64,000 bases of DNA from a virus. Within the stretch, counting starts at the first letter, position 1. Every line of letters begins with the position of its first letter. The notes beneath the pieces are model-generated. The model did not search any database. It was given only the letters and a program-made list of their open reading frames with translations, and was not told the DNA's origin. The DNA is taken from the IMG/VR virus record IMGVR_UViG_3300042881_002516, positions 1 through 64,000 of that record; one strand, 5' to 3'. The position numbers and the translations under genes are program-made. Shown here piece by piece: positions 1 through 64,000 of this stretch.

Positions 1-127
1 TACGTCGCTGCACTCCACGCTGCCGTGGGGTTGAACGGGCTGAAGGCTTGGACAGACACATCACCGTTGCGCGTGATGGCAAAGGCGTTGCTGCTGTTGT
101 CTACGAAGCGGTTGCTCTGACAGGTCA
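1..127. repeat. Exact 127-bp repeat, copy 1 (type B linker)
   Basis: The first 127 bases are identical to 63025-63151; the next base differs (g against a). Both copies lie in the same frame of the LamG fibre and encode a type B linker. A repeat that starts at base 1 and is exactly 127 long suggests that an assembler with k=127 opened the sequence at a repeated k-mer. Confidence 0.95.
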
Positions 128-2810
128 GCAGGGAGGTGTTGGTGATAGCGGTAAGTGGCGTCGTGCTAGGCGTGAAGTTGGCCGTGTAGACGGCGGTGCC
201 TTTGACTATTCTGAAATTTGAAAAATATGCCGTCGCCCCAAAACTTCCTTGTGGGTCATTGATACGAAAAGTTTGAATGCCTAAATCTGTGGTATTTGTG
301 GCACTACCAATACTTACTCCGTTGAGATAAAGAGTAATTGTGCTGCCGCTTCTAACCAACGCCAAATGATTCCAAACATTCAATAAAACGGATGATGATC
401 CCGTGATTACTGCAACTAATGATGATCCGTTGCCCACATAGAAAACTGGCACTCCAGTTGATCCAACAAAAAATGACGACATTGTGTTTGGGGTGCCGCC
501 ACTAGTTCTATAGTCCCAGATAGTGCTACCGTTCCCATTGTATGCCGTCATAAATAGAAAACATTCAATGGTGAAGTCGTTAGCACCCAGAGCTAAGTTA
601 GTTGAAGTGCCAATACTTAAATAATCCCCCGTTCCATCAAAGTAGTTCCCCCACCCCGTCTGCGAAAACGGCGAGAACGTTCCCTGCGTCGTGTTGCCGT
701 TGCGGGTGATCGTAAAGTTGTTGGTAGACGAGTCTAGGAACGTATTGTTCTGCGCTCCGTTGGTGCCGTTACCGGGCAGCAGTAGAGTGGTGTAGTCGAA
801 GTAAGGATCGGCAGTCAGCGTGACCGTACCGCCGATGTTGGGGAACTCTGCCGTTGGAGGCGTGAAGTTGTAGGGGTAGCGGCCTATGCCGTTGCTAATA
901 CGGAAATCGTCAATGTAACCGACTAGCGTATAAGAGGTGCTGTAGTAACCACCAATGACTAAATTTGTCGCGGTAACGTCCGTCGTATTAGCGGCTGAAG
1001 CAACTTGCGTTCCGTTTACAAAAACCTTTACAACGCCGCTCGTCCTGCACATGGCGATGTGATACCAAGTGCTGTTATTGATAGTGAAGCCGGTTGATGC
1101 ACTTGAGCCGCCAAGTGCGTAATAAAGAACGCCACTAACAACGGCCATCATCATGCCGTTTGTATAAGAGGTTGCGAACCCCCCGGCGGTTGTGGACAAC
1201 TGGAAGATTCCATCATCTGCGCTGGAATTAGTATAAATCCAGTACTCAACCGTGAAATCGCCAGTCCTAAACGCAAAGTTTTGGTTTGATGCCGTGGGCA
1301 GGTAATCCCCCGTCCCATCAAACGACATAGACCCCGTGCCGTACTTCTTGACCGAGGTACTGACCTGGGCATTGCCGACCGTCTCGTAATCCGCAACGGC
1401 AGCGTTGTCGAAGATACCGGCGTTGGTGAAGTTGGCAAGAAATACGGTGTTTGCATCTGTCGTCAATAAGGACGACGGAACTGCGCTAATTGTTCTTGCA
1501 GTATTAGAGATGCGGATATTGGATATGAATCCGGTAGTAATGTAACTACCCCAGTTAGTTCCAATTTTTAGCGTTGTATTTGATGCGTTTGTTGTTGAAG
1601 ACGCTGACGCTATCTCTGTACCGTTTAGGTACATCTTTATAGTTGATCCGTTGTAAACCATAGCAAGGTAATGCCATGCGTTTAAAACTGGCGTAACGCT
1701 GCTGATAGCCTGTGTCCCGCCTACCTGAACAGCCCACTTTGCCCCGCTGCTGTTTTCAATTCCCATCCATGTTCGTGCGCCATCGCCTACGCCAGTCCCT
1801 TGTGCAACGATGGTTTGCGTAGAACTACTGCTTGTTATGTAAGCCCACGCCTCAATCGTAAAGTTTCCGCTAGGAATGATTTGAGAACTAGTGGTTTCAA
1901 GATAATCCCCACTCCCATCAAAGTAGCCGCTGCCACCGACCGTGCTAGTGCTGTAGGCCGTGGTGGGGTTGAAGGGCGAGAAGGGCTGGACGGAAGTATC
2001 CCCGCCTCGCGTGATTGTGAAGTTGTTGGAGGAAGCGTCAAGGAACCTATTGGCTTGGCAGGTGAGAAGCGAGGTACCGCTAATCGCGGTAAGCGGTGTA
2101 GTTGGTGGAGTAAAGTTAGCCGTATAAAGTCCGACGCCTTTTAAGACGCGAACATTGCTCATGTAACCAACAAATACCTGTTGAGGACTATCTGCACCGC
2201 CAGACCGATTACCAACGTAAAAAGTTTGCGAACCGCCAATGGTTATGCTAGCCGTACTAGCGCCACTTGCTCCGACAACGCCATTGATGAAAACTCGCAA
2301 CGTCCCTGAATTTCTTGAAACAGCAATATGATTCCAAGAATTTAGCGTAAATTTATTGGTGGTGGTGAATGCAACCGCACCGTCGTAATAGACTAGAGTT
2401 TGGTCACCAGCATTATTTATATTCCATTGATCCGCCTGCCCAGACCCGCCAGCGCCCATGATAAATCTATAAGTGCTGGCATTGCCGTCAGCCGTTGGAT
2501 AAATCCACGCCTCGTACGTAAAGTCACCAGTCCCGTAAGAAAACGCTGCGTTTGCTGGTGCGCTTACAAAAGTCGTGCTTCCGCTAAAGTAGTTCCCCCA
2601 CCCCGTCTGACTAAACGGACTGAACGAGCCTTGGGTGGTGTTCCCGTTGCGCGTGATGGTGAAGTTGTTGGTGCTGGAGTCCAGAAATGTATTGTTCTGG
2701 GCGCCGTTAGTCCCATCGCCGTGAAGCAATGAGGTGACGGAGTAGAAGTACGGATCTACTGCGGCGGCCTGTGGGGCACCACCTAACAAAAACAGGAGGG
2801 GCGCTGTCAT
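1..2810 (-). CDS. Giant LamG-domain tail fibre, N-terminal part (runs off left edge)
   Basis: About 936 residues of one open frame with no stop before the window edge. It begins at ATG 2810, three bases past the upstream stop, reading MTAPLLFLLGGAPQ. The body is a chain of LamG/concanavalin-A-like jelly rolls of about 200 residues, each with a line such as GDFTVEYWIY, then W.HIA, then VGYI.DFRIS. Three kinds of linker alternate: A (NGAQNNTFLDSSTNNFTITR, near 2690 and 740), B (SLLTCQ.NRF.D.SSN, near 2040 and 110) and C (FLANFTNAGIFDN, near 1430), giving A-B-C-A-B. LamG folds bind glycans or pack as trimers, so a host-surface receptor-binding fibre is inferred. The missing C-terminus is probably the segment at the right edge of the window. 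The domain call rests on pattern recognition, not a profile search. Confidence 0.85.
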   Translation of the reverse strand, partial: MTAPLLFLLGGAPQAAAVDPYFYSVTSLLHGDGTNGAQNNTFLDSSTNNFTITRNGNTTQGSFSPFSQTGWGNYFSGSTTFVSAPANAAFSYGTGDFTYEAWIYPTADGNASTYRFIMGAGGSGQADQWNINNAGDQTLVYYDGAVAFTTTNKFTLNSWNHIAVSRNSGTLRVFINGVVGASGASTASITIGGSQTFYVGNRSGGADSPQQVFVGYMSNVRVLKGVGLYTANFTPPTTPLTAISGTSLLTCQANRFLDASSNNFTITRGGDTSVQPFSPFNPTTAYSTSTVGGSGYFDGSGDYLETTSSQIIPSGNFTIEAWAYITSSSSTQTIVAQGTGVGDGARTWMGIENSSGAKWAVQVGGTQAISSVTPVLNAWHYLAMVYNGSTIKMYLNGTEIASASSTTNASNTTLKIGTNWGSYITTGFISNIRISNTARTISAVPSSLLTTDANTVFLANFTNAGIFDNAAVADYETVGNAQVSTSVKKYGTGSMSFDGTGDYLPTASNQNFAFRTGDFTVEYWIYTNSSADDGIFQLSTTAGGFATSYTNGMMMAVVSGVLYYALGGSSASTGFTINNSTWYHIAMCRTSGVVKVFVNGTQVASAANTTDVTATNLVIGGYYSTSYTLVGYIDDFRISNGIGRYPYNFTPPTAEFPNIGGTVTLTADPYFDYTTLLLPGNGTNGAQNNTFLDSSTNNFTITRNGNTTQGTFSPFSQTGWGNYFDGTGDYLSIGTSTNLALGANDFTIECFLFMTAYNGNGSTIWDYRTSGGTPNTMSSFFVGSTGVPVFYVGNGSSLVAVITGSSSVLLNVWNHLALVRSGSTITLYLNGVSIGSATNTTDLGIQTFRINDPQGSFGATAYFSNFRIVKGTAVYTANFTPSTTPLTAITNTSLLTCQSNRFVDNSSNAFAITRNGDVSVQAFSPFNPTAAWSAAT
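634..866. repeat. LamG type A linker repeat, copy 2
   Basis: This 233-bp block is nearly identical to 63631-63863; only scattered, often third-position, changes are seen. It encodes the type A linker and the start of the next jelly roll. The type A linker near 2590-2740 is a more diverged copy. The pattern indicates recent duplication or gene conversion inside the fibre gene. Confidence 0.9.
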
Positions 2811-2813
2811 TGG

Positions 2814-3356
2814 TTAGCTCACGTTACCGCTGATGATGCAGACAGTACCAGACAAGAACAGGATCGTGGCTATGCCACGCGTAGCCAAGGTCACCGTCGC
2901 CTTGTCCGTATCCGTACCCGCAATGTATGCCGTCGTGATCGTGCAAGTAATCGTGATGTTGCCACTGGTGTTATTGGCCACGGCAATGACATCGCCTTCA
3001 GCAAACGTCGCGTCCGGGATCGTGATCGACCCGCCAGATCCGACCTGCACGTACTTGCCCACGTCAGCCGTGGCCAACGTGTACGACCCGGTCTTCGTGC
3101 CGACAGCAGGGGCGTTTAGGTACCCAAGCGTCGCCGTGCTCTGCGGGAGCGTGTACACGTACGTGGACGCGGCTGCGGGAGGGTTGAGCGTGGCCGTGCC
3201 AGAGCTCGAACCGTTGATCTTGACGCCCTTGCTAAACGTAGTGACCTGAGACGCATCGACCGAAATGGCAGTTGTGCCTCCCGTCTTAATGTCCAGGACG
3301 GAGGTTGAGTCAGCCGTCGATATGATCCCGTTCTGAGCATTAATTACGTTAGCCAT
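2814..3356 (-). CDS. Tail fibre/appendage protein, beta-rich
   Basis: 180 residues. The N-terminus (ANVINAQNGIISTADSTSVLDI) resembles the trimeric collar-like start of many aquatic phage fibres, where short repeats such as GTATLNPPAAASTYVYTLP precede the shaft. The remainder is Ser/Thr/Gly/Ile-rich beta sequence without catalytic motifs. It lies directly upstream of the LamG fibre and downstream of a small fibre-associated gene, in one run of minus-strand genes. A virion appendage or attachment subunit is inferred from composition and place; no specific family is claimed. Confidence 0.6.
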   Translation of the reverse strand: MANVINAQNGIISTADSTSVLDIKTGGTTAISVDASQVTTFSKGVKINGSSSGTATLNPPAAASTYVYTLPQSTATLGYLNAPAVGTKTGSYTLATADVGKYVQVGSGGSITIPDATFAEGDVIAVANNTSGNITITCTITTAYIAGTDTDKATVTLATRGIATILFLSGTVCIISGNVS

Positions 3357-3359
3357 GTC

Positions 3360-3725
3360 TTACTCCTGCGGGAGCGCTACCCACGATTGCGTGGCCTCGT
3401 CCCATGAATATATCTTGCCATCGGTCGGCATCGGCACCGGGGCTTCCCACTGCGCGGTGTCGGGGTTCAAGACCCACGACGGATACGGCTGTGGGGCCAC
3501 AAAAGCGTCGATGTCAGCACGATAAGTGTAGCCAATACCGGCGTAGTTCTTACGGAAGTTTCCGTTGTAGGACGTCTGCTTCCAGTTCCCGCCCAGCAAA
3601 CGCTGGCAGAACGCCACGCCGATGCTCTCGACTTCGTTGCCGTTAGCGTCCGCCGTGTCTTTGTTGGCTACGACAACGACTCGCAGCACAACGTTATTGC
3701 TATCTAATTCAGCGAAGTGGGCCAT
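3360..3725 (-). CDS. Small conserved fibre-associated protein
   Basis: 121 residues, starting MAHFAELDSNNVVLRVVVV. It contains the stretch NWKQTSYNGNFRKNYAGIGY and the tail line WDEATQSWV. This is a recognisable small family that is common in marine and freshwater phages, usually next to fibre genes. Trp/Pro-rich repeats at the C-terminus (PSWVLNPDTAQWEAPVPMP) recall fibre-assembly or fibre-tip proteins. It is followed within four bases by the next fibre gene and preceded closely by the oxygenase. The exact role is unknown; a virion component or fibre chaperone is the best inference. Confidence 0.7.
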   Translation of the reverse strand: MAHFAELDSNNVVLRVVVVANKDTADANGNEVESIGVAFCQRLLGGNWKQTSYNGNFRKNYAGIGYTYRADIDAFVAPQPYPSWVLNPDTAQWEAPVPMPTDGKIYSWDEATQSWVALPQE

Positions 3726-3726
3726 G

Positions 3727-4329
3727 TCAGTTCCTCAAATGCAGCGCAGTTAGGTTCTCTTCGTCGCCAACATACCCAACCGGAAATGTATTAAATGCCA
3801 ATGATACGCGCTCATCGCCCTGCACGGTTTCGACCATGTGCGTCAGGCTTGACGGAAACAGCATCAAATCGCCAGCGCCAACCTCAAACCACCACGAATC
3901 GCTGTTGTACAAGTTGTAGTTGTCGGTCGGTAATTTGACTTGTTGATAGCCGTCTTTGTAAAAGTAAATCTTGTCCCGCTCACGGGCAGCCTTGAGGTAT
4001 AGCACCCCAGACACAAACGAGTTGGGATGCGAGTGCTTGTGGTGGTACTGACCGGCCTTGGTGTAGTTCAGCCACGATTGCGTCAGGCGCAGCGTAACGT
4101 CGTGTTTCGGCGCGTAGATAGAGCGCAGATACTCATTGACGCTGGCCTCGGCAAACGCCTTGAGGCTTGCCATCGTGTCGTGACGCAGCACATAACGGTC
4201 ATCGCTCGTCGTGTTGCCCATGTTGCTATGCGTCGGCTGTTCGTCCACAAACGCCATTTCCTCGGCGGTGTAGTCCCGTCCAAGTTCAAACTTGGCGACA
4301 GCCGTAGGAAAGAGGTTGTATGTAATCAC
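3727..4329 (-). CDS. 2-oxoglutarate/Fe(II)-dependent oxygenase
   Basis: 200 residues, full length for the short phage 2OG-Fe(II) oxygenases often found in cyanophages and other aquatic phages. A jelly-roll core runs from about residue 75 to 185. Probable iron ligands are the HSH segment at 99-101 (HSHPNS, then SGVLYL) and His164 (LTHMVE); Arg174 (DERVSLAFN) fits the 2OG-binding arginine. Such enzymes hydroxylate or oxidise a protein or small-molecule substrate using O2 and 2-oxoglutarate; the substrate is not known. Placement inside the fibre cassette suggests modification of a virion or host-surface protein. The start overlaps the upstream stop as ATGA, so translation is probably coupled. 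Confidence 0.85.
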   Translation of the reverse strand: MITYNLFPTAVAKFELGRDYTAEEMAFVDEQPTHSNMGNTTSDDRYVLRHDTMASLKAFAEASVNEYLRSIYAPKHDVTLRLTQSWLNYTKAGQYHHKHSHPNSFVSGVLYLKAARERDKIYFYKDGYQQVKLPTDNYNLYNSDSWWFEVGAGDLMLFPSSLTHMVETVQGDERVSLAFNTFPVGYVGDEENLTALHLRN

Positions 4330-4577
4330 GCAACCGCCTTTTCAATCTGAGCAACGTAATCGTCAAATGCAGCCTGCTGCTCGGGAAGCAGAATGGTGTT
4401 GATGGATTCCTCAAACAACCGAATCTTTTCAATCGTCTCAAACACTTCCTCAACGGACGGACACGGGCGCGGATCGTCCCAACGGGTAAAACCAGCCCCA
4501 CTGGTAAACTCCCATTTTGCGCCGGGGCGAAGCAGGTGCATCGCCGTATCAATGCCGACTAGTTGGTAAGCCTTCAT
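4326..4577 (-). CDS. Small unknown protein coupled to the oxygenase
   Basis: 83 residues (MKAYQLVGIDTAMHLLRPGA). It is mixed alpha/beta, with a Glu-rich helical C-terminal half (SVEEVFETIEKIRLFEES) that could form a coiled coil. It shares ATGA with the oxygenase start, and its own start at 4577 abuts the stop of the poly-glycine fibre gene. I recognise it only as a type of small gene seen beside fibre-linked oxygenases; a partner or substrate carrier of the oxygenase is a guess from coupling. Confidence 0.65.
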   Translation of the reverse strand: MKAYQLVGIDTAMHLLRPGAKWEFTSGAGFTRWDDPRPCPSVEEVFETIEKIRLFEESINTILLPEQQAAFDDYVAQIEKAVA

Positions 4578-6268
4578 TAGTAGTTCACCTTAAGGATCAC
4601 GATACCGGAACCGCCTGCTGCACCATTTCCGTAAGGGGCTTCAGAACCAGCGCCCCCACCCCCACCCGTGTTGGCTGTTCCAGCGGTGTTTGCGTTACCG
4701 CTGTTTGAGCCATTGCCACCGCCACCTGTGCCACCTGTACCGCGTGTTCCCGGTGAAAAAGTGCCGCCGCCACCACCACCAGCATACGTTACGCTGCTGC
4801 CAGAAATAGACGAGGCCGTGCCGTTACCACCGTTACCGCCGTCGGAATTGGTTCCGTTTGAACCAGTTGCGGAAGCACCGCCGCCGCCTGCGCCACCATA
4901 GTTAGGCGCATTACCCCCAGAACCACCATTGTTTCCTTGAGACGGTGAGGTATTTGGGGTATTTCCAAGGCCAGCATTTGCGCGGTTTGCACCGCCGCCG
5001 CCAGAACCGCCATTTGCGCCAGCAGCAGGAGCATTCGGGAAGGCTGGACTATTTGAGCCACCGCCACCGCCGCCTGTAGCGGTAATAGTGCTGAACGTAG
5101 AATCGCTGCCGTTGATGGTCGTTACTGTAGTTGCCCCAGCGCCGCCACCGCCAACAGTAATCGTATATTCCGTTCCTGCTGTAATACTTAACGCGGTCCC
5201 CGTGCGGAAGCCGCCTGCCCCGCCGCCGCCAGCAGAAATGTACCCACCTCCACCGCCACCCGCAACAACCAAATAGTCAACGCTGACAGCACCGATTGGG
5301 GCTACCCATTTCTGCGTAGATTTAAACGTGAAGATCGTGGTTGATGTTGGTACTAAATATTTGAGAACGACAATGCCAGAGCCGCCAGCGCCGCCAGCAA
5401 AAACGGTATCTCCTGCGTTATGACCGCCACCTCCACCGCCACCGCCAGTATTGGCGGTACCTGCTGTTCCAGCCGCGCCTAATCCACCTGCACCGCCGCC
5501 ACCGGAACCGCCCGATCCTGCGTTAGTTGATGACCGCCAATTTGATCCGCCACCGCCGCCGGCATAAGTAACTGACGAGCCACTAATGGACGAAACAGTA
5601 CCATTGCCTCCGTTACCGCCGTTCGTAGAAGTTCCATCTGCGCCTACGGCAGACGCTCCACCGCCACCACCTGCTCCGTAATTCGGAGTTGTAGCAGGTG
5701 CGCTTCCTCCATTATTACCTTGAGATGGCGAAGTATTTGGCGTATTTCCTGCCGCACCCGGTATAGCCCCCGGAACGCCAGCCGCTGCTCCACCACCACC
5801 AGAGCCGCCTGCTTGAGCCGCAGTTTGTGTTCCTGCGCCGCCGCCGCCGCCAGCAGATGTGATAGTACTAAATACGGAGTTACTACCAGATGTTCCGCCA
5901 TTTGCAGAACCACCGGTCGCCGGGCCACCGGCTCCGCCAGCGCCAATCGTAACGGTGTAATCGGTGCCTGCCGTAACACTTAATCCGGTGCCTGTTCTAA
6001 AACCGCCTGCACCGCCGCCACCAGCAGAATCGCCACCACCACCACCGCCACCCGCAACGACAAGGTACTCAACTTCAGTTACACCAGTTGGGGCAGTCCA
6101 AGTGCCCGAAGCGAGGAAGGTTTGAACAATGGTAACAGCCGAAACAGGCCACGTTCCCGCAGCGCGATAAGGCAAAGCCTGACTTAACAGCCAAACTCCC
6201 TTTGCAGATCCTGTATTAACTGTAGGCGCAGCCGCTCGTATGACTCCGCCTGTATATCGCAGGGTCAT
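4577..6268 (-). CDS. Poly-glycine-rich tail fibre with duplicated domain
   Basis: 563 residues from ATG 6268, which shares one base with the upstream stop (TAATG). A longer frame reaches 6286, but the ATG reading MTLRYTGGVIRAA fits the spacing. Two homologous Gly-rich units follow: the first begins near residue 60 (VEYLVVAGGGGGGG) and the second near 330 (VDYLVVAGGGGGG). Each has the line AGGFRTGT..S.TAGT.YT and ends with GGSGIV.LK. Glycine-rich adhesins of this type are known from phage fibre tips, where glycine helices pack into a sandwich; a receptor-binding role is inferred. The near-identical halves imply internal duplication. Confidence 0.8.
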   Translation of the reverse strand: MTLRYTGGVIRAAAPTVNTGSAKGVWLLSQALPYRAAGTWPVSAVTIVQTFLASGTWTAPTGVTEVEYLVVAGGGGGGGDSAGGGGAGGFRTGTGLSVTAGTDYTVTIGAGGAGGPATGGSANGGTSGSNSVFSTITSAGGGGGAGTQTAAQAGGSGGGGAAAGVPGAIPGAAGNTPNTSPSQGNNGGSAPATTPNYGAGGGGGASAVGADGTSTNGGNGGNGTVSSISGSSVTYAGGGGGSNWRSSTNAGSGGSGGGGAGGLGAAGTAGTANTGGGGGGGGHNAGDTVFAGGAGGSGIVVLKYLVPTSTTIFTFKSTQKWVAPIGAVSVDYLVVAGGGGGGYISAGGGGAGGFRTGTALSITAGTEYTITVGGGGAGATTVTTINGSDSTFSTITATGGGGGGSNSPAFPNAPAAGANGGSGGGGANRANAGLGNTPNTSPSQGNNGGSGGNAPNYGGAGGGGASATGSNGTNSDGGNGGNGTASSISGSSVTYAGGGGGGTFSPGTRGTGGTGGGGNGSNSGNANTAGTANTGGGGGAGSEAPYGNGAAGGSGIVILKVNY

Positions 6269-6642
6269 TAGTTGATCTCTTCCCAAGAAGCGACGACAAC
6301 AAGATCACTGGCCGTGCCAGCCGTGGCACCAATAGACTGATCTTCCTTCAAGTAGATCGAAGTGTTCTTGTCGATAACAACCAACGTCGCATCAGCAGGA
6401 ACAGATACTGTGGAAGCCAGAGCGTAAGCCGTGCCGCCTAGGTCATCCTGACTGTAGACATTGATCGAAATATCTGCCGCGCTTGTACCGTCCACGTTCG
6501 CCACAATGATGCTGTTGATCTTAAAGACCTTACCGCTAGATGCAGCGTTGTTCACGATAGCCGTTGCATTCGTGGTGGAGAGTGATGTCAGTGAGTTGTT
6601 TCCATAAATCGTGGAAACATTGACAATATTTGGATTCGCCAT
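6268..6642 (-). CDS. Small virion protein, beta-rich
   Basis: 124 residues from ATG 6642 (MANPNIVNVSTIYGNNSLTS). The frame is open further upstream, but those codons would overlap the preceding gene. The sequence VFKINSIIVANVDGTSAADISINVYS and the line LVVIDKNTSIYLKEDQSI are typical of small jelly-roll fibre or collar proteins of aquatic phages. A related protein (MANKYLRQYLTPS..., 53646-53978) with the same kind of motif lies in the tail block. Virion role inferred from the family pattern. Confidence 0.65.
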   Translation of the reverse strand: MANPNIVNVSTIYGNNSLTSLSTTNATAIVNNAASSGKVFKINSIIVANVDGTSAADISINVYSQDDLGGTAYALASTVSVPADATLVVIDKNTSIYLKEDQSIGATAGTASDLVVVASWEEIN

Positions 6643-6646
6643 CTCA

Positions 6647-7174
6647 TCAACCTCCGAACACAATCGACATTGCGATTGCCTTTCCAACCGTTGCTATCGT
6701 ACCGGCACCGCTGCCTCCGGTATTGTTGAGAACCAACCAGGATTGATCAGCCGGCACCGTTACGCTCGCGCCAGACCCAATGGTCACCGGCCCTACGCTC
6801 AGTCCGTTCCGTCCGGTCGTCAAGGTGTAGTCGTTAGCGATCGTGTTCAGACTTTCCATGATCGGCCGGTTGGCCGCATAAGCAGGGAAGTCTGAAAAGA
6901 CGTTCTTAGTTCCAGCAGAGAACGAGACCTTCGCGCCGCTCGCGCTCGAAGCCAGCACTGTATCTCGGGAGAGCGTGGTGCCCGATGACGTATAAGTGCC
7001 AATGCCCACTTCCCACTCAGAGCCGGTCTGGCCGGCGATGACGTAGTAAGTGGTATTGCCGTTGCCGATAGCAGCAAAAGACTGATAACCGGTCTCGGCT
7101 CCGGCAAGCGTAATAGTTCCCAGCCCCGCCGTCGTGGTGGTTTCTAGGACTCGATCTGCAAGAACGAGGGCCAT
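6647..7174 (-). CDS. Fibre-associated virion protein
   Basis: 175 residues, starting MALVLADRVLETTTTAGLGT. This opening, together with ETGYQSFAA, GN.TYYVI, TLSRDTVLASS and FSAGTKNVF, is typical of phage virion proteins encoded beside tail fibres. The C-terminal part (GLSVGPVTIGSGASVTVPAD) resembles a short beta-structured tip. It belongs to the gene run from the adaptors to the fibres and is spaced five bases from the next start. Structural role likely; exact position in the particle unknown. Confidence 0.7.
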   Translation of the reverse strand: MALVLADRVLETTTTAGLGTITLAGAETGYQSFAAIGNGNTTYYVIAGQTGSEWEVGIGTYTSSGTTLSRDTVLASSASGAKVSFSAGTKNVFSDFPAYAANRPIMESLNTIANDYTLTTGRNGLSVGPVTIGSGASVTVPADQSWLVLNNTGGSGAGTIATVGKAIAMSIVFGG

Positions 7175-7186
7175 TTAACCCTCCGA

Positions 7187-7624
7187 TCAGGCGATACGGA
7201 TGATAGCGTTCGTTGCGTCTGCCGTCGGGAAGATGATCGTGAACGTACCGTTGGTCGAAGTTTTCGCACCACCGAAGTCCAGGACGCACACCGCCGGGTT
7301 ACCCGCAGCCGTGTCGTTATAGATCAACGCACCGTATGCAGTAATCGTCGCACTCGTAAACGACAGATCCGCGAAGTCCGTAAACGCCGTCGTGCCGCTC
7401 GAGGTCGGCGTGACGTTCGTTAGCGTACCGCCACCTGCGGAGTACGTGCCCGAGTTCGCAACTTCGTTCGTCGCGGTGTAGGCCGTCGTGGCCGCCGTAA
7501 ACGACGCACTGTTGTCGTACAGCGCGAGCTTGAAGGTGTTGCCCGTGCTCGCCGTGAAGTTGTGAACAGCCTGCATCAGCTCCACTTTGAAGCTGGTGCA
7601 CATAAAGTTGCCTGAAAATGCCAT
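7187..7624 (-). CDS. Virion protein, small beta-rich
   Basis: 145 residues (MAFSGNFMCTSFKVELMQAVHNF). The line TFKLALYDNSASF followed by ATTAYTATNEV..SGTYSAGG marks a small structural family frequent in phage tail regions. No signal peptide or catalytic residues are visible. It is sandwiched between a short alpha-helical protein and the fibre-associated protein and is co-oriented with both. It is probably a decoration or tail-attachment protein. Confidence 0.65.
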   Translation of the reverse strand: MAFSGNFMCTSFKVELMQAVHNFTASTGNTFKLALYDNSASFTAATTAYTATNEVANSGTYSAGGGTLTNVTPTSSGTTAFTDFADLSFTSATITAYGALIYNDTAAGNPAVCVLDFGGAKTSTNGTFTIIFPTADATNAIIRIA

Positions 7625-7626
7625 CT

Positions 7627-7914
7627 CTATTCTCCTAACAAATGGACCAGCTCTGGATGCCCGGCCTCCCGCAGCTTGTTGGCCACGGTGATTCGGTCTT
7701 GTTCAATGGCTTCCTTCAAATAGAAGGCAACCACCTGTCTCACGCTCTCTTTGAACGCTATCGCCTGCTCCCGAATGGCCGGGTGAGACTGATCGCCTAC
7801 GTAGACGATTTTGTCAGCCGCTCGCTGGGCAAGCTCTTCCGTCGTCCACCCACGAAACTGGGTGGTTTGGACTTGTACCCCGCCGACTAGGACGGGCGAT
7901 GAAACGTTGATCAT
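7627..7914 (-). CDS. Small helical protein of the adaptor block
   Basis: 95 residues (MINVSSPVLVGGVQVQTTQFRG), with an Ala/Glu-rich helical C-terminal two thirds (ELAQRAADKIVYVG, VVAFYLKEAIEQDRI). Its start shares ATGA with the end of the upstream adaptor gene, so it is probably translated by coupling. Small proteins of this pattern sit between adaptor and tail genes in related phages. Function is unknown; a virion or assembly factor is inferred. Confidence 0.65.
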   Translation of the reverse strand: MINVSSPVLVGGVQVQTTQFRGWTTEELAQRAADKIVYVGDQSHPAIREQAIAFKESVRQVVAFYLKEAIEQDRITVANKLREAGHPELVHLLGE

Positions 7915-8567
7915 GGGCCGGGCGACTCCGATTTAAGCGGCAAGCGGATCATACCATCGCGGTACTCGTCGCGGCGGCGGCGTCCTTGTTGCTCGATGCC
8001 GAGGCCCTGTACCGCTTCGCGATACGAATTCTTGAAGTACTGGAGCATGTTGTCCGGGCCCTTGGTGTAGCTATAGGCCTGAATCAAACAAGCGTACAAC
8101 AGGGCTTCCGGTGCATTAATGCTGATCCAGGTGTTCGGGTTTGCCGAGGACAACTGGGCCGGTCGGTAGATATAGCCAAGCTCGACCACGTAGTTAGCGC
8201 CAGGCGTCGGGGCTACGTAGAACGTGTTTTGGTCCCACACCGAATAGTACTTGGGCACGCCGGTCGTCGAACCGTTCGGCCAATACTCCTTCATGAAGGA
8301 GGTGTCTCGGAAATCCAAGAAAATCTGGTTAGATCCCGAGGTGATCATCATGTACCGATGGGTCAGGATATCGCTCGGAGCGGACAGAAATTTGTTGCCC
8401 AAGGTCATGTTGGCCGTGGCCTCAACCTTGAACACGTCCAAATCGATCTCGCGAAGAATCTGATTCTCCGCCATCGTGATAAACGTATTGATCACCGCAT
8501 TGGTGAACACGTTAGCGTTCACCTCGGTGTAGTTCCGAATGTTCGTGACTAGTTCGTCGTACGTCAT
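7911..8567 (-). CDS. Head-to-tail adaptor protein (SU10-type)
   Basis: 218 residues, with the adaptor-like start MTYDELVTNIRNYTEVNANVF and helical region ..FITMAENQILREIDLDVFK. The beta part contains LSAPSDILTHRYMM, and a helix follows (EALLYACLIQAYSYTKGPDNM) that is typical of the dodecameric adaptors which bind under the portal in short-tailed phages. The C-terminal tail is basic (QQGRRRRDEYRDGM), suited to contact with DNA or portal. A second adaptor-like gene lies at 8915-9580, so two stacked rings, or an adaptor plus gatekeeper, are plausible. It overlaps both neighbours by four bases. Confidence 0.75.
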   Translation of the reverse strand: MTYDELVTNIRNYTEVNANVFTNAVINTFITMAENQILREIDLDVFKVEATANMTLGNKFLSAPSDILTHRYMMITSGSNQIFLDFRDTSFMKEYWPNGSTTGVPKYYSVWDQNTFYVAPTPGANYVVELGYIYRPAQLSSANPNTWISINAPEALLYACLIQAYSYTKGPDNMLQYFKNSYREAVQGLGIEQQGRRRRDEYRDGMIRLPLKSESPGP

Positions 8568-8914
8568 GATGTAGCCACCGAAACTGACCCCACTACGCCT
8601 TGAGCGATCAAAGCCTGGCCCTCAACATAGGGCCGCATATCGTTCGTGTTACGAGCAGATCCGTAACTCTGAAAAGCCGTAAAACCGGGCGCGCCAACGT
8701 ACACAGAAACCGGTTCAATACGATCAGGCCTCGGATCGCGCAAAGCGATTGCGTCACCACGGTAACGCAACGGCTCAAGCTGCGGCTCCTTCGGCTCGTA
8801 ATCATCGGGGCAGACCATGTATCCCTGCCACTGCTTACGCAGCACATTGTAAGGATACCGCTGACCACAAAAATCACACAGCCCGTAAGAAAACTTACCT
8901 GTTGCGTAGGCCAC
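8564..8914 (-). CDS. Small zinc-ribbon-like virion-region protein
   Basis: 116 residues. The N-terminal half holds C13xxC16 (GLCDFCGQRYPYNVLRKQW) and C35 (MVCPDDYEPKEPQLEPLR), so it may bind one metal with an additional ligand. The remainder is Pro/Arg-rich. The same small protein pattern lies between adaptor genes in other podoviruses. Its role in connector assembly is inferred only from place. It is coupled by ATGA to the adaptor gene behind it. Confidence 0.7.
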   Translation of the reverse strand: MAYATGKFSYGLCDFCGQRYPYNVLRKQWQGYMVCPDDYEPKEPQLEPLRYRGDAIALRDPRPDRIEPVSVYVGAPGFTAFQSYGSARNTNDMRPYVEGQALIAQGVVGSVSVATS

Positions 8915-9580
8915 TTAGACCCCCATGTCCGGGACAAACTGCACGCTTGCTGTGTCCCGATCCTCCATGGCCGCTCGGTTAAAGTCCTCTTCGTAAATCG
9001 CCTTGAGTGCTGCCGTACGATCCGGCGCAAACTTCAACGACAACTGATAAGCCAGCCCCGACGCAAGACACGGCAAGAACCGGAAGTTAATGTCCGCCTC
9101 GTTCGTGTATACGCCAGCGTCCTGAATCCGACGAATCTTGTAGTACACAAAGGTGTACGTCTGATCCGCCGCCGGATAAAAGAAGACCTTGGTCGGATTG
9201 GCACGCTGCACGTAAAACTGTGCCGGGCGCGATTCCGAGGTCTTGTCCGGTACGTTCAAGTAGTCTTCGCGGCTTATACGCTCGATGTACACGTCGCTGT
9301 TAATGCCTTGGCTGTTTTGGCGAATGATCGCCTCCAAGACGTTAACGGTATCCGATGGGAGCGTAATCTCGTTAACACCTTGAGTCAGGGTGTACGTAGC
9401 CTGCTCAATGGTCCAAAGGTTCAAGCCACGATTGGCCCAATCCAGAAACAGCAAATTGAGCGAGCGGCGTGCGGAGTTGAGCTGATAACCGCTCGTCGGC
9501 CGCATGCCGCAACGCTCAAATGCTTCTTCAACCAAGTCGTCAATCGACAGGTTGAAGTCTGTTGTGCCAGAAGTAGCCAT
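8915..9580 (-). CDS. Head completion/adaptor protein (P22 gp4-like)
   Basis: 221 residues. The helical start (DLVEEAFERCGMRPTSGYQLNSARRSLNLLFLDWANRGLNLW) and the beta lines LTQGVNEITLPSDTVNVLEA and KVFFYPAADQTYTFVYYK resemble the P22 gp4 packaged-DNA stabilisation family and related adaptors. These proteins plug onto the portal after packaging. A C-terminal helix contains FLPCLASGLAYQLSLKFAPDR. The order head decoration, small basic proteins, adaptor, adaptor, tail supports this. It is a clear paralogue-like companion of the 218-residue adaptor. I cannot tell from sequence alone which one touches the portal. Confidence 0.75.
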   Translation of the reverse strand: MATSGTTDFNLSIDDLVEEAFERCGMRPTSGYQLNSARRSLNLLFLDWANRGLNLWTIEQATYTLTQGVNEITLPSDTVNVLEAIIRQNSQGINSDVYIERISREDYLNVPDKTSESRPAQFYVQRANPTKVFFYPAADQTYTFVYYKIRRIQDAGVYTNEADINFRFLPCLASGLAYQLSLKFAPDRTAALKAIYEEDFNRAAMEDRDTASVQFVPDMGV

Positions 9581-9583
9581 TGA

Positions 9584-9835
9584 TTAGCCGCAAGACCCGC
9601 CGTAGCGCATCTTCTTGACCTTCTTCTTGGCCATGCCGCCCTTCTTGTAGCCGCGAGCCATGCCACCGCCCATCATGCCCATGGCCATCTCTTTGTGCTG
9701 ATTTATAGCACCGCCCTTAGCAGCCATGACAACCTTACCGGTCTTCATGCTGGGCTTTGACACCATGTGATTCTTGGGACCTTTTCCAACAGCGCCACCA
9801 CCGCGAACGGCTGCGCCCATGCCACGTCCGGCCAT
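9584..9835 (-). CDS. Small Gly/Lys/Met-rich basic protein
   Basis: 83 residues, strongly basic and low in complexity, with repeated KKGG-like patches (MARGYKKGGMAKKKVKKM). Its N-terminus (GMGAAVRGGGAVGKG) is closely similar to that of the protein at 10256-10579 (CMGVAMRGGGAVRKGMG), so the two are probably paralogous at their starts. It lies between the adaptor and a 54-residue protein of the same style. A DNA- or capsid-binding virion protein is a reasonable but unproven inference. Confidence 0.7.
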   Translation of the reverse strand: MAGRGMGAAVRGGGAVGKGPKNHMVSKPSMKTGKVVMAAKGGAINQHKEMAMGMMGGGMARGYKKGGMAKKKVKKMRYGGSCG

Positions 9836-9836
9836 G

Positions 9837-10001
9837 TTACTTACCCCGCATCGCGCGACCGCGCGCGTCCTTGCTGTTGCTCTTCATGGCACGGCCTTTC
9901 TTATCGGCCATACCACCCTTCTTCATCTTACCAAGGCCATCCGCAGCGAAAGAAGGAACCTTCTTACCGCCCTTCATGACCATCTTGAGTTTGCCAGGCA
10001 T
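9837..10001 (-). CDS. Tiny basic protein (54 residues)
   Basis: ATG at 10001 gives MPGKLKMVMKGGKKVPSFAA, continuing with KMKKGGMADKKGRAMK and ending RGRAMRGK. The frame closes two bases before the ATG of the next gene. It is about one-third Lys/Arg and shares the KKGGMA motif with the following 83-residue protein. Good packing between neighbours and the shared motif support a real gene despite its size. Function unknown. Confidence 0.7.
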   Translation of the reverse strand: MPGKLKMVMKGGKKVPSFAADGLGKMKKGGMADKKGRAMKSNSKDARGRAMRGK

Positions 10002-10003
10002 TG

Positions 10004-10252
10004 TTAATCCCTCGTAGTACGGATTTCGTCAAGTTTAGCTTCAAGACGATTGAATCGTTGGTCAACGTGCGCGACAAACTTCTCGATTCTATCGTCCACT
10101 TCTCTGCGAGTGATGTGGTCTCTCGCAATCTCCTCACGGGTTCGGTTGAGCAATATATTCAGCCGAGCCAGTTCATCAAACTTACCCTTTAGCATGAATC
10201 CCATCCCGGTCACTATCGCTGACAGGATGATGTTCCAGATCATGATTTCCAT
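10004..10252 (-). CDS. Membrane-anchored coiled-coil protein
   Basis: 82 residues: one hydrophobic N-terminal segment (IMIWNIILSAIVTGMGFML, residues 3-21), then a charged helix (LNRTREEIARDHITRREVDDRIEKFV) that looks like a coiled coil. This layout is shared with inner-membrane spanin subunits and with small phage membrane proteins of unknown role. It lies in the head-tail gene run, not the lysis cassette, which makes a spanin less certain. A similar architecture recurs at 57224-57481 and 57478-57642. Confidence 0.65.
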   Translation of the reverse strand: MEIMIWNIILSAIVTGMGFMLKGKFDELARLNILLNRTREEIARDHITRREVDDRIEKFVAHVDQRFNRLEAKLDEIRTTRD

Positions 10253-10255
10253 CGA

Positions 10256-10579
10256 CTAACACTTCCATCGCCGACGGGCCTGTCGAATCCGACTGTTTGG
10301 ATCCTTGGCCGCTTCTGGGTACATCTTCATCTGACCGGCGGAACGTGCACAAAACGACTTACGTCGCTTTGCCCGAGCAGGGCCCGGATTGGATTCCGTT
10401 ACGGCCGTCTGAAGTCTGCTTCCGGGGTTCGCTTTGCGATAGGCGGCAACACCTTTTTTGGTCATGCCGGCACCTTGCTTCGTCGGGCGGAAATTACCGC
10501 TCTTAACCGAAGTTTTGATGCCCATGCCTTTGCGGACGGCACCGCCGCCACGCATGGCAACGCCCATGCAGCCGGGCAT
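10256..10579 (-). CDS. DUF6321-like basic protein
   Basis: 107 residues. The central line MTKKGVAAYRKANPGSRLQTAVT is the hallmark of a small phage/bacterial family (DUF6321 as I recall it) usually found in virion gene blocks. It also has KRRKSFCARSAGQMKMYPEAAKDPNSRIRQARRRWKC, basic and with two Cys. The N-terminus is shared with the protein at 9584-9835. It shares one base with the upstream stop. A DNA-binding or head-associated role is inferred from its charge. Confidence 0.75.
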   Translation of the reverse strand: MPGCMGVAMRGGGAVRKGMGIKTSVKSGNFRPTKQGAGMTKKGVAAYRKANPGSRLQTAVTESNPGPARAKRRKSFCARSAGQMKMYPEAAKDPNSRIRQARRRWKC

Positions 10580-10881
10580 TAGGCCGGCGCTCCGCCCACG
10601 TACAGCACGGTGACGCTCAACACTTGCGCATCCGCGATAGTCACGTAAACGCCATCGGTAGCCAAAATTCCGTCATCGGGAATAATGAGATCGTAGGCTC
10701 CAGCCGCTGCCGGGGTCTTAATGTCAAGAATCGTGGTGCCACTGGCCCCGCCGGTCTTGAGGGTGAACCCAGAGGCGGTCCCAGAATTGGTGAAATACAC
10801 GCCTTGGACACGCGTACGGCCGTTTACCGCATCGCCAGTGGCGACCACGGTTTTGGCTTTGACGTCACTTGCAAAACTCAT
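10579..10881 (-). CDS. Small beta-rich virion protein
   Basis: 100 residues (MSFASDVKAKTVVATGDAVNGRTRVQGVYFTN...). The pattern of a short beta sandwich with GTASGFTLKTGGASGTTILDI and VYVTIADAQVLSVTVLYVG matches small head or tail decoration proteins encoded near capsid genes. It follows the inverted repeat in the gap upstream and overlaps the next gene by one base. No catalytic residues are visible. Confidence 0.65.
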   Translation of the reverse strand: MSFASDVKAKTVVATGDAVNGRTRVQGVYFTNSGTASGFTLKTGGASGTTILDIKTPAAAGAYDLIIPDDGILATDGVYVTIADAQVLSVTVLYVGGAPA

Positions 10882-10914
10882 AGCCCTGCTTCCTTTGTCT
10901 AGGTGAAGCCGGAT

Positions 10915-10942
10915 CGCCCCGGATCATTGCTGACCCGGGGCG
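10915..10942. repeat. GC-rich inverted repeat
   Basis: Eight-base arms CGCCCCGG and CCGGGGCG are separated by 12 bases, between the decoration-like gene and the small beta-rich protein. A T-run follows only on the plus strand, so it is not an obvious terminator for the minus-strand genes. It may be an RNA structure in the leader of the downstream gene or a processing site. Confidence 0.55.
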
Positions 10943-10951
10943 CTTCCGTTT

Positions 10952-11665
10952 TTAGCGCGTCGCCGAGGCGAAGATGTAGTCGATCTTCGTCGAACGCGTG
11001 CCCGTGGCACTGCCCGACAAAGACATCGCCGCTAGCGCCAACTCCGTAGTCGGAATGTTGGTCGTGTGCGTCGCAACGAGCTTGCGGTTTACGAAAAACT
11101 CCACAACGCCAGTACCGCTCACGCGGAAACCAAGGGTGACGTCGGTGTCGTCGACAAGATCAACGCCCGAGTCCGTCGAGGTCTCGGTGCCGCCCGATTC
11201 CGTCTTGCAGAGGATCGAGGCATTGCCGTCGTCCACCTGGAACACGATGCGATCGGCAGCCGTCAACATGGCTTCCGGGTTGGTCGCAAAGTTAACAGTG
11301 AGCCCAGCGCAAATGTCGGTCTGATCGGCGTCGTTGCACTGGAGGCGGGTCTCAAACCACACCACCTTATCGGCAGCGGCCTTGTAGACCTCATTGCCTT
11401 GAATTGACGCGCCGTCGTCGTCCGTCGTAGCAGCCGAGGTCAGCGCAAGGAGCCCATTGACCGTGTCGGCAACAATGCCGGCAGAGGCTCCCGAATCCTT
11501 AACTACGGTCCAATCGTTGGTGCTATCGAGCGCAACGCCGAGAAAGTCGTCCATGTACGAGACGACCGCTGGGTTTGCGGAAATGGTGAGATCAGTGCCC
11601 CAGGCGCCCGTGACGGTGCCTTTGCCCGAATACTGGAGCGGGCCAGAAAAATGCGTAACAGCCAT
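10952..11665 (-). CDS. Capsid decoration-like beta-sandwich protein
   Basis: 237 residues. After a short N-terminal arm (MAVTHFSGPLQYSGKGTVTG) comes a jelly-roll-like domain with lines VWFETRLQCNDADQTDICAGLTV, VTLGFRVSGTGVVEFFVNRKLVATH and IDYIFASATR, which resemble concanavalin-type lectin folds used as head decorations. It is the first gene after the major capsid protein and its terminator, a usual place for decoration proteins. Some readthrough or a separate transcript is needed to express it. Confident as virion protein, less so as decoration. Confidence 0.65.
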   Translation of the reverse strand: MAVTHFSGPLQYSGKGTVTGAWGTDLTISANPAVVSYMDDFLGVALDSTNDWTVVKDSGASAGIVADTVNGLLALTSAATTDDDGASIQGNEVYKAAADKVVWFETRLQCNDADQTDICAGLTVNFATNPEAMLTAADRIVFQVDDGNASILCKTESGGTETSTDSGVDLVDDTDVTLGFRVSGTGVVEFFVNRKLVATHTTNIPTTELALAAMSLSGSATGTRSTKIDYIFASATR

Positions 11666-11772
11666 GTTGTCCTCACATGCGAGTTAGGTACGGCTGTCTG
11701 CATGTCGTCAGCCGGGTCTGTCAGACGTACCTGGATTACCCCGGAACAATTCAACTATACGTCAGCAAATTC

Positions 11773-11804
11773 AATAAAAGAAGGGGGTCTTTCGACCCCC
11801 TTCT
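11773..11804 (-). terminator. Rho-independent terminator behind the capsid gene
   Basis: A perfect 11-bp stem (AGAAGGGGGTC / GACCCCCTTCT on the minus strand) with a GAAA tetraloop, followed by TTTTATT. It starts 12 bases after the capsid stop. It should lower expression of downstream tail genes relative to the capsid protein. Confidence 0.92.
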
Positions 11805-11815
11805 GTTTGCCGCTA

Positions 11816-12724
11816 TTAAGCAGCGCCGGGCGATCCGAAGATGCCACGCGGGTCGCTGAAGCCGAAGCTGTAGCGCTCGCGAGCCTTGTACCGCACGTTG
11901 CCGGTATCGAAGTCGCCCTCGAAACCAGTCTTGATGGCAACACGCTGGAACATCTTCATGCCGTTCGGAGCGTCGGTCTTGATGAACCAAGCGTCCGGGT
12001 CGGTCAAGAAGTGGTTCACGGTGTAGCCCTGCGGCACCATGCCCATGTTCTTCACGGCGTTGATGTCGTTATCCGCAGTGCCAACGCGCAGCGTCGACTT
12101 GAGGATACGGTCAGCCGTAAACATGAGTTCCTTCGGGATGATGAGCTTCAAGCCCTGAACAGCGATCTTCAGGCCGCGCTCGTCGATGAACGCAGCAATG
12201 TCGATCAAAGCCTGCTCAAGCGAGGTCTCGCTCAGGTCAGCAGCCGTGGTGAGCTCGTTCTTCAGATCCGGACCCGAGAGGGTCGGGTGATCGAGCGCAC
12301 ACAGCGGCTTTCCGTCGCCGCCGATCGAGGTGTCGAACGCGCCGTTGAGCACGCTGGCAGCCTTGATCTGCTTCGTCTGAGCCATCGAACGAGCCAGCGC
12401 CTTGGTGTAACGCGCCGAGAGCTTGTCGTAGAGGTTGTCCTCAACGGCTTCCTCGGTGAGCGAAAACGCCAGAGCGACGGTCTCGTGGGTGTAGCGCGAG
12501 GTGTAGACTTCCTGCGCCTGGTCGTATGCAACGCCAGCGCCTTCCGTCTTCACCGGAGCTTCACCGAAGCCCGACTCCATGACCTCTTCTTCGAACGCAC
12601 GATCCGAGGTCTCCACCGAGTAGATCTCGGCGTGCTCGTTCTCGTAGTTCTTGTACTCAAGGCCGAACAGGGCATTCAAGCCCGGCTCGAGTTCCTTGAC
12701 TAATTGTGCACGTGAAATAGCCAT
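11816..12724 (-). CDS. Major capsid protein (Mu gpT-like)
   Basis: 302 residues. The start MAISRAQLVKELEPGLNALFG and the lines FEEEVMESGFGEAPVKTEGAGVAYDQAQE, YTHETVALAFSLTEEAVEDNLYDKL and LARSMAQTKQIKAASVLNGAF are characteristic of the Mu gpT-like major head protein family with an HK97-type fold in short-tailed aquatic phages. It assembles the icosahedral shell around the scaffold. The order TerL, portal, GroES, scaffold, two small genes, capsid protein is consistent. A strong terminator follows. No cleavage site or delta domain is obvious, so the separate scaffold at 13829-14734 probably guides assembly. Confidence 0.9.
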   Translation of the reverse strand: MAISRAQLVKELEPGLNALFGLEYKNYENEHAEIYSVETSDRAFEEEVMESGFGEAPVKTEGAGVAYDQAQEVYTSRYTHETVALAFSLTEEAVEDNLYDKLSARYTKALARSMAQTKQIKAASVLNGAFDTSIGGDGKPLCALDHPTLSGPDLKNELTTAADLSETSLEQALIDIAAFIDERGLKIAVQGLKLIIPKELMFTADRILKSTLRVGTADNDINAVKNMGMVPQGYTVNHFLTDPDAWFIKTDAPNGMKMFQRVAIKTGFEGDFDTGNVRYKARERYSFGFSDPRGIFGSPGAA

Positions 12725-12742
12725 TTTTTATGCCCCTATAAA

Positions 12743-13321
12743 TCAGGTTACGGCCTTGACGCCGGTGCTGCCGTACAGGTGCTCGTTGATTTTCACAACG
12801 ACCACGGCAAAGTTCCCCAGCTCGTTGCCCGGAACATTCCAGAGACCAACGATCTTGAGGTTGAGTGCCGCCGTGTCAGCGATGGTGGACGAATCCAATT
12901 CCATCGTCGACAGGCCCGTGGTGGCGCTACCGCCAGTTCCAACGACGTCAGCGTTCTTGCCGATGTCGGCTTGCTCGATGTCCTCGTCCGCCTGGATCAG
13001 GAACAACTGGCTCGGATCGTCAAGCACGTCGGCAATGATCTTGCCGGAGGTGATGTTGACGCTGCCCGGATAGTAGTTCTTCCAAGTCGGCTTGCCCGTG
13101 GTCGGGTCGACATAGAAGCAGCCGTTGAAGACGCCCAGCGCCGCAGCGTGCGTAGCCGGAACGAACTTAACGACATAACCGTTCACGATCGTCACCAGGT
13201 CGCCCTGATAGATCGCACCTGATTGGTTGTCCGCAATCTCGTAACCGTACTGCTTCTGGGACCCAGTTGCAGACAGATTGCCGAGAGGACGGAGACCAAA
13301 GGCTTTATCTACGTTTGCCAT
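12743..13321 (-). CDS. Head decoration/structural protein
   Basis: 192 residues, starting MANVDKAFGLRPLGNLSATGSQKQY. Phage capsid-adjacent proteins with the opening ANVD.PFGLRP and the line IYQGDLVTIVNGYVVKF..ATHAAALGVFNGCFYVDPTTGKPTW are recurrent companions of this capsid family. The fold is probably a beta barrel. It is 18 bases upstream of the capsid gene and should be co-transcribed in high amount. A decoration or capsid-stabilising role is inferred from position. Confidence 0.75.
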   Translation of the reverse strand: MANVDKAFGLRPLGNLSATGSQKQYGYEIADNQSGAIYQGDLVTIVNGYVVKFVPATHAAALGVFNGCFYVDPTTGKPTWKNYYPGSVNITSGKIIADVLDDPSQLFLIQADEDIEQADIGKNADVVGTGGSATTGLSTMELDSSTIADTAALNLKIVGLWNVPGNELGNFAVVVVKINEHLYGSTGVKAVT

Positions 13322-13342
13322 TTGATTAATCCTCTGAAAAAG

Positions 13343-13822
13343 TTATTCACTGGTTCCTTTGGAACCGCCGAATGAAACACGGGATCTGCGATTCGGTCGC
13401 TCAATGACCATGCTCGAATGAGCATTGCTTTTCATGAGCTCGTTATCAGCAGCCTGCATTTGGTCGCTCGCCTTGCCTCGGTAATGCGTATTGCGCTCTT
13501 CGACCGTTTCCTCGGGAATACGAGCAAGAAGAAGGCCTCCCACGCTGATCACGCCAGCATGTCGACCATCGTCCGACGTTGGAACCGGGAAGTCAGGGTA
13601 CTCGTCCGCACGAACCAGCTCGTACCCCTCACGGAGACGACCTGCGATGTTCGTACGATCTTCCACCCCACCTGCCGAAGCTCGGATCCAGCGGTGCTTG
13701 TAACCTACAGGGGCCGGAGGCGCATCCAAGCGAGAAGGCGGAGCCCATGGCTTACGTCGCGCAGACTTTCCACGAGCATCAGCTTCTCGGGAAGTGCGAT
13801 TAAGGGTTTTAACGTCGCTCAT
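13343..13822 (-). CDS. Conserved protein between scaffold and capsid genes
   Basis: 159 residues. The N-terminal third is basic and Pro-rich (SARRKPWAPPSRLDAPPAPVGY); then come KHRWIRASAGGVEDRTNIAGRLREGYELVRADEYPDFPV and GVISVGGLLLARIPEETVEERNTHY. This arrangement is conserved between scaffold and capsid genes in many aquatic podoviruses. No enzyme motif is seen. Likely an assembly or minor head protein. Confidence 0.7.
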   Translation of the reverse strand: MSDVKTLNRTSREADARGKSARRKPWAPPSRLDAPPAPVGYKHRWIRASAGGVEDRTNIAGRLREGYELVRADEYPDFPVPTSDDGRHAGVISVGGLLLARIPEETVEERNTHYRGKASDQMQAADNELMKSNAHSSMVIERPNRRSRVSFGGSKGTSE

Positions 13823-13828
13823 AGTTCC

Positions 13829-14734
13829 TTACTCCTTCACGTACTTGGCGTATTCCTCAAGGGGAACGCCCAGCTTTTTAGCAATTGCCACTTGACTAGG
13901 GGTCAACTTGACAGTGCGGCGTGCAGCATTGTTTACCCCGGTTGAACGGGAGGCGGGTGCTACGGTCTGCACGGATCTCGTAGCCCTCTGCGTACCAGCA
14001 TTGTTTTCCGCAAACTTATGCGGAAACGACTCTCTGATACGTTTGTCAAGTTCATCATAGTACTCGTCCGAGCTCGGGTCAAATCCCTCAACTTGGATCA
14101 ACTGACGATGAATTCCCCAAGCGGCGTGGGTCATGACGTTATCTCGCCCGTACCACTTGTTTCTCTCAGCCCATTCCTCGACGCGAGGATCGACCTGACG
14201 CGGCTGTTGCTGGACAGGCTGTTGAGCCGGCTGCTGGGCCGCCGCCTGTTGCTGCGCGGCCCACGCTGCTCGCTGCTGGTTGGCCTGATCGATCTGGTTC
14301 TGCTCGTACGTCAGAGACGCCAGGCGCTGCTGGGCCTCAGTCTCCGTATCCACGTCGCCCTCTTCACGAGCCTTGCGGATAATCTGCTTGAGCGCCACGA
14401 CCTGCGTCTCAACGCGGCCCTTGGCCTCCGTCAAACGCTCTTCGTCACTCCTGAGATACTGCTGCTCAAGCTGCTGCGCACGAGATTGCACCTGCTTGGC
14501 ATATTCCAAGGCCGCCTGCTCACGGCGCTGCGTCTCGCGCAGGCGCGCGGTCAGCTTGTCGATACGCTTCTTGACGTTATCGCTGTACTGGTCAAGCTCT
14601 TTCTCAGGGGCGGCAGACTCGGCTTTGGTCGGCTCAGACGTTTCTGGAACGACCTTCGCCTCGCCTGTCTCAGCCACCTCCACGGTGGCAGGAACTTCGT
14701 CCTCGCCAACGTTAAATTCTAGCTGTTCATTCAT
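13829..14734 (-). CDS. Scaffolding protein
   Basis: 301 residues. Acidic N-terminal third, then a long coiled coil (about residues 45-170, rich in Glu/Gln/Arg), a Gln/Pro/Ala linker (AAQQQAAAQQPAQQPVQQQP) and a C-terminal basic segment ending SQVAIAKKLGVPLEEYAKYVKE. The combination is typical of phage scaffolds, in which a basic helix-turn-helix at the C-terminus binds the capsid protein. It lies between the GroES-like gene and the capsid genes. It should be released or degraded on head maturation; a protease candidate is discussed at the HEXXH protein. Confidence 0.85.
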   Translation of the reverse strand: MNEQLEFNVGEDEVPATVEVAETGEAKVVPETSEPTKAESAAPEKELDQYSDNVKKRIDKLTARLRETQRREQAALEYAKQVQSRAQQLEQQYLRSDEERLTEAKGRVETQVVALKQIIRKAREEGDVDTETEAQQRLASLTYEQNQIDQANQQRAAWAAQQQAAAQQPAQQPVQQQPRQVDPRVEEWAERNKWYGRDNVMTHAAWGIHRQLIQVEGFDPSSDEYYDELDKRIRESFPHKFAENNAGTQRATRSVQTVAPASRSTGVNNAARRTVKLTPSQVAIAKKLGVPLEEYAKYVKE

Positions 14735-14746
14735 ACGATCTCTCCG

Positions 14747-15214
14747 TTACCACATGTGAAGGACGTCTTCGGGATCGGCAACCTTGCCGAGCACCTCGTC
14801 GTCGTTGATCAGGCGAATCTCGCCACCGTCGATAGGAATACGCGCGCCGGCGTAACGGCCAAAGATGATCCAATCACCGACCGCGCACCACGGGCCGGTT
14901 GGGAACTTTGACTCGTCGTTGTAAGCAAGCGGACCTACCTTCAGGACGTAGCCGCACACCGTGCTGACCTGCTGCTTGCGCTGAGTCTCCTCGGCAAGCG
15001 CGATACCGCCCTTCGTCTTCTCCGCACCACGGTACGGAAGAATGGCGATACGCCAACCGGTTGGCGTTGGAATGCGGTCCAACACGGACTCGTCCAACTT
15101 CTCCGGCTTCAGGCCTTCGCTGGTATACGCATCTTCCAGAGTCGGAACTCTGGCGGCTTCCTCTTCCTGCCACTTCTTTTCCAAAGCGGTCAGCTCTTTG
15201 ACTTTCGTGCTCAT
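14747..15214 (-). CDS. GroES-like co-chaperonin (Cpn10)
   Basis: 155 residues: a 48-residue helical N-terminal extension, then a complete Cpn10 domain. The domain starts at PTPTGWRIAILPYRGAEKTK. The mobile loop lies near residues 62-80, with GGIAL at 69-73 corresponding to the hydrophobic GroEL-binding tripeptide. The roof part then runs VCGYVLKVGPLAY, and VGDWIIFGRYAG follows. Phage co-chaperonins replace host GroES so that the GroEL chamber accepts the capsid protein (as T4 gp31 does). It sits directly in front of the scaffold and capsid genes, which supports capsid folding as its job. The N-terminal extension exceeds the usual length of about 95 residues. Confidence 0.9.
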   Translation of the reverse strand: MSTKVKELTALEKKWQEEEAARVPTLEDAYTSEGLKPEKLDESVLDRIPTPTGWRIAILPYRGAEKTKGGIALAEETQRKQQVSTVCGYVLKVGPLAYNDESKFPTGPWCAVGDWIIFGRYAGARIPIDGGEIRLINDDEVLGKVADPEDVLHMW

Positions 15215-15229
15215 AAGTCTCCTGTCAGG

Positions 15230-15421
15230 TTAAAACCGGTCATCTGAGTGCTTCTTCAGCAAATCCCGCACGGAATCCTCGACCAGCTTTAACCCTTCGA
15301 GACGACCCATCATGAAGCGATAACGCTCCATGTCGGCAATGCTGCCGTTAAGGACGATGCTCTCAGAGCTCTCACGGAGCTTTCTGATTTCTTTCAGTAC
15401 TGCTTCTGCAAATTCAAGCAT
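15230..15421 (-). CDS. Small helical protein
   Basis: 63 residues from ATG 15421 (MLEFAEAVLKEIRKLRESSE). A longer in-frame version would start inside the hairpin at 15435-15463, so the shorter start is preferred. It is largely alpha-helical and amphipathic, ending VEDSVRDLLKKHSDDRF. No family recognised. It lies in the portal-GroES interval and may be a head assembly accessory. Confidence 0.6.
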   Translation of the reverse strand: MLEFAEAVLKEIRKLRESSESIVLNGSIADMERYRFMMGRLEGLKLVEDSVRDLLKKHSDDRF

Positions 15422-15434
15422 GGTGGGGTTCCAT

Positions 15435-15463
15435 GAAAAGCAAGGGGTTTTGCGCACCCCCTG
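15435..15463 (-). terminator. Weak hairpin/attenuator behind the basic gene
   Basis: On the minus strand AGGGG and CCCCT pair around GTGCGCAAAA, followed by TTGCTTTTC. It stands between the 82-residue basic protein and the small helical gene. Stem and T-run are short, so partial termination or simple RNA structure is more likely than full stop. Confidence 0.4.
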
Positions 15464-15475
15464 AAGCGCTTCAAC

Positions 15476-15724
15476 TTAATAAATCTTGACGGGCCGATTG
15501 CCGTCCTTCTTCTTCACGACCTTGGCAGGGCCCATCACGCCGCCCTTGCTCATGTTGCGCGACTTGCCGGCCTTCGAATACGCAATGGCTGCCGCCTGCT
15601 TGGTGGCCTGCTTCACGCTGCTAGGCTTGCTGGTGCCGATCTTGCCCTTCTTTTTGAAGGAGCTAACCATCTCACCGATGTTTGAGCTAATCGTCTTTTG
15701 GCTTGAGCCACGTTTGAGCGGCAT
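15476..15724 (-). CDS. Small basic protein (MPLKRGSSQKTI family)
   Basis: 82 residues from ATG 15724, just after the portal stop at 15726; a longer frame would overlap the portal gene. The opening MPLKRGSSQKTISSNIGEMV and the line KQATKQAAAIAYSKAGKS belong to a small family seen across many phages and bacteria. The C-terminal half is Lys-rich (KGGVMGPAKVVKKKDGNRPV), again with the KGG motif found in other virion-region proteins here. Function unknown; DNA contact inside the head is possible. Confidence 0.75.
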   Translation of the reverse strand: MPLKRGSSQKTISSNIGEMVSSFKKKGKIGTSKPSSVKQATKQAAAIAYSKAGKSRNMSKGGVMGPAKVVKKKDGNRPVKIY

Positions 15725-15725
15725 A

Positions 15726-18044
15726 TCAACCTCCTTGCCGTGCTGCCTGCAATTGCAGGCGTTCTCGATCGATCTGCGTTGACTGTTGCAGCTTCTGCTG
15801 CTCGAGTTGCAACTTCTGTTCGTTGAGTCGGATCTTCGCCTGATCGGCAGCAGCGCGCTGCTCGATCTCCTTCTCTTTGAGCGCGACCAACGGGTCTTCG
15901 CCACCGCCTGCGGTGCCAGCAATCTGGTCCTGCATCGTGCGAACTTCTTGCATGTACTGCGCAACCTTGATCGCGATCATGCCTTCCTTCTGGATGGCCG
16001 ACACCATGCGATCCGGATCTGTTCCGTACATCTTGAATAGATCGGCCTCAACGTCTTCTTCGGCCTTCAAGCGTACGTGCTCAAGAATATGCTGCTGAAG
16101 CACCATCGCGGCCATCGGATTGCTTTGAAGGATCGGCGAGAGGCCCATCATCAAGTGCGTGGCGATGTGCGCATCGTGCTGCTGGCCGGCAAAGGCCTTG
16201 AGCTGCATGCCGTTCAACACCGAAGCGTTCTCGGTCGCAGGATCACGCGGCATCTGCGTGTGCTGCGGCAACAAGATGCCGTCAATGTCACGTACGTTGA
16301 GCGCCGCGTACACGCGGTAGTACGCCTCGTACATGTTGTGCATCTGCGGCGCGCCTTGGGCAAGCTGCAACTGCATCTGTGCGAGCTGAATACGCTGCGC
16401 GGTGCTGAAGATGTTGGGATCGGCAACCGGAAGCACCGACACCATCTTGTTGAAGTCAGCGCGCTTGATCTTACGGCTCGCCCCCGGCACTTCGTACGGG
16501 TACTCATCCGGCAGATACTCGCCAAAGCCCTCAAACAGCAGTCGGAACTCCATCGACTGCGCGTAGTGCAGTCGCTTGTGGATCGCCGACATGACCATCG
16601 AGCCACGCTCAAGCAATGCGAGCGTCGTTCCGACCTGCGCGTACTGGTTTCCGTCACCAACCTGCATGTCCGCAGTGCTGGAGAGGCGCTTACCGGCGTC
16701 TACCAAGAACCCAAGCAGCGCGAACAGCACTTGACTCGGCTCTTTGTACGGCAGCGGCAAGAGTGACGACGAAAGTTCCGCGCCACCGGCGTCAATGTCA
16801 CGCCATTCGCCCGGCTGGATGGGGTCAGAATCGTCCGCGATTCGCGCGCCACGGGCTTTGAAGCCAGCAGGCAGGTTTGCGAGCGTGCCAGCGTCAATTA
16901 ATTGACGAAGTGCGGTCGTTGCACCCTTGGAAAGGCCGCCGACCAAGTGCACAAAGCCCAAACCGTACGCGCCGGGACCTTCCACGAGCACGTAGTGCAC
17001 GTAATAGTTGCGACGACGCTTGAGCGGATCGTCTTCCTTCCAGTTTCGGCGCACACCAACAACACGAAGCGTGTCATCGGCCAGCGTAACGACGTACGGG
17101 AGCTTAATTTTGGTCGGATTGCCACTCTCGTCCAGGTCTTCAAAGCCCGGAATGTCCAAATCGACCAACATTTCCAGCAAAAACACTTCGCCAGCGCTAT
17201 CTGTCGGCTGAACACCGACCACTTTGTCGATCGCAGCCTGAATTTGGCTCGGATCAACAGGCGTCGGCTCCAAATCCACCGGCACATCAAGGTATTCGCC
17301 AGCCAAAACACGCTTGCGGAACTCGTTGGAGTCCATCGCAATGCGATGAGTAAGGCGCGGACACTGCGAAATGACACTCGACCCGTTGTACGGGATGTAA
17401 ATGTCGTCGGCCAAGCACAGTTTGGACACCATTCGGCCCAACTGAGCGTCGTAATAGACCTTCTTGAACGTCGAACCACCGTATCCGGTGTAGTACAGGA
17501 GTTGATCGAACTCCGGTGTGTACTCTTCCATCACCGTGGTGATCTGGTAATTCATGAAATCCTGCACGCGCGAGGCCTGCTGGAACTTGTCCACGGTCTC
17601 TTTGCCCAGGATTTGCGTGCGGACAGGACCGCCAGCCGGCATCAGCTCACGGAAAGCCTGTGCCTGGAACTGAATGATCGCCTCTTGCAGCATCGGATGC
17701 GTCGCACCCGAGGCACCACGGAAGGGTTTCGTGCGCTCTTCCATGCGCAAGCCCAGCAGATCCAGCCCCTTGGCGTACATCTGCTCCCAATCCGAGCGCG
17801 ATCCCTTGTCGGCCTCGAACATCGAGGCCACGTCGATCGAAATACGGGCCAAGGCTTCCGGCTCAAGGACCTCGGCCAGGTTCGCATAGAAGTCCACTTC
17901 CTGCGCTTCGGCCTCGCCAATCTCCACTACCGCGCTGCCATCGTCCTCAAGAACGATCTCAATGTCCGGGGCAGCCGCTTCCTCGTCCGCTACCACGATG
18001 ATGTCGGTGGCAGGGGCTTGGTTAATAGCTTTATCAATTGGCAT
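15726..18044 (-). CDS. Portal protein
   Basis: 772 residues, in the size range of P22-like portals (about 700-770). Recognisable lines: SRSDWEQMYAKGLDLLGLRMEER, RGASGATHPMLQEAIIQFQAQAF, MNYQITTVMEEYTPEFDQLLYYTGYGGSTFKKVYYD, and later ALLGFLVDAGKRLSSTADMQVG..N and GSMVMSAIHKRLHYAQSMEFRLL. These match the clip/wing/stem architecture of podoviral portals. The C-terminal 90 residues are Gln/Glu/Lys-rich helix (IEQRAAADQAKIRLNEQKLQ), like the barrel that enters the head. It forms the dodecameric ring through which TerL pumps DNA. Gene order around it is the usual one. Confidence 0.9.
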   Translation of the reverse strand: MPIDKAINQAPATDIIVVADEEAAAPDIEIVLEDDGSAVVEIGEAEAQEVDFYANLAEVLEPEALARISIDVASMFEADKGSRSDWEQMYAKGLDLLGLRMEERTKPFRGASGATHPMLQEAIIQFQAQAFRELMPAGGPVRTQILGKETVDKFQQASRVQDFMNYQITTVMEEYTPEFDQLLYYTGYGGSTFKKVYYDAQLGRMVSKLCLADDIYIPYNGSSVISQCPRLTHRIAMDSNEFRKRVLAGEYLDVPVDLEPTPVDPSQIQAAIDKVVGVQPTDSAGEVFLLEMLVDLDIPGFEDLDESGNPTKIKLPYVVTLADDTLRVVGVRRNWKEDDPLKRRRNYYVHYVLVEGPGAYGLGFVHLVGGLSKGATTALRQLIDAGTLANLPAGFKARGARIADDSDPIQPGEWRDIDAGGAELSSSLLPLPYKEPSQVLFALLGFLVDAGKRLSSTADMQVGDGNQYAQVGTTLALLERGSMVMSAIHKRLHYAQSMEFRLLFEGFGEYLPDEYPYEVPGASRKIKRADFNKMVSVLPVADPNIFSTAQRIQLAQMQLQLAQGAPQMHNMYEAYYRVYAALNVRDIDGILLPQHTQMPRDPATENASVLNGMQLKAFAGQQHDAHIATHLMMGLSPILQSNPMAAMVLQQHILEHVRLKAEEDVEADLFKMYGTDPDRMVSAIQKEGMIAIKVAQYMQEVRTMQDQIAGTAGGGEDPLVALKEKEIEQRAAADQAKIRLNEQKLQLEQQKLQQSTQIDRERLQLQAARQGG

Positions 18045-18083
18045 GTTGATATCCTAACTTGTTGTCGACGGAGGCGCTACTGC

Positions 18084-18962
18084 CTACTTGCGCTTCTTGC
18101 CTAGCTTCTTCGAGATGAATTCGCCGTGGTCCTTGCTCATGCTGCCGCCCTTGGCCTTCTTCACGGGCTCATCCAACTTGCCAACAAAGTTCAGGAATGG
18201 CAGACGGGAGCGGAGTTGGATCATCTCATAGGGCAGATCTTCCGTACGACGGATCGTACGATTCGCCTCCCTGTTACGAGCCAAGAATCCCTTACCGTCA
18301 AACATCAACTTGATGTCCGACAGCAACGCTGCCGAAAGGGGTAGGTCTTCTTTGCGCGCTACTCTCGCAGCAAAGTCATTCTTCTCGAGCTTATCGATAA
18401 TGTACGACTCCATGTCCTTCGGAGACACGCCGTACGCCATTGCCATTTGCTCTTCGTAGGGGAGCTTCTTGAAATCATCGCTATCATCCAACAGCGCTTC
18501 ATACAAACCTTTAACGTTGGTTTGATACGCCGGCAGCGACGTCGATCCGTAGATTAGATCGTAGTAGCGATTTGGTATCTCGTCGTTAACCCGCTCGTGA
18601 CGGAACTCATGCGACCACACCTTCGGGTTAGCACGAGTGCCTAATGCAAAGATACGCTTCTCGTCCGGCAGCGACTCGATCTGCTGGTTCAAGCCCCTAC
18701 CCGCAACGCGGTTCATAAGGCTTTCTCGGACCTTCTCCGGAGCTGTCCCCTCGAAGTAGTTCATGCCGCCATAAGGAGAATACAGGTTTTGATCCGGCGC
18801 ACCGATCAACGCAGACTTCGCAACCGTCTCCGGCGACACCAGATCCTTGAACTGATTACCAATCTTTGATCGGATCAAAGCCTCAAACTCCGGGGATCCC
18901 GGAGCACGGCCCTTGAGCTGTTCGTCGAGTTCCTCAAAGTAACGGCGGGTATTCTTTGGCAT
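18084..18962 (-). CDS. HEXXH-motif protein next to portal (metallopeptidase-like)
   Basis: 292 residues. The line VWSHEFRHERVNDE (His118-Glu119-x-x-His122) is a textbook HEXXH zinc site, preceded by IFALGTRANPKV and followed by a helical segment with acidic residues that could give a third ligand. The N-terminal 60 residues are helical (RYFEELDEQLKGRAPGSPEFEALIRSKI). The C-terminus carries KKAKGGSMSKDHGEFISKKLGKKRK, a KGG-type basic tail seen in other virion-region proteins. Candidate roles are head maturation protease or an ejected peptidase. HEXXH alone can occur by chance, so activity is inferred, not shown. It shares one base with the upstream stop. Confidence 0.6.
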   Translation of the reverse strand: MPKNTRRYFEELDEQLKGRAPGSPEFEALIRSKIGNQFKDLVSPETVAKSALIGAPDQNLYSPYGGMNYFEGTAPEKVRESLMNRVAGRGLNQQIESLPDEKRIFALGTRANPKVWSHEFRHERVNDEIPNRYYDLIYGSTSLPAYQTNVKGLYEALLDDSDDFKKLPYEEQMAMAYGVSPKDMESYIIDKLEKNDFAARVARKEDLPLSAALLSDIKLMFDGKGFLARNREANRTIRRTEDLPYEMIQLRSRLPFLNFVGKLDEPVKKAKGGSMSKDHGEFISKKLGKKRK

Positions 18963-21268
18963 CAGCGCTTCTTCCCTTTGACTTCCCCGCCATCGGCAAA
19001 CCGACGCGCGACTAACGGGCCAGCACGATCGAGCGTCGAACGGGTGAGGTTCTTGCGAGTGAGATTGCTCACGTCTTCCTTCTGGCCCTTCACCTGCTCC
19101 ATCAACGCGGCGAGTTGTTCACTCGCTGACCCTTGGTCCGTGGACCCTGATCCTTTGCCAGCGGCTAACGACTCAAGGCTCATGCTCATCGCCTTACCGC
19201 GATCGGTCGCAGCAGACTTCGTAGTGGTGCGCTTCACGCTACGAGCGTTCGGCGACATGCGCACTTCGGTCTTCTCTTGCGCCGGCATGCTCGCGAGCAA
19301 CCGCTCAAGCTCCGCCTTGGCAGAGTCGTCCTTGTCCGCTTCGCCACCTTCGGCAAAGCGCATCAGGCCACCGCCCGGTGCGAGAATCCGATTGCCCAAA
19401 CGATCCGTGTAATAACCCAACCCCTGCACGCCGCCCAAAATAGTGGGCGAGAGGTTCGGGTTGTTGGCCAGCATCTGACCAACCATCGGACCCTTGTACG
19501 ACTGCATCGGATTGATGTTCGAGGGCAACGTGCCAGGGAGCATGGCTCCAGGGACACTGCCAAAGAACTGCGGCTGCCCAGGCGTGTAGGTGATATCCGG
19601 CGCATTGGGAATTGTCACCGGCTTCGGCGGAGTACCTGTCGTCGGGGTGCCAGCGGTTACACCGGTCGTCGGAACGATCGGCGTGGTTCCCGTCCCAGTG
19701 CCACCGGTGTACCCGCCAAGGTCCACGCGGCCACGATTACCACCGAAGAGGTTCTCGTACGCCTTCATCAAATCCGACGGGACCGGAGTGATCTTGCCCG
19801 GCGGAGGAGGAGGAGGCGGGGGTGGAGTAACCGGAGGAGGTGGAGTAACTGGCGGCGGCGGAGTAACCGGCGTCGTCGGCTTCGGCTCGCACTTACCCGT
19901 GGCCGCATTGAAGGCCTGGCCTTCCGGGCAGCCCGTCGGCGTCGTGGTGATCGGCTCGCACTTGCCGGTGACAGTGCTGCGCACCGAGCCTTCCGGGCAG
20001 CCACCCAGGTCGATCGGACGGCACTTACCCGTAGCCGGATCTTGCTCGTAGCCAGGGCCGCACTTCACCTCCGGGGGAGGCGGTGGGGGCGGCGCTCCAA
20101 TCGGCACGCACTTGTTGAGTACCGTGCTGAACACCTGCCCCTCCGGACACTGGTTCGGGGGCGGAGGAGGAGGCGGTGGGGGTGGCGGAGGTGGGGGCGG
20201 TGGCGGAGGCACACACAGCCCGGACACCGGATCCTTGACCAAGCCCGGAGGACAATCCGTAGGCGGAGGTGGGGGCGGTGGCGGAGGAGGTGGTGGTGGG
20301 GGCGGAGGCGGCGGGATCGGCGGACACGCCTGATCTTCCGGAATGACCGATCCGTCCCAACAGGTCTTGGTCTTAACAGGCTGCGCCGGGCACTCTTGAT
20401 CCTCCGGAATGACCGAACCATCCCAACAGGTCTTGGTCTTTTTCTCCGGAGGCGGCTCTTCCTTGTCGTCTTCCTTGCCGACTCGCACGCAACGACCGAG
20501 CTCGTAGTCGAACTCCATGTTCGGAGGACATTGACGCTCGGTCTCACCGGTCGGTACGCACCGGCCTTGATCGAAGTTGTATTCGCTGCCCGGAGGACAG
20601 GTCGGCTTCGCCGGCGTGGTCGTCTCAGGGTTTACGCAAATGCCACGGATCGGGTCGAACACCTCTCCGGCAGGACAGGTCTGATCGGCAATGGTGCCGA
20701 CGTTCGGGATGCTCGTGAAGTCAAAGTTCTGATCGAAGAACGCCGGGTTCACCTTGCCATCCGGCAAGCGCATGTCGAAGAACGGATTGTTCGGATCGCC
20801 AGTGAAGTTGATCGCCGGCTTGTCCTGGTATCCCGCATCACGGAACTGCGCTGCGATGGCGTCGAGATCCGCTTGCGTTACGCCTTCAGGCAGCGTGAAT
20901 GCAGGGGCTTGGCTAATCGGAGGAGCTTCGTTCAGGCCACGCTGCGGAGGCGGTGTGGTCGGCAAACTCGACATGTCGAAGTTCGGATCGAAGATCGGTG
21001 GACGCGTGGGCGATGGCCCTTGGACCGCGAGCAGTTCTTCCAGCGACGTCGGCATCGACATCTCCGGCCCAACCGGAATGGTCGCCGGAACAGCCTGCGT
21101 CTGCGCGAGCTCGGCCAACAGATCCGCAGCCGAGCGGTCAATAGCCGGTGTGTCCGCTGTCAGTTCGGCAACCGGAGTCTCTTCGGCAGGAGCAACGGGA
21201 GCGTCGAGCTCCTCTAGCATCTTCTTGCTTTTGCTCTTGCCCTGGAATGAACGTGGACTAGCCATCAA
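18962..21268 (-). CDS. Cys-rich/polyproline repeat virion-region protein
   Basis: 768 residues. Residues 1-200 are acidic and Pro-rich. From about 205 to 480 there are Cys-pair repeats of the form CP.G..F....G.C (for example CPAGEVFDPIRGIC), two near-identical CWDGSVIPEDQ.CP units, and polyproline runs of up to about 18. The C-terminal part is Gly/Thr/Pro-rich and ends with GGLMRFAEGGEADKD and RRFADGGEVKGKKR. No signal peptide is seen. The polyproline/Cys units look like rigid spacers between small disulphide knots. Located between TerL and the portal gene, it is likely an internal or head-associated virion protein. Function unknown. Confidence 0.65.
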   Translation of the reverse strand: MMASPRSFQGKSKSKKMLEELDAPVAPAEETPVAELTADTPAIDRSAADLLAELAQTQAVPATIPVGPEMSMPTSLEELLAVQGPSPTRPPIFDPNFDMSSLPTTPPPQRGLNEAPPISQAPAFTLPEGVTQADLDAIAAQFRDAGYQDKPAINFTGDPNNPFFDMRLPDGKVNPAFFDQNFDFTSIPNVGTIADQTCPAGEVFDPIRGICVNPETTTPAKPTCPPGSEYNFDQGRCVPTGETERQCPPNMEFDYELGRCVRVGKEDDKEEPPPEKKTKTCWDGSVIPEDQECPAQPVKTKTCWDGSVIPEDQACPPIPPPPPPPPPPPPPPPPPPTDCPPGLVKDPVSGLCVPPPPPPPPPPPPPPPPPPNQCPEGQVFSTVLNKCVPIGAPPPPPPPEVKCGPGYEQDPATGKCRPIDLGGCPEGSVRSTVTGKCEPITTTPTGCPEGQAFNAATGKCEPKPTTPVTPPPPVTPPPPVTPPPPPPPPPGKITPVPSDLMKAYENLFGGNRGRVDLGGYTGGTGTGTTPIVPTTGVTAGTPTTGTPPKPVTIPNAPDITYTPGQPQFFGSVPGAMLPGTLPSNINPMQSYKGPMVGQMLANNPNLSPTILGGVQGLGYYTDRLGNRILAPGGGLMRFAEGGEADKDDSAKAELERLLASMPAQEKTEVRMSPNARSVKRTTTKSAATDRGKAMSMSLESLAAGKGSGSTDQGSASEQLAALMEQVKGQKEDVSNLTRKNLTRSTLDRAGPLVARRFADGGEVKGKKR

Positions 21269-21305
21269 GGCCCCCTGAAGGGTGTATGCCTTGACATTCT
21301 AGGCT

Positions 21306-22769
21306 TCAATAGTATTCAGGGGCAAGCGCTCGATTTGACGGCTCTCCTACTTCGTCAGTCTGCAAGTTGACGAAATTGCCTTGACGGAAACGCATGATCG
21401 CCTGCGTCGTCGAGTCCACCATGTCGTCGTTATCGCCATTCGGAAACGCCGCGCACTCCTCGACAAGCTCTTCCGCCCAATCCGTATCCGGTGCCCACAC
21501 GAGCCCCGCTTCAAACACCGGTGCTACCGAGTTCGCGCGACTGACCTTATCGGTACCAGACCTACGGCCACCCGGTGTGTACATCGTTACCGGAATGCCA
21601 AGCCGACGCAGCTCCTGCTGCAACGTCACACCGGTCGCCTTCGCCTCGATCAGCACGTTGTCGGGGTTCCAATGCTTGTACTCGTCTTTGGCAATGCGCT
21701 TGAGCTCCGGAAAGTCCCACCGCCCACGCTTGACGTCTAACAGGATGATATTGGGCCCTGAGTCTTGGTCCGGGTAAAACACACCCCAGGTCGTGATCAC
21801 CGAGAAGTCGGCCGTCTCCTTTTTGCTGTAGGCGGTGTCATAGCTCTGGATGATGTAGTTCACGATCGGCGGTTCGTCGTACTGCCACACGCGCCACCAC
21901 TCACGCTTAAGGATCGCACCCTCGTCGTTCGTCGGCTGCTGCTGGTACATGGCGTTCCACTTCTGTACCGACAACGACGCCTTGACCGCCTCCAACTCCT
22001 CCAGTTTCCAAAACTCCGGCCACAAGGGCTTGCCACTTGGCAGGATCGCCGGGAACTCAATGACCTCCCACCGATCCGCGCCGCGACTGGACTGTGCCTT
22101 CAACAACCGCGCCGTCAGGTCCTTGGTCCCCCAACGGGTCATCACGAGCACAATCGCACCGCCCGGCTGCAAACGAGTACGCGGACCGCCCTGGTACCAG
22201 TCCCACGCGTTCTCCAAAGCCAGATCCGACAGGGCGTCTTGCTCCGAATGCGGATCGTCAATAATCAAAATATCGGCACCACGTCCCGTCACCGCACCGC
22301 CGACACCGACCGCAAAGTAACTCCCGCCGTGGTTCGTGTCCCACCGGCCAGCCGCCTTGCTGTCCTGCTTCAACTGCACCTCGGGGAACAACTCCTTGTA
22401 CCGGTCCGAGTCCATCAAATCACGCACTTTACGGCCGAATTTGACGGCTAACTCTGCGGTGTGGGTCGCTTCAAGGGCCTGGGTTCGCGGATCACGGCCC
22501 ATGAGATACGCCGGAAGCAGGTACGAAGCGAACTCCGACTTCGTGTGACGAGGCGGCATGTTCACGATCAGGCGCTTCAAGGTCCCGTTGGCAATGCGAT
22601 CGAACGCAGAAGCCATGCGCTTGTGGTGTTCACCAAGGATCGCGGACGGCCAGACGTAGCGCACGAAGTCGATGAAGTTAGAACGGGCCTTGTCTTGCGT
22701 CTCAAGGAGCATGAGCCGGTATTCCAGCTTGGCACGCTCGATTTCGATTTCCTGGGGGACCGCGCTCAT
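21306..22769 (-). CDS. terL: Terminase large subunit
   Basis: 487 residues from ATG 22769 (MSAVPQEIEIERAKLEY); an in-frame GTG at 22808 would add 13. The ATPase has Walker A NMPPRHTKSEFAS near residue 72 and Walker B DILIIDDPHSEQ near 167, with a coupling motif in VLVMTRWGTKDL. The nuclease domain has YDTAYSKKETADFSV and LIEAKATG, with acidic residues for metal binding, and ends near FPNGDNDDMVDST. It packages DNA into the prohead through the portal. TerS is 6 kb upstream rather than adjacent. A possible promoter with a parS-like palindrome precedes it. A seven-codon reading frame starting at 22793 ends in ATGA at the TerL start. Confidence 0.92.
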   Translation of the reverse strand: MSAVPQEIEIERAKLEYRLMLLETQDKARSNFIDFVRYVWPSAILGEHHKRMASAFDRIANGTLKRLIVNMPPRHTKSEFASYLLPAYLMGRDPRTQALEATHTAELAVKFGRKVRDLMDSDRYKELFPEVQLKQDSKAAGRWDTNHGGSYFAVGVGGAVTGRGADILIIDDPHSEQDALSDLALENAWDWYQGGPRTRLQPGGAIVLVMTRWGTKDLTARLLKAQSSRGADRWEVIEFPAILPSGKPLWPEFWKLEELEAVKASLSVQKWNAMYQQQPTNDEGAILKREWWRVWQYDEPPIVNYIIQSYDTAYSKKETADFSVITTWGVFYPDQDSGPNIILLDVKRGRWDFPELKRIAKDEYKHWNPDNVLIEAKATGVTLQQELRRLGIPVTMYTPGGRRSGTDKVSRANSVAPVFEAGLVWAPDTDWAEELVEECAAFPNGDNDDMVDSTTQAIMRFRQGNFVNLQTDEVGEPSNRALAPEYY

Positions 22770-22809
22770 AGGGTCAAATTGCTTTTCATATGCGCAAAAT
22801 TTTTGCACG

Positions 22810-22825
22810 AGTTGACAAGTTGATC
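22810..22825 (+). repeat. 16-bp inverted repeat, left copy
   Basis: AGTTGACAAGTTGATC reads here on the plus strand and on the minus strand at 28380-28395, so the copies face inward around the accessory island. Each copy contains a tandem AGTTGA and ends in GATC. The other copy also supplies a TTGACA box. It may be a shared regulator site or a scar of insertion. Confidence 0.75.
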
Positions 22826-22859
22826 AACCGGGGCCCTTTTTTCTACCGGGGTGGGGGTG

Positions 22860-22873
22860 GTTCCACGTGGAAC
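22860..22873. promoter_or_regulatory. Perfect 14-bp palindrome, parS-like (GTTCCACGTGGAAC)
   Basis: The 14-base core is identical to the core of bacterial chromosomal parS as known in Pseudomonas-type sites (TGTTCCACGTGGAACA); only the outermost bases differ (G and T here). It lies 90 bases upstream of TerL and overlaps the predicted start of the candidate terL promoter, so an operator is the alternative reading. Confidence 0.7.
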
Positions 22874-23410
22874 TAAAACTATTTTGCAGCACATCCAATG
22901 TGTGAAATCGGGCATTTGCCCCTGCCTTTACGAAGCCGGCCATTTTTTTGAGCCGCCACCCTCAAAGAATTCACCACCAGGGCGAGGAGAAACATACACG
23001 ACCCGCGCGCCACGGCTCGCGGATCACGAACACCGAGCCACGGATCGAGGCCGATCGATCGCGCATCGAGGCCGACGCGCGCCAGCTGTCGGAGCACGCG
23101 CCACGGATCACGAACACCGACCATCGACGACGACAACAGATCACCGATCCGCGATCCGCGCGCCACGGATCGCGGATCACGCCCCGAGGATCGAGGATCC
23201 CGGATCACATACAAAGCAACACGAACCACGGAGCAGGGCGCGAGACCCTCGCGCCAAGCTTGACCGGAGACCAGCCCAGAAGGGCGAGCTCGAGACCGAC
23301 GCTCCCGCTCGAGATCGCACATCACCAGGGCGAGCTCGAGATCACATACCAACTCGCTCCAACGAGACATACCTGGTCAACTCTCAACTCGACAACGAGC
23401 ACCCGATCGC
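22874..23410. other. Noncoding, low-complexity GATC/CACGG-rich region
   Basis: No convincing gene. Thirteen GATC sites lie between 23031 and 23215, about one per 14 bases, with two more by 23343. Degenerate units of the form GCGCCACGGATCRCG with AACACCGA recur near 23020, 23100 and 23162. Further right, units of GGCGAGCTCGAGA recur near 23281 and 23328. Open frames exist on both strands but are Arg-rich consequences of the repeats. Candidate origin, pac or regulator-binding array. Confidence 0.6.
22878..22906 (-). promoter_or_regulatory. Candidate terL promoter
   Basis: On the minus strand TTCACA (22901-22906), 17 bases, AATAGT (22878-22883). The predicted start near 22871 falls within the palindrome. 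Five of six and four of six consensus matches; moderate support. A GGGCA/TGCCC dyad lies just upstream (22910-22921). Confidence 0.45.
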
Positions 23411-23440
23411 CCAAAAGAAAGGGCGCCACATGGGCGCCCT
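23411..23440 (-). terminator. Rho-independent terminator behind the amidotransferase
   Basis: Minus strand AGGGCGCC and GGCGCCCT pair around a 5-base loop, followed by TTCTTTT. It starts about 27 bases beyond the stop and ends the accessory transcript before the GATC-rich region. Confidence 0.85.
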
Positions 23441-23466
23441 CTCCCGCTCGATGAGCTCGTGCTCGA

Positions 23467-24411
23467 TCAGTCAGTCACCCACGGATCGTGCAGGTACACG
23501 CTCGCGCTCGATGGTGGTTCGATGCCTTCGCCCTCGAACCAGTCTGCGATCGTCTCGACGACGAGCTCCGGATCCTTCCATGCGAGCTCGCCGCTCGCGC
23601 CAGTGTTGTCGTCCTCGATGGCATTGATGAGCGCAGCAGCCTTCGACGGAGCATCGAGCACCCACTGGGTGAGTGTTCCCCGGATGTACGAATTGCGCGC
23701 CGCGCGCGTGATACGAGGCAGTGACTCGCCTGATGGCATCGAGCGCGACCGCGAGCTCGAAACGTACGGCTCCAGATCGTCGTCGTCCCACGTGTAGCCC
23801 GACCAGATGCGGCTCGACGTGTAGCGTGTGCTCACCGAGCGCGCGCCCACTCCGAACTTGTGAGCACTCCACGCATACGTGTTCGACAACCATGCACCAC
23901 GGAACTCGACACCGGCCGCACGATTGATGATCACCGCCGACCCGCTCGCTGTCATCATCCCGAACTTGTTCGAGCTTCCGATCAGGCTACCGACGAACGA
24001 CTGCCACGTGGGATCGAGCACGATTGACTCGTCAGCCTCGACGGCCGGCCGAATCACGTTTCTGATGAAGTGCCACGTGTCCGACTTTGATTTGTCCCAC
24101 GCATTACCAGTCGAGAGAATCCCGTTATGTGCGAGCGCAACGCGAGACGTGACGCCGTACGGATGGCAATTCTCGAGATCGATATCGCCATGCGTCTGCA
24201 TGCGCGCATGCCATACAGACTCGCGCCCCTCGATGTGCTCGCGATAAAAGGCGATGAACTGATCGACCGAGGCCGGCAGAGCCTTGACGACAACAAGCTG
24301 ACCGCCGCTTGAATACATGACGCCAATCCCGTCTCGATTGCCCGAATAGACGTCCGCCAAGAACTCATCCGAGAACGTGGTGCTCGATGGCTGATGAACT
24401 AATAAACACAT
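23467..24411 (-). CDS. Class II glutamine amidotransferase-like (Ntn) protein
   Basis: 314 residues from ATG 24411, which places Cys at position 2 as the N-terminal nucleophile of the Ntn fold; GGAGG lies 8 bases upstream. Family lines: SGNRDGIGVMY (23-33), WHARMQTHGDIDLENCHPY (67-85), LAHNGILSTGN (93-103) with the oxyanion Asn-Gly, SDTWHFIRNVI, GSSNKFGMM and AGVEFRGAWLSNTYAWS. The domain ends near 185; the last 130 residues are a low-similarity extension. These proteins release ammonia from glutamine or act on amides. It is encoded behind an amidoligase, a pairing reported for predicted peptide-bond-forming systems in phages and bacteria. Substrate unknown. Confidence 0.87.
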   Translation of the reverse strand: MCLLVHQPSSTTFSDEFLADVYSGNRDGIGVMYSSGGQLVVVKALPASVDQFIAFYREHIEGRESVWHARMQTHGDIDLENCHPYGVTSRVALAHNGILSTGNAWDKSKSDTWHFIRNVIRPAVEADESIVLDPTWQSFVGSLIGSSNKFGMMTASGSAVIINRAAGVEFRGAWLSNTYAWSAHKFGVGARSVSTRYTSSRIWSGYTWDDDDLEPYVSSSRSRSMPSGESLPRITRAARNSYIRGTLTQWVLDAPSKAAALINAIEDDNTGASGELAWKDPELVVETIADWFEGEGIEPPSSASVYLHDPWVTD

Positions 24412-24432
24412 GATAAAAACCTCCAAGACCTG

Positions 24433-25854
24433 TTAGGCCGCCTCTGAATGTTGAAAGAGACCCGCCGTACGATCCGCGACATAGGCGCGCATGACGCGCG
24501 TCTCCGTTTCGAGATGGTTCGCACAGTAGGCCAAGAACGCATGAGCATTGAGCGCGCTCGATCCAGTCTCCGCACGCGCGCAGTATTCAAGAATCGCGTG
24601 CGAGAACTCGATGGCCGAGATCACAGCCTCGTATTTCAACGAACCGCGAAAGATACGAAACTCGATCGTCTCGCGTCCGGTTAGGTTGATCGCCTCGTAC
24701 CGATCGGCCGAGAGATGAGCAGTCTCAACATCCTTTTCCACGACCTTGCAGAACGACGTGGAATACCGCCGGGCGATCGCAGTGATGAAAGCATCATTCC
24801 CCGGATCGTTCACGAACGTGACCGCGCGCGCGATCGTGAGATTCGAGAGCCCGGATCGACTCACGTGGACATGGAGGCCGCACGTCGTCGTTCGATGGCT
24901 GCGGAGGCCTCGAACCAGAGCAGGATCGCGCAGGAACGTGAACAGCTCACGATGAGCCGGCAAGCTCTGCGGATGGGTGATCATCTCGAACCCGCTCGAC
25001 AGACTGCCGTCACGCTCGAAAAAAACATGGCGACCGAACATGCCGCCATTCACTGACTGATGGATGGCGCGCGCCGCCTCTTCTGGATCGCGACTGTAAC
25101 CCTCGACTTCGAGCTCGACGCCCATGTATCGATTGAACTGCCGACACCAGTCATCCGCTCGAAACTCGAACGCACCCTTGGAAGAGTGGTAGCCCTGAAT
25201 AACTCGACGCTCTCGGATGTAATCGACGTGCATGTATATCTCGCGATCATCGTCATATTCAAAATCGTCCGCATCCTGATGAATCAGACACCGATCCCCG
25301 TCCTGATCGATAGCGGGTCGGCTGCTGTCACAGTGCACCCATGCGTCGTGATACTCCGACCACGTGTAGCTGTTGTCCTGGCATGACTCACAGACGAGCT
25401 CGCCGCCGTACGCATCAGCGAGATCGCCCACCGGGAACGACTCGCCGCAGCACTCGCACCCAGAGAAGGAGCCCCACTCGGACAGGCGATCGACCGCATA
25501 ACTGCGATCGTCCTCGACGAACTCCCAACGATAGAACAGGCGCGAGGCCTCGTGACTACTGACCACGTAATCGAGCGACGCCAGATGCCACTCGAGAGAG
25601 GGCGAATAGATGCCCTCCTCTTCAGTAAGCCCAACCACCCGAGTAAGGAACGACCACGGGGTCGAACTGCTAGAACGATGCGCTGCCTCACACAACCCGG
25701 CGAACCACTGCATGCGCTGCCGGAATTGACGGTAACCGCCGAGAGTATTCAGCGGCTTGACGAGCCGATCAGCGATCCGCTGTGCGACTACCTCCCGGCG
25801 ATCTGAATCGGCAAAAACGGCTTGAAAATAGGGCGTTTCGAAAATGTTCGACAT
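24433..25854 (-). CDS. Amidoligase-family (COOH-NH2 ligase) protein with zinc ribbon
   Basis: 473 residues. An N-terminal helical region is followed by a zinc ribbon (C133xxC136, C155xxC158), then an amidoligase domain from about 240 to 425. Key lines: YMGVELEVEGY (metal-binding Glu), ERDGSLSSGFEMITHP, TCGLHVHVSRSGL (HVH), RYEAINLTG and TIEFRIFRGSL. This is the glutamine-synthetase/GCS-like ATP-dependent ligase superfamily that forms amide bonds. With the amidotransferase next to it, the pair is predicted to add or remove amino groups on a peptide or small molecule. The acceptor cannot be read from sequence. The zinc ribbon may recognise nucleic acid or protein. Confidence 0.82.
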   Translation of the reverse strand: MSNIFETPYFQAVFADSDRREVVAQRIADRLVKPLNTLGGYRQFRQRMQWFAGLCEAAHRSSSSTPWSFLTRVVGLTEEEGIYSPSLEWHLASLDYVVSSHEASRLFYRWEFVEDDRSYAVDRLSEWGSFSGCECCGESFPVGDLADAYGGELVCESCQDNSYTWSEYHDAWVHCDSSRPAIDQDGDRCLIHQDADDFEYDDDREIYMHVDYIRERRVIQGYHSSKGAFEFRADDWCRQFNRYMGVELEVEGYSRDPEEAARAIHQSVNGGMFGRHVFFERDGSLSSGFEMITHPQSLPAHRELFTFLRDPALVRGLRSHRTTTCGLHVHVSRSGLSNLTIARAVTFVNDPGNDAFITAIARRYSTSFCKVVEKDVETAHLSADRYEAINLTGRETIEFRIFRGSLKYEAVISAIEFSHAILEYCARAETGSSALNAHAFLAYCANHLETETRVMRAYVADRTAGLFQHSEAA

Positions 25855-25877
25855 TTTGAACCTCTTTCTAACTTTCT

Positions 25878-25893
25878 ATGGGGCAAATCGCCC
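25878..25893. repeat. Leader hairpin ahead of the amidoligase
   Basis: GGGGC and GCCCC arms around a short AT-rich loop, upstream of the ribosome binding region AGAAAGAGG. There is no T-run, so it is more likely RNA structure than a terminator. Confidence 0.4.
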
Positions 25894-25910
25894 CGCCGCC
25901 GATCATAGCA

Positions 25911-25942
25911 AAAAGAAAGGGCGAGACAACAGCCCCGCCCCC
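25911..25942 (-). terminator. Terminator-like hairpin behind the DUF932 gene
   Basis: Minus strand GGGCG/CGCCC stem with an imperfect inner part, followed by TTTCTTTTTG. It lies between the DUF932 protein and the amidoligase and may reduce, not abolish, readthrough. Confidence 0.6.
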
Positions 25943-25970
25943 TCTTTTCTTCGAACGCCTCGATGCTCGA

Positions 25971-27074
25971 TCAGACTACATCGAGCAGCGCTCCCGCCGT
26001 CTCTTCAAACTGGACACGCTCGGCCGTCCACGGAATCGAGCGCGCATAGGCTGTCGCACCAGTCACCGCATCGAACACCGATTCGATTGGCCGTCCCTCC
26101 TCTTCAAGATGTACCGCCGCGATACGCTCGCCGATACGAGCCCCGAACCGACCCGCCAAAAACTGCTCGACCTTATCCAGCTTCGACGACTGTGCAGATC
26201 GCAGCACTGTTGTGATGTTCGACGAGCTCGCGCGCGAGTATTCAAGCAGTGCAGGAGCCGCCTCCTCGATGAACCGATCCGGAGCACTGGCAGTGTGACG
26301 GATCGAGATGCTCTCCAACTCATGCGCGCCCCAGACAATCCGATTTTTGCAAACGTAATCGAATAGGAATGTTTTGATTTTCAGAGCACCCGCGCCGACT
26401 TCCGAATTTGTGACAAAGAACCCACGCGCGAGCGCGCCCGTTTTGCCGTCACGCCTGTTAGGTAACTCGATCCGATTCTGCTCATCGGCAAGGAACACGA
26501 ACATGTCACGATCACTCGCAAACAATGTCGTGTTGTCTCGCGTGACTTCTGCAAGGCCTTTTCCAAACTCTCCCGGCACTCGAAAGTCACCAGTCACACC
26601 ATCACCAAATCGATCCTCGAGGGCGCGCACTACATCCGAGTTCCAGATGCGACCATATCGCGCACCAGTGGCCGCGCGGACTTCGAGGGCTTTCTGGTTT
26701 TCGCCCGTGTACAACATCCCAACATCGGCCGCATCTCGCTCAACCTTCAAACCATAATTGAGGCAATCGGCAACAAGCGGAGCCGGTAACGTCCGCAGAT
26801 AACTAGCCGGTGCTCCCGACAGGCTCGCCAACTGGCCGAACGCCCAATTTGACGGAGCTGCCGTCCTGCCGTTGGAGTCTTGGATCAAAATGCCGCGAGA
26901 GTATCCGCGCTCGTCATTGACTGGAACGGCCGTGAGACTGCGAGAGCTTACGACCGAGGCATGCGACAACTCGCGCACCTGTTCGAGCATGGCGCGCATG
27001 GCCGGTAATGACGTGAACCGCTCTTCTGGTGGACGTGTTGCCCACTGCCGCGAGGCATCCATTAACGTCGTCAT
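25971..27074 (-). CDS. DUF932-domain protein
   Basis: 367 residues from ATG 27074, with GGAGG nine bases upstream; the preceding stop is two bases away. The lines FGQLASLSGAPASYLRTLPAPLVADCLNYGL, GARYGRIWNSDVVRALEDRFGD, LFASDRDMFVFLADE, GFFVTNSEVGAGALKIKTFLFDYVCKNRIVWGA and the following long helix are diagnostic of the DUF932/TIGR03299 family of phages and plasmids. Its biochemical role is unknown; some relatives accompany replication or anti-restriction genes. It is the second gene of the unit starting at the promoter near 27313. Confidence 0.85.
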   Translation of the reverse strand: MTTLMDASRQWATRPPEERFTSLPAMRAMLEQVRELSHASVVSSRSLTAVPVNDERGYSRGILIQDSNGRTAAPSNWAFGQLASLSGAPASYLRTLPAPLVADCLNYGLKVERDAADVGMLYTGENQKALEVRAATGARYGRIWNSDVVRALEDRFGDGVTGDFRVPGEFGKGLAEVTRDNTTLFASDRDMFVFLADEQNRIELPNRRDGKTGALARGFFVTNSEVGAGALKIKTFLFDYVCKNRIVWGAHELESISIRHTASAPDRFIEEAAPALLEYSRASSSNITTVLRSAQSSKLDKVEQFLAGRFGARIGERIAAVHLEEEGRPIESVFDAVTGATAYARSIPWTAERVQFEETAGALLDVV

Positions 27075-27075
27075 A

Positions 27076-27267
27076 TTAGTTTGCCTCCTGCTTCGATCGC
27101 ATCCACGCTTCGAGAACGACGCGCGCCTCATGCTTCGAGAGCATGAAAGCATCCGCGAGTATCGGCGCCGCGCCGAACATGTTGACGCTGCCGCCTTCCC
27201 TCAAAGAATCCAAAAACCGGAACGCTGCGGGAGCGATCGCCGGCCTGTTACTTACTAACTCGGACAT
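27076..27267 (-). CDS. Small partner of DUF932 protein
   Basis: 63 residues (MSELVSNRPAIAPAAFRFLDSL), helical, with LSKHEARVVLEAWMRSKQ at the C-terminus resembling a short helix-turn-helix. It has a good ribosome site (AGGAGAAAG) and is the first gene after the promoter and hairpin near 27300. Small proteins of this kind frequently precede DUF932 genes. Function unknown. Confidence 0.65.
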   Translation of the reverse strand: MSELVSNRPAIAPAAFRFLDSLREGGSVNMFGAAPILADAFMLSKHEARVVLEAWMRSKQEAN

Positions 27268-27288
27268 TTTGACTTTCTCCTGTATATG

Positions 27289-27305
27289 CCACCAATGGGT
27301 GGTGG
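27289..27305. promoter_or_regulatory. Hairpin/operator CCACCA-N5-TGGTGG at promoter start
   Basis: Perfect six-base arms, positioned at about +1 to +17 of the transcript expected from the adjacent promoter and just ahead of the ribosome site. Could be an operator for a dimeric repressor or a translation-control hairpin. Confidence 0.55.
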
Positions 27306-27312
27306 ACTTTCT

Positions 27313-27340
27313 AAAATACGCTCATCCTTCGGCCTGTCAA
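27313..27340 (-). promoter_or_regulatory. Sigma70-type promoter for the amidoligase unit
   Basis: Minus strand TTGACA (27335-27340), 16 bases, TATTTT (27313-27318). The -35 is a full consensus match. It points at the small gene, DUF932, amidoligase and amidotransferase. Confidence 0.7.
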
Positions 27341-27447
27341 CTACCCGCCCAAAATCTTATGGATGAGCCAGTAGCCGAACAGCTTAAAAACGGTTTTGAA
27401 AAACTGCTTTTCTGCATCCCTCGGTTTTGGTGGAAGTGTGCCAGGCT

Positions 27448-27657
27448 TCAGAGTGGACTCGCGTCCCTCCCACCTTGGCATGGTTCCTCCTCATACTGTT
27501 CAACCAATCGACGCGCGCGGCTAACCGCCACACGACGAATGCGAATGATATCGGCCAGTGGCCGCTCGTTGCTGTCGCTGTAGTCAGGCATCGCGAGTAA
27601 CTCCTTGATGGCACCGAGTAGATCGGCCGTCCGCTTGTCATGCTTTAGCAGTGTCAT
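27448..27657 (-). CDS. Small protein of the tiny-gene operon
   Basis: 69 residues (MTLLKHDKRTADLLGAIKELL). Helical, basic, with DIIRIRRVAVSRARRLVEQYEEE. Its start shares ATGA with the stop of the 48-residue HTH-like gene. A longer frame to 27641 in another phase was rejected as a shadow. Unknown function; last gene of the operon. Confidence 0.65.
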   Translation of the reverse strand: MTLLKHDKRTADLLGAIKELLAMPDYSDSNERPLADIIRIRRVAVSRARRLVEQYEEEPCQGGRDASPL

Positions 27658-27800
27658 GGCTTCTCTTCCTCCGACTCCTCAAACGCTGCGATCACCTCAT
27701 GCACCATGAGCAAAGAGATTCCTAGCGACTCGGCGATCTCCTGCTCTTTCATGCCGTCCTCATAGTACATGTCGATAATTTGTAAATCCGTCCAGTTCAT
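27654..27800 (-). CDS. 48-residue helix-turn-helix-like protein
   Basis: Starts MNWTDLQIIDMYYEDGMKEQ; the segment MKEQEIAESLGISLLMVHEVIAAF has the spacing of a helix-turn-helix (AES-LGIS-recognition helix). Both ends overlap neighbours as ATGA, supporting translation. Its size and location make it a candidate regulator of the local palindromic operators. Confidence 0.65.
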   Translation of the reverse strand: MNWTDLQIIDMYYEDGMKEQEIAESLGISLLMVHEVIAAFEESEEEKP

Positions 27801-27982
27801 GCGGCCTCCCCTGTGGCCTTGGCGATGACGGCGCGTAGGGTGTCAACGGCGGCAATTACGTCAGCGTCGCATTCATCCATCGGGTTTCCGTGATAGTCAT
27901 ATTCAAGCCGTGCGTTTTCTAGCGCGTGCAGCGCCATTTGCAGGGCGGCGAGCAAATCAGGGGTTGAAGCGTGGCGGCTCAT
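27797..27982 (-). CDS. Small helical protein
   Basis: 61 residues (MSRHASTPDLLAALQMALHALE), mostly helix, with acid-rich MDECDADVIAAVDTL. Coupled at both ends by ATGA. It shares the pattern of LLxALxxAL helices with the 49-residue protein at the head of the operon. No family recognised. Confidence 0.65.
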   Translation of the reverse strand: MSRHASTPDLLAALQMALHALENARLEYDYHGNPMDECDADVIAAVDTLRAVIAKATGEAA

Positions 27983-28170
27983 GACTGCACCTCTTCGATG
28001 TCGTTGATGAAGTCCTCCATGTGAACAAGGCCGAACTCCGTGAAAGCCTCTTCATTTTCGTTCCACGTGGCCAGAGCAATATCACTGGCCTGCTCTTTCG
28101 AATCGGCCTCGATCTCTAACTGGTACACGGTGTGCTCTATTCGAACGAGCGAAATCCTAAACTTTTTCAT
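27979..28170 (-). CDS. Small acidic protein
   Basis: 63 residues from ATG 28170 (MKKFRISLVRIEHTVYQLEIEA). An alpha/beta single domain with a strongly acidic C-terminal half. The pattern of a beta hairpin followed by KEQASDIALATWNE resembles small phage proteins found in early regions. A longer frame to 28254 lies within the preceding gene. Function unknown. Confidence 0.65.
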   Translation of the reverse strand: MKKFRISLVRIEHTVYQLEIEADSKEQASDIALATWNENEEAFTEFGLVHMEDFINDIEEVQS

Positions 28171-28316
28171 GGCTGCACCTCCATAGCGCGCAGCACGCGC
28201 TCGAGCTCGGAGCAAACCTTGTAACTGTTCTCTGCTCCCGGAACTCGAAAACAAGGGGCGCTGTTCAACGCACGCAACGCAAGCCGCAATACGGCTATGA
28301 CTTCTGCCTTATCCAC
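28167..28316 (-). CDS. Tiny GTG-start protein heading the operon
   Basis: 49 residues with a GTG start (VDKAEVIAVLRLALRALNSA). AGGAG is 6 bases upstream, and the stop shares ATGA with the next gene. An ATG two bases earlier leads only to a short dead frame. The start region reads TTATCCACA on the plus strand, which is a DnaA-box sequence but here is coding. Confidence 0.6.
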   Translation of the reverse strand: MDKAEVIAVLRLALRALNSAPCFRVPGAENSYKVCSELERVLRAMEVQP

Positions 28317-28339
28317 ATGAATCTCCTTTCTGCTTTCTA

Positions 28340-28357
28340 GCTAGGAACATTCCTAGC
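28340..28357. promoter_or_regulatory. Palindromic operator GCTAGGAA-CA-TTCCTAGC
   Basis: Eight-base perfect arms separated by two bases. On the minus strand it covers about +1 to +18 of the predicted transcript of the tiny-gene operon and precedes TAGAAAGCAGAAAGGAG. The geometry matches a repressor operator. Confidence 0.65.
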
Positions 28358-28364
28358 GTCGGCG

Positions 28365-28393
28365 AACCTACCCCGCCTCGATCAACTTGTCAA
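28365..28393 (-). promoter_or_regulatory. Candidate promoter of the tiny-gene operon
   Basis: TTGACA (28388-28393), 17 bases, TAGGTT (28365-28370) on the minus strand. The -35 is part of the 16-bp inverted repeat. The weak -10 suggests activator help or a different sigma requirement. Confidence 0.5.
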
Positions 28394-28395
28394 CT
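28380..28395 (-). repeat. 16-bp inverted repeat, right copy
   Basis: Minus-strand AGTTGACAAGTTGATC, identical to plus-strand 22810-22825. A third TCAACT occurs at 28401-28406, giving an array of the hexamer. The repeat overlaps the 3' end of the nuclease gene. Confidence 0.75.
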
Positions 28396-28812
28396 GTTCA
28401 TCAACTCCAGTTCGAGCATGCCCCACGGCATGCTGCCGTAGTGCCACGACGCAAGCGGGGTCGTATCCACCCCCGCACGTGCGAGCTCGAGTACCTGATC
28501 GCCACGGTACAACAGTAGTTGACCATCCTTGCTCGCTGTCTTTTTGTACGGCACAAACAAAACCAAAATGAACGTCGTGCATCCGATCTCGGCATGGCGC
28601 GCATGGAAGGCGACCTGATGGGGAGACAAACGAACGCGCCGCCCATACGTCACGACCTTCAGCTCGAGAGGGGCAAAAGTACCCGAGCGGGGCAGGGCAA
28701 CCAGACAGTCCGGGAAGCCCTGATTAACCCGTGACTCAATCCGGGTAAAAAGGCAGCTTGGGAGGTTTTCTTTCAACCTCTGGTACAGCTTCGTCTCTGG
28801 CTTCGCTGGCAT
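28390..28812 (-). CDS. PD-(D/E)XK (VRR-NUC-like) nuclease
   Basis: 140 residues. RVNQGFPDCLVALPRSGTFAPLELKVV gives the nuclease core: Asp35, then Glu50-x-Lys52, with an upstream Glu26 and a following Gln in SPHQVAFH. This is the signature of small VRR-NUC/Holliday-resolvase-like phage nucleases that cut branched DNA. The gene overlaps the TerS end by 77 bases, so it is co-expressed with packaging genes; resolving replication branches before packaging is a likely role. Its 3' end carries the right copy of the 16-bp repeat. Confidence 0.82.
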   Translation of the reverse strand: MPAKPETKLYQRLKENLPSCLFTRIESRVNQGFPDCLVALPRSGTFAPLELKVVTYGRRVRLSPHQVAFHARHAEIGCTTFILVLFVPYKKTASKDGQLLLYRGDQVLELARAGVDTTPLASWHYGSMPWGMLELELMNS

Positions 28813-29416
28813 CCTTCGGTTCCTCTTCCAGACTCTCGGCTACCTGTTCCGGTGTGACGTCGATCACAGGGCTGCCGTTGCCGTACAGCTTCTTGATCTC
28901 CTGCAACTTTCGCATGACCTCCTCCTTGCTCATGGAGTCGATCGTACCGTGCCTGATCTCCTTGCGATCGATGTAGATCGTGCCCAAGGCCTGGCCTCGA
29001 CGGTATTCAGCCTGGACAGCAGCGCCATAGGCTCCCGCCGCCAGTGCCTGGTCGCGGATCACCTGTAGGTCGCGCATGTGACGCTCGTAGGTCGTGCCGT
29101 ACTTCTCGGCCATCTCCGCGCGCATCTTCTGGATCGCAGCGACGATGTGCGGGTTCTTGTCTGGGTCGGTCAGATCCTCGGCGCGCCGCTTGGCGTTCTT
29201 CTCTGGCCACCCTGCACGAACCACGGCCTCCCGCAGAGTCACGTGGCCGTCCCCGGCTACGAACTCGTTGACGAACTTCCATTCCTGCGTGGTGAGCTGC
29301 TTCTGCTTCTTCGGGACGTTAGGGACAGGGCGGTTGATTTTCTCGATCGTCTTCGGCTGAAGCCCTCTGCTGATCTGCTTGCCGAACTCCTTGTCCGCCT
29401 TGCTAGTCAGCTTCAC
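28736..29416 (-). CDS. terS: Terminase small subunit
   Basis: 226 residues from GTG 29416, which shares GTGA with the preceding stop and has GGAGGG five bases upstream. The N-terminal HTH region is LTTQEWKFVNEFVAGDGHVTLREAVVRAGW, followed by TDPDKNPHIVAAIQKMRAEM (the Terminase_2-type pattern), an oligomerisation helix and an acidic C-terminus ending PPKLPFYPD. It recognises packaging-site DNA and hands it to TerL. TerS is separated from TerL by about 6 kb of accessory genes. A ring-forming pac binder suggests headful packaging, in line with a permuted genome. Confidence 0.82.
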   Translation of the reverse strand: MKLTSKADKEFGKQISRGLQPKTIEKINRPVPNVPKKQKQLTTQEWKFVNEFVAGDGHVTLREAVVRAGWPEKNAKRRAEDLTDPDKNPHIVAAIQKMRAEMAEKYGTTYERHMRDLQVIRDQALAAGAYGAAVQAEYRRGQALGTIYIDRKEIRHGTIDSMSKEEVMRKLQEIKKLYGNGSPVIDVTPEQVAESLEEEPKDASEARDEAVPEVERKPPKLPFYPD

Positions 29417-29628
29417 GCGACCCTCCAGACCCGCCAGCCCTCCGGGACACGCCGGCACGAAAACTTCGTCCCATGCCGCTTGGAGAACATCCAGGCGGCG
29501 CTACGCGCGTTCTTGGCAGCTTCGGCATCTGGTAGCAGGAAGCTGTCCCCTACGGCCATGACAGGGAAGGGGTACTTCTCCCGCTGGGCTTCGGCGGGGA
29601 TCGGGATGCCCGTGTCAACTGTTAACAT
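29413..29628 (-). CDS. Small conserved protein upstream of TerS
   Basis: 71 residues (MLTVDTGIPIPAEAQREKYP). The lines YPFPVMAVGDSFLLP and KFSCRRVPEGWRVWRV match a small phage family I know as DUF7303-like, usually in early or replication regions. It is coupled to TerS by GTGA. It may bind nucleic acid, judging from its compact basic beta fold. Confidence 0.65.
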   Translation of the reverse strand: MLTVDTGIPIPAEAQREKYPFPVMAVGDSFLLPDAEAAKNARSAAWMFSKRHGTKFSCRRVPEGWRVWRVA

Positions 29629-29856
29629 GCCAACAGTCTACTATGGGTAATTCAAGATCGTCCAGTGGGGTCAGGGCCGCTAGTAGTCCTCAAATAGGGT
29701 CTAGTGAAAAAAAAATTTCTCGAAAAAAGGTCGCGCGCGCATCCCAGATAAATTTCACTGAATCAGTTAGTGTAAGTCACTGTGTACTCGTAACTTACTG
29801 ATTCTATTGTCTTCTTACACCTATTACAGCATTACGGTAAATTTTAAAATTTTTTG
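29629..29856. promoter_or_regulatory. AT-rich control region with inverted repeat
   Basis: No gene. It holds runs of A and T, a CGCGCGCG tract near 29732, and an inverted repeat with 12-base arms (29760-29771 and 29793-29804, one mismatch, GAATCAGTTAGT/ACTTACTGATTC) with an inner GTAAGT/ACTTAC pair. No convincing sigma70 promoter was found. It is the leader region for the TerS unit and a candidate replication origin. Confidence 0.5.
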
Positions 29857-29891
29857 AAAAAAAAACTAGTAGACCCCTTCTGGGTTCTACT
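29857..29891 (-). terminator. Second minus-strand terminator
   Basis: AGTAGAACCC and GGGGTCTACT pair with one mismatch around a short loop, followed by AGTTTTTTTTTC on the minus strand. Together with the terminator at 30252-30278 it isolates early transcription from the TerS unit. Confidence 0.75.
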
Positions 29892-29974
29892 GGAGCCGTT
29901 AGCGGCCCGTTTTTATGTACTTTTTGTTAGTTTTCTGCCATATTGACCCGTGGTCCATGATCCATGGTGAACAA

Positions 29975-30253
29975 ATGAAGCCAGTTGACCTTGAACACAT
30001 TGACAAGTGGTACGCTTACAACCCCGATACAGGGGAGGTGTACCGCAAGACGACCTACGCCACCCTTTGCACCCCTGACACTCACGGGGGTTACATAGCC
30101 AACATCCGTGGCAGGGTATGCTCGGTGCATCGCATCGCGTGGTTCTTGAGCCACGGCGAGTGGCCCCCGTTCAACCTTCGCCATCGCGACGGCAACCGCC
30201 GTAACAACCGCATCGACAATCTGGAACCGGTTTCCATCAGGCACCCCAAATAA
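29975..30253 (+). CDS. HNH endonuclease
   Basis: 92 residues from ATG 29975 (MKPVDLEHIDKWYAYNPDTGEV). An in-frame start at 29915 would extend it by 20 residues. The line VHRIAWFLSHGEWPPFNLRHRDGNRRNNRIDNLEPVS is the typical phage HNH domain (His in VHRIAW, then LRHRDGN, then N-x-x-x-NL). Such free-standing HNH genes move as homing endonucleases. It lies on the plus strand between two minus-strand terminators, while its neighbours are minus. Catalytic residues look intact. Confidence 0.85.
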   Translation: MKPVDLEHIDKWYAYNPDTGEVYRKTTYATLCTPDTHGGYIANIRGRVCSVHRIAWFLSHGEWPPFNLRHRDGNRRNNRIDNLEPVSIRHPK

Positions 30254-30278
30254 AAAACCCCGCCCTTTCGGGCGGGGT
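30252..30278 (-). terminator. Strong terminator of the early/replication block
   Basis: Minus strand ACCCCGCCC and GGGCGGGGT form a perfect stem with a GAAA loop, followed by TTTTTTATT. It overlaps the HNH stop on the other strand and ends the 41.5-30.3 kb transcript. Confidence 0.92.
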
Positions 30279-30332
30279 CGGCGGCAAGTGCAGGGTGGGT
30301 GTCCCCTCTCTAGGGAGCGCCGCCTAGGCTAG

Positions 30333-30566
30333 CTACTGAACTTCGGAGCCCATGATCTGCTTAAACCGTCCTTCGAGCATCTGTGCGGCTGCGTGAGCCG
30401 GCATGATCTCGCCGAACTCGATCTCCGACACGTCGAGGTCCTGATCCATGGTCCCTGGCACGTGGACCACGGGGCCTACGAGCCCGTAGCGCGTCCCGTT
30501 GATGGTGACGACCACCATCTGTACGAGCGGCATGTCATCGGTCGTGACGAAGTTGATGTGTTTCAT
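30333..30566 (-). CDS. Small unknown early protein
   Basis: 77 residues (MKHINFVTTDDMPLVQMVVVTI), probably a beta-rich fold with NGTRYGLVGPVVHVPGTMDQDLDVSEIEFGEIMP. It shares ATGA with the upstream coiled-coil gene and is the last gene before the strong terminator. No family recognised. Confidence 0.65.
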   Translation of the reverse strand: MKHINFVTTDDMPLVQMVVVTINGTRYGLVGPVVHVPGTMDQDLDVSEIEFGEIMPAHAAAQMLEGRFKQIMGSEVQ

Positions 30567-30802
30567 ACAGTTTGGATCTTGCGCTTGGATTCCATCCAGT
30601 GCAAGTCGATGAGCAGGCTCTCGACTTGTGCCTTCAGGCCATCCCGTTCGTCCTTGAGCTGCTTGATCTCCTCCGAGAGTGCCTCTACGAGACAGTCCTG
30701 GACCTCGATACGGCGACGCAGGGCAAAGATGTACTCCCGCATAGCCAGATCCTCCACTGGCTGTGGCGGGTCCTCTGTGCTGTTTATGGCCGGTCGGAGC
30801 AT
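30563..30802 (-). CDS. Small coiled-coil early protein
   Basis: 79 residues; from about 20 to 75 it is one long charged helix (MREYIFALRRRIEVQDCLVEA...EEIKQLKDERDGLKAQVESL) with heptad spacing. Coupled at both ends. Unknown function; likely a dimerising partner protein. Confidence 0.65.
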   Translation of the reverse strand: MLRPAINSTEDPPQPVEDLAMREYIFALRRRIEVQDCLVEALSEEIKQLKDERDGLKAQVESLLIDLHWMESKRKIQTV

Positions 30803-31329
30803 TAACGGACCCTCCCCCGCAGCTTGTCCGCCACGAGCTTGGCGTAGCCGGCGATATCGTCCCAGTTATCGATCTTGTCGGGGTTGCCGTTGACGATGCG
30901 TGACATCTTGCTCGCGATCATCTCGAGGGCTTCCCACTGTTCGTCCGAGAAGAGGCTTCCCATCTCATCGGCGTGGTCGGCCATGGCGCGCTTGAGGGCT
31001 TGGGCGAGCCGGGCGTTATCGGCGAACGCGCCGTAGTCCTTGGCCCGTGAGTCGAGGATCGCGTCCACTGTATCGGCCTTCGGTGCGATCGCGTCCATCT
31101 CCTTCAGCACCTTGTCCAAGAGTTTCCCGCGTTCGGTGAGGAACTTCACGCCCTCGGCCGTCTTGGTCGGCTTGCCAACCGCCTTGTCCCGCAGCTTGTA
31201 GGCGTAGGGAATGGAGATATTGAAGCGTTCGGCGACGCCACGGACCTTCGCACCGGGGTTATCGAGGAACCACTGGTAGGCCTTGGTCGTGAAGTCAGAC
31301 TTCTTGAGCTTTTTAGTACGAGTTTTCAT
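30802..31329 (-). CDS. HTH plus DUF6378-like early protein
   Basis: 175 residues. The N-terminus has a DNA-binding helix-turn-helix (YQWFLDNPGAKVRGVAERFNISIPYAYKLRDKAV). From about 60 on there is a helical domain with DSRAKDYGAFADNARLAQALKRAM, WEALEMIASKMSRIVNGNPDKIDNWDDIAGYAKL, which matches the DUF6378 pattern seen in phages. The second half also resembles MazG/NTP-pyrophosphatase-like helical bundles. The fusion of HTH and this domain suggests a regulator or DNA-linked factor; the activity is not established. Confidence 0.7.
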   Translation of the reverse strand: MKTRTKKLKKSDFTTKAYQWFLDNPGAKVRGVAERFNISIPYAYKLRDKAVGKPTKTAEGVKFLTERGKLLDKVLKEMDAIAPKADTVDAILDSRAKDYGAFADNARLAQALKRAMADHADEMGSLFSDEQWEALEMIASKMSRIVNGNPDKIDNWDDIAGYAKLVADKLRGRVR

Positions 31330-31556
31330 CGAAGGTTATCCTTTTGTTGAAGCATGTAAGCCATGCAAGAGGGCGGGATGTGTTGTTCGCCTGAGTCAAA
31401 CGCACAGGCGGCTTCGATAGGATCGGTAGACCCTTCGAGGTAGGTAGTGCGTAGATAGCTTTTGTAAACGATCGTGCCTGCGATACTGAACGCCAGGCCG
31501 ACAAGTAACACAATCAACGCTATAAACACGTAACTATCAGTCTTATCTGTATTCAT
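31326..31556 (-). CDS. Single-pass membrane protein
   Basis: 76 residues from ATG 31556 with AGAAAGGAG upstream. One transmembrane helix (YVFIALIVLLVGLAFSIAGTIVY, residues 9-31) is followed by a soluble tail with two Cys (ACAFDSGEQHIPPSCMAYML). ATGA links it to the next gene. Possibly an early superinfection or membrane-modifying protein; unknown. Confidence 0.65.
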   Translation of the reverse strand: MNTDKTDSYVFIALIVLLVGLAFSIAGTIVYKSYLRTTYLEGSTDPIEAACAFDSGEQHIPPSCMAYMLQQKDNLR

Positions 31557-31585
31557 CGAGTTCTCCTTTCTATGCTTTCTAACAG

Positions 31586-31726
31586 TTAAAAGTAGTCTCT
31601 TCCGCCTCTCGAACATCTCCAGTTAGGTGGTGGGAGGTGTTTATCTAGCGGCCTGCGTTTATACCGCAGGATCAAAGTTATAACAACAGTGGCCAACAAA
31701 AACAATAGTAGCGTTAGGCCGTTCAT
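31586..31726 (-). CDS. Tiny membrane protein (46 residues)
   Basis: ATG 31726 follows AAGGAG; it reads MNGLTLLLFLLATVVITLIL, then a basic tail RYKRRPLDKHLPPPN. One hydrophobic helix and a positive C-terminal side. The frame closes 30 bases before the next start. Function unknown. Confidence 0.6.
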   Translation of the reverse strand: MNGLTLLLFLLATVVITLILRYKRRPLDKHLPPPNWRCSRGGRDYF

Positions 31727-31737
31727 CAAGATCTCCT

Positions 31738-32109
31738 TCATTTCTTCTTTCTCCTGGCCGTTATACCCTGCTGTTCCTCCCAGTGCAACACCCTATGACA
31801 GTTGGCACAAAGCGGTATGCACTTCTCCTCCGCCTCGCGGATCGCCTCGGCTATGTTTCTCTGCCTCACCGCCAACTTATTGACCGATCGCTTGCCCTCT
31901 TTGATCACGTGGTGGAAGTCGATGATCGCTGGATGCGTCTTTCGGCAATGGCTACAGCGCTGCTTAGACTTGTACGCGATCCACTCTGTTCTATTTTTAT
32001 CCCTAGCCTCCCTGGAGTTATTGATAACCTTTCGTCTGTTTGATTCGTACCACTTCCGTGCGTACACCTTTTGTTTGGCCTTGCGTACGGCCTCGTCCTT
32101 GAACGGCAT
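31738..32109 (-). CDS. HNH endonuclease
   Basis: 123 residues. C52xxC55 (CSHCRKTHPAIIDFHHVIKEGKRS) and C101xxC104H (CANCHRVLHWEE) form the zinc-bound HNH domain with catalytic FHH; the N-terminal 45 residues are basic helix. It is on the same strand as its neighbours, with an ATG directly ahead of a spaced gene. It may be homing or a packaging/recombination nuclease; HNH genes next to terminase are common but this one is in the early block. Confidence 0.82.
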   Translation of the reverse strand: MPFKDEAVRKAKQKVYARKWYESNRRKVINNSREARDKNRTEWIAYKSKQRCSHCRKTHPAIIDFHHVIKEGKRSVNKLAVRQRNIAEAIREAEEKCIPLCANCHRVLHWEEQQGITARRKKK

Positions 32110-32117
32110 CGAACCCC

Positions 32118-32543
32118 CTATAACCGTTTACGCCAGTACACCGCTCTAGCAAAGGAGTAACGGACTGTCGGTTCGTAGGTTTTGAAACCACAGGCGATGA
32201 GGTTATTGGCGCTTGGTACGTTGTCGGTCGTATCGGATACGGCCCACTTGTAACCGTGGCGCTTGGCCCATGCCAGACGAACGCGGATGAGTTTTCGTTG
32301 AACCCCCTTGCCCCGAGCGGCGGGGGTGACCCCGCACCGGCCGAGGTAGACACCTTGTGGCGTCTGCTCCGAGGGGCAGAGGCACGCGAACGCTATCGGC
32401 GTGTGCCGATGATAAGCGAGCCACCAGACCCCCTCTTCCGGAAAGTACAGAGAGTCGTGCGGCAGACAAGCCCGTTGCAGCGCGACTAGTGCTTCTTTGG
32501 TTTCCGGATTTGAAGGGTCGACCTGTGTACAGACGACCTTCAT
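32118..32543 (-). CDS. GNAT-family N-acetyltransferase
   Basis: 141 residues, typical GNAT length. PIAFACLCPSE, GVYLGRCGVTPAARGKGVQRKLIRVRLAWAKRHGY (acetyl-CoA loop R-x-x-G-x-G/A) and PSANNLIACGFKTYEPTVRYSFARAVYWRKRL define the fold. It transfers an acetyl group to an amine; substrate unknown. In phage early regions such enzymes may modify a host or phage protein, or DNA-base adducts. Small gap upstream, no overlap. Confidence 0.85.
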   Translation of the reverse strand: MKVVCTQVDPSNPETKEALVALQRACLPHDSLYFPEEGVWWLAYHRHTPIAFACLCPSEQTPQGVYLGRCGVTPAARGKGVQRKLIRVRLAWAKRHGYKWAVSDTTDNVPSANNLIACGFKTYEPTVRYSFARAVYWRKRL

Positions 32544-32570
32544 AGGCCGTCAGTGTACAAAGATTGCGTG

Positions 32571-32864
32571 TTATTTCAACGACACGCCGTAGTATCTTGA
32601 GACTGTTTCAATAGCGTTCAAATGATTAGATATCTCGGCGATATCACGATCCTTGTCGGGATCAAAGATGGCGATGCCCTTACCTGACTTGCGGCTTTTA
32701 AGGTCCTTGGTCAGTGATCCGTGGATACTGCGAAGTTCCACTTGCATGATCTGCTCAACAAGCTCGCACGATAGTTCGAGCTTCAGTTCCTGTGTCACCT
32801 TGGGCAGGAACCGCTTTGCGGCCTTCTTGCCGAGTGTGCGCTCTAGTACCGCTTTGCGGCTCAT
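32571..32864 (-). CDS. Unknown early protein
   Basis: 97 residues from ATG 32864 (MSRKAVLERTLGKKAAKRFL), coupled by ATGA to the preceding gene; the longer frame falls inside that gene. Helical, with LELSCELVEQIMQVELRSIHG and a basic patch KSRKSGKGIAIFDPDKDRDIAEI. No family recognised. Confidence 0.65.
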   Translation of the reverse strand: MSRKAVLERTLGKKAAKRFLPKVTQELKLELSCELVEQIMQVELRSIHGSLTKDLKSRKSGKGIAIFDPDKDRDIAEISNHLNAIETVSRYYGVSLK

Positions 32865-33082
32865 TTTTTGATCTCCACTTCGGCCTCTGTCTCGATCCAC
32901 ACTCTCGCTCCGCACGCGAGCGGCTTGTCGGGGGAGTAGACCACCTTCGACGGGCCCTTTACCTCGACCTCATGTGCGTAGGTGTTGGACTTGTAGTTCT
33001 TGACGGTGATGACCGGTTCGTCGGTCCCGTTTTTGACGTTGCGCTTTATGGCGTGTTGATTCACATGTATGACGGTCTTCAT
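32861..33082 (-). CDS. Small conserved phage protein
   Basis: 73 residues from ATG 33082 (MKTVIHVNQHAIKRNVKNGT). It has a beta pattern with EPVITVKNYKSNTYAHEVEVKGPSKVVYSPDKPLACGARVWIETEAEV. This short family recurs in early regions of podoviruses. ATGA on both sides. Probable single-domain binding protein; exact role unknown. Confidence 0.7.
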   Translation of the reverse strand: MKTVIHVNQHAIKRNVKNGTDEPVITVKNYKSNTYAHEVEVKGPSKVVYSPDKPLACGARVWIETEAEVEIKK

Positions 33083-33306
33083 TGCAGCTCGCCTCGCTTC
33101 CAAAGAATGTAATCATACTGCTTGATTCCCCGGTGCAGAGCAGAGGCCAGGTGCATAGGGTTCAGGCCCCACTCTTGTGCGAGGGGTTTGTAGTTGATGC
33201 GCTTTTTGTTGGCCCTGGCGCTGGCCCTTCGTTCACGCAATACCTTGTACTGCTCAAACGTGATGCCTGGGTTGTAGCGAGACGGGCGGGTGTATTCTTT
33301 CTTCAT
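33079..33306 (-). CDS. Small basic HTH-like protein
   Basis: 75 residues, basic, with KKRINYKPLAQEWGLNPMHLASALHRGIKQYDYILW resembling a helix-turn-helix (PLAQEWGLNPMHLASAL). Coupled by ATGA on both sides. Regulator candidate of the early block. Confidence 0.65.
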   Translation of the reverse strand: MKKEYTRPSRYNPGITFEQYKVLRERRASARANKKRINYKPLAQEWGLNPMHLASALHRGIKQYDYILWKRGELQ

Positions 33307-33506
33307 AACTGTTTGTCGTGTATGTACCGTTGAACGCCTTCGATGTAGCCACGGTAAAAGGCCATCCGAACTTCCTGCATCTCAAGCTCCGTGGGCCGTC
33401 GTCCGTAAGCCTTCTGCCCCCGTGCCCAATCCTGCACGTACACGTCCGCCACAGTGGACGCTTTCTCGTATAGCCAGTTACCGAGTGACGTGGTGGTTTC
33501 GTTCAT
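33303..33506 (-). CDS. Small helical early protein
   Basis: 67 residues from ATG 33506 (MNETTTSLGNWLYEKASTVA). It has RRPTELEMQEVRMAFYRGYIEGVQRYI, a long amphipathic helix. Coupled on both sides. Function unknown. Confidence 0.65.
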   Translation of the reverse strand: MNETTTSLGNWLYEKASTVADVYVQDWARGQKAYGRRPTELEMQEVRMAFYRGYIEGVQRYIHDKQL

Positions 33507-33682
33507 TTGTTTCTCGGAGGTAAGTGCTTCCATCCTTTTGGGGTTTGTACAAAGCCGATCGAGACCATGGCCTCGATGGTGCGGCATTCCCCGCCTAGAC
33601 GCTTGTGCGTTCGGAAGCTCTCGGGTGTGACAAACACCTGTTTACATTCCGTGCACCGGCGAACCTTGGAGACGACGCTCAT
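33503..33682 (-). CDS. Small zinc-finger protein
   Basis: 59 residues from ATG 33682, linked by ATGA to both neighbours. The line CTECKQVFVTPESFRTHKRLGGEC gives C-x2-C, then a His and a Cys with spacing like a C2HC finger; a basic tail follows. Small zinc fingers in phage early regions often bind nucleic acids or host proteins. Confidence 0.7.
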   Translation of the reverse strand: MSVVSKVRRCTECKQVFVTPESFRTHKRLGGECRTIEAMVSIGFVQTPKGWKHLPPRNK

Positions 33683-33873
33683 TGGTCACGAGTCTCAAGC
33701 ATGATATCGGCCAGGCGGTAGGCCTTCTGTACGGCCGAGTACACAGACTCAATATCGTCGCGGGTCACGATGCCGGTCAAGGCATGTGCTGCAAAGTAAT
33801 CCCGTAGCGTGAGGCCCCCCTCGATCTTCGCTTCGCCCTTATCGTCAACTACACGTTCCGGAAAGATATTCAT
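33679..33873 (-). CDS. Small unknown early protein
   Basis: 64 residues (MNIFPERVVDDKGEAKIEGG), mixed fold with LTLRDYFAAHALTGIVTRDDIESVYSAVQKAYRLAD. Coupled on both sides. This LTLRDYFAAHAL pattern is recurrent in phage proteins of about this size. Function unknown. Confidence 0.68.
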   Translation of the reverse strand: MNIFPERVVDDKGEAKIEGGLTLRDYFAAHALTGIVTRDDIESVYSAVQKAYRLADIMLETRDQ

Positions 33874-34100
33874 TCGCCTACTAACTCCTCAATGATGTCA
33901 TCCTCAATCAACATGCGCTGTGACTCGCTCAATATCTTGAGTATATTCACGCGCGCGACCTTGCCGTCAGGCTTTTCGAGCGAGACGTACGCCGACGTTA
34001 GCTCGATCATGGGCGGCAGGACGTAATCCGCCACTTGGATCGGATCCAAGACGTCATAAGTTATAGCGACGTCGAGGCTTATCTGTGTCTGGTGTTTCAT
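33870..34100 (-). CDS. Small unknown early protein
   Basis: 76 residues from ATG 34100 (MKHQTQISLDVAITYDVLDP). Beta-alpha pattern with VADYVLPPMIELTSAYVSLEK and an acidic helical C-terminus. Its start lies inside the end of the preceding gene (47-base overlap), and its stop is coupled to the next. No family recognised. Confidence 0.6.
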   Translation of the reverse strand: MKHQTQISLDVAITYDVLDPIQVADYVLPPMIELTSAYVSLEKPDGKVARVNILKILSESQRMLIEDDIIEELVGE

Positions 34101-34491
34101 CTTTCTTCCTATTGGCCTCGATGCGTGCGAGCAGCTCGGCCTCTTTGTAGGTGGTCTCAAACAGCTCGTCGATGTGCTCTCGGATGATCGTGGCCATGCT
34201 CTTTTTGTAGAACTTGGCGATCTCTTTGAGCTTCTGGTGCGTTTCGAGCGGCACCATCACGCTGTGAAACTTCGCGCCTTTGCGACGATCGGGCGAGTAG
34301 CGGCCCGGATAGCGGTACTTACGCTTTCGCCTGTAACGAAACACATACTCCTTCAACTCACGGAGTTTCTGTTTGCCCTCTTCATCCTCGCGAGCAGCGA
34401 GCCGCGCCATACCGAGGCGCGGAAACTTTCTGTTGAAGTCGTCGTAGTACATCTTTGTCCACTGACGACCTTTTGCCAAAGGCTTCTTCAT
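34054..34491 (-). CDS. Basic protein with ribbon-helix-helix-like segment
   Basis: 145 residues from ATG 34491, with AGAAAGGAG upstream. The N-terminal half is strongly basic (RYRRKRKYRYPGRYSPDRRKGAKF). Then HSVMVPLETHQKLKEIAKFYKKSMATIIREHIDELF resembles a ribbon-helix-helix or a MobC-like DNA-binding domain. It is the first gene behind DNA polymerase. A regulator or replication accessory protein is likely. Confidence 0.65.
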   Translation of the reverse strand: MKKPLAKGRQWTKMYYDDFNRKFPRLGMARLAAREDEEGKQKLRELKEYVFRYRRKRKYRYPGRYSPDRRKGAKFHSVMVPLETHQKLKEIAKFYKKSMATIIREHIDELFETTYKEAELLARIEANRKKDETPDTDKPRRRYNL

Positions 34492-34542
34492 CCCGTTCTC
34501 CTTTCTTGGGCCAAATGTAGCGCAGCAGCTATGCCAGTGCAA

Positions 34543-36411
34543 CTACCCTTTGGCCTCGCCCCACGACGGGCCGATCTCGGTGTCCACTTTTGAGGGGACT
34601 TCGAGCTGCACGGCGTTGCGCATGATCTCGGCGGCGGCCAAGGCTTCTTCCTTGTTGTTCACGCTCACGGCCACTTCGTCGTGCACCTGGAGCAGCAAGC
34701 GGAAGCCGGCTTTGTTGAGCGCGACCATCGCGGCTTTGGTCTGATCGGCAGCGGAGCCTTGGATCAAACGATTGAGACCTTTGTACGTCATCGCACGCTT
34801 GATCCGTGGTCCGTATTCCACGATCGCTTGCTCGCGCGGCAGCGCCTTGTTGATGCCGTACTCCACCGGTTCCCAAAGCGGGAAGCGGCATTTACGGCCG
34901 AGCAGCGTACGGATCGAGCCACCCGAGGCGGGATGGTCGATGCGCTTCATGACGGAGTTCACCGTGCCTTTGAGGAAGGGGACCTTGAGGTGGAACGTAT
35001 TGATGAGCTCTGCCGCTTCATCGAGCGGCAGGTCTAGGGAGTTGGCGAGCTTCTGCTTGCCCATCCCATACATCAATCCGAGGCCAATGGTCTTGGCGGC
35101 TTTGCGTTTGATCCCCGCCATATCCGCCACCATTTGGTGGAAGTCGGTGTTGGGGTCGTTTCGATATGCCTCTGCCATGCGCTCTGCGCCTGGGAGATCG
35201 AGTAGGGTTGCGTAATGGACGAGAAGCCGAGGCTCCTGTGAGCTGAAGTCATTCGCTGCCCAGAGTTGTCCTTCTTCAGGCAGGAAAAGCGAGCGTACCA
35301 GGGGGCCGATGATTTCATGGCGAGCAGGCACCTGTTGCAGGTTAGGGTTGTTCATTGAGAGGCGGCCCGTGACTGTACCACCGTCTTCTGAGCGCATCTG
35401 ATTCACGTGCGGGTGGATACGCCCGTCGGCCGCGCTATGGCGCAGGTAGGGCTCGAGGAAGGTGCCGTGAGTCTTGTTGAACTCACGCGCTTCGATGATG
35501 AGTTTGGCGATCTCGTGCGGGTGGCCATCGAGGAAGGTCTTCGTAAAGCTCGGCAAGCCAGTCGTGGTCTTCGGGTACGGGATCCCAAGTTTGTCGAAGG
35601 CTTTGGCGATGCTCGCAGCGGCCCATATGTCAACTTTTTCGCCAGAAATTAACTTGATCTGTTTGATATGTTCGTTTTCTTTACGTTTGAAATCATCGAT
35701 CAGCATCTCGCACTTGCTGCGATCGAAGCGGATGCCCTGGAACGTCAAATCAATCAGCACCGGCAATAGCTCGGTTTCGAGCGTGAAGATGGACTCCACC
35801 TCGTCCTTGCGGATCAGCGCCTTCAAGTGATGCCAGAGCTTGAGCGTGAGCGCCGCGTCCTGCTCGGCGTAGTCGCCGACGTACATAGCTGGGAGCTTCC
35901 AGAGCTCCTTCTTGGCGTGCACCCCGAAGTCGGAGGCCGCGTCCTTGAGGCCCTGCTCGGACTTCACCTCTTTGAGATAGTCGAAGCCGAGACTGTTAAG
36001 CGCGTAGCTGAAGCGGTTCTCGTCAATCAGCGGGGCCGCGAGCATGGTGTCGTAGATAGTCCCGTTGACCGTGAACCCTGATGCTCGAAGCCAGCCCAAG
36101 TCATAGGCGGCGTTGTGCATGATCTTGTCGCACGGCAACTCGAGAACCTTCTTCATCCAACGGTTCACGATGCGCTCATCAAGGTTGCCACCGCCCTGGT
36201 GGGCGATCGGGTAGTAGCCCTTCCAACCGTCTACAGCGACGGCGTAGCCGACGATGAACCCGTCCTTCCGGGGCCATCCTGGCCCCATCGACTCCATGTT
36301 GGGGTCACATGTTTCGAGGTCGATCGCAATCTCCGTTGCGCCGGAAAGGTCTGGGAAAGACGAAGGGGGTACCCATTCAGATGGGCGGTCAAACATGGGA
36401 ACAGTTCTCAT
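34543..36411 (-). CDS. DNA polymerase, family A (with 3'-5' exonuclease)
   Basis: 622 residues, T7-like size: exonuclease plus polymerase, without a 5'-3' exonuclease domain. The exonuclease motifs are Asp31-x-Glu33 (AIDLETCDP), HNAAYDLGWL and YAEQDAALTLKL. The polymerase has motif A NDFSSQEPRLLVHY, motif B KRKAAKTIGLGLMYGMG and motif C LLLQVHDEVAV. In motif B the residue equal to E. coli Phe762 is Leu, a variant reported in environmental phages and linked to slower or different replication. It copies the phage genome. A four-base overlap couples it to the upstream helicase. Confidence 0.95.
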   Translation of the reverse strand: MRTVPMFDRPSEWVPPSSFPDLSGATEIAIDLETCDPNMESMGPGWPRKDGFIVGYAVAVDGWKGYYPIAHQGGGNLDERIVNRWMKKVLELPCDKIMHNAAYDLGWLRASGFTVNGTIYDTMLAAPLIDENRFSYALNSLGFDYLKEVKSEQGLKDAASDFGVHAKKELWKLPAMYVGDYAEQDAALTLKLWHHLKALIRKDEVESIFTLETELLPVLIDLTFQGIRFDRSKCEMLIDDFKRKENEHIKQIKLISGEKVDIWAAASIAKAFDKLGIPYPKTTTGLPSFTKTFLDGHPHEIAKLIIEAREFNKTHGTFLEPYLRHSAADGRIHPHVNQMRSEDGGTVTGRLSMNNPNLQQVPARHEIIGPLVRSLFLPEEGQLWAANDFSSQEPRLLVHYATLLDLPGAERMAEAYRNDPNTDFHQMVADMAGIKRKAAKTIGLGLMYGMGKQKLANSLDLPLDEAAELINTFHLKVPFLKGTVNSVMKRIDHPASGGSIRTLLGRKCRFPLWEPVEYGINKALPREQAIVEYGPRIKRAMTYKGLNRLIQGSAADQTKAAMVALNKAGFRLLLQVHDEVAVSVNNKEEALAAAEIMRNAVQLEVPSKVDTEIGPSWGEAKG

Positions 36412-37907
36412 AAACGAAAGCCTTTGTACGAATTCTTAGGTAATACGAAATGCAGCGACTGCTTGGCGCGGGTGATCCCGACGTAGAGCAATCGGTTGAT
36501 GTCATCGGAGTTCTTGTCGTACTCCTGCGCGAACTTGGTCGACAGATCGCCGATCAGCAGGACGTTATCTGCCTCGCCGCCCTTCGCACCGTGGATGGTG
36601 GAGAGCTTGATCGGAACCTTGCCCGTGATCCGTGTTCCTCGACGCAGCAGCGCGATCAGGTAGTTGCGCTTGTCCTCGCCGATCTTGGTCAGCGCTTCGT
36701 GCCAGATCGCATCGGTCAGTAGGCCGTGGTCCTTGGTCAGTGATTCGTGTGTGTACATCCGATCCACATCAGCCGTCTTCAAGCCCTTGTGTCCGTGCTT
36801 GACGAACTCGGTGCCGAGATACTTGTAGATCAACTTCACGACCGGGAACGGCACTTCACCGCCCTTGCGTAGGCGCTCCCACCCCATGACGGCGGTCAGC
36901 ATTGACTCAGGCACGCTCCGTTGTCCGTGGCGCTCGAAGAGCAAGCCTTGCGACTTCAGCCACTCGTGCATCTCGGTGAGCATGTAGTTCGTAGCGGCAA
37001 GCACGAGCCACTCGCCCTGTGTGATGTCGACGTGGTGGAAGTCGTTGTAGTAAGTGATCGCACCGCCTTCGGTGCGCGGCTTCCAGATCTTCGGCTGTCG
37101 CTTGCGGATGCGGTTGACCACTTGGTCGGCGAGCGCGTGGATCTTTGACGGTACGCGATAGGATTGGTCGAGGACTTTGATATCGCCCTCAAGCGTCAGG
37201 AACGAGTCTACGTCCGCACCGGCCCAGGTGTAGACCGCCTGGTCGTCATCGCCTGCGATGAACGTGCGTTCAGCACGGGCAATGAGTTCCTTGACTATCC
37301 GCCACTGTAATTTTGATAAATCCTGAGCCTCGTCAATAATTAATGTTTTTAATGACGGAAATCTATCAGGCTCGTCTAAAACTCTCTCCAACAAGTCGGT
37401 GAAGTCGAGCAAGCCACGCGAGGCCTTGAAGTGTCGGTACGCGCGATCAACGTACTCGAAGTGATGCCACTCGATGGTCATCTGACTTTCGTTGTAGTGC
37501 TGGCGCAGGTCCTTGCCCTTGATGCGTGCGATGTTGACCTCGTTCAGGATCGGATGGTCTGCCTTGATGGCAAACTCCTCCTCGCCCTTCTCGACGCCAA
37601 GCTCGATGCCGGCTTCCTTGGCAAACTCTGCATAGTGCTCTGGCCCCATCATGTCCTTCGACGTCACGCCGAGGCAGTGATAGGCGAGCGAGTGCAGCGT
37701 ACGGAACCACGGGAAGTCCCGATCCGGGTTCAGTGCCGGGAACTTCTGTATGGCACGATCGCGTGCTTCGGTTGCCGCCTTACGGGTGAACGCGAAGTAA
37801 CCGATCTGCATTGGATGCACGTCGGCCTCAAGCTCACGCTCGACGACAGAGAGCAAATAGGTTGTCTTGCCGGCCCCTGGAGGGCCGAACACTTTTTCGA
37901 CGCTCAT
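36408..37907 (-). CDS. SF1 DNA helicase (UvrD/Rep-like)
   Basis: 499 residues. Walker A GPPGAGKTTYL near residue 8, TAAT-like QIGYFAFTRKAATEARDRA, motif II TLIIDEAQDLSKLQW near 185, motif III GDDDQAVYTWAGA, KVLDQSYRVPSKIHALA, motif V LSTIHGAKGGEADNVLLI and motif VI LLYVGITRAKQSLHF. All motifs of a UvrD/Rep-type 3'-5' helicase are present. It unwinds DNA for the polymerase next to it and is coupled by ATGA to it; no DnaB-type helicase is present, so this is the likely replicative helicase together with the SNF2 protein. Confidence 0.93.
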   Translation of the reverse strand: MSVEKVFGPPGAGKTTYLLSVVERELEADVHPMQIGYFAFTRKAATEARDRAIQKFPALNPDRDFPWFRTLHSLAYHCLGVTSKDMMGPEHYAEFAKEAGIELGVEKGEEEFAIKADHPILNEVNIARIKGKDLRQHYNESQMTIEWHHFEYVDRAYRHFKASRGLLDFTDLLERVLDEPDRFPSLKTLIIDEAQDLSKLQWRIVKELIARAERTFIAGDDDQAVYTWAGADVDSFLTLEGDIKVLDQSYRVPSKIHALADQVVNRIRKRQPKIWKPRTEGGAITYYNDFHHVDITQGEWLVLAATNYMLTEMHEWLKSQGLLFERHGQRSVPESMLTAVMGWERLRKGGEVPFPVVKLIYKYLGTEFVKHGHKGLKTADVDRMYTHESLTKDHGLLTDAIWHEALTKIGEDKRNYLIALLRRGTRITGKVPIKLSTIHGAKGGEADNVLLIGDLSTKFAQEYDKNSDDINRLLYVGITRAKQSLHFVLPKNSYKGFRL

Positions 37908-38182
37908 TCTTGTAACTCATCGGCCATGTCGGTAATCGACTTCATCGTGCAAGGCCAGACGATGATCGGCGTGTTCTCGCCGACGTACGCGTCTTCAATG
38001 TTGTAGCTGATGTACTCGATCGCCTCTTCTTCGGACAAGCCTGATTGGTGCATGAGGATCGTAACGATCGCATCACCGTCGTAGATCAGCGTGTCCACGC
38101 GCTTTGCGCTGCCGTCAGCCACGCGCTGCCACACCGTCGAGATGCCAATCAAGGCCCCGTCAAACCCGTCAATCTTCAGCAT
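37904..38182 (-). CDS. Small unknown protein between helicase and primase
   Basis: 92 residues from ATG 38182, sharing TAATG with the primase stop (MLKIDGFDGALIGISTVWQRV). The sequence resembles short phage proteins with a predicted alpha/beta fold (LIYDGDAIVTILMHQSGLSEEEAIEYISYNIEDAYVG), where a repeat of EEEAIEYI makes a helix. It is coupled on both sides to replication genes, so it likely works with them. Role unknown. Confidence 0.75.
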   Translation of the reverse strand: MLKIDGFDGALIGISTVWQRVADGSAKRVDTLIYDGDAIVTILMHQSGLSEEEAIEYISYNIEDAYVGENTPIIVWPCTMKSITDMADELQE

Positions 38183-39714
38183 TAGAACGGACTCCCATTC
38201 TTCTTTTGTTCCGGTGTCTCGAACGGCGAATCCTGCCGCTCGAACCGGGGGATGCGCCAACAACGTGTCGCACGGTTCTTGAGGAACAGACTAATCGGCT
38301 CGCCACCGATCTCGCGGATGCGCTGCGCAATCTTCGGGAGCGTCATGCCCTTAAAGTTGTTGCGGTTCAGGTGCGCCTCGAGATCCTTCATGCGGAAGTA
38401 CGTGCGGCCTTCGTCGTCATTGGTCCACGGGCGACCAAGCAGAAGCTCGTCACGATCGAGCGCCTGCTGCAAGTGCGTGCAGAACTCTTCGAGCAAGTCG
38501 TTGAAGCGACCAGTGACAGTCGTGTCCTCGCTCGCAACGGTAATCTGCTCCGTCTCGACCATCTCGGTGAGCAGCGCGTTCAGCATCTGCTCCCAGTCCG
38601 CCTTCTTGATAGCCGGCGGCAGCACGTTCAGCTTCTCGACGCAAGACTTCTGGAAAGCCATCTGGTTGAAGAGGCTCTCCGTATCCAGTTCGATGCGTTT
38701 ACCGTTTACGTCGAGAAACCAAAGCGGCGGCTCGCTCGCATATTTTGAGAGCGCGGATAGCTGCGGTGAATCTGGCCCATGGGCCCCGATCCCGAACTTC
38801 CGAGTCCTGCACAGGCCGCTGTTGCAGAAGCTGTTCAGCGGCGCGTCCTTGCACTTGTACCGGTACTCCTTTTTGTTTATCTGCTTTATGAGCAGTTGTA
38901 CTTCGTTGTTTGGCAGCGGAGGGCTTACGTACTTGTAGTTGTATTCCACTAGCACGTTGTCCCACGTCGCTGGGTGCGCCCTCTTCAGATAGAGGCCGAT
39001 GTTGAACAGCGCGTTGTTTCTTGTCCCCTCGGGGACGCCTTGAGCGCAGATGGCCTGTAGGCATGGTGGTCCGTCCTTTATAGGTGACTCAGGGGCCTTC
39101 GGTTCCTCGGGGAACTTCAGGTCTTTGTCCTGCACGAACGTGTCGTACAGCACATAGAACTCCTCCAACGTGGCGGCCTTGCCGTCATCGTTAAAGGCGT
39201 AACGCATGGTGTCATCGCCGCCAAAGTACGGCAAGTTAAGGAAGTTACCCGTGTCGCCACGATCTACCAGGATCTCCGCCTGCTTCGGGAAGATCTCGCG
39301 ACCGGCCTCGCCCAGAAGCGCAGCAGCGCCTTTGAGGTAACGCTGCATCTCAGCAGCGGGAATCGGTTCTTTGACGAACAGGAACACGTGTGCGCCGCCT
39401 GACTTGCTGCGGCACACGACAAGGGGCAGCTCAAGGCTGCGAATCTTTTTGATTAGGCCGGCATGATCCAAGGGGTACTGATCAATATCAATACATCCCC
39501 AAATGCAGGAGTTATCGGCACGAATGGGAATGATGCCAAGCGACGGCTCGACACCTTCCAGATGCTTGTGCCAAAGATCATCGGTCGGGGGCTTTCGAAC
39601 GACGACGGCTTTACCGGCTTGCTTGCCATTGCCCTTCTCGCCTTCGATTTTGTAGGTCCCATAGGCGATATCTAAGCCCGTAAATATCGCTTTGAACCGT
39701 GTGATGTCGGTCAT
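38182..39714 (-). CDS. Primase of the archaeo-eukaryotic (AEP) type
   Basis: 510 residues. AEP core: CIDID (Asp76, Asp78) after RADNSCIWG, then VVCRSKSGGAHVFLFV (S-x-H around 105-109), GNFLNLPYFGGDD and ILVDRGDT. Next comes a PriCT-like helical region with QGVPEGTRNNALFNIGLYLKR, then CKDAPLNSFCNSGLCRTRKFG, which supplies Cys for a metal or Fe-S cluster. The C-terminal half is helical. AEP primases lay down primers and can act as primase-polymerases. It precedes the SF1 helicase and polymerase in one unit. No DnaG or DnaB was found. Confidence 0.85.
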   Translation of the reverse strand: MTDITRFKAIFTGLDIAYGTYKIEGEKGNGKQAGKAVVVRKPPTDDLWHKHLEGVEPSLGIIPIRADNSCIWGCIDIDQYPLDHAGLIKKIRSLELPLVVCRSKSGGAHVFLFVKEPIPAAEMQRYLKGAAALLGEAGREIFPKQAEILVDRGDTGNFLNLPYFGGDDTMRYAFNDDGKAATLEEFYVLYDTFVQDKDLKFPEEPKAPESPIKDGPPCLQAICAQGVPEGTRNNALFNIGLYLKRAHPATWDNVLVEYNYKYVSPPLPNNEVQLLIKQINKKEYRYKCKDAPLNSFCNSGLCRTRKFGIGAHGPDSPQLSALSKYASEPPLWFLDVNGKRIELDTESLFNQMAFQKSCVEKLNVLPPAIKKADWEQMLNALLTEMVETEQITVASEDTTVTGRFNDLLEEFCTHLQQALDRDELLLGRPWTNDDEGRTYFRMKDLEAHLNRNNFKGMTLPKIAQRIREIGGEPISLFLKNRATRCWRIPRFERQDSPFETPEQKKNGSPF

Positions 39715-39793
39715 TTCTGCTTTCTCGAAAGATGGGGCCTACTTGCATAGGGTGGATGGATCGTCGCCTGTAATTGCTTTCGGCCCCAAGACA

Positions 39794-40567
39794 TTAAAAC
39801 GGTGCAGCGGCAGAAGCAGCGTCACCTTCGCTCTCGTGCTTCCCACGTACTGCACCCGAAGATACAGACAGTGCGAAGGATTTGCACGCGGCGTAAACGT
39901 CGTCTCGATCAATTGTACCAATACGCTCAACTTCCCAACCGAACCACTTGCCCTTGTCGTTTGACTCAGGCTGCGTGGTCAAGCGGTACATTTGGCTGTA
40001 CATCGGCGGGGTGAACAAACCGTTCTTACCCTGCAACTTCACCGACTGCATCATGCTGTTCCACTTGCGGCTCTTCTTGAGCTGCGTGGACTTCATGACG
40101 ATCATTGCCGGAGACGGCGTACCGTCCTCGTCAACTACCATCACGTAATGGTTGGCAGTGTTCTCGATGTAGTTACCGTTGTCGAGGTAGTCCTTGTTCT
40201 CGCCCGGTTCGCGGTGCGTACGGGAGAGGATGTCGGACGTGGCCGGGTAGATGTGAATCGGCGCACCGGAGCCGCTCCCACGGGGAGCCCACTCGATGTA
40301 CTGACGCACGTATGCGCACGGAACCACCACAATGCCCTTCTTACCATCGTAGAGCTGACCGGTGACGCTGTTGTAGATCATGCCGGGGAGTGCCCCGTCG
40401 ACCTCACCAACTTCCGGTGACGTGTTGGTCAGGAGTCGCAGGAACGGCAGGGCGAAGTCGTCCTGATTCATTCCGGCAAAACTGCTGCTGGCATCCTCTT
40501 CGAATGCCGTAGCAATCGCCAACGCGGTGGATGATTCGTTCTTCTCTGCTAAAGCTGTTTTAGCCAT
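39794..40567 (-). CDS. Single-stranded DNA-binding-like protein
   Basis: 257 residues. A central beta-rich domain (ALPFLRLLTNTSPEV, KGIVVVPCAYVRQYIEWAPRG, YVMVVDEDGTPSPAMIVMKSTQLKKSRKWNSMM) and a flexible C-terminus that is modestly acidic and ends with Phe (ESEGDAASAAAPF) like known SSB tails. This family stands next to AEP primase and polymerase genes in many aquatic podoviruses. Single-strand binding in replication is inferred; it could also be a recombination mediator. The gap to the primase start contains a GC-rich hairpin. Confidence 0.65.
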   Translation of the reverse strand: MAKTALAEKNESSTALAIATAFEEDASSSFAGMNQDDFALPFLRLLTNTSPEVGEVDGALPGMIYNSVTGQLYDGKKGIVVVPCAYVRQYIEWAPRGSGSGAPIHIYPATSDILSRTHREPGENKDYLDNGNYIENTANHYVMVVDEDGTPSPAMIVMKSTQLKKSRKWNSMMQSVKLQGKNGLFTPPMYSQMYRLTTQPESNDKGKWFGWEVERIGTIDRDDVYAACKSFALSVSSGAVRGKHESEGDAASAAAPF

Positions 40568-40583
40568 GATTCGTGGTCCTTTG

Positions 40584-41138
40584 TTAAGCTGACTTGATTA
40601 CGGCCTTTTTACCGATGTACGCGCCGAACAGTTCCGTTGGGAACTCCTCGCCACGTGTCACCCGTTCCTTGACCCAGGCCTTCAGGGTCGAGGGTTCTAC
40701 TTTCTCGGACTGCTCGGCAGGGAAACCCTGCTGACCAAGCATGCCGAGGAGACGGTTGCACAACTCGTCCTCGCCACGCCCGAAGCGCACGCTGACGGTG
40801 TTTTTGATGATGTCGTCAAAGCCATGATCCCGGAGCCACTGGAAGGCTTCGGCACGTCGGGCTTCGCTAATCGAGGCGCTGTAGAAGGGCTTCACGTCGA
40901 TCGAGCTGCCATCTTCCATGCGGAAGGATGACATGCCCATCTCGGTGAGGGCTTCCGGAATAGCCTCCTCGGTCAACTTGCGATACTGCTCTTTCAGTCC
41001 CTTGAGCGTCGTTTCCTCGTCCTCGATCTGCTTCTCGAGTGACTTGGCACGACGGGCTAGGGCTGCGATACCGGTGATCTGGTCGTCTTGGACGCGCAGC
41101 GCATCGGCTTCTTGCTCAAATAAGCTCGTAAGGCTCAT
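40584..41138 (-). CDS. Coiled-coil replication-region protein
   Basis: 184 residues. A long coiled coil from about 15 to 65 (RRAKSLEKQIEDEETTLKGLKEQYRKLTEEAIPEALTEM), then FRMEDGSSIDVKPFYSASISEARRAEAFQWLRDHGFDDIIKNTVSVRFGRGEDEL and a C-terminal region with EPSTLKAWVKERVTRGEEFP. The pattern marks a small phage family (occasionally called Gam-like) placed next to SSB-like proteins. AGAAAGGAG precedes the start. Probably an exonuclease inhibitor or DNA-end factor; unproven. Confidence 0.7.
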   Translation of the reverse strand: MSLTSLFEQEADALRVQDDQITGIAALARRAKSLEKQIEDEETTLKGLKEQYRKLTEEAIPEALTEMGMSSFRMEDGSSIDVKPFYSASISEARRAEAFQWLRDHGFDDIIKNTVSVRFGRGEDELCNRLLGMLGQQGFPAEQSEKVEPSTLKAWVKERVTRGEEFPTELFGAYIGKKAVIKSA

Positions 41139-41466
41139 CTAGTTCTCCTTTCTTGAAAAGATCAACCTCTAACGGGATGTAGCGACGTTCGCGTTTGTCC
41201 CACTTGAGGCACTTGAATCGACCGTTGTTCTTAAATGCCGCTACCGCACAACAGATACCTATTGCAGACGGATCACCGATCAACAACAAATAATCGTTAT
41301 CGGTGAACTTGTCCAGTTTGCGTTGAACCCGTCGAACGGTCGGGGCAACGGAAAACGCAATCTGAGCGTTAGGCGGCAAAATCGTCTCAATCTGGCCGTA
41401 ATCCTGGGCACTTGCAATATTGTGTTGCAAGGTCTCAGAAACGACATAAACCTTGGGCACTGACAT
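41116..41466 (-). CDS. Small conserved early protein
   Basis: 116 residues from ATG 41466 (MSVPKVYVVSETLQHNIASA), with AGAAAGGAGAA upstream. The lines PKVYVVSE, DYGQIETILPPNAQIAFS, VQRKLDKFTDNDYLLLIGDPSAIG and FKCLKWDKRERRYIPLEVDLF belong to a small family of early phage proteins of unknown activity. It is the first gene of the minus-strand replication unit after the divergent promoter region and overlaps the next gene by 23 bases. A start at 41520 would extend into the promoter region. Confidence 0.75.
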   Translation of the reverse strand: MSVPKVYVVSETLQHNIASAQDYGQIETILPPNAQIAFSVAPTVRRVQRKLDKFTDNDYLLLIGDPSAIGICCAVAAFKNNGRFKCLKWDKRERRYIPLEVDLFKKGELDEPYELI

Positions 41467-41491
41467 TTCTCCTTTCTCAAAAACTGTGATC

Positions 41492-41520
41492 AGTGTAGAC
41501 TCGCGTTTCAGGGATTGCAA
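41492..41520 (-). promoter_or_regulatory. Candidate early promoter (replication unit)
   Basis: Minus strand TTGCAA (41515-41520), 17 bases, TACACT (41492-41497), pointing at the 41466 gene. It lies in the gap between divergent units. TGATCA at 41487-41492 overlaps the start region. No comparably good plus-strand promoter was seen. Confidence 0.5.
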
Positions 41521-41544
41521 CCCCTGCTAGAAAGCGAGATCAAC

Positions 41545-42996
41545 ATGAGCCAATTTTTACAGACTTACCGATTCAAAAACAAGCCGTTTGCGCATCAAGC
41601 TGCTTACCTTCAACGCTTTTGGGATCACCAAGTAGCGGCACTGTTCGCCGATATGGGAACGGGCAAGAGCTTCATGCTCATCAATAATATAGCAATGCTT
41701 TACGACCAGGGCCGCATCAATGCCGTCCTGATCGTCGCACCAAAGGGCGTGTACCGCAACTGGGTAGACACCGAAATACCCAAGCACATGCCTGAACACG
41801 TGGTCTACCGTGTAGCGCTGTGGTCAGCAACGCCACGCAAGGCGGAGCAGCAGGCGCTTGATTCGATGTTCGAGATCACCGAAGACCTGAAGATTCTGGT
41901 GATGAACATTGAGGCGTTCTCAACGCCACGCGGCACGAAGTTCGCTCAAAGGTTTTTGTTCGTGCACAACGCGATGATGGCTATCGATGAGTCGACGACC
42001 ATCAAAACGCCAAATAGCAAACGAAGCAAAAACACTGAAAAAACAGGCAAAATGGCGAAGTATCGCCGCATCATGACAGGCTCTCCGGTGACCAAATCAC
42101 CGATGGACCTGTACCAGCAATGCGCCTTCCTATCGGATGCCTGCCTCGACTCGCCTTCGTACTATGCGTTCCAAGCGCGCTACGCGGTCGTCGTCGAGCG
42201 ACGCTTGGCGAGCCACAGCTTCAAACAAATCGTCGGCTATCGAAAGCTCGATGAGCTCAAAGAGAAGCTTGATCGGTTCAGCTTCCGCGTGAAAAAGGAA
42301 GAGTGCCTGGACCTTCCAGACAAGTTATACGTGAAGCGTGAGGTCGATCTCACAGACGAGCAGGCTCGTGCCTATGAGCAGATGAAGGTCATGGCATTAG
42401 CGCAGTTCGAGCAGGGCATGATGTCCACAGTTAATGCACTGACGCAGTTGATGCGTTTGCATCAGATCACCTGTGGTCACGTGAAGCTGGATAACGGCAC
42501 GATCATGTCCTTGCCGAACAAGCGCATCGACGAGCTCCTGGCCATCGTCGAAGAGACCGACGGCAAGATGATCATCTGGGCCACGTACCGCCATGACATC
42601 GACGCCATCAAGATCGCCCTACAGAAAGACTACGGCATGGAGAGTGTCGGCACGTACTACGGCGATACCGAGGAAGACGAGCGGCAGCGGGTCGTGGCGG
42701 AGTTCCAGAACCCGGAGAGCAAACTACGCTTTTTCGTAGGCAATCCCAGCACTGGTGGCTACGGCCTGACACTGACAGCGGCCAACGTGGTCGTGTACTA
42801 CAGCAATAGCTTTGACCTTGAGAAGCGGTTGCAGTCGGAGGATCGCGCGCACCGTATCGGCCAGACCAAAAACGTGACGTACATCGACTTGATCGCCGTC
42901 AAGACGATCGACGAGAAGATCGTAAAGGCACTGCGGGATAAGATCGACATCTCGACCCAAGTGCTCGGAGAGGAGGTAAAGAAATGGTTGATCTGA
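41545..42996 (+). CDS. SNF2/SF2-type DNA helicase
   Basis: 483 residues from ATG 41545 (MSQFLQTYRFKNKPFAHQAA). Walker A LFADMGTGKSFML near residue 35; motif II MMAIDESTTIKTPNSKRSK; motif III MTGSPVTKSP; C-terminal half with KMIIWATYRHDIDAIKIAL, GNPSTGGYGLTLTAANVVVYYSNSFDLEKRLQSEDRAHRIGQTKNVTYIDL, which is the SNF2 helicase-C signature. Such phage proteins are likely dsDNA translocases in recombination or replication fork handling. Plus-strand, opposite to the replication unit, and overlapping the exonuclease by 13 bases. Confidence 0.9.
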   Translation: MSQFLQTYRFKNKPFAHQAAYLQRFWDHQVAALFADMGTGKSFMLINNIAMLYDQGRINAVLIVAPKGVYRNWVDTEIPKHMPEHVVYRVALWSATPRKAEQQALDSMFEITEDLKILVMNIEAFSTPRGTKFAQRFLFVHNAMMAIDESTTIKTPNSKRSKNTEKTGKMAKYRRIMTGSPVTKSPMDLYQQCAFLSDACLDSPSYYAFQARYAVVVERRLASHSFKQIVGYRKLDELKEKLDRFSFRVKKEECLDLPDKLYVKREVDLTDEQARAYEQMKVMALAQFEQGMMSTVNALTQLMRLHQITCGHVKLDNGTIMSLPNKRIDELLAIVEETDGKMIIWATYRHDIDAIKIALQKDYGMESVGTYYGDTEEDERQRVVAEFQNPESKLRFFVGNPSTGGYGLTLTAANVVVYYSNSFDLEKRLQSEDRAHRIGQTKNVTYIDLIAVKTIDEKIVKALRDKIDISTQVLGEEVKKWLI

Positions 42997-43694
42997 TCCC
43001 CATCAAACGCCTGTATCAGTACGAGCGCCTCAAGCGCATCGACAGTCCAGACGGACGCAAGTACGTCGACACCAATGAAAACGCCCTGCCTAGTGTCACG
43101 ACTGTGCTATCGGCGACCAAAGACAAGAAGGCCCTTGATGCGTGGGCCGCGAGAGTTGGTGAGGCAGAAGCGAACCGGATCAAAAATGAAGCGGCCACGG
43201 TCGGCACGCACATGCACAACGTCATCGAGCGGATGATCGCGTACCGTGACCTACCCCGCCCGACCAACTGGCTCATGGTCAAAGGTTATGAGATGGGCTA
43301 TCGGCTCGTGAACGAGTACTTCATGAACCTTGAGGAGATCTGGGGGTCAGAAGTACCGCTGTATTACCCAGCTAAGTACGCTGGGACGACGGATCTTGTA
43401 GGGGTCTACCGAGGCAACCCTGCGATTGTCGACTTCAAGCAGTCGCTGAAGCCGAAGAAGCACGAGTGGATCCAGGATTACTTTCATCAGCTTGCTGCCT
43501 ATGCGCTCGCGCACGATGTGGTGCATGGCACTACAATCAGACACGGCTATGTCCTGGTCGCTCTCCAATCCGGTGGCACTCAGGAGTTCAGCACCACCGG
43601 ATCAGAATTTGAGCGATACAAGGAAGAGTGGATGAAGCGCGTCGAGTGTTACCACTCGCCCGAGTGCGAACAGATGGCTAAGTACTTTAGCTAG
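42984..43694 (+). CDS. PD-(D/E)XK exonuclease (Cas4/RecB-like)
   Basis: 236 residues. THMHNVIERM (His76/His78), then AGTTDLVG (Asp137), PAIVDFKQS (Asp150-x-Lys152) and YFHQLAAYALA (Gln169, Tyr173) build the Cas4/RecB-like nuclease core. It is coupled to the SNF2-like helicase, so the pair could make recombinogenic ends or degrade host DNA. No Cys cluster for an iron-sulfur centre is present, unlike Cas4. Its stop region overlaps, tail to tail, the stop of the large structural gene on the other strand; no terminator separates them. Confidence 0.88.
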   Translation: MVDLIPIKRLYQYERLKRIDSPDGRKYVDTNENALPSVTTVLSATKDKKALDAWAARVGEAEANRIKNEAATVGTHMHNVIERMIAYRDLPRPTNWLMVKGYEMGYRLVNEYFMNLEEIWGSEVPLYYPAKYAGTTDLVGVYRGNPAIVDFKQSLKPKKHEWIQDYFHQLAAYALAHDVVHGTTIRHGYVLVALQSGGTQEFSTTGSEFERYKEEWMKRVECYHSPECEQMAKYFS

Positions 43695-46600
43695 GCATCG
43701 GTTGACCGGCGGCTACGCCGGCTGCACCGATGATCGCGTCGTTCGGGAAGAGCTGCTGCATCATCAGTCTGCTCTGCGTCGGGCCACCCGTTGTCGGAGG
43801 CGGACCTCCGGCAGGAGCGCCGCCTTGCGGAGCAGGAGGCTTCTGCATCCCCGGCACGCCACGGGTGGTCGGGGCCGGCGGAACCGGCTTCGGACGCATG
43901 GCGTTGTAGACATCTTGAAGCGACTGGAAGTCTCGCGAAGCAGTCGGTCCCCCCGTCACTGCTTTCGCCTCGGGGGGCTCTTCGTAGTTCGCGTAGTTCA
44001 AGCCAGCAGCCAACAGATACGCGTGCATCGACTTTGCCAAGCGGAACTTCTCCTGTTCGGAGAGGTTGCGACGCAGCAGCATCGACATGAACGCCGGATC
44101 CTGCACGGCCTGTTGCATGGTCTTGCGGACCATCATCATCGGCATCTTGTCAAAGATTTGACGCACGGCCTTCGAACCGGCCGATGCCGCGATCAGCGAG
44201 CCAGGGCCGCCGCCAGAGGCCGCCGTGCCGATCCGCGAACCGACGACGCGCATGGCGAGCTCGCCGACGATATCAGCACCCTGTAAGACGTCTTCTAGGC
44301 CGCGTTTATTGGCCATCGCATCTTCGATGACCATCATGCGATCGGTCAAAGCGCGGATGTTCTTCAACTCCTGCGGCGTCATGATGCCCTGCGTACGCAG
44401 GATATCGGCCAGCGCAGGCTGGTCTAGCGCAGACTTCTTGAAGAACGCGTCACGGAACTTTTTCGGATCCAGCGTGTCCTTGCCGCCCGTCGCCTTCGTG
44501 AAGGCGTAGTCGTAAACGGACGCCTTCAAGCCGCCCATGGCTTCCGGACCCCCGCGCTGCGCGAGACGTGCAATCTGCGCCATGCTGCGCATCGGCGTCT
44601 TGCTGTTAAGCGCGGACGTGATCGCATCGGTCGGGTTCTCGTAGGGAAGAAGTTTCGAGAACGCCATCTGCTTACGGACAGTGGTGTTAAGCGCGCTGTT
44701 CTGCTCAATGACGCTACGGAGCAAGTTCTCGGCTTGCGCGGCATTGGTCAGATCGCCCGTGATGCCCATCTGATCGAGCAGGGTTTTGTTCTCTGCTACG
44801 AACTTGGTGAGCTGACGGGTGTTGACGCGAAGCGCGTTGGTCTTCGGGTCGGTGAAAAGCGCCTTAGATGCCATCAGCCGCAATACGCGGTTCTGGGCGT
44901 CCTGGATCGACGCCACGCCAGCGGTCGAAACCTTCGCAAACTCGCGAAGCATGTCCGCCTCTTTACGAAGCGACTCTGGCATCAGGCCCGGAGCAACCGG
45001 ACCCGCTTCGGAAGCAGCCTTCGTCAGGCGATCGCGCATGAAGCCAACGGCCCCCTCGATCTCCTTCATGCGAAGGGCGACGAGATCCGAGCCCACGCCA
45101 AAGGCGTTGTCGACGAGCGTCTCTGCGGGATAACGTGCTCCGCCCGTGCGCGCCGTGCCGAGCATTTCGTTCGCAAACGTACGCGTGAACGTGTCGTTCA
45201 GGGCATTCGAGAACTCACGTGCCTTGTTGTAGGCCGGATTGTCGAGCTTGTTGAGATCCTGCAACATCGCATCGGCAAGATACGTGTAGAAGCTCGCATC
45301 GGAGACTTCGCCGCGCGCCTTGGCCTGACGCGAGAGCGTCAAGAGGTTTGAGCGGTAGTTGATTAGGTCGCCAGGCTTGGTCTTCTCAAGCGCCTTCTTG
45401 TCCGGCAGATATCGGTAGTGAACGATGCCGGTCTTGGCAAACTGATCCGTGGATCGGCCACGTCGATAGAGATCGATGGCGCTGTTGTTGACGCCAAAGC
45501 TTTCCATGATCCGTCGCACATCAGGCGGGACCATTGAGTCAACAAGCGCAGGACCAATCTGAGCGACGCGCTCGAGATACGCACGAACGGTGTTCTCTGC
45601 GGTGAGTTGCTTGGGCCGTGGCACGAGCTTCTCGGTCGGACCCGGCAGTTCGTTCTGCGAAACGTAAAAGCCGTCCTTGCCTTCCTTACGGCGCAGTTCG
45701 TCGAGCACTCGCGCACGGTTAGCAATCTGCTCCGCCGTCATCGTGGCATCAAAGCCCTCGGAGGCCCACGAGTCGAGCACTTCGCGCTCATTGATGAACG
45801 GATCCAACGCCGCACGGACATTCATCGTCCATACGCGCTCATCGCCTTGCAGGTCGCGTGCGATGGCGTCGTACAACTCCGAATCGCTGATGGCGTTGTA
45901 GTTGTCCTTCATCGGGAAGTAGCCGGCGTCAAAGACGCGCTGCTTCACCGCATCGATGCTGGCAGTACCGCGCTCACCAAGGACGTTCTGGCGAATGTTT
46001 TGACGAACAAGGCCCGGAAGAGACTTGTTCGTGATATCGCGAGCAAGGAGCTCACTGTCGTTGGCAATACCGCCCGTGTTCTTGATGAACACAGACAGCG
46101 GAACCGCCTTCATCTTCGTGAGCCGTGAGACTTTATCCGGGTTCCTGAAGTCGATGTCGTTTGCACGCATGCGCTTCAGTTCGGGCAACAGACCGTTCGC
46201 CCAGTTCAGATAAGTACGATTGACCAACGTATCAGACGGCTGCACCTGTAGGCGCACCTGTCCTGCCGGCTTCATCGCTTCGCGATCGGCGAGATTCCAG
46301 TAGTAACGCTCGGCTTCTCGAGCGTTCTCAAGCGCCTGCTCTACTTCGTCACGGACGATGCGGCCGATCTCGACACGCGCCTGCGGCGAGTCCTTGGTGA
46401 TCTTTGAGATACGCTCTGCGGCACGCAGGTTCGCCCGCTCAAGACGCGAGTTGATGGCGTTCGTGAAGAACTGCTCACGCATCTCCGCTGCAACGCGCAA
46501 GGCTTCAGGCGATCCCGTGTCCTGCAACGCAGCAACGGTCTTCGTGAAGGCTTTGAGCGCATCGTTGCCTTGTGTACGAATCGCCTCAGAGAAATTCGGA

Positions 46601-47655
46601 TCGAGCGTGCCAAGTGCCGCTTCGAGCTGCGCCAGCGTCAAAGATCCCGTCTTTTGAGCCGCAGTCGGACCAGTCGGCGTGCCCGGTTGGCCCGGACGCG
46701 GATAGGTGACAGACACGCCCGGCAACTGCTCGTCGAGGGCCTTGATCAGCGCAGGGATGTCCTCGCCGTTTTCCTCGAGAATAGTGATCAGGCGACGAGT
46801 GGCCTCGTCCTGCGCACGCTGACTGCCGCGCTCCTTGGCAAGCTCACGGCCTTCTGCATTACGAAGCGACCAAAGCTCCTTGAGCCGTCGTCCACCGCCA
46901 GAGGTAATTGTCGGGATGACAAAGAGCGGGTTTAAGAACTTAAAGCCAGCAGCGGACTCCGCAGCAAGACGAGTGACCGGATCGCCTGGATCGAATTCTT
47001 CTGCCACGATAGTGCCCATAGAGGCACCGCCGCCATAAAGCGCTTCTCCCGCCAGATATGACTTCGGAGCCTTGCGAGCAAACTCACCAAGTGCGGTGAC
47101 GTACTTACCGACTCGATCTGCTGTAGCAACCGGGAGGTAGAACGCAGCCGGAGCAAAAGCGATGCTGCCGCCAAGCGTTTTACCGCCCTCAAAGTACGGC
47201 ATCATCTGCTCGTCGGTTGGACCACCAACGATAGCGTCAGAAAGCTGTCTGCCCGTCAGCATGCCGAAGCCAAAACCGAGCACGCCACCGGCAACCGGAG
47301 GCGCAAGTTTCAACTGCGGAGGCATGTACGGGGACAGTCCCGCACCATAGCGCGCACCGGAGATCATGCTGCCTACGGCAGGCAGCGTCTCGATGACACC
47401 CGCCGGCACGCCGCGCATGAAATACTCACTAGCCGCATCCATGAAGCCCGGCGGACCCTTGTCCGGCGTGTGGCCAAAGGAGGCAAGGTCTTCCTGTGAC
47501 AGAAGGCCCACAGTCGCAGGCTCTTCTGGTGGAGCAGTGCCCGTCGGCGGCGTAACCGGCGTCTCGCCAATGCGAGTCACCGTGACGTCAGGCGGCTTAG
47601 GAGCCTGCATCAGTGCCTGAAGGTCCTCTTGGGTAAACTGCGGATCGTCTTCCAT
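43687..47655 (-). CDS. Giant internal virion protein (ejection protein)
   Basis: 1322 residues. After a disordered acidic Pro-rich arm come Gly/Ala-rich hydrophobic stretches near 60-190 (PPVAGGVLGFGFGMLTGRQ, IAFAPAAFYLPVA) that could insert in membrane. Long helical regions follow (for example LESRL-type helices around 350-600 and 800-1100), and a Pro-rich low-complexity C-terminus ends the protein. No lysozyme, peptidase or polymerase motif was recognised. Length, location in the virion block and composition fit the large ejection proteins of short-tailed phages, comparable to T7 gp16. It is last in the unit, with no terminator before the convergent exonuclease gene. Confidence 0.75.
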   Translation of the reverse strand: MEDDPQFTQEDLQALMQAPKPPDVTVTRIGETPVTPPTGTAPPEEPATVGLLSQEDLASFGHTPDKGPPGFMDAASEYFMRGVPAGVIETLPAVGSMISGARYGAGLSPYMPPQLKLAPPVAGGVLGFGFGMLTGRQLSDAIVGGPTDEQMMPYFEGGKTLGGSIAFAPAAFYLPVATADRVGKYVTALGEFARKAPKSYLAGEALYGGGASMGTIVAEEFDPGDPVTRLAAESAAGFKFLNPLFVIPTITSGGGRRLKELWSLRNAEGRELAKERGSQRAQDEATRRLITILEENGEDIPALIKALDEQLPGVSVTYPRPGQPGTPTGPTAAQKTGSLTLAQLEAALGTLDPNFSEAIRTQGNDALKAFTKTVAALQDTGSPEALRVAAEMREQFFTNAINSRLERANLRAAERISKITKDSPQARVEIGRIVRDEVEQALENAREAERYYWNLADREAMKPAGQVRLQVQPSDTLVNRTYLNWANGLLPELKRMRANDIDFRNPDKVSRLTKMKAVPLSVFIKNTGGIANDSELLARDITNKSLPGLVRQNIRQNVLGERGTASIDAVKQRVFDAGYFPMKDNYNAISDSELYDAIARDLQGDERVWTMNVRAALDPFINEREVLDSWASEGFDATMTAEQIANRARVLDELRRKEGKDGFYVSQNELPGPTEKLVPRPKQLTAENTVRAYLERVAQIGPALVDSMVPPDVRRIMESFGVNNSAIDLYRRGRSTDQFAKTGIVHYRYLPDKKALEKTKPGDLINYRSNLLTLSRQAKARGEVSDASFYTYLADAMLQDLNKLDNPAYNKAREFSNALNDTFTRTFANEMLGTARTGGARYPAETLVDNAFGVGSDLVALRMKEIEGAVGFMRDRLTKAASEAGPVAPGLMPESLRKEADMLREFAKVSTAGVASIQDAQNRVLRLMASKALFTDPKTNALRVNTRQLTKFVAENKTLLDQMGITGDLTNAAQAENLLRSVIEQNSALNTTVRKQMAFSKLLPYENPTDAITSALNSKTPMRSMAQIARLAQRGGPEAMGGLKASVYDYAFTKATGGKDTLDPKKFRDAFFKKSALDQPALADILRTQGIMTPQELKNIRALTDRMMVIEDAMANKRGLEDVLQGADIVGELAMRVVGSRIGTAASGGGPGSLIAASAGSKAVRQIFDKMPMMMVRKTMQQAVQDPAFMSMLLRRNLSEQEKFRLAKSMHAYLLAAGLNYANYEEPPEAKAVTGGPTASRDFQSLQDVYNAMRPKPVPPAPTTRGVPGMQKPPAPQGGAPAGGPPPTTGGPTQSRLMMQQLFPNDAIIGAAGVAAGQPMPS

Positions 47656-47669
47656 CTTGCAATGGACCT

Positions 47670-49745
47670 CTACTGTTCGTCAGGCAACGGCTTACGCGTG
47701 TCTGGTACCCAAGCCTGCTTCTCGCGGTTGTACACCAGGAACTGCGCTCCAAGAGGCAGTCTAATGTATTCCTCGCGCGTTGAGACCACCGGCGGGATGC
47801 CGACGATATCAATAATCGACTGGACCTCTCGCGCCTTCAAACGCTGATCGTTGGCATCTTTAACGTCCAACGTGCGATCGGCCGCTTTGGTCAGCGCATC
47901 ATTCTTGATGCGATACAGCACCTGGCCGAGGCTGATCAGGTTGTTGAGGTAACCGACACGGTTTTCCAAGAATCGCGGTTCGAGGTTCAGGTACATGTTG
48001 ATGTCCTGACGCTCGGCTTCTGCCAATCGAGTCGTTTCACGAAGGGCAATCGCCACACGAGGCGCGAGCTTCGAGATCGTCGAGGCAGCCTGCTGTTGCG
48101 TACGGCCGGCTTCACCGGCGAACTCAAACGGGATGCGGCGAGCAAGCTCCGAGGTCATTTTCGGCACAAAGCCGATGCCTTCTTGTGCCGCCTGCCAAAT
48201 CGTCGGCTCGCCAAACGCACGCTCGCCAGCACTTACTGGCCCTTGGTCCGTGGTCGGTGCAGCTTCAGCCGGCGGAGCAACTTCAGGACCCGTGGCCGCA
48301 TCAGGACGAACCGTGTTCGGACCTGACGGCACAGTGCCCGGAGTCTGCGGACCCGGACGGCGACCAGACGCATCAAGCGCACGACGCGCGGCCAACGCAT
48401 CCGTCAAGAACGGGAGGTTGTAGCCGGGGATCGTACGCGTGACCTTTTGGCCAAGCTCGTTGGTATAGAGTTCCGTCGACGGGCGAAGCAGGCGCGAAGC
48501 CGCGCTCGCGATGAGGTTGTCCTCTTCCGGAGTCGTCTCGCCATCGGCATAGGCTTGCAAGAGTCCAGGAGCATTGACCACGCTCCAGTCCCACGAGCCT
48601 TTGCCGAACATGCTGCTTGCGGATTTACCAGAGTTTTTGAGGATGTCGCCAAACGCTCTGCGCTGCGACTCGACGAGCTTAATGTTGCCTTCGCGAACCT
48701 GCTCACGCTCCTTCTCGGCAGCTTGGATCGCCGCCATGCGGATCGCGCGCTTGTTCTTGTCCTCTTCAGCAATGAATTGACCCACTGCACCCGGAACCTC
48801 CGAGGCGACGGTCGCAAGACGGCTCAGTGTTGAACCGCGCAAAGGACGGCCCTGCGCATCGACGTTGCCGGCAAGCTGCAAGCCCTTCTGGCCGAGCATT
48901 AACAGCAACTGCGCCTGACGGGATTCTTTGTCCTCGCCAAGCAGATCGCGATACATCTGTTCGCGCTCCATCGTCGTTGCCTTAAGGTCAGGCATCGCAG
49001 AGGTCGGCTGCGTCAGCATCTTGGAGTAGCCCGTCCGGGCATACTCAAGAAGTTCTGGCGGCAGACGCATGCCAAGGGAGGAAGTATCTTCCTCGTCTAA
49101 GGAAGGTTCTTCGTCATCCGAGGTCACGCCTTCCTGACCGGACCCCTGGTAAAAACGCTGAACGTACCCACCATCCTTCATCTGGATGGGCGGCATGCCT
49201 TCCGGCGGGATCGGCTGACCGTCCGGTCCCATCATGGGACCAGGAGCCATACCGCCTCCGGGAGCAGGACCGGCGGCGGCAAGAAGCGCGGCCATATCGC
49301 CGGGTGGCGGCGCGGCTGCGCCAGGAGGAAGTGGCGGAGCGCCAGGAGGCGGAGCTCCCATGGCAGCTCCCGGAGGCGGCGGCATTGGAGGCTGTGGCCC
49401 TTGGACCATGGGCTGTGATTGCGGCAACGCGCCAAGCCCAGCGCCTTGCGCCAGCACTGGCTGGAGCATCGCAAGCACAGACTCGGGGGTCTCGGCAGCG
49501 GCCGGATAGCCCACGAGATCAGCCAATTCTTCGCGACGCGCATCGACGGAGCGCATGTCGCCACGGAGATTGTTCATGAGGATCTCAGGCGAATTGGGAC
49601 GGCGATCGAGGACTTTAGCAGCCGAGTTTTCCTCGTCCGCATCCTCCTCTTCTTCCATCTCCACGGCCTCATCGGCCTCGTCGAGGAAGCCCTGCATGAT
49701 GCCGACGTTTTCTACGTCGTCCAACATTTCTCTTGCCTTTGCCAT
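47670..49745 (-). CDS. Internal virion protein with Pro/Gly-rich middle
   Basis: 691 residues. Acidic N-terminus (DEADEAVEMEEEEDADEENS), a Pro/Gly/Met-rich middle and then MKDGGYVQRFYQGSGQEG, a GGYVxRF motif known from phage virion proteins. The C-terminal half is helical (TRLAEAERQDINMYLNLEPRFLENRVGYLNNLISLGQVLYRIKN). Likely one of the ejection proteins forming the DNA channel. Coupled closely to its neighbours. Confidence 0.7.
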   Translation of the reverse strand: MAKAREMLDDVENVGIMQGFLDEADEAVEMEEEEDADEENSAAKVLDRRPNSPEILMNNLRGDMRSVDARREELADLVGYPAAAETPESVLAMLQPVLAQGAGLGALPQSQPMVQGPQPPMPPPPGAAMGAPPPGAPPLPPGAAAPPPGDMAALLAAAGPAPGGGMAPGPMMGPDGQPIPPEGMPPIQMKDGGYVQRFYQGSGQEGVTSDDEEPSLDEEDTSSLGMRLPPELLEYARTGYSKMLTQPTSAMPDLKATTMEREQMYRDLLGEDKESRQAQLLLMLGQKGLQLAGNVDAQGRPLRGSTLSRLATVASEVPGAVGQFIAEEDKNKRAIRMAAIQAAEKEREQVREGNIKLVESQRRAFGDILKNSGKSASSMFGKGSWDWSVVNAPGLLQAYADGETTPEEDNLIASAASRLLRPSTELYTNELGQKVTRTIPGYNLPFLTDALAARRALDASGRRPGPQTPGTVPSGPNTVRPDAATGPEVAPPAEAAPTTDQGPVSAGERAFGEPTIWQAAQEGIGFVPKMTSELARRIPFEFAGEAGRTQQQAASTISKLAPRVAIALRETTRLAEAERQDINMYLNLEPRFLENRVGYLNNLISLGQVLYRIKNDALTKAADRTLDVKDANDQRLKAREVQSIIDIVGIPPVVSTREEYIRLPLGAQFLVYNREKQAWVPDTRKPLPDEQ

Positions 49746-49754
49746 ATCGACCCC

Positions 49755-51515
49755 TTAGAAAAGTCCGGCTTTCTTGGCACCTGCCAAGGTGCCTACTGCG
49801 CCAAGTCCAATGCCTACGGCTTGTTGGAACGGGCTTGCTGATGGAACGCTGGAGACCTGCGTCGACATCTGCGTCGACGGTGCGCCGCGATAAACGTCGG
49901 ACAAAAATCCAACCTGCTGGTACGGAGCATAGATCTGCTGAAGCTGCGTTGCACGCTGCGCATCGATGCCCTGCTGCGCCAGTGCCTGCTGCGACTGGCC
50001 GACGTTGTAGAGGAAGTTGATGTCGCCTTGGTTCATGGCCTGCGCCGTCTGACCCAAAGCCGCCTGCTGTACGCCAAGTTGGCCAAGCTGACCGCCCAAC
50101 GCACCAAGGCCCTGGGCCATATTTTGACCGATGCCAAACTGCTGGCCGGCCAACGCGCCGATGCCTTGTCCAATATTTTGGAACGTGCCGGCTTGTTGCC
50201 CGTAAATGCCAGCGGCCGTCTGTGCGATCTGTCCGCGCTGTCCGGCCTGTGCCGCCATAAGATTGGCGATGTTCTGCTGCATGTTGGCTTCTTGGCCAGC
50301 AAGCGCGCCCGTCTGCGCGGCAAGGTTGCCGTAGTTTTGAGCGGCCTGTTGATAAAGCCCAGCCGCTGATTGGCCGAGCTGTGCTTGTTGCACACCAAGC
50401 TGACCAAGGCCTTGGCCTGCGGCGATTTGGTTCTGTGCCAGATTGCCGTAAAGCCCTGCTGCGGCCTGTCCGAGCTGCGCTTGCTGTGCGGCCTGCTGAC
50501 CGACTGTTTGGCCGGCCTGCATACGACGCTGCTGTTGCTGCTCAAACGAGGCCATCGCATTGGCCTGCGCTTGGTTATAGCCCTGGTTCAAAAGATTGGC
50601 GATCGTGCTCGCCTTTTGCTCCATCAAACCACGTTCGAGCTCGGCACGCTGCACGCCTTCGCGCTCGCCACCGAACGCACCAGAGCGAACGGCCTGCGCC
50701 GAAAGTCCCTGCTGGGCGATCTGGCCCTGCCGGTTGATCTGACGCATCGTCTCGTCGATCACCGACTGTTGGTACGGGTTCATGAAGGCAGCGGTTTCTT
50801 GTCCCGGACGGAACCCGCCAATGCCTGCACCCAAAAGCGCCTGTGAGCCGGCGAAGTCCGCACCCGCAGCGCCGAGGGCAAGCTGCTGCGCACCAGTTAG
50901 ACCAGAAAAACCCTGTCCGATCGCGGCCGTTGCCGGTTGCAGATCGGCTTGCGACGAAAGCGCCGCCATGTTCTGGGCCGTGGCCAACGCGCCGAGGCCC
51001 GTTTCTACGTCCTGATACGCACCGCCAAGACGGCCTGAAACGTCCGACATTGCCGCACGGCGAGCCGCTTCGTCAAGATAGCCAAGGCCCACACCAAGCT
51101 GGCCAACGCCAGAAGTAATTCCGGAGCCGGCCAGCGCAGCGTTTTGCATCGCGCGCTGGGCGTCCGTGAACTGAGCGCGGGTATCCGATCCACGGAGCAC
51201 ATCGGCCGCTTCGGCTGTCGTTTGCACGCCAGCGCCAACGCCCTTGTTCGCCGCCTGTATATACGGCATGTAAGAGCCGACACCGAGGCCTTCAGCCGCG
51301 CCCATCGCCGCTAACTGCGCAGGCGAGAAGCCGGCTACTTGATAAGCCGGAAGCTGCTGCGAGAGCGGGGTCGTCGTGCCGGTGACTTCGCCAGTAACAG
51401 GGTCACGCTTGACGTTAAACGCCAAGTCCCGAGCCTGCCGGAGTAGATCGAGCTTATAGGCTTCGACCTCCGGTGACTCGGAGACGATCTGTTGGGTGAC
51501 TTGAGTTTCTGCCAT
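49755..51515 (-). CDS. Ala/Gln/Gly-rich internal virion protein
   Basis: 586 residues. The N-terminal line VEAYKLDLLRQARDLAFNVKRDP is a known virion opening. Repeats of the form LGQ.GVQQAQLGQ.AAGLY recur from about 330 to 510, with heptad-like spacing that predicts a long helical bundle. Near 240 the segment GGFRPGQETAAFMNPYQQSVIDETMRQINRQGQIAQQ and FGGEREGVQRAELERG are diagnostic for a widespread ejection-protein family. It probably crosses the host envelope during DNA delivery. Confidence 0.78.
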   Translation of the reverse strand: MAETQVTQQIVSESPEVEAYKLDLLRQARDLAFNVKRDPVTGEVTGTTTPLSQQLPAYQVAGFSPAQLAAMGAAEGLGVGSYMPYIQAANKGVGAGVQTTAEAADVLRGSDTRAQFTDAQRAMQNAALAGSGITSGVGQLGVGLGYLDEAARRAAMSDVSGRLGGAYQDVETGLGALATAQNMAALSSQADLQPATAAIGQGFSGLTGAQQLALGAAGADFAGSQALLGAGIGGFRPGQETAAFMNPYQQSVIDETMRQINRQGQIAQQGLSAQAVRSGAFGGEREGVQRAELERGLMEQKASTIANLLNQGYNQAQANAMASFEQQQQRRMQAGQTVGQQAAQQAQLGQAAAGLYGNLAQNQIAAGQGLGQLGVQQAQLGQSAAGLYQQAAQNYGNLAAQTGALAGQEANMQQNIANLMAAQAGQRGQIAQTAAGIYGQQAGTFQNIGQGIGALAGQQFGIGQNMAQGLGALGGQLGQLGVQQAALGQTAQAMNQGDINFLYNVGQSQQALAQQGIDAQRATQLQQIYAPYQQVGFLSDVYRGAPSTQMSTQVSSVPSASPFQQAVGIGLGAVGTLAGAKKAGLF

Positions 51516-51521
51516 GGATTC

Positions 51522-53537
51522 TTACCCCTTCACCGCTCCGCCTTCGAGCTTTTTCATCAAGGCGTACATGCGTTTTGCGCCCTTGCGGCGGCTACCGCCT
51601 CCGGCGTTGCGAACGGCCTTGGCCGTAAATACAAACTCGCCATCCGACAACATCGCCGGAATGGAGTCAGAAGTGCCCGTGCCAGGACCGTTAATCGGGC
51701 CTGTTTTACGGGGGAAATGCGTTGGTTTCGGCTCGCCACCTTTTGCGTATCCCGGCACAGGATAGGTCGGCTGTTGCACGGGGGCCGACAGGTCGGGGAC
51801 GCCGTAAAGTCCCGCCACGTTGTACGGTTGCGGAATGCCGGTAGGCATCATCGTAGCGCCACGCGGCGTATATACAGGGATCTGCGCTCCCGGAGGCATG
51901 CTCGGGGACGATGTACGTACAAAAGGATCGTACGACTGCGGCATGCCTTCAATACGGCCCAGCGTGCCGCCAAAGAGCTGCGGGTTATCGCGAATAAACT
52001 TTGAACCGCCGGAGGCACGGTCAAACAGTGGGTTTTCGTTGACCGGCTCCTGCTTAAAGCCGCCCGTCAATGCGCCAACGCCAAGTGTTGTCAAAGCGGC
52101 GGGAGCGAACCTACCGAGCTCTGTTTTGGCGTACGGATTGACGAGGAACGCGTCCTTAAAGGTTTGGAACGACGGCATGTTGGCGAATTCGTTCAACCGA
52201 CCCCCGAAAGTCTGCGCAGGGGTAACAGGCGCACCTGTGGCCGCATCCACCGGGTAGTCATCCGGGAGTTTGCTAAAGGGGTTCAGTCGGTCTAAGAAGC
52301 TCTTGCCGGCCACCTCGCCAGACGCAGCAGTGCCCACGGCTCCAGGGGCGGCCGTACCGACCTGCTCCGGAGCGGCAACGTAGTCACTCGGTGGCAGTTC
52401 GCCAATGCCGCGTTGAATAGGAGCTTGTTGACCCGGAGCCGCTTGTGTTGGTCCTTGGCCCGTGGCGCTTTCAACAGGAGTCTGCTCTGGCTTGTATGTG
52501 AGCCCCGTCATGACGCCTTGCTGAAGGCCCATGCCCAACGCCTCTTCGGTGCTCATGCCAGCCGCCTTACCAAGGGCTGCGCTCGTCACACCAGCGCCAA
52601 TACCTTGCGCGAGTTTGCCGCCCTCAGTCACGCCGGGGATCTTGCTTGCAAACTTAGCAATACTGGAGACGGGGTTTACACCACCGATCGTGCCGCCAGC
52701 ACCAAAGTACGATGTTGCAGCGGAAATCAATGCGTCCTTTACGTTACCCCCTGCACCAAGCGTAGTTGCAGCGGAGGCCGTCGCGGCTGCTGCCGCAGAA
52801 GACATCACGCCAATGCCTGCTGGGCCGAGGACCGTGGCCAATGCAACGGTCGCCACGACACGTACGATCGGGTTCTTAAGGAGGCTTTTGACTGCTTTCT
52901 TGATGCCCTTAAAGAGCTTCTTCAAGAAGAATTCAGGGAGGCCTGTGCGGGGGTTGATCGTGCCCGATCCGCCCATCGCCTTGAGCAGACGAGCTTCGAC
53001 CGGCGTAATGTGCGCCAGCATCGTGTCGCCATTACGGCCCTGAGAGGCCAGGTACTTGGCCACATCGGCCAAGCCGCCTTCGGCCATGGGCATTGGTCCG
53101 AGGTCCGCAACCTCTGGGGCCATTTGCATGGGCGCTTGAGCGCCAGCCGAACGCATGTCACGGTACTCGTTGAGCACCATGATCGCCATACCGAGGTATT
53201 CAGGGTCGTATTCCGTCGGCAGGTCGTCATCGTCCATCATGCCCGATTCGATCAGGCGTTGGCGGAGCTGCGGGTACTCCTGCGGGTTCTGCGACATGTA
53301 CTCGAGGACGTCGAGCAACGAAGCAACTTCTGCGGCGCTGAGGTCAAGATCCCCCAGCGCGTCTTGAACGGCCCTTTTGACTTCGGCAACTTGTGCAGGC
53401 CCGTTTTGGGTCAGCCCCAACGCCGAAAGCGCGGCATCGTATGAGTCCGCACTAGAAACGAACGGGAGCTGCTGGGGAGGAGCCGGATTTTGCATGTCCT
53501 GCCCCGGAGGCAGGCTCATGATGCCTTCATCTTCCAT
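51522..53537 (-). CDS. Internal virion protein with GTSDSIPAMLSDGEF domain
   Basis: 671 residues from ATG 53537 with AAAGGA upstream. The N-terminal region is helical (AEVKRAVQDALGDLDLSAAEVASLLDVLEYMSQNPQEYPQLRQRL), followed by an Ala/Gly hydrophobic segment near 240-300 that may be membrane-active. The C-terminus has GPGTGTSDSIPAMLSDGEFVFTAKAVRNAGGGSRRKGA, a motif recurrent in phage virion proteins, and KGG elements. First gene of the internal-protein block, behind a predicted promoter. Confidence 0.78.
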   Translation of the reverse strand: MEDEGIMSLPPGQDMQNPAPPQQLPFVSSADSYDAALSALGLTQNGPAQVAEVKRAVQDALGDLDLSAAEVASLLDVLEYMSQNPQEYPQLRQRLIESGMMDDDDLPTEYDPEYLGMAIMVLNEYRDMRSAGAQAPMQMAPEVADLGPMPMAEGGLADVAKYLASQGRNGDTMLAHITPVEARLLKAMGGSGTINPRTGLPEFFLKKLFKGIKKAVKSLLKNPIVRVVATVALATVLGPAGIGVMSSAAAAATASAATTLGAGGNVKDALISAATSYFGAGGTIGGVNPVSSIAKFASKIPGVTEGGKLAQGIGAGVTSAALGKAAGMSTEEALGMGLQQGVMTGLTYKPEQTPVESATGQGPTQAAPGQQAPIQRGIGELPPSDYVAAPEQVGTAAPGAVGTAASGEVAGKSFLDRLNPFSKLPDDYPVDAATGAPVTPAQTFGGRLNEFANMPSFQTFKDAFLVNPYAKTELGRFAPAALTTLGVGALTGGFKQEPVNENPLFDRASGGSKFIRDNPQLFGGTLGRIEGMPQSYDPFVRTSSPSMPPGAQIPVYTPRGATMMPTGIPQPYNVAGLYGVPDLSAPVQQPTYPVPGYAKGGEPKPTHFPRKTGPINGPGTGTSDSIPAMLSDGEFVFTAKAVRNAGGGSRRKGAKRMYALMKKLEGGAVKG

Positions 53538-53611
53538 AGGTGTCCTTTCCAGTTTGTGCCGAAGACCCAACAAGGGGTCGCGCGCCGGGAAAGGACGCGG
53601 ATATGTCGGGG

Positions 53612-53641
53612 ATTATGAGCCAAGTTGTCAAGCGTTGTCCA
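53612..53641 (-). promoter_or_regulatory. Candidate promoter of the internal-protein block
   Basis: Minus strand TGGACA (53636-53641), 18 bases, CATAAT (53612-53617), in the 107-base gap ahead of the 53537 start. The repeated TTGTC elements (53625-53646) may be regulatory. Confidence 0.45.
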
Positions 53642-53645
53642 CTTG

Positions 53646-53978
53646 TCACGAGCGGTCGATCTCTAGGTAAGAGAGATAGAAATCGACGTCCGAGACACTA
53701 GCAGTAACCTTCAAAACGTCCCCTGCAATCAGCACGCAGGGCACGCCGGAGAGAATATCGAGCGTCTGGCTGGCTGGGAGCACATATGACTTCAGCAACT
53801 TGTACGGAGTTGCGCCTCCGCCCGGATATATCGCCGCACTGATGTTGGCCACGCTGGCGTTGTCGTTCGTTACCCGTAACGACGAGAGGACCGCGTTGTT
53901 CGCAGCCGGTGCCGTATAGATAGCCGTCTCAGTCGCGGCACTCGGAGTCAGGTATTGACGAAGATATTTGTTTGCCAT
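53646..53978 (-). CDS. Small tail-associated protein
   Basis: 110 residues (MANKYLRQYLTPSAATETAIYT). Pattern YTAPAANNAVLSSLRVTNDNASVANISAAIYPGG and SQTLDILSGVPCVLIAGDVLKV is a known small beta-sandwich tail/fibre protein. It resembles the protein at 6268-6642 and may be a paralogue. It stands after the jelly-roll protein and is a virion component by context. Confidence 0.7.
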   Translation of the reverse strand: MANKYLRQYLTPSAATETAIYTAPAANNAVLSSLRVTNDNASVANISAAIYPGGGATPYKLLKSYVLPASQTLDILSGVPCVLIAGDVLKVTASVSDVDFYLSYLEIDRS

Positions 53979-53979
53979 G

Positions 53980-54693
53980 TCACACCGCCGAGACGAAGTT
54001 GATGGTCAAAATTACCGACGGGATTGCCGGCCTTGTCGGAGTGCTTTCAGCAGCATAGTGCTCAATAAACACATCCGTGCTGCTCGCCCACCAGGCGATC
54101 TGTAGGTAGTTCGTGCTGGGATCGTTCACGGTAAAGATGCCTGTAATTGCCGGAACTATGTGTGCCCATGTCGAGGAGTCTTTGCGTGCGGCAATATCAA
54201 AACGTGTTCGGCTAGAAGGATAATTGACACCCGTGTCCTTGGCCCACACCTCAAACTCTTGTACCGCATTGCTTCGGTTCGAGACCTGTAGCGTAAACGT
54301 GACGAGATATTGCCCGGAGCACGGAACGTAGATTTTGCTGTTATCGACGACGCGGATGCCGTTTGACAACGCCACCACGTCGTACGTCAAAAGCTCTTCG
54401 GTGGTCGTACTGGTCAGGTCTTGATCAAGGTTAGAGACCAACATCGCCTGTGGCAGGCTAATGCCGTTACTGATCTGAAAACCCCGCACGCCACCAGCAA
54501 AGCCCCCGCCTGCGCCAGAACCAGCCGCGAACCACGAGCCAGCCCCCGCTTTGTCGTCACTAACGGTCGGCGTGTAGCTGTTGTTGAGCTGGAAAATGAC
54601 CTGCTCAAGCGAACGCACGAGCTGGTCGAACGACTCCGCACTGTATTGAACCGGCGCGGCGTTCGGCAGACGTACGTTAGTGATCTTGCTCAT
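53980..54693 (-). CDS. Jelly-roll tail protein
   Basis: 237 residues. MSKITNVRLPNAAPVQYSAES and RSLEQVIFQLNNSYTPTVSDDKAG form an N-terminal trimerising arm. A C1q/TNF-like jelly roll follows from about 105 (GIRVVDNSKIYVPCSGQYLVTFTLQVSNRSNA...VEVWAKDTGVNYPSSRTRFDIA). These appear on tail hubs or fibres of aquatic phages. It shares ATGA with the nozzle gene. Confidence 0.75.
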   Translation of the reverse strand: MSKITNVRLPNAAPVQYSAESFDQLVRSLEQVIFQLNNSYTPTVSDDKAGAGSWFAAGSGAGGGFAGGVRGFQISNGISLPQAMLVSNLDQDLTSTTTEELLTYDVVALSNGIRVVDNSKIYVPCSGQYLVTFTLQVSNRSNAVQEFEVWAKDTGVNYPSSRTRFDIAARKDSSTWAHIVPAITGIFTVNDPSTNYLQIAWWASSTDVFIEHYAAESTPTRPAIPSVILTINFVSAV

Positions 54694-56543
54694 CGCAAGC
54701 CGTCCGGCTGGATATCAACGCGCATGGTGCCGAAGCGCCAGTTTGTGCCTACGGCATCGCTCTCGATCTGCAAACTAATCTGCCGTCCACGCGCCCGAGT
54801 GTCGACTTTATCCGTCGTAGGAGTGATCACATAAGGATCCAAAGAGCTCGGGACAGCAGAAGCTTGCGGATAGGGGCGCAATAGCAATCGGACCGTGAGG
54901 TCTCCTACCTGATTCTTAAAGTCTGGGATAAATCGGCGCATGTACAGCATCTGATCGCCGTCGCCGATGTCAAAGTAACCCGATTTAATGTACGCCAGGA
55001 TCGCTGATCCGTTGGCATTGACGCCATCTTCTTGGTTGTACAAAACGGCCCTTCCGGCAGTTAGGCCATAGATCGTCGAAATGGTCGCCGCAGTGCTTGT
55101 CGGGTCGTAATCCGAAGCAATCGGCTTGGCGTACACCCCCAGATCCTGCCACGCGGTGCGAGCCATAGTGCCCACGGACCACACGTTCTCAAGGTAGTTG
55201 TACGTCACAAAGCGATTGATGAAGTTGTTGTTGGCTGTGCAATACCACCAAGTTACCTCGTTGAACTGGGTGTTAATGCCAACATGCACCTTCTGCGACT
55301 GGACAACGTTGATGTCCTTGAACACGTAGTCCTGCACGCTACACGGCAACTTCTTAACAGTACCGTCGAACACGAAGAACGCGTCCTTGCTCATCCAATA
55401 CGCCACGCCGTTCACGTCGGCAGAGGCATGAGGGCCGATCAAGCCGCAGTTCGCGCCCAACTGCTGGAAGCCGAACGTATACGGCGGACCGAGATACTGC
55501 ATACCGTGCAGCGAGGTGTCCGTCCAGATCAGGATCTGACCACGCGAACGCAGCGCAGAGATGATCTCGTTACCGTCCGTGAGCCGTTGTCCACCGGCCG
55601 TGTTCGTAGCGGTAGCGACAAAGGTATTGATGTCCTCTTGGTTCGAGAACCGCACAAACATCGGATCCTGTGATGCAGGCGTACCGATAGTGCTTTCTGT
55701 TCCAAAGCAGACAAGGTGGCGATCCGGAGTAGACACAAGCGCGTAGTTGCTCTTGGTCGGCGCGCCACTGATGGCCGTTGCACGCGTAGTCAGGTTGAGC
55801 GGATCGGGGTCCCATTGATAGATCCCGCCGTTCACAAGTTGCATGATGAGCTTCTCGCCAAACGTGTCGAACTGCCACACTCGCGAGTACAACGCGACGC
55901 CGACACCAGAGGTACGTGGCGTGCCCCACGTGCCTACGCCCCAGGCACCGACACCCCAGCCGTAGTCGAAATAGCTGATGTCCGAGCCGACGTTGATCTG
56001 ATAGGCCGCAGTCGCACTACCAGCACCGCTTACGGTTGATGTAGCAGGCGTTGGGACAGTAATTTGGTAACTGTTGGGGTTAATGACCTGCCCTACCTCA
56101 AACTCATTGTTCAAGGTCGCATTGGTCACGCCACCGGGGTTTCCCGTAGCGCTACTAAAGGTCACAAAGTCGCCTTCGACGGCCCCGTGGGCGGTGTCGT
56201 TGACTACAACGGTCGTACTGCCGTTGGTTGTGCTAAAGGTAACCGCCCCGGTGTCTCGGATTGGGGTGATATCTCCCCAACTACCGCCATACGAGATGTA
56301 GACCTTCTTCGAAGTGCCCACCACGAGGTACGGAGCACCGTCCAGGCTGTTCCACGAGAACACTTCGCTTGGCATACCGACCAAGTAGGTCAACGAACCG
56401 CCAAACGCGGTCCATCCGCCGATCTTTTCAGGCAGGCCGTACCGAAAACGGATGTAATCGCTGTCGATCCACCCGCCTTCTGCGCCGTACTCGGTGTTTT
56501 GCTTGTCTACACCGGGCTTGAGAAAGAGTCTGAAGTATGCCAT
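54690..56543 (-). CDS. Tail nozzle/hub beta-propeller protein
   Basis: 617 residues. MAYFRLFLKPGVDKQNTEYGAEGGWIDSDYIRFRYGLPEKIGGW starts the nozzle type. Repeats with VFSWNSLDGAPYLVVGT.KKVYI, PDRHLVCFGT, GQILIWTDTSLHGMQYLG, DAFFVFDGTVKKLPC and WWYCTANNNFINRFVTYNY are beta-propeller-like, as in P22 gp10 and related nozzle proteins. It should form the hexameric end of the short tail under the adaptors. It ends RDIQPDGLR-like and overlaps the next gene. Good length for the family. Confidence 0.82.
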   Translation of the reverse strand: MAYFRLFLKPGVDKQNTEYGAEGGWIDSDYIRFRYGLPEKIGGWTAFGGSLTYLVGMPSEVFSWNSLDGAPYLVVGTSKKVYISYGGSWGDITPIRDTGAVTFSTTNGSTTVVVNDTAHGAVEGDFVTFSSATGNPGGVTNATLNNEFEVGQVINPNSYQITVPTPATSTVSGAGSATAAYQINVGSDISYFDYGWGVGAWGVGTWGTPRTSGVGVALYSRVWQFDTFGEKLIMQLVNGGIYQWDPDPLNLTTRATAISGAPTKSNYALVSTPDRHLVCFGTESTIGTPASQDPMFVRFSNQEDINTFVATATNTAGGQRLTDGNEIISALRSRGQILIWTDTSLHGMQYLGPPYTFGFQQLGANCGLIGPHASADVNGVAYWMSKDAFFVFDGTVKKLPCSVQDYVFKDINVVQSQKVHVGINTQFNEVTWWYCTANNNFINRFVTYNYLENVWSVGTMARTAWQDLGVYAKPIASDYDPTSTAATISTIYGLTAGRAVLYNQEDGVNANGSAILAYIKSGYFDIGDGDQMLYMRRFIPDFKNQVGDLTVRLLLRPYPQASAVPSSLDPYVITPTTDKVDTRARGRQISLQIESDAVGTNWRFGTMRVDIQPDGLR

Positions 56544-56552
56544 GACCGCATG

Positions 56553-56990
56553 TTACTTGATTGGGCCGCCGACGAGCCACGCGTCACACGTCCGGTCGCC
56601 AGCGCACTTGAAGTGAAAGAGTTCGCAGTAGCCCAGATTGGCTGCCGCGACCACATCCGGGGCGTAGTTTTCGTGCTCCTCGCTGGGGTCTTCGATGCCG
56701 TTCTCGATACAGGTCAGCATCTTCGGGGTTTGGATGAACGCGGCGCAGTTGCCACAGCGCGCTTTCTTGGCCTCCCGCACCGTGGTCGACCAGAGTTCGG
56801 CCTTTTTGTCCCAAAACGCACGCGACTCGGCCTCTGGGTTCAGCGGACCGTACCCATACTCCTTTATCGCATTGTTTCGGTTCTTGAGATTGATGTGGAT
56901 GTCCATCGTCGCTTCCGGACAGCCCTTCTGGCCGCGCTCGTACGACTTACGGATCTCCTGCCCAATCGCATCCTTCTTAACGCTGGCCAT
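56553..56990 (-). CDS. Cys-rich, HiPIP-like protein
   Basis: 145 residues with six Cys after residue 75: C79GNC82, C94, GYC122ELF, C129, C135. The spacing C-x2-C followed by C and then GYC is reminiscent of high-potential iron-sulfur proteins (C-x2-C ... C ... GWC). The N-terminal helix (KDAIGQEIRKSYERGQKGCPEATMD) is different. The pattern is known as a hypothetical protein in several aquatic podoviruses. It could bind zinc or an iron-sulfur cluster; no known partner. It stands just upstream of the nozzle gene. Confidence 0.7.
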   Translation of the reverse strand: MASVKKDAIGQEIRKSYERGQKGCPEATMDIHINLKNRNNAIKEYGYGPLNPEAESRAFWDKKAELWSTTVREAKKARCGNCAAFIQTPKMLTCIENGIEDPSEEHENYAPDVVAAANLGYCELFHFKCAGDRTCDAWLVGGPIK

Positions 56991-56993
56991 GAC

Positions 56994-57227
56994 TCACCTG
57001 TACTGCGCTGTCTTGCGAGCAATAGACTTCGGCTGCTTTACGAATTGCTTCCCTTTAACTTTGCCACGACGCTTCGCAGCCGTTGTACGAGCGTATTCTT
57101 GAGGGCTGAGACTTTTGATCGCAGCCTCTGGGAGGTATCGCTCACCAGTTTTGCTAGACGGTTTACCACTTTTTGTCCTCCACTTTTGAGCGGTCCAGTT
57201 TTTCAATGACTGTTGGGGAGCCTTCAC
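56994..57227 (-). CDS. DUF5872-like small basic protein
   Basis: 77 residues, strongly basic. SLKNWTAQKWRTKSGKPSSKTGERYLPEAAIKSLSPQEYARTTAAKRRGK is the conserved line of a short phage family I recall as DUF5872. It is coupled by ATGA. Likely nucleic-acid-binding or virion protein; the activity is unknown. Confidence 0.78.
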   Translation of the reverse strand: MKAPQQSLKNWTAQKWRTKSGKPSSKTGERYLPEAAIKSLSPQEYARTTAAKRRGKVKGKQFVKQPKSIARKTAQYR

Positions 57228-57481
57228 TTGTTGCGCTCCTCTAACAACTTGACGCGTAGTTGCAGGTCGTAAATCTTGTCCAGCAACTCTTCCTTCTGCT
57301 TTTGACGATTAGCAGCACTAATTGGACTGTCAGTCGGCACACCTTCCGGCGTGATCAACGCAGGCATTTTGCCTTCGATAGCAATCAGGCGATTGTTGAA
57401 CGATGCGATCTCCGTCAGCAGCCAACCGACAGCGGCCAGCAGGACGGGAAACAACATGTCTACGATTTTTTGCATGTTCAT
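57224..57481 (-). CDS. Membrane-anchored coiled-coil protein (spanin candidate)
   Basis: 85 residues. N-terminal hydrophobic helix (VDMLFPVLLAAVGWLLTEIASF, residues 7-28), then LLDKIYDLQLRVKLLEERNK as a coiled coil. Type II membrane topology like an inner-membrane spanin. It is in the lysis region, three genes from lysozyme and holin, so a spanin role is plausible; an outer-membrane partner was not seen. Confidence 0.65.
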   Translation of the reverse strand: MNMQKIVDMLFPVLLAAVGWLLTEIASFNNRLIAIEGKMPALITPEGVPTDSPISAANRQKQKEELLDKIYDLQLRVKLLEERNK

Positions 57482-57642
57482 TTGGAATTCTTACCGTTCA
57501 GTAAGTCAAACAAGGTCTTTATCTTATCTTCCAATATGGCTACGCGAAGGTCTAACTTCGACAGCACAATAATCAGGGTGATTAAAGCAAGTAGGATTGG
57601 CCATGCCCTGGTTACGATCTCAAAGAGATCAACGGTATCCAC
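57478..57642 (-). CDS. Tiny GTG-start membrane protein
   Basis: 54 residues from GTG 57642 with GGAG seven bases upstream; it reads VDTVDLFEIVTRAWPILLAL and ends LNGKNSK. One transmembrane helix (WPILLALITLIIVLSKL) followed by a short amphipathic helix. Its stop shares ATGA with the next gene, and its start overlaps the previous gene by 14 bases. Possible holin or spanin accessory. Confidence 0.6.
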   Translation of the reverse strand: MDTVDLFEIVTRAWPILLALITLIIVLSKLDLRVAILEDKIKTLFDLLNGKNSK

Positions 57643-57814
57643 CGCCCTTCTCCTTGTATTTTTTAGCCAATAGTTGTGCCTTGCGCGCGGACCACTGTCC
57701 TGCCTTGGTGCCCTGTACCGCTCGAGCCTTGATCGACTCGAACAACTGCTTACGCATGCTCGGCTTCGTGTAGTTGCCAGCGGCGTTGACCTTGCTCTTA
57801 GCTTTCTTCGGCAT
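57629..57814 (-). CDS. Small basic protein of the lysis region
   Basis: 61 residues (MPKKAKSKVNAAGNYTKPSM...RKQLFESIKARAVQGTKAGQWSARKAQLLAKKYKEKGGGYR). This line is a recurring small phage family near lysozyme or tail genes; highly basic, possibly a DNA- or RNA-binding virion protein. It overlaps the lysozyme stop by one base. Confidence 0.75.
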   Translation of the reverse strand: MPKKAKSKVNAAGNYTKPSMRKQLFESIKARAVQGTKAGQWSARKAQLLAKKYKEKGGGYR

Positions 57815-58302
57815 TACTGCACTCCAGATAAATACAAAGCGCGCTCATCGTTACGACGCTTGACGAGTCCCGGCAACACTCGGCCCCCCGCCTTTGTCCA
57901 CTTCAGAAACTCGTCAGCCGCTTCCTCAAAGTCACCCCGGTTCGTCTTCATCCGAAGGGAAGAGCGTTGGAGATTGCCAAGGCCCACGTTGAAGGCAAAA
58001 GATACGAGAGCATCAAAGACTCCCTGACGGCCAACAGCAGCAGGGCAAAGTCGAACCACACCACGCTCAAACCGGCCAAGGTCTTGAGAAAGTATCCCGT
58101 CCACCTCGTCCATCGTGAGAGTGCGATCCCACCCTGCGGGTATCGGTAAATGGCGACGTTCCTCATACTTCACCGCAGTGTGGGTAGGCTCTATAACGTG
58201 TCCAACTCCGACCGTCCACAACAATGCCGGACACCGATAAGGACGTGTTCGTACGCCCTCGTGGTGTTTGATCATGTCGATGGCGGCCTTGGAGACTTTC
58301 AC
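57814..58302 (-). CDS. Endolysin (GH24 lysozyme)
   Basis: 162 residues. KHHEGVRTRPYRCPALLWTVGVGH carries the catalytic Glu15, with Cys24 and Thr30 in the spacing E-x8-(D/C)-x5-T of T4/lambda-type lysozymes; a Cys in place of Asp is known in some endolysins. The C-terminal lobe has FDALVSFAFNVGLGNLQRSSLR. No signal-anchor segment is present, so release needs the holin encoded upstream. It cleaves the glycan strands of peptidoglycan. Coupled by ATGA to the holin gene. Confidence 0.92.
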   Translation of the reverse strand: MKVSKAAIDMIKHHEGVRTRPYRCPALLWTVGVGHVIEPTHTAVKYEERRHLPIPAGWDRTLTMDEVDGILSQDLGRFERGVVRLCPAAVGRQGVFDALVSFAFNVGLGNLQRSSLRMKTNRGDFEEAADEFLKWTKAGGRVLPGLVKRRNDERALYLSGVQ

Positions 58303-58784
58303 TTCTTACCGAATGCCTGCGTGCCAAACCAAAATGCGATGATCGAAGAGAGAATCAACATCTCGTCATCTGAGAACACTTCAGCCATCGCGGCGGCAAA
58401 TGGCACACCCGTGTTGTAGGCGTACCAGACTCCGGCGATATTGATGGCAACCAGTTCCAACACGAAGATGTAAGTGACTACCGGACGCACCGAAGCACGA
58501 AGGTTAATCATCCACTGGGATGCGCCTTTGCCAATCTCAATGTCGTGTTGATACAGAGCCTGCCGTTCTTCGGCTGCGGTTTGGGTCTGAATCTGCTCCA
58601 GTTTGATTTCCTCAACCCGCGCCTGAGCCAAAAAGCCACGCTCGGCTAATGCCAGTTCGCGTTCTTTCTGAGCCGCAACCAGAGCCAACTCATGCTTCTT
58701 GTCCTGCCGATCTTGGAAAATAGATAGGATCTTGGGTAGCCCACCCGCGAGGAACGACAGGAAGGTTGAGATCATTGTCATCAT
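58299..58784 (-). CDS. Holin-like membrane protein (3TM type)
   Basis: 161 residues. N-terminal hydrophobic helix (MMTMISTFLSFLAGGLPKIL), charged helix (QDRQDKKHELALVAAQKERELALAE), then two hydrophobic helices (VRPVVTYIFVLELVAINIAGVWY, EMLILSSIIAFWFGTQAF). This is the pattern of GTA-type three-helix holins. It should form the pore that lets the lysozyme reach the wall. The ATGA overlap with the fibre gene links it to late expression. Confidence 0.8.
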   Translation of the reverse strand: MMTMISTFLSFLAGGLPKILSIFQDRQDKKHELALVAAQKERELALAERGFLAQARVEEIKLEQIQTQTAAEERQALYQHDIEIGKGASQWMINLRASVRPVVTYIFVLELVAINIAGVWYAYNTGVPFAAAMAEVFSDDEMLILSSIIAFWFGTQAFGKK

Positions 58785-60646
58785 GGGTGCGTCCTCTTGT
58801 ACTCATCGAACTCGGCTTTGAGTTCCTGGATGGCCTTGATCAACGGGGCTACCAGCTCTTCGTAGCCAATCGACAGAACAGCATCGCCGCCCTTGAGGCT
58901 ATGATCCTGATAGCCACCAAAGTCCACGCCCATAGCATCCATTGTCTGCTTTACTTCTTGAGCAATCAGACCGTGGTGATAACGAGTACGAGTATGAGTA
59001 CCGTCATGCGTGATGTTGGCGAGTTTGCTGGCTTCCTGCCATGCAGCAAAGTCTACGTTCCAAGCAGCCAAAGCAGCTTGATATGCTTCGTCGCTTTCGT
59101 AGTCATCACGCTGCGGTTTAGTCGGAGCCGAAGTTCTGTAGTCTTCACGCATGTCCCACTTAAAATCGCGTGGGCGCAATGCCATGATGAAGTCCAGCCC
59201 AAGTCCGGTGTCTTTGATTTCTGTTTTATCGCGTTCATCCGAACGATTTTGGACTGAGCCGTAGGCATACGTCGTCGTTGACGCATCGCCCAACTGAACT
59301 TGGTTGCTGCCGGTTACGCTAGTGCTTGATCCAACGCCAACAATGTTGCTGTAGTTGCTGGATGATGCGAGGGCTTCAAACCCAAGCGCGGTCACATAGG
59401 TTCCGCTTGTAACGCTAGTTCCCGACAAACCGCCAATGAACGTGCAAGCATAAGAGCCGTTGCTTACTGCTAAATTAGCACCTGCTTCATAACCAAGAGC
59501 GGTGTTGAACGAAAGTTCATTTCCGGTGGCGACCGTAAAATCGTACAGTGCTTGATAGCCAATCGCGGTGGCACCAATAGTGGTAGTAAGGTTATTACCA
59601 GCACCAAACCCGATAGTTACGTTTCTGTATCCAGTAGTAAGTGAATAGCTAGAACCATTACCAACGGCGACGTTACCGAATCCGGTAGTGGCACTTTCTA
59701 AAGCACTGTAGCCAACAGCAGTGTTTGAGTATCCCGTACTGGCAACAGAACCATTACCTGCGAGTGCTTGATAGCCAATGCCTGTGTTAGCGTCCCCAGT
59801 ACGATAAATACCTGCGCCGTGACCCATGTAGGTACAGCCGGTATAGGAAGTTCCATAAGCACCACTGAAACGGCCAATAGCCGTGTTGATGGTTCCACTT
59901 ACTTGCTTCCAGCCAGCGTATTCACCAACAAACGTGTTCAAGCCACCGGTCGTTAAATCAGTACCTGCCTGGTATCCAACAACGGTATTACCAGCTCCCG
60001 ATGTAACGCTGTCGCCTGCGTTGGTTCCAAGCGCGGTTAAGGACGAGGTGGTCGTACCGGCAAGCGCGCTAGTCGATGCGATCGTGATGGACCCCGCGCC
60101 ATTGGTAATGGTGATGTTGCTGCCAGCCGTAAGGGTGGCTTTAGTCAGCGTGTTGCCGGTGGAATTACCGATCAGCAATTGACCGTTGGTGTAACTCGTC
60201 TGGCCAGTGCCCCCATCCGCCACCGCAACCGGCAGCGTCGGGTAGCTCGTCGCAAGCTCAACGTCCGTGCCGTCGCAAACAAGAATGACCTTTGTACCGT
60301 TTGCAACAGAAACACCCGTCTGGCCAGATACCTTGACGGTGACCTGCCCACTCGCGGTGTTGTTGTAGATAAAGTACAGCTTCTTCTTGGCAGGAACGAT
60401 CAGGTTCGTGGCCGCGCCACCGGTGCCGGTGAGCTCGATGTACATGTTTCGAGCAACGCCCGTCGAACCATCCGGGATGGTGATCGTCGTGTCCGTTCCC
60501 GTAGCCACCGCCTGCGTGACGTAGCCAGATACGGCCTGCTCCAGCAGCGTTCCTAGGTTAGTATTGGTAATGTCGCCCCAAGTGTCGGACTTTTCGCCCG
60601 TCACCATGAGCTCCAGGCCAAGGTTTGTGCTGTAGTTACTAGGCAT
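58781..60646 (-). CDS. Trimeric fibre with S74 intramolecular chaperone
   Basis: 621 residues. The N-terminus is the common virion arm (SNYSTNLGLELMVTGEKSDTWGDITNTNLGTLLEQAVSGY). The middle, 200-450, has beta-helix-like repeats (for example TAIGYQAL, TAVGYSAL). The C-terminus from about 480 is a peptidase S74 domain: NRSDERDKTEIKDTGLGLDFIMALRPRDFKW, HHGLIAQEVKQTMDAMGV and a terminal coiled coil. S74 domains fold the trimer and then cut themselves off at the Ser of SDERDK. This is a receptor-binding fibre or spike. It overlaps the holin start. Confidence 0.9.
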   Translation of the reverse strand: MPSNYSTNLGLELMVTGEKSDTWGDITNTNLGTLLEQAVSGYVTQAVATGTDTTITIPDGSTGVARNMYIELTGTGGAATNLIVPAKKKLYFIYNNTASGQVTVKVSGQTGVSVANGTKVILVCDGTDVELATSYPTLPVAVADGGTGQTSYTNGQLLIGNSTGNTLTKATLTAGSNITITNGAGSITIASTSALAGTTTSSLTALGTNAGDSVTSGAGNTVVGYQAGTDLTTGGLNTFVGEYAGWKQVSGTINTAIGRFSGAYGTSYTGCTYMGHGAGIYRTGDANTGIGYQALAGNGSVASTGYSNTAVGYSALESATTGFGNVAVGNGSSYSLTTGYRNVTIGFGAGNNLTTTIGATAIGYQALYDFTVATGNELSFNTALGYEAGANLAVSNGSYACTFIGGLSGTSVTSGTYVTALGFEALASSSNYSNIVGVGSSTSVTGSNQVQLGDASTTTYAYGSVQNRSDERDKTEIKDTGLGLDFIMALRPRDFKWDMREDYRTSAPTKPQRDDYESDEAYQAALAAWNVDFAAWQEASKLANITHDGTHTRTRYHHGLIAQEVKQTMDAMGVDFGGYQDHSLKGGDAVLSIGYEELVAPLIKAIQELKAEFDEYKRTHP

Positions 60647-60657
60647 TTCTCAATCCT

Positions 60658-61560
60658 CTAGGCCGCTATCGGCGTCCAAATATTCGTTTGCGAATCATCC
60701 ACAGGCGTCCAAATACCGCCCTGCGCGTCATCGACCACGGTCCACGGGCCGGTTGGGCCAGGGATAATATTACTCCAAATCGTGACTTGACCGACTTGTC
60801 CAGTTGCTTGTACGCCCGTGACGAACACATCGGCATTGGCCGCGACCGCAACAGAGCCAACGGATCCCGTCGCCTGCACGCCCGTGACCAGTACAAACGT
60901 CGTGACGACGATATCCACCGTACCGACTTGGCCGGTGGCGGAGACTCCGGTGGGCAGTACATTGGCAGATCCGGTGACGGCGACCGTCCCCACTGCTCCT
61001 TGAGCCGTGAGCCCTGATACAGGAACCTGCGCGCCTGCGGATACCGCGACAGTGCCGACTTCGCCGGTTGCGAATACTCCGGTGACATTGGTATTGGCGT
61101 CGGCGGTGACCGCAACACTGCCCACGGCTCCCGTTGCTTGGACACCGGTGACAAAGACGTCGATGCCGGCCAGGACCGTGACGGTGCCGACTTCACCAGT
61201 GGCAAAGACTCCCGTGACAGGAACGTCGACATCAGCCGTAACGGCGACAGATCCGACTTGTCCGGAAGCCTGAACGCCTGTGACATCGACGTTCGCTGCG
61301 CCGGTAACGGCGACAGATCCGACCTGACCGGTGGCAAAGACTCCCGTGACAAGGACATCGGTGCCGGCTTCGACGGCAACCGTGCCGACCTGACCAGAGG
61401 CCTGTACCCCGATGAGATCGACATTGGCAGCGCCCGTAACCGCGACGGTGCCAATAGCCCCCGTCGCCGCAACGCCTGTGACGTTAACAGCAACGTTGAC
61501 CCCACCCTCCAGCCCTGTGGAGGAAATCGGGGCGGAGGAAAGTGGGGAAAAACCAAGCAC
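60658..61560 (-). CDS. Fibre with 18-20-residue VTGVxATGxVG repeats
   Basis: 300 residues. About 14 tandem units of the form VTGV.ATG.VG.V.V...A.V run from residue 25 to 250, followed by the tail PGPTGPWTVVDDAQGGIWTPVDDSQTNIWTP. A second frame (60666-61556) stays open for 296 codons only because the repeats preserve phase; it lacks the regular repeats' chemistry. The repeats predict a beta-solenoid or trimeric fibre shaft. It abuts the fibre-associated 114-residue gene. Confidence 0.82.
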   Translation of the reverse strand: MLGFSPLSSAPISSTGLEGGVNVAVNVTGVAATGAIGTVAVTGAANVDLIGVQASGQVGTVAVEAGTDVLVTGVFATGQVGSVAVTGAANVDVTGVQASGQVGSVAVTADVDVPVTGVFATGEVGTVTVLAGIDVFVTGVQATGAVGSVAVTADANTNVTGVFATGEVGTVAVSAGAQVPVSGLTAQGAVGTVAVTGSANVLPTGVSATGQVGTVDIVVTTFVLVTGVQATGSVGSVAVAANADVFVTGVQATGQVGQVTIWSNIIPGPTGPWTVVDDAQGGIWTPVDDSQTNIWTPIAA

Positions 61561-61563
61561 TAC

Positions 61564-61908
61564 TTAGTCCTCGGAATCCTGCGGGACGACTTCAGGTGCT
61601 ACGATATCAAATTCGTTACTGATTGCGGCAGAGGCGGTTACCGGGGTGAGCTCGATGACGGGCGGCTCTACGACTTCTGGCGCAGTCTGCGCGTACTCGC
61701 ACTCTACCCACGCCATCTCGCTGTGGTTCCAGTTCCATTGGTAGCCGGGACGATCCTCGGGCTTAGGATCACGCACGACCCACTCGCCGTTCAGCCACGC
61801 AACTTGCTTGCCCTCCGGTGCCTCGGGCTTGGCAGGAACTTCATACCAACCCTTGTTGTTGTCGATGACTTCGACCGGGTAATGGCCTTTAAAACTATAA
61901 AGAGTCAT
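61564..61908 (-). CDS. Small fibre-assembly-like protein
   Basis: 114 residues. MTLYSFKGHYPVEVIDNNKGWYEVPAKPEAPEGKQVAWLNGEWVVRDP with Trp/Pro repeats resembles small tail fibre assembly or tip proteins (gp38/DUF4376-like), then an acidic Pro/Val tail. The composition parallels the 121-residue protein at 3360-3725. It sits between two fibre genes. Chaperone role inferred. Confidence 0.7.
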   Translation of the reverse strand: MTLYSFKGHYPVEVIDNNKGWYEVPAKPEAPEGKQVAWLNGEWVVRDPKPEDRPGYQWNWNHSEMAWVECEYAQTAPEVVEPPVIELTPVTASAAISNEFDIVAPEVVPQDSED

Positions 61909-61916
61909 GTGTCACC

Positions 61917-64000
61917 TTACAGGGTCAGGAACGCCGTAGTCGGCGGGGTGAAGTTGCTGGTGTAACGGGCGATGCCTTTGGTGATGCGAAGGTCGTTGAT
62001 GTAGCCGAGATAATAGTTTGCTGGTGTGTGTTGATAGCCAACATTCATCTTAGTTGTTGCTGTGTAATTAGTTGAGTCAGAAGCACTTACCACTTGAACT
62101 CCGTCAAAAAACATACGCGAAGTTCCGTTGTATCTAGTTAACGCAACGTGATGCCAATTGTTATCTAATATGGACGTAGCCGATGCATTCATGAGGTTTG
62201 CGACCATTGTGGAATTTTGCCAATACAAATCTCCACCTGAAAACACAAGTCCGTAAGAACCTGTTCCAGTTTCAAGCCCAAACAATGATTGGGTAGTGCG
62301 GTTCGTTCGTATCCAACATTCCAACGTAAAGTCGCCTGTACCAAACGCAAAGTTCTGCGAAACAGGGAATAGGCAATAATCTCCCGTCCCATCCAAATAA
62401 ATAGACGACCCGCCGAACTTGCTCTGCGTCGTGCTGATCTGCGCGTTGCCCACCGTCTCAAGGTCGTTCTTGGACGTAGCGTCGTAGATGCCTGCGTTGG
62501 TGAAGTTGAGCAGCATATTGGTGCCGCTAATAGCCGTTGCAGGAGAAGTGGGCGGCGTTGCGCTTTCAGCCGAGCCAGCAACCATACGGAAGTCAGCCAT
62601 ATAACCTATATACGGCCAAGTCGTTCCAGACTGAATGCCAATGTAAACAACTTTTGTTGCAGAGCCAACTGTGCCGGTAAGCGTATAAGACCTAAACGAC
62701 GTACCGTTAACGTAGCCGGTCAACGTGCTTCCAGTACGGCTAATAGACAAAAATTGCCATTGGTTTAATTTGATTACGCCAGCAGCACTAAATGTGCTAT
62801 CGGTGGTCGTCAAGAATCGGATAGCCCCCGTATTGTCATACTGAATCAGCCATTCATTCGCTGCACCAGCACCCGCCCACGATCCCGCTAAGACATAAAA
62901 AGATGCCGCAAACGATGTGGGGTAAATCCACATTGAAATAGTGAAGTCGCCAGTTGGCGCGAACTGCCCGGTTGATGGGCCGTTGAGGTAATCGCCAGAC
63001 CCATCAAAATACCCACTCCCGCCATACGTCGCTGCACTCCACGCTGCCGTGGGGTTGAACGGGCTGAAGGCTTGGACAGACACATCACCGTTGCGCGTGA
63101 TGGCAAAGGCGTTGCTGCTGTTGTCTACGAAGCGGTTGCTCTGACAGGTCAATAGAGAGGTGTTAGTAATGGCGGTAAGGGGGGCGGTTGGAACCGTAAA
63201 GGCTGAAGTGTAAACCGCCGTACCTTTTACGATGCGTAAATTAGAAATGTACCCGTTTACGCTTTTAGTAGCGTCTGACGCTGCGCCAACATAGCAAGCG
63301 CCCGTAGCATAATTGACTGTATTTGTTGCAGAGCCAATTTGAGAGCCATTTACAAACCCGTAAACGGTTGATCCGCTACGAGTAAACGCAATGTGATACC
63401 AAGCGTTTGGCTGGAAGGAATACGAAAACATCGTATCCTCTGCAACCATTGCTCGGCCAATGCCCACCGTAGTCGCTTGGGTTTTTAAGAAAATTCCACC
63501 GCTTGTGCCGTTATCAATAATGTGCTTTTCAGCTTGCGCTGCTGTGAAGTAAACCCATGCCTCTAAGGTAAAGTCACCCGTTCCCATCCCAAACGCCGCG
63601 TTGCTTGGCGTTGAAAGATAGTCAGTTGTCCCATCAAAGTAGTTACTCCAACCCGTCTGCGAGAACGGCGAGAACGTACCCTGCGTCGTGTTGCCATTGC
63701 GGGTGATCGTGAAGTTGTTGGTAGACGAGTCTAGGAACGTATTGTTCTGCGCTCCGTTGGTGCCGTTACCGGGCAGTAGCAGAGTGGTGTAGTCGTAATA
63801 CGGATCGGCAGTCAGCGTGACCGTGCCGCCGATGTTGGGGAACTCTGCCGTTGGAGGCGTGAAACTGTAGGTGTATCGGCCTACGCCCTTGGAAATACGA
63901 AGGTCATCAATGTAGCCATTTAAATAGCCACCAGATGCGGTTTGCGATCCGACAAAAGCACCACTAAAACTGACTGCGCTGGTGTGCGAGGCAGAGCCGG
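61917..64000 (-). CDS. LamG-domain tail fibre, C-terminal part (enters at right edge)
   Basis: About 694 residues, open to the right edge; the first ATG inside (63587) is not the true start. Three LamG-like jelly rolls and the end of a fourth are seen, with type A, B and C linkers at about 63700, 63100 and 62480 in the same order as in the gene at 1-2810. The final domain ends YLGYINDLRITKGIARYTSNFTPPTTAFLTL. The frame and order fit the C-terminal end of that gene if the genome is circular. A receptor-binding fibre is inferred. Confidence 0.85.
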   Translation of the reverse strand, partial: GSASHTSAVSFSGAFVGSQTASGGYLNGYIDDLRISKGVGRYTYSFTPPTAEFPNIGGTVTLTADPYYDYTTLLLPGNGTNGAQNNTFLDSSTNNFTITRNGNTTQGTFSPFSQTGWSNYFDGTTDYLSTPSNAAFGMGTGDFTLEAWVYFTAAQAEKHIIDNGTSGGIFLKTQATTVGIGRAMVAEDTMFSYSFQPNAWYHIAFTRSGSTVYGFVNGSQIGSATNTVNYATGACYVGAASDATKSVNGYISNLRIVKGTAVYTSAFTVPTAPLTAITNTSLLTCQSNRFVDNSSNAFAITRNGDVSVQAFSPFNPTAAWSAATYGGSGYFDGSGDYLNGPSTGQFAPTGDFTISMWIYPTSFAASFYVLAGSWAGAGAANEWLIQYDNTGAIRFLTTTDSTFSAAGVIKLNQWQFLSISRTGSTLTGYVNGTSFRSYTLTGTVGSATKVVYIGIQSGTTWPYIGYMADFRMVAGSAESATPPTSPATAISGTNMLLNFTNAGIYDATSKNDLETVGNAQISTTQSKFGGSSIYLDGTGDYCLFPVSQNFAFGTGDFTLECWIRTNRTTQSLFGLETGTGSYGLVFSGGDLYWQNSTMVANLMNASATSILDNNWHHVALTRYNGTSRMFFDGVQVVSASDSTNYTATTKMNVGYQHTPANYYLGYINDLRITKGIARYTSNFTPPTTAFLTL
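63025..63151. repeat. Exact 127-bp repeat, copy 2 (type B linker)
   Basis: Identical to bases 1-127. Sequence on both sides differs from, or lies beyond, the left copy. It encodes the type B linker of the third super-repeat. Confidence 0.95.
63631..63863. repeat. LamG type A linker repeat, copy 3
   Basis: Nearly identical to 634-866 over the same 233 bp. High nucleotide identity over the linker and lower identity over the jelly rolls suggest recombination or gene conversion at linkers. Confidence 0.9.

Follow-up and report, generated by a model that had tools for sequence, protein, structure and literature searches.

A LamG array protein of an uncultivated freshwater phage with a fixed three-slot frame and jelly-roll cores that appear to be exchanged whole

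Results

A LamG array at both ends of a tailed-phage contig

Both ends of the viral contig studied here carry arrays of LamG domains, and we are fairly confident that they represent an adhesin-like, probably virion-borne protein with the domain order A-B-C twice, whose domain cores are replaced whole within a fixed frame and of which the contig most likely carries two alleles, called X (contig start) and Y (contig end).

The window, that is, the whole stretch of 64,000 nucleotides analysed, comprises bases 1-64000 of a source record of 65,292 bp. The array belongs to an uncultivated freshwater phage, which family matches in the record to terminase, portal, major head protein, an SU10-type adaptor and DNA polymerase mark as a tailed one. 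The minus-strand ORF that runs off the contig start with 936 aa is a LamG array (PF13385, E 1.4e-71), and the ORF at the other end (record 65292..61917, minus strand) is a second Laminin_G_3 array that runs off the contig end. Their PF13385 profile scores were 239.9 and 288.3 bits against a curated cut-off of 27.6, the units are approximately 215 aa long in both, and the profile search returned LamG-like families only. The heads of the start ORF follow the order A1-B1-C1-A2 and the start of a further B, while the end ORF contains the last 56 residues of one unit followed by B3-C2-A3-B4-C3 (Table 1). The spacing from A1 to A2 is 1,947 bp, which bears out the original prediction of an A-B-C alternation with a period near 1.95 kb.

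Table 1 Units of the LamG array, in window coordinates unless the record is named.
Feature	Position	Strand	Remark
LamG array gene of allele X, first 936 aa	3..2810	-	Complete as a 1,306-aa gene in L009
Unit A1, slot 1	2076..2756	-	
Unit B1, slot 2	1449..2075	-	
Unit C1, slot 3	810..1448	-	
Unit A2, slot 4	138..809	-	
Head of the slot-5 unit B, allele X, cut by the contig end	3..137	-	
X/Y convergence at the contig end	1..127	-	Identity with record 63025-63151 over all 127 bases
End of unit C2, slot 3, allele Y	63807..64000	-	C2 extends to record 64436
B3 and part of a further unit, beyond C2, allele Y	up to record 65292		
Unit A3, slot 4, allele Y	63162..63806	-	
Unit B4, slot 5, common to X (as in L009) and Y	62523..63161	-	Core also present in other phages
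Unit C3, slot 6, with stop codon, common to X (as in L009) and Y	61917..62522	-	

The segment A2-B4-C3 is predicted to fold into three jelly rolls (AlphaFold2 with a 77-row alignment, pLDDT 78.3, pTM 0.63; model confidence is low at residues 1-8, 11-23 and 446-462). The best matches among solved structures were laminin/neurexin LG-domain arrays (PDB 7cec, 2wjs and 3qcw, E down to 2.7e-16), with 10-12% sequence identity and an overall arrangement that is not superposable on the model (TM 0.2-0.3). Model and LG-domain matches agree on the jelly-roll fold that defines Laminin_G_3.

We infer that the array protein binds a receptor. The name "fibre" is an unproven label for it, as the Peptidase_S74 chaperone and a tail-spike family match lie in another gene (58781-60646), separate from the array gene. 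The presence of that gene, together with an N-terminal peptide that is short and variable among relatives, lends some weight to a different role, in which the array would not bind the receptor but would serve on the virion as an accessory adhesin, for instance to capsule, mucilage or the surfaces of particles, and core exchange would track those surfaces and not the injection receptor. Fast core turnover, however, suits host tracking equally well. We regard the accessory role as a serious possibility that falls clearly short of even chances; it is compatible with the exchange mechanism proposed below.

Slot-locked heads and nearly slot-free cores

Relatives were collected from viral contigs by scans for the upstream neighbour (80 loci), the downstream neighbour (80 loci, one already in the set) and the C-tail/A-head stretch (at least 79 loci), to which the phage record DSL-LC04 was added. 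Among the matches listed, 89 different ORFs encode arrays of at least two units. They supply 292 units long enough to use, and for 16 of these the head could not be assigned to a class. The frame recurs throughout: in three-unit arrays the head order was ABC in 46 cases and AB? in 11, while eight six-unit arrays read ABCABC and one A?CABC. Five arrays were off-order or possibly misread (ABB in 2, ABBB, ?BAB? and ?A in 1 each), and the rest of the 89 were partial and consistent with the ABC frame. Incomplete ORFs numbered 23; in 63 of the 66 that we judged complete there were three units (53) or six (10), with four in 2 and five in 1.

Each unit was cut into a head (to FDGxGDYL), a core of approximately 125 aa and a tail (from GYISNxR). 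The first strands of the jelly roll (FDGSGDYL) fall in the head and the last strand (GYISNxR) in the tail, so the conserved segments, taken at first for plain linkers, include parts of the fold itself. In 83 ABC triplets, amino-acid identity of heads was.786 in the same slot and.362 in other slots; the corresponding values were.548 and.426 for tails, and.264 and.251 for cores. The small slot difference of cores nevertheless exceeded that of all 200 label shuffles. Most arrays had been fetched by linker likeness, which biases the sample toward conserved heads. The 11 triplets fetched via neighbour genes agree with the full set (same and other slot: heads.766 and.336, cores.258 and.247, tails.558 and.375). 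Along the unit, nucleotide identities within and between classes lay at most 2 points apart from columns 64 to 184 and differed before and after (8-column windows, 4,000 pairs sampled for each). When each part was matched to its closest counterpart in another array, the two were of the same class for 269 of 273 heads, 214 of 261 tails and 161 of 265 cores, counts that omit comparisons with unclassified units. Furthermore, head distances correlated between slots (r.54,.47 and.34), whereas core distances did not for A-B (-.005) and A-C (-.007); for B-C they correlated weakly (r.157, 0 of 2,000 permutations). Given this correlation and the slot memory of cores, core exchange is not fully free. 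GC3 also separates the parts, with.35 in cores and.60 in heads over the arrays, and.450 and.713, respectively, in the window's own units.

Within a class, the window's own cores are at background identity (37-46% nucleotide, 23-38% amino acid), in line with the original prediction that the jelly-roll cores differ. The accompanying claim of nearly identical linkers is right for some pairs, namely the heads of A2/A3 (90% nucleotide identity), C1/C2 (88%, with 87% in the tail) and B1/B3 (83%). It fails within allele X, whose linkers share 64-73% among themselves, and the older head pairs are similarly distant (A1/A2 73%, A1/A3 69%, C1/C3 65%, B1/B4 and B3/B4 64%, C2/C3 63%). On the two-allele reading set out below, the nearly identical heads are the same slots of two alleles, and near-identity most likely arises from two alleles in one contig and is not a property of one gene. 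At 4-fold sites, A1/A2 heads agree at 7 of 24 (29%), the random level, and most older head pairs are at or near random (C1/C3, with 8 of 15, is less clear). Since the protein is conserved in these pairs, the older heads seem to be held by selection on the protein.

An improbable account is that gene conversion homogenises the heads while the cores drift and core exchange is rare. It could draw on the head pairs that are near-identical at synonymous sites too, such as C1/C2 (20 of 23 the same). Yet same-class heads within allele X have random synonymous sites, the near-identical pairs are those read as allelic, and core transfer is directly seen, as described below.

Probably two alleles on one backbone

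A second contig, L009 (IMGVR_UViG_3300044619_001429), matches the window at 100% identity over 12,000 bp on one side and 5,960 bp on the other, and in it the array is a single complete gene (1,306 aa, six units in the order ABCABC). These are A1-B1-C1-A2 as at the window start, followed by B4-C3 as at the contig end. Over the 1,383-bp overlap between L009 and the contig-end version, all 7 mismatches fall within the first 31 bases. The first base of the window corresponds to offset 157 of this overlap, which leaves a stretch of exactly 127 identical bases up to the contig end. Contigs built from a de Bruijn graph at k = 127 would stop in this way.

According to this 127-base convergence and to the joining of X to B4-C3 in L009, the contig ends are most likely two co-occurring alleles with the same B4-C3 end, X and Y turning identical inside the fifth head. 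If there are two alleles, the genome with X would close into a circle of 63,024 bp. The initial view of one gene split by the window ends is not supported, in the light of the six-unit gene of L009, the convergence and the lack of any exact repeat between the record ends (10-999 bases tested). No direct repeats were found in the C-terminal part under the limits set; BLAST finds similar pairs between the start and end parts of the array. For the A3 core of allele Y, 13 loci matched elsewhere, the best at 44% amino-acid identity.

The record might instead represent a single gene with at least nine units, in three or four super-repeats, whose contig broke at an internal repeat. A repeat of at least 127 bases would likewise stop assembly, and a forced join of the contig ends keeps an open frame; as a true gene, however, the circular join was rejected, as it leaves one domain without its first part. 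We rate such a long gene as quite improbable, because the otherwise identical phage L009 joins X directly to B4-C3 and, among the matches listed, six units is the maximum in the 66 complete arrays. With two alleles, the contig represents a natural allele pair on one backbone, and it illustrates that alleles of an array gene can look like one extended repeat gene after assembly.

Whole cores recur in divergent phages and other slots

Core identity is all-or-none: cores are unrelated as a rule, but some are 95-100% identical in DNA between divergent phages, at times in a different slot. Across 10,209 same-slot core pairs, 21 were at least 90% identical in amino acids, 10 lay between 50 and 90%, and 10,178 fell below 50%. 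Slot-by-slot comparison of ten arrays with six units (45 pairs, slot 6 of L176 being unreadable) gave core identities of 50-68%, the background of gapped alignment, bar three matches: L009/L174 in slot 5 (98%), L008/L180 in slot 4 (99%) and L174/L177 in slot 6 (99%). Outside the array, L008 is 92-96% identical to the window; inside, the two have 0 of 6 cores in common.

The B4 core is found at seven loci at 81% amino-acid identity or more (100, 100, 100, 99, 99, 90 and 81), the L009 contig included, and nine further loci match it at 26-35%. The remaining cores of the L247 and L174 arrays are unlike those of X, and in L251 the B4 core sits in a gene of 664 aa; the arrays of L249, L250 and L252 are cut, and the surroundings of B4 there could be judged in part. 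Cores also change slot. The core in slot 2 (B) of L200 is 95% identical in nucleotides to the one in slot 3 of L223 over 364 of 378 core bases, a likeness that sets in around YFDGTGDYL and fades at GYI, with no match in head or tail, and slot 2 of L189 has 78% nucleotide identity in common with slot 1 of L201. L170 and L176 share a 1,392-bp block at 98.9% that ends 17 nt from a head/core junction, and megablast finds nothing alike between them downstream of the gene end.

Altogether, 15 shared blocks (at least 90% identity and at least 300 core bases, whole-array matches dropped) gave 23 internal ends. Heads contain 16 of them, tails 5 and cores 2 (one core end lies 1 nt from a junction), although cores make up 54% of the length. 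The blocks are partly non-independent, and heads are alike anyway, so that block ends there are partly expected. The ends show that cores are rarely cut; the crossover positions are not located by this. The sequences thus show whole jelly-roll interiors being exchanged inside a conserved frame. Exchange of cores by recombination within conserved flanks, as originally proposed, agrees with the all-or-none identity, the sharing of cores by divergent phages and slots, and block ends that avoid cores. Uniform identity over linkers and cores, or no variation among strains, had been named beforehand as outcomes that would speak against it; linkers and cores turned out to differ in identity, and cores vary among strains. 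A conserved frame with exchanged segments common to unrelated phages, which marks a modular recombining recognition protein, is what the comparison returned.

If cores diversified where they stand, through rapid mutation driven by diversifying selection and with no exchange, this would explain why cores are the variable part in every comparison, but the account is very improbable and already largely refuted by the shared cores, given the all-or-none identity, the near-identical cores in divergent phages and other slots, and the lack of a match in the record to the reverse transcriptase (PF00078, 3 of 14 control genomes positive) of a diversity-generating retroelement, of which the array was considered a possible target and rejected.

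Discussion

The sequences show units made of a slot-specific head and tail and an interchangeable core, the middle of the jelly roll. Whole cores are replaced among related phages, among distant ones and occasionally across slots, and the frame stays. In the mechanism that we propose, co-infecting phages would swap them by homologous recombination, with conserved head and tail DNA as homology arms; the short FDGxGDYL and GYI stretches may enable slot changes. The cores would bind surface glycans, and changing hosts could maintain the diversity of the core pool. A site-specific, invertible or shufflon-like fibre gene was rejected, the record being without a match to integrase (PF00589) or resolvase (PF00239), for which 14 and 10 of 14 control genomes, respectively, were positive. 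RecT also had no family match in the record, and the absence of a match to any of these recombinase families counts against the proposed mechanism. We see a balanced chance that many uncultivated aquatic phages share a combinatorial recognition system of this kind, with a common pool of jelly-roll interiors recombining through the fixed slots A, B and C. Exchange would then take place inside the domain and not between domains, and an array could be re-armed slot by slot, somewhat like variable regions set in a framework.

Phages are already known to carry LamG arrays, and mosaicism of their recognition proteins is known as well. The LamG/concanavalin A-like arrays (PF13385) of Synechococcus phage S-SKS1 and Pseudomonas phage vB_PaeS_SCUT-S3 likewise contain several LamG_3 jelly rolls but are without the A and C heads of this frame. 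Among 50,697 phage records these heads occur in one, the metagenome-assembled DSL-LC04, whereas the C-tail/A-head scan of viral contigs gave at least 598 confirmed stretches. DSL-LC04 (OR003939, Dishui Lake metagenome) has a complete six-unit ABCABC gene adjoining a 2OG-Fe(II) oxygenase gene, with 47.5% amino-acid identity over 99% of the query; all its cores are unlike those of X and its N-terminal module is of another type. The accessible portion of the paper describing it mentions neither lectin nor concanavalin (PMC10611076).

Domain mosaicism and recent exchange of tail-protein parts are reported for phage receptor-binding proteins, in a text whose available part is free of the words lectin, LamG and concanavalin (PMC10684548). 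Compared with that account, as far as the available part goes, the moved part here is the domain middle in a fixed slot frame. 'Metagenomic islands', in which variants of recognition genes coexist in one viral population, are alike in their coexisting variants; a modular LamG frame is not described in the accessible part of that source (PMC11631230). Our searches of open-licence PMC papers brought up no publication that describes a phage LamG frame with three slots. The frame offers a readable grammar of recognition-protein shuffling (fixed frame, slot order, arrays of 3 or 6 units, whole cores moving), and core donors become traceable across phages.

Some further observations concern the array loci and the remainder of the contig. 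A Bacteriovorax MAG contig was considered as a pointer to the host and set aside as too weak (a single locus, 60% identity over linker-query residues 33-97). Several types of short N-terminal peptide (e.g., the one at window 2810, minus strand) precede the same frame in different phages, among them MSGxxQLLLGG-like, MAGNLTAMIAAAFSG-like and MPVISRLAVAAARAYG-like ones, and are possibly virion anchors. More than one LamG array ORF is present in the loci L187, L189, L193, L219 and L235, which looks as if the ABC gene had been duplicated as a whole. On the minus strand of the window, the genes at 39794-40567 and 40584-41138 are similar to gp34 and gp33 of cyanophage Pam3, and glutamine-amidotransferase-like and amidoligase-like genes are adjacent at 23467-24426 and 24433-25854. 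Also on the minus strand, a glycine-rich protein (4577-6286) has the N-terminal module MTLRYTGG...KGVW...AGTWP. The same module forms the N-terminus of the LamG array in DSL-LC04 and L185 (L088 from 6277 and L185 from 7340 onward), as if attachment modules were swapped too.

Follow-up and report, generated by a model that had tools for sequence, protein, structure and literature searches.

A predicted amidoligase-amidotransferase cassette of phages and mobile elements, and its separate DUF932 neighbour

Introduction

A freshwater phage carries, in a variable interval with a nuclease gene on one side and the gene for the large terminase on the other, four adjacent genes which all point the same way on the minus strand. 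They code for a class II glutamine amidotransferase-type protein (GAT), an amidoligase (AML), a DUF932 protein and a product of 63 amino acids. The question raised by this locus is whether the four genes together form one module for making amide bonds, as a sequence-only reading had proposed with DUF932 as its main novelty, or whether a smaller part of the locus is the functional unit. The window is the whole stretch that was analysed, 64,000 nucleotides (positions 1 to 64,000) of the IMG/VR virus record IMGVR_UViG_3300042881_002516. Cassettes which are cousins of this one have for years carried the label “cell-wall modification against superinfection”, as a proposal only.

Predicted transcription signals of the locus

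The 63-aa open reading frame (ORF; 27076..27267, minus strand) ends at the start of the DUF932 gene (25971..27074, minus strand, 367 aa), the product of which belongs to PF06067 (30.3 bits, cut-off 23) and matches phrog_1362 with E=2e-45. The ORF is preceded by a predicted sigma70-type promoter, TTGACA-16-TATTTT (27313..27340, minus strand), and by a conserved palindrome with a predicted stem at the start site of the transcript (27289..27305, minus strand). At the other end of the locus, 3' of GAT, there is a terminator-like hairpin (23417..23443, minus strand; inverted repeat I8, -24 kcal/mol), which is conserved in 8 loci and is missing from the list of the terminator scan. The sequence-only reading had placed all four genes under one promoter and closed them by a terminator; these two outer signals stand, but a predicted terminator and a second promoter are found inside.

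The inner signals lie in the gap between DUF932 and AML. A terminator-like hairpin of ~18 bp with a T-rich tail (25911..25948, minus strand; -28.2 kcal/mol) is followed by a predicted sigma70-type promoter, TTGTCT-16-TATGAT with a TG before the -10 (25902..25929, minus strand), and this promoter has its own palindrome, GGGGCGATTTGCCCC, with a predicted stem in the 5' leader or at the start site of the AML-GAT transcript (25880..25894, minus strand). All three are conserved in 11 of the 11 loci compared. It should be noted that the scan found promoters and terminators in numbers barely above those in shuffled sequences, and that the support for the signals is their conservation. The locus is thus predicted to consist of two separate transcription units, one with AML and GAT and one with the 63-aa ORF and DUF932.

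DUF932 as an exchangeable neighbour

Phages with 99-100% identical terminase may have DUF932 present, replaced or deleted. In five near-identical relatives (L005-L008, L011) it is gone or replaced and AML is kept, and L007, L008 and L011 retain the 63-aa ORF without DUF932. AML is kept in all of the near-identical phages and GAT wherever the contig extends to it. When D denotes DUF932 and A denotes AML, the orders D, A, DA, AD and none occur in one and the same interval.

An extremely improbable explanation is that DUF932 and the small ORF work in one pathway with the amidoligase and the amidotransferase. The adjacency and common orientation of the four genes in the window favour it, as do loci in which DUF932 adjoins AML (L026-L033, L035, L038) or in which the order is AML-GAT-DUF932 (L046, L058). 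Against it stand the terminator and promoter between the units and the five relatives with AML and without DUF932. Moreover, DUF932 is usually found without AML: 33 of the 38 intervals from the DUF932 scan lack AML, and none of 80 bacterial AML loci has DUF932. As a four-gene operon the arrangement is rejected in view of the near-identical relatives, the terminator and promoter signals and the DUF932-scan intervals.

The sequence-only reading was right that a DUF932 protein and a small partner gene with a promoter are present. The survey of amidoligase and DUF932 neighbourhoods, which it had itself set as the test that could refute it, splits the set into two independent parts. Since conserved signals divide the transcription and the genes do not generally co-occur, DUF932 appears to be a separate and exchangeable neighbour, unrelated to the AML-GAT pair, and taking it out of the module avoids a false functional assignment for the DUF932 family. 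The AlphaFold model of the protein (pLDDT 79) had no match in the PDB at E<=0.001; RPA-, LEF-3- and RAD52-like matches were weak (probability <=0.2) and were set aside as a guide to its function.

The two enzymes

AML (24433..25854, minus strand, 473 aa) consists of an N-terminal helical domain, a zinc ribbon and a ligase domain with a predicted glutamine synthetase (GS) fold (aa 243-473). It belongs to Amidoligase_2 (PF12224; 29.2 bits, cut-off 22), and Glu247/Glu249, Asp282, Glu290, His328-x-His330 and Glu398-x-Arg400 are invariant in 59 homologues. A sequence search of the PDB gave nothing convincing. The structure model (pLDDT 92), on the other hand, matches glutamine synthetase (Foldseek E=7e-5) and GmaS, Dop, PafA and YbdK (Foldseek prob 1.00), and the predicted GS fold with its conserved Glu/His/Arg site places AML in the GS-like COOH-NH2 ligase superfamily.

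GAT (23467..24411, minus strand, 314 aa) starts with Met-Cys behind a GGAGG. It scores 24.2 bits against PF13230 (cut-off 23), and a profile search of the PDB matched it to the GATase domains of GlmS and PurF. Cys2, Arg70, Thr73, Asn96-Gly97 and Asp111 are invariant in 51 homologues and His74 is kept in at least 90% of them; the Cys after Met and the R/T/N-G/D glutamine site are those of a class II glutamine amidotransferase. The earlier calls of a Cys2 Ntn hydrolase and of an amidoligase with Glu, HVH and EFR motifs and a zinc ribbon are thereby borne out, and a loss of catalytic residues, which would have spoken against the proposal, is seen in neither protein.

The zinc ribbon of AML, C133-x2-C136 ... 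C155-x2-C158 (25381..25458, minus strand), has C158 invariant and C136 and C155 in at least 90% of the 59 homologues. Some relatives have tandem, LIM-like CxxC arrays, and one from a bacterium (L315) matches a LIM profile above the cut-off; the AML of the window has a single ribbon. A hypervariable segment (aa 58-86; 25597..25683, minus strand) shows a dN of 0.37-0.64 among near-identical phages, against 0.01-0.03 in the ligase domain. Because of the ribbon or LIM-like arrays and this fast-evolving N-terminal segment a macromolecular target is suggested. This is at variance with the idea that the product of the pair is a metabolite, either gamma-glutamyl or amide, and that no macromolecule is modified. 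The small-molecule ligases GmaS and YbdK among the structural matches are in favour of such a synthesis, but no recurring biosynthetic partner is found among the neighbours of AML-GAT, and we consider it quite improbable.

Pairing and distribution of AML and GAT

AML is immediately followed by GAT, on the same strand, in 76 of 78 phage-type loci. This also holds for 67 of 80 bacterial loci, and several of the other bacterial ones are near contig ends. The distances of the two proteins are correlated (0.93, a value inflated by shared ancestry; 0 of 2000 permutations were as high), and the correlation is also 0.93 for the phages alone. No fusion of the two was seen. A survey with TerL, intended as an unbiased sample, returned mostly more distant phages. 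The PADLOC search gave no match and the NCBIfam search nothing above the curated cut-offs.

Genes for integrase, resolvase and relaxase are found near AML-GAT in Ruminococcus and Polynucleobacter. Ruminococcus genomes have more than one copy, and relaxase genes lie close by, which suggests that the pair is an unrecognised cargo of integrative elements. With intact catalytic residues, a predicted GS fold and a nearly universal pairing, the amide-bond module of the sequence-only reading survives in its two enzymes: AML followed by GAT appears to be a functional unit, a self-contained cassette carried by phages and by mobile elements of bacterial chromosomes. That these two genes, with DUF932 excluded, make up an amide-bond cassette we regard as probable.

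Proposed mechanism

Most likely AML would form an amide, of gamma-glutamyl type, on a protein or peptide, and GAT would hydrolyse glutamine or a gamma-glutamyl amide and so feed or reverse the reaction. AML would use ATP to activate a carboxylate in the form of an acyl phosphate and would couple it to an amine or ammonia. Through its zinc ribbon and variable N-terminal domain the enzyme would bind its target, which is probably a peptide or a protein. The N-terminal Cys of GAT would cleave glutamine or a gamma-glutamyl amide. Here the cassette may work in one of two ways.

The first is that GAT provides ammonia which AML puts on a carboxylate of a peptidoglycan peptide or a protein, with an outcome like that of MurT/GatD or of AsnB-type enzymes. 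The conserved glutamine site, the GlmS-like GATase domain and the strict pairing and co-inheritance fit with this. GS-fold enzymes can, however, use free ammonia, so feeding by a GATase is not required, and the two proteins are separate polypeptides with neither fusion nor known tunnel. We hold glutamine feeding to be possible rather than probable.

The second is that AML attaches glutamate, or a different group of gamma-glutamyl type, and that GAT then cleaves this amide by hydrolysis, as EgtC acts after EgtA or by the logic of PafA and Dop. In ergothioneine synthesis EgtA is a GS-fold ligase and EgtC a class II Ntn amidohydrolase; the enzyme classes are alike and the pathway is different, and the pair serves here as a mechanistic analogy. 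PafA and Dop of pupylation share the GS-type fold with AML; their system is not known to have a GATase. In phiEco32 and LUZ24 the related cassettes come with a gamma-glutamyl cyclotransferase, which favours this second way, but none is found in the record of the window phage. Addition and removal of a group by the pair we likewise hold to be possible rather than probable.

What the element gains is far less certain than the cassette itself. A modified host target, e.g., a wall peptide or protein, might hinder competing elements; superinfection control or cell-wall modification is possible, and the location on mobile elements does not prove a role in conflict. A bolder idea, which we find rather unlikely, is an undescribed protein modification system of mobile elements, in which LIM-like zinc modules would pick the protein, the GS-fold enzyme would conjugate an amine or amino acid and the Ntn hydrolase would feed the reaction or remove the mark, in conflicts between phage, element and host.

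Comparison with known cassettes

The superinfection proposal for such cassettes reportedly goes back to Iyer 2009, as cited in later papers. Mycobacteriophages Marvin (gp105-106) and MosMoris (gp108-109), the OM43 phages MEP401 and MEP402 and podovirus MW202733 belong to other phage families and have the AML-GAT pair in the order of the window, with 24-36% identity over full alignments and no DUF932 adjoining it.

The amidoligase/GATase “peptidoglycan modification cassette” of the phiEco32/LUZ24 type, for which a role in wall modification or superinfection is a proposal (PMC5498523, PMC10580990), has the amidoligase before the class II GATase, as in the window, in phiEco32, LUZ24, PaP3, tf and PSA-HP1. 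The phiEco32 ligase is remotely homologous to AML (hhalign 95%), as are the GATases to each other, whereas the profile match of the LUZ24 ligase is not significant (10%). These cassettes also have a gamma-glutamyl cyclotransferase and a RimK ligase, which the window pair is without: in the phage record, which may be incomplete, PF06094 and PF08443 (RimK/ATP-grasp) gave 0 matches each, with controls positive in 9/14 and 13/14. For the second ligase, PF14395, there was no match in the window phage, but the control gave no signal either. The zinc ribbon of AML is absent from the ligases of these cassettes. By these comparisons AML-GAT is a distant, reduced relative of the phiEco32/LUZ24 cassette and a distinct variant of it. 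A minimal pair without cyclotransferase and RimK, with a predicted promoter and terminator of its own and putative targeting by a zinc module, makes the question of wall modification testable.

The amidoligase and its amidotransferase

The sequence-only reading proposed an amidoligase and a Cys2 amidotransferase with their catalytic motifs, and this part of it stands, the residues being kept across 59 homologues of the amidoligase (AML) and 51 of the glutamine amidotransferase-type protein (GAT). The genes were assigned by family match, AML at 24433-25854 and GAT at 23467-24411, both on the minus strand. The N-terminus of GAT is Met-Cys; Arg70, Thr73, Asn96-Gly97 and Asp111 are found in all 51 aligned homologues and His74 in at least 90% of them, and in profile comparison the protein matches the glutaminase domains of GlmS and PurF. 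In the alignment of AML the two Glu of the first motif, Asp282, Ser284, Glu290, His328-x-His330 and Glu398-x-Arg400 are invariant in 59/59 homologues, and Gly283 is kept in at least 90%. The structure model of AML (mean pLDDT 92, pTM 0.63) matches glutamine synthetase with E=7e-5, and GmaS, Dop, PafA and YbdK with a probability of 1.00 each. Judged from the conserved residues and the predicted fold of AML, both enzymes appear intact.

AML and GAT belong together as a pair. GAT follows directly after AML in 76 of 78 phage-type loci, which were drawn mostly from one scan, and in 67 of 80 loci from bacterial genomes, where several of the other 13 lie near contig ends. The pairwise distances of the two proteins are correlated (0.93 over 129 loci, reached by none of 2000 permutations), part of which is due to shared ancestry. 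Two loci (L085 and L097) have two AML genes flanking a GAT. The gene surroundings suggest that mobile elements carry the pair: tyrosine integrases, relaxases and resolvases lie near it together with a DUF960 gene in Ruminococcus-type loci, and an integrase and a relaxase in Polynucleobacter. In R. flavefaciens the pair occurs at least twice in several assemblies. The pairs in Ruminococcus and other Clostridia (L259-L335) that lie near DUF960, integrase, resolvase and relaxase genes have an array of zinc motifs in AML, and several of these genomes are multicopy.

Gene layout and predicted transcription units

Upstream of AML on the same strand are the gene for a DUF932 protein (25971-27074; family match) and, preceding it, an ORF of 63 amino acids (27076-27267; ORF call). 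The terminase gene TerL (21306-22808; family match) is next after GAT. The virus contig of this record is 65,292 bases long, and the closest named terminase is that of Phage DSL-LC04 (75.6%); further genes match phage proteins of the Pam3 type, an SU10 adaptor, a DNA polymerase of family A and a TOTE-type primase. The gap between GAT and TerL contains CGGATC-rich repeats (22850-23460) and is apparently noncoding; relatives such as L008 have such a stretch too. Downstream of TerL, 18962-21268 encodes a protein of 768 aa whose sequence has polyproline stretches and recurring Cys-Pro motifs, and an ORF for a SNF2-type helicase (41515-42996) lies on the plus strand amid minus-strand genes.

A single promoter had been proposed for all four genes. 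A conserved predicted hairpin and a second predicted promoter, which separate DUF932 from AML, speak against this. One promoter is predicted upstream of the 63-aa ORF (27340-27313, minus strand) and the second in the gap between DUF932 and AML (25929-25902, minus strand), where it overlaps the 3' arm of a minus-strand hairpin with a T-rich tail (25941-25923 by the scan, 25911-25948 in full; -28 kcal/mol when folded). Both signals in this gap are nearly unchanged in 11 related loci, and a hairpin after GAT (23417-23443, minus strand) is kept in 8. It should be noted that the promoter and terminator scan by itself gives about what is expected from shuffled sequence; the evidence is the conservation of the signals. 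The four genes would thus form two predicted transcription units, split between DUF932 and AML.

DUF932 and the exchange site

DUF932 had also been taken as a module partner of the amidoligase, and this claim is not upheld: close relatives differ in DUF932 while all keep AML, and 33 of the 38 nuclease-to-TerL intervals found in a DUF932 scan have DUF932 without AML. The close relatives (L002-L012) have terminases 99-100% identical where present on the contig. AML is kept in 11/11 and GAT was found in 9, the contigs of L011 and L012 stopping within AML. The 63-aa ORF and DUF932 are both present in L002, L009, L010 and L012, and in L004 together with a 51-aa ORF; L007, L008 and L011 have the 63-aa and 51-aa ORFs only, and L005 and L006 have neither the 63-aa ORF nor DUF932. 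In a wider survey the nuclease-to-TerL interval was found with none of the genes, with DUF932, with AML, and with both in either order; the samples were picked by query, so counts are not frequencies. The interval (22808-28390 in the window) is an exchange site with variable cargo. An ArdC-type gene occurs there in L185, and the cargo of the relatives L185, L103 and L144 comprises ArdC-type anti-restriction, PAPS-reductase-like and DUF7227 genes.

Proposed reaction and target

Going by its glutamine-site residues, GAT should act on a substrate whose gamma-glutamyl moiety is free, either glutamine or a gamma-glutamyl amide. Such a substrate fits two reactions, and the conserved residues are compatible with both. 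GAT might, as a tentative proposal, feed ammonia from glutamine to AML; it might just as conceivably hydrolyse the product made by AML, and we rate the two as equal. Neither reaction requires DUF932.

AML relatives have from 0 to about 10 CxxC/H motifs ahead of the ligase domain, counted in stop-to-stop frames in which a few motifs may precede the true start. One relative from Ruminococcus scores as LIM (PF00412), and AML of the window has a single clear zinc ribbon. In a Mucilaginibacter relative (L275:7389-8771) a long GFNADGFDEDG-type repeat replaces the zinc modules. Between near-identical phages dN is 0.37-0.64 for residues 58-86 of AML versus 0.01-0.03 in the ligase domain, with dN/dS below 1 throughout; recombination between alleles could account for this divergence. 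The zinc motifs and the variable segment suggest that AML may recognise a macromolecular target.

Comparison with known phage cassettes

Amidoligase and GATase are already an established phage gene pair. It is carried by OM43 phages (PMC10580990, citing Iyer 2009 for the cell-wall/superinfection idea on phiEco32), and a larger gene set has been termed a peptidoglycan modification cassette (PMC5498523). In LUZ24 and phiEco32 the amidoligase is followed by the GATase and accompanied by RimK-type and cyclotransferase genes. Because the ligases there are without CxxC zinc motifs and remote from AML, and because profile searches of the window record gave no match to a cyclotransferase or to RimK, the AML-GAT pair does not belong to the full set but is a variant of the phiEco32/LUZ24 cassette.
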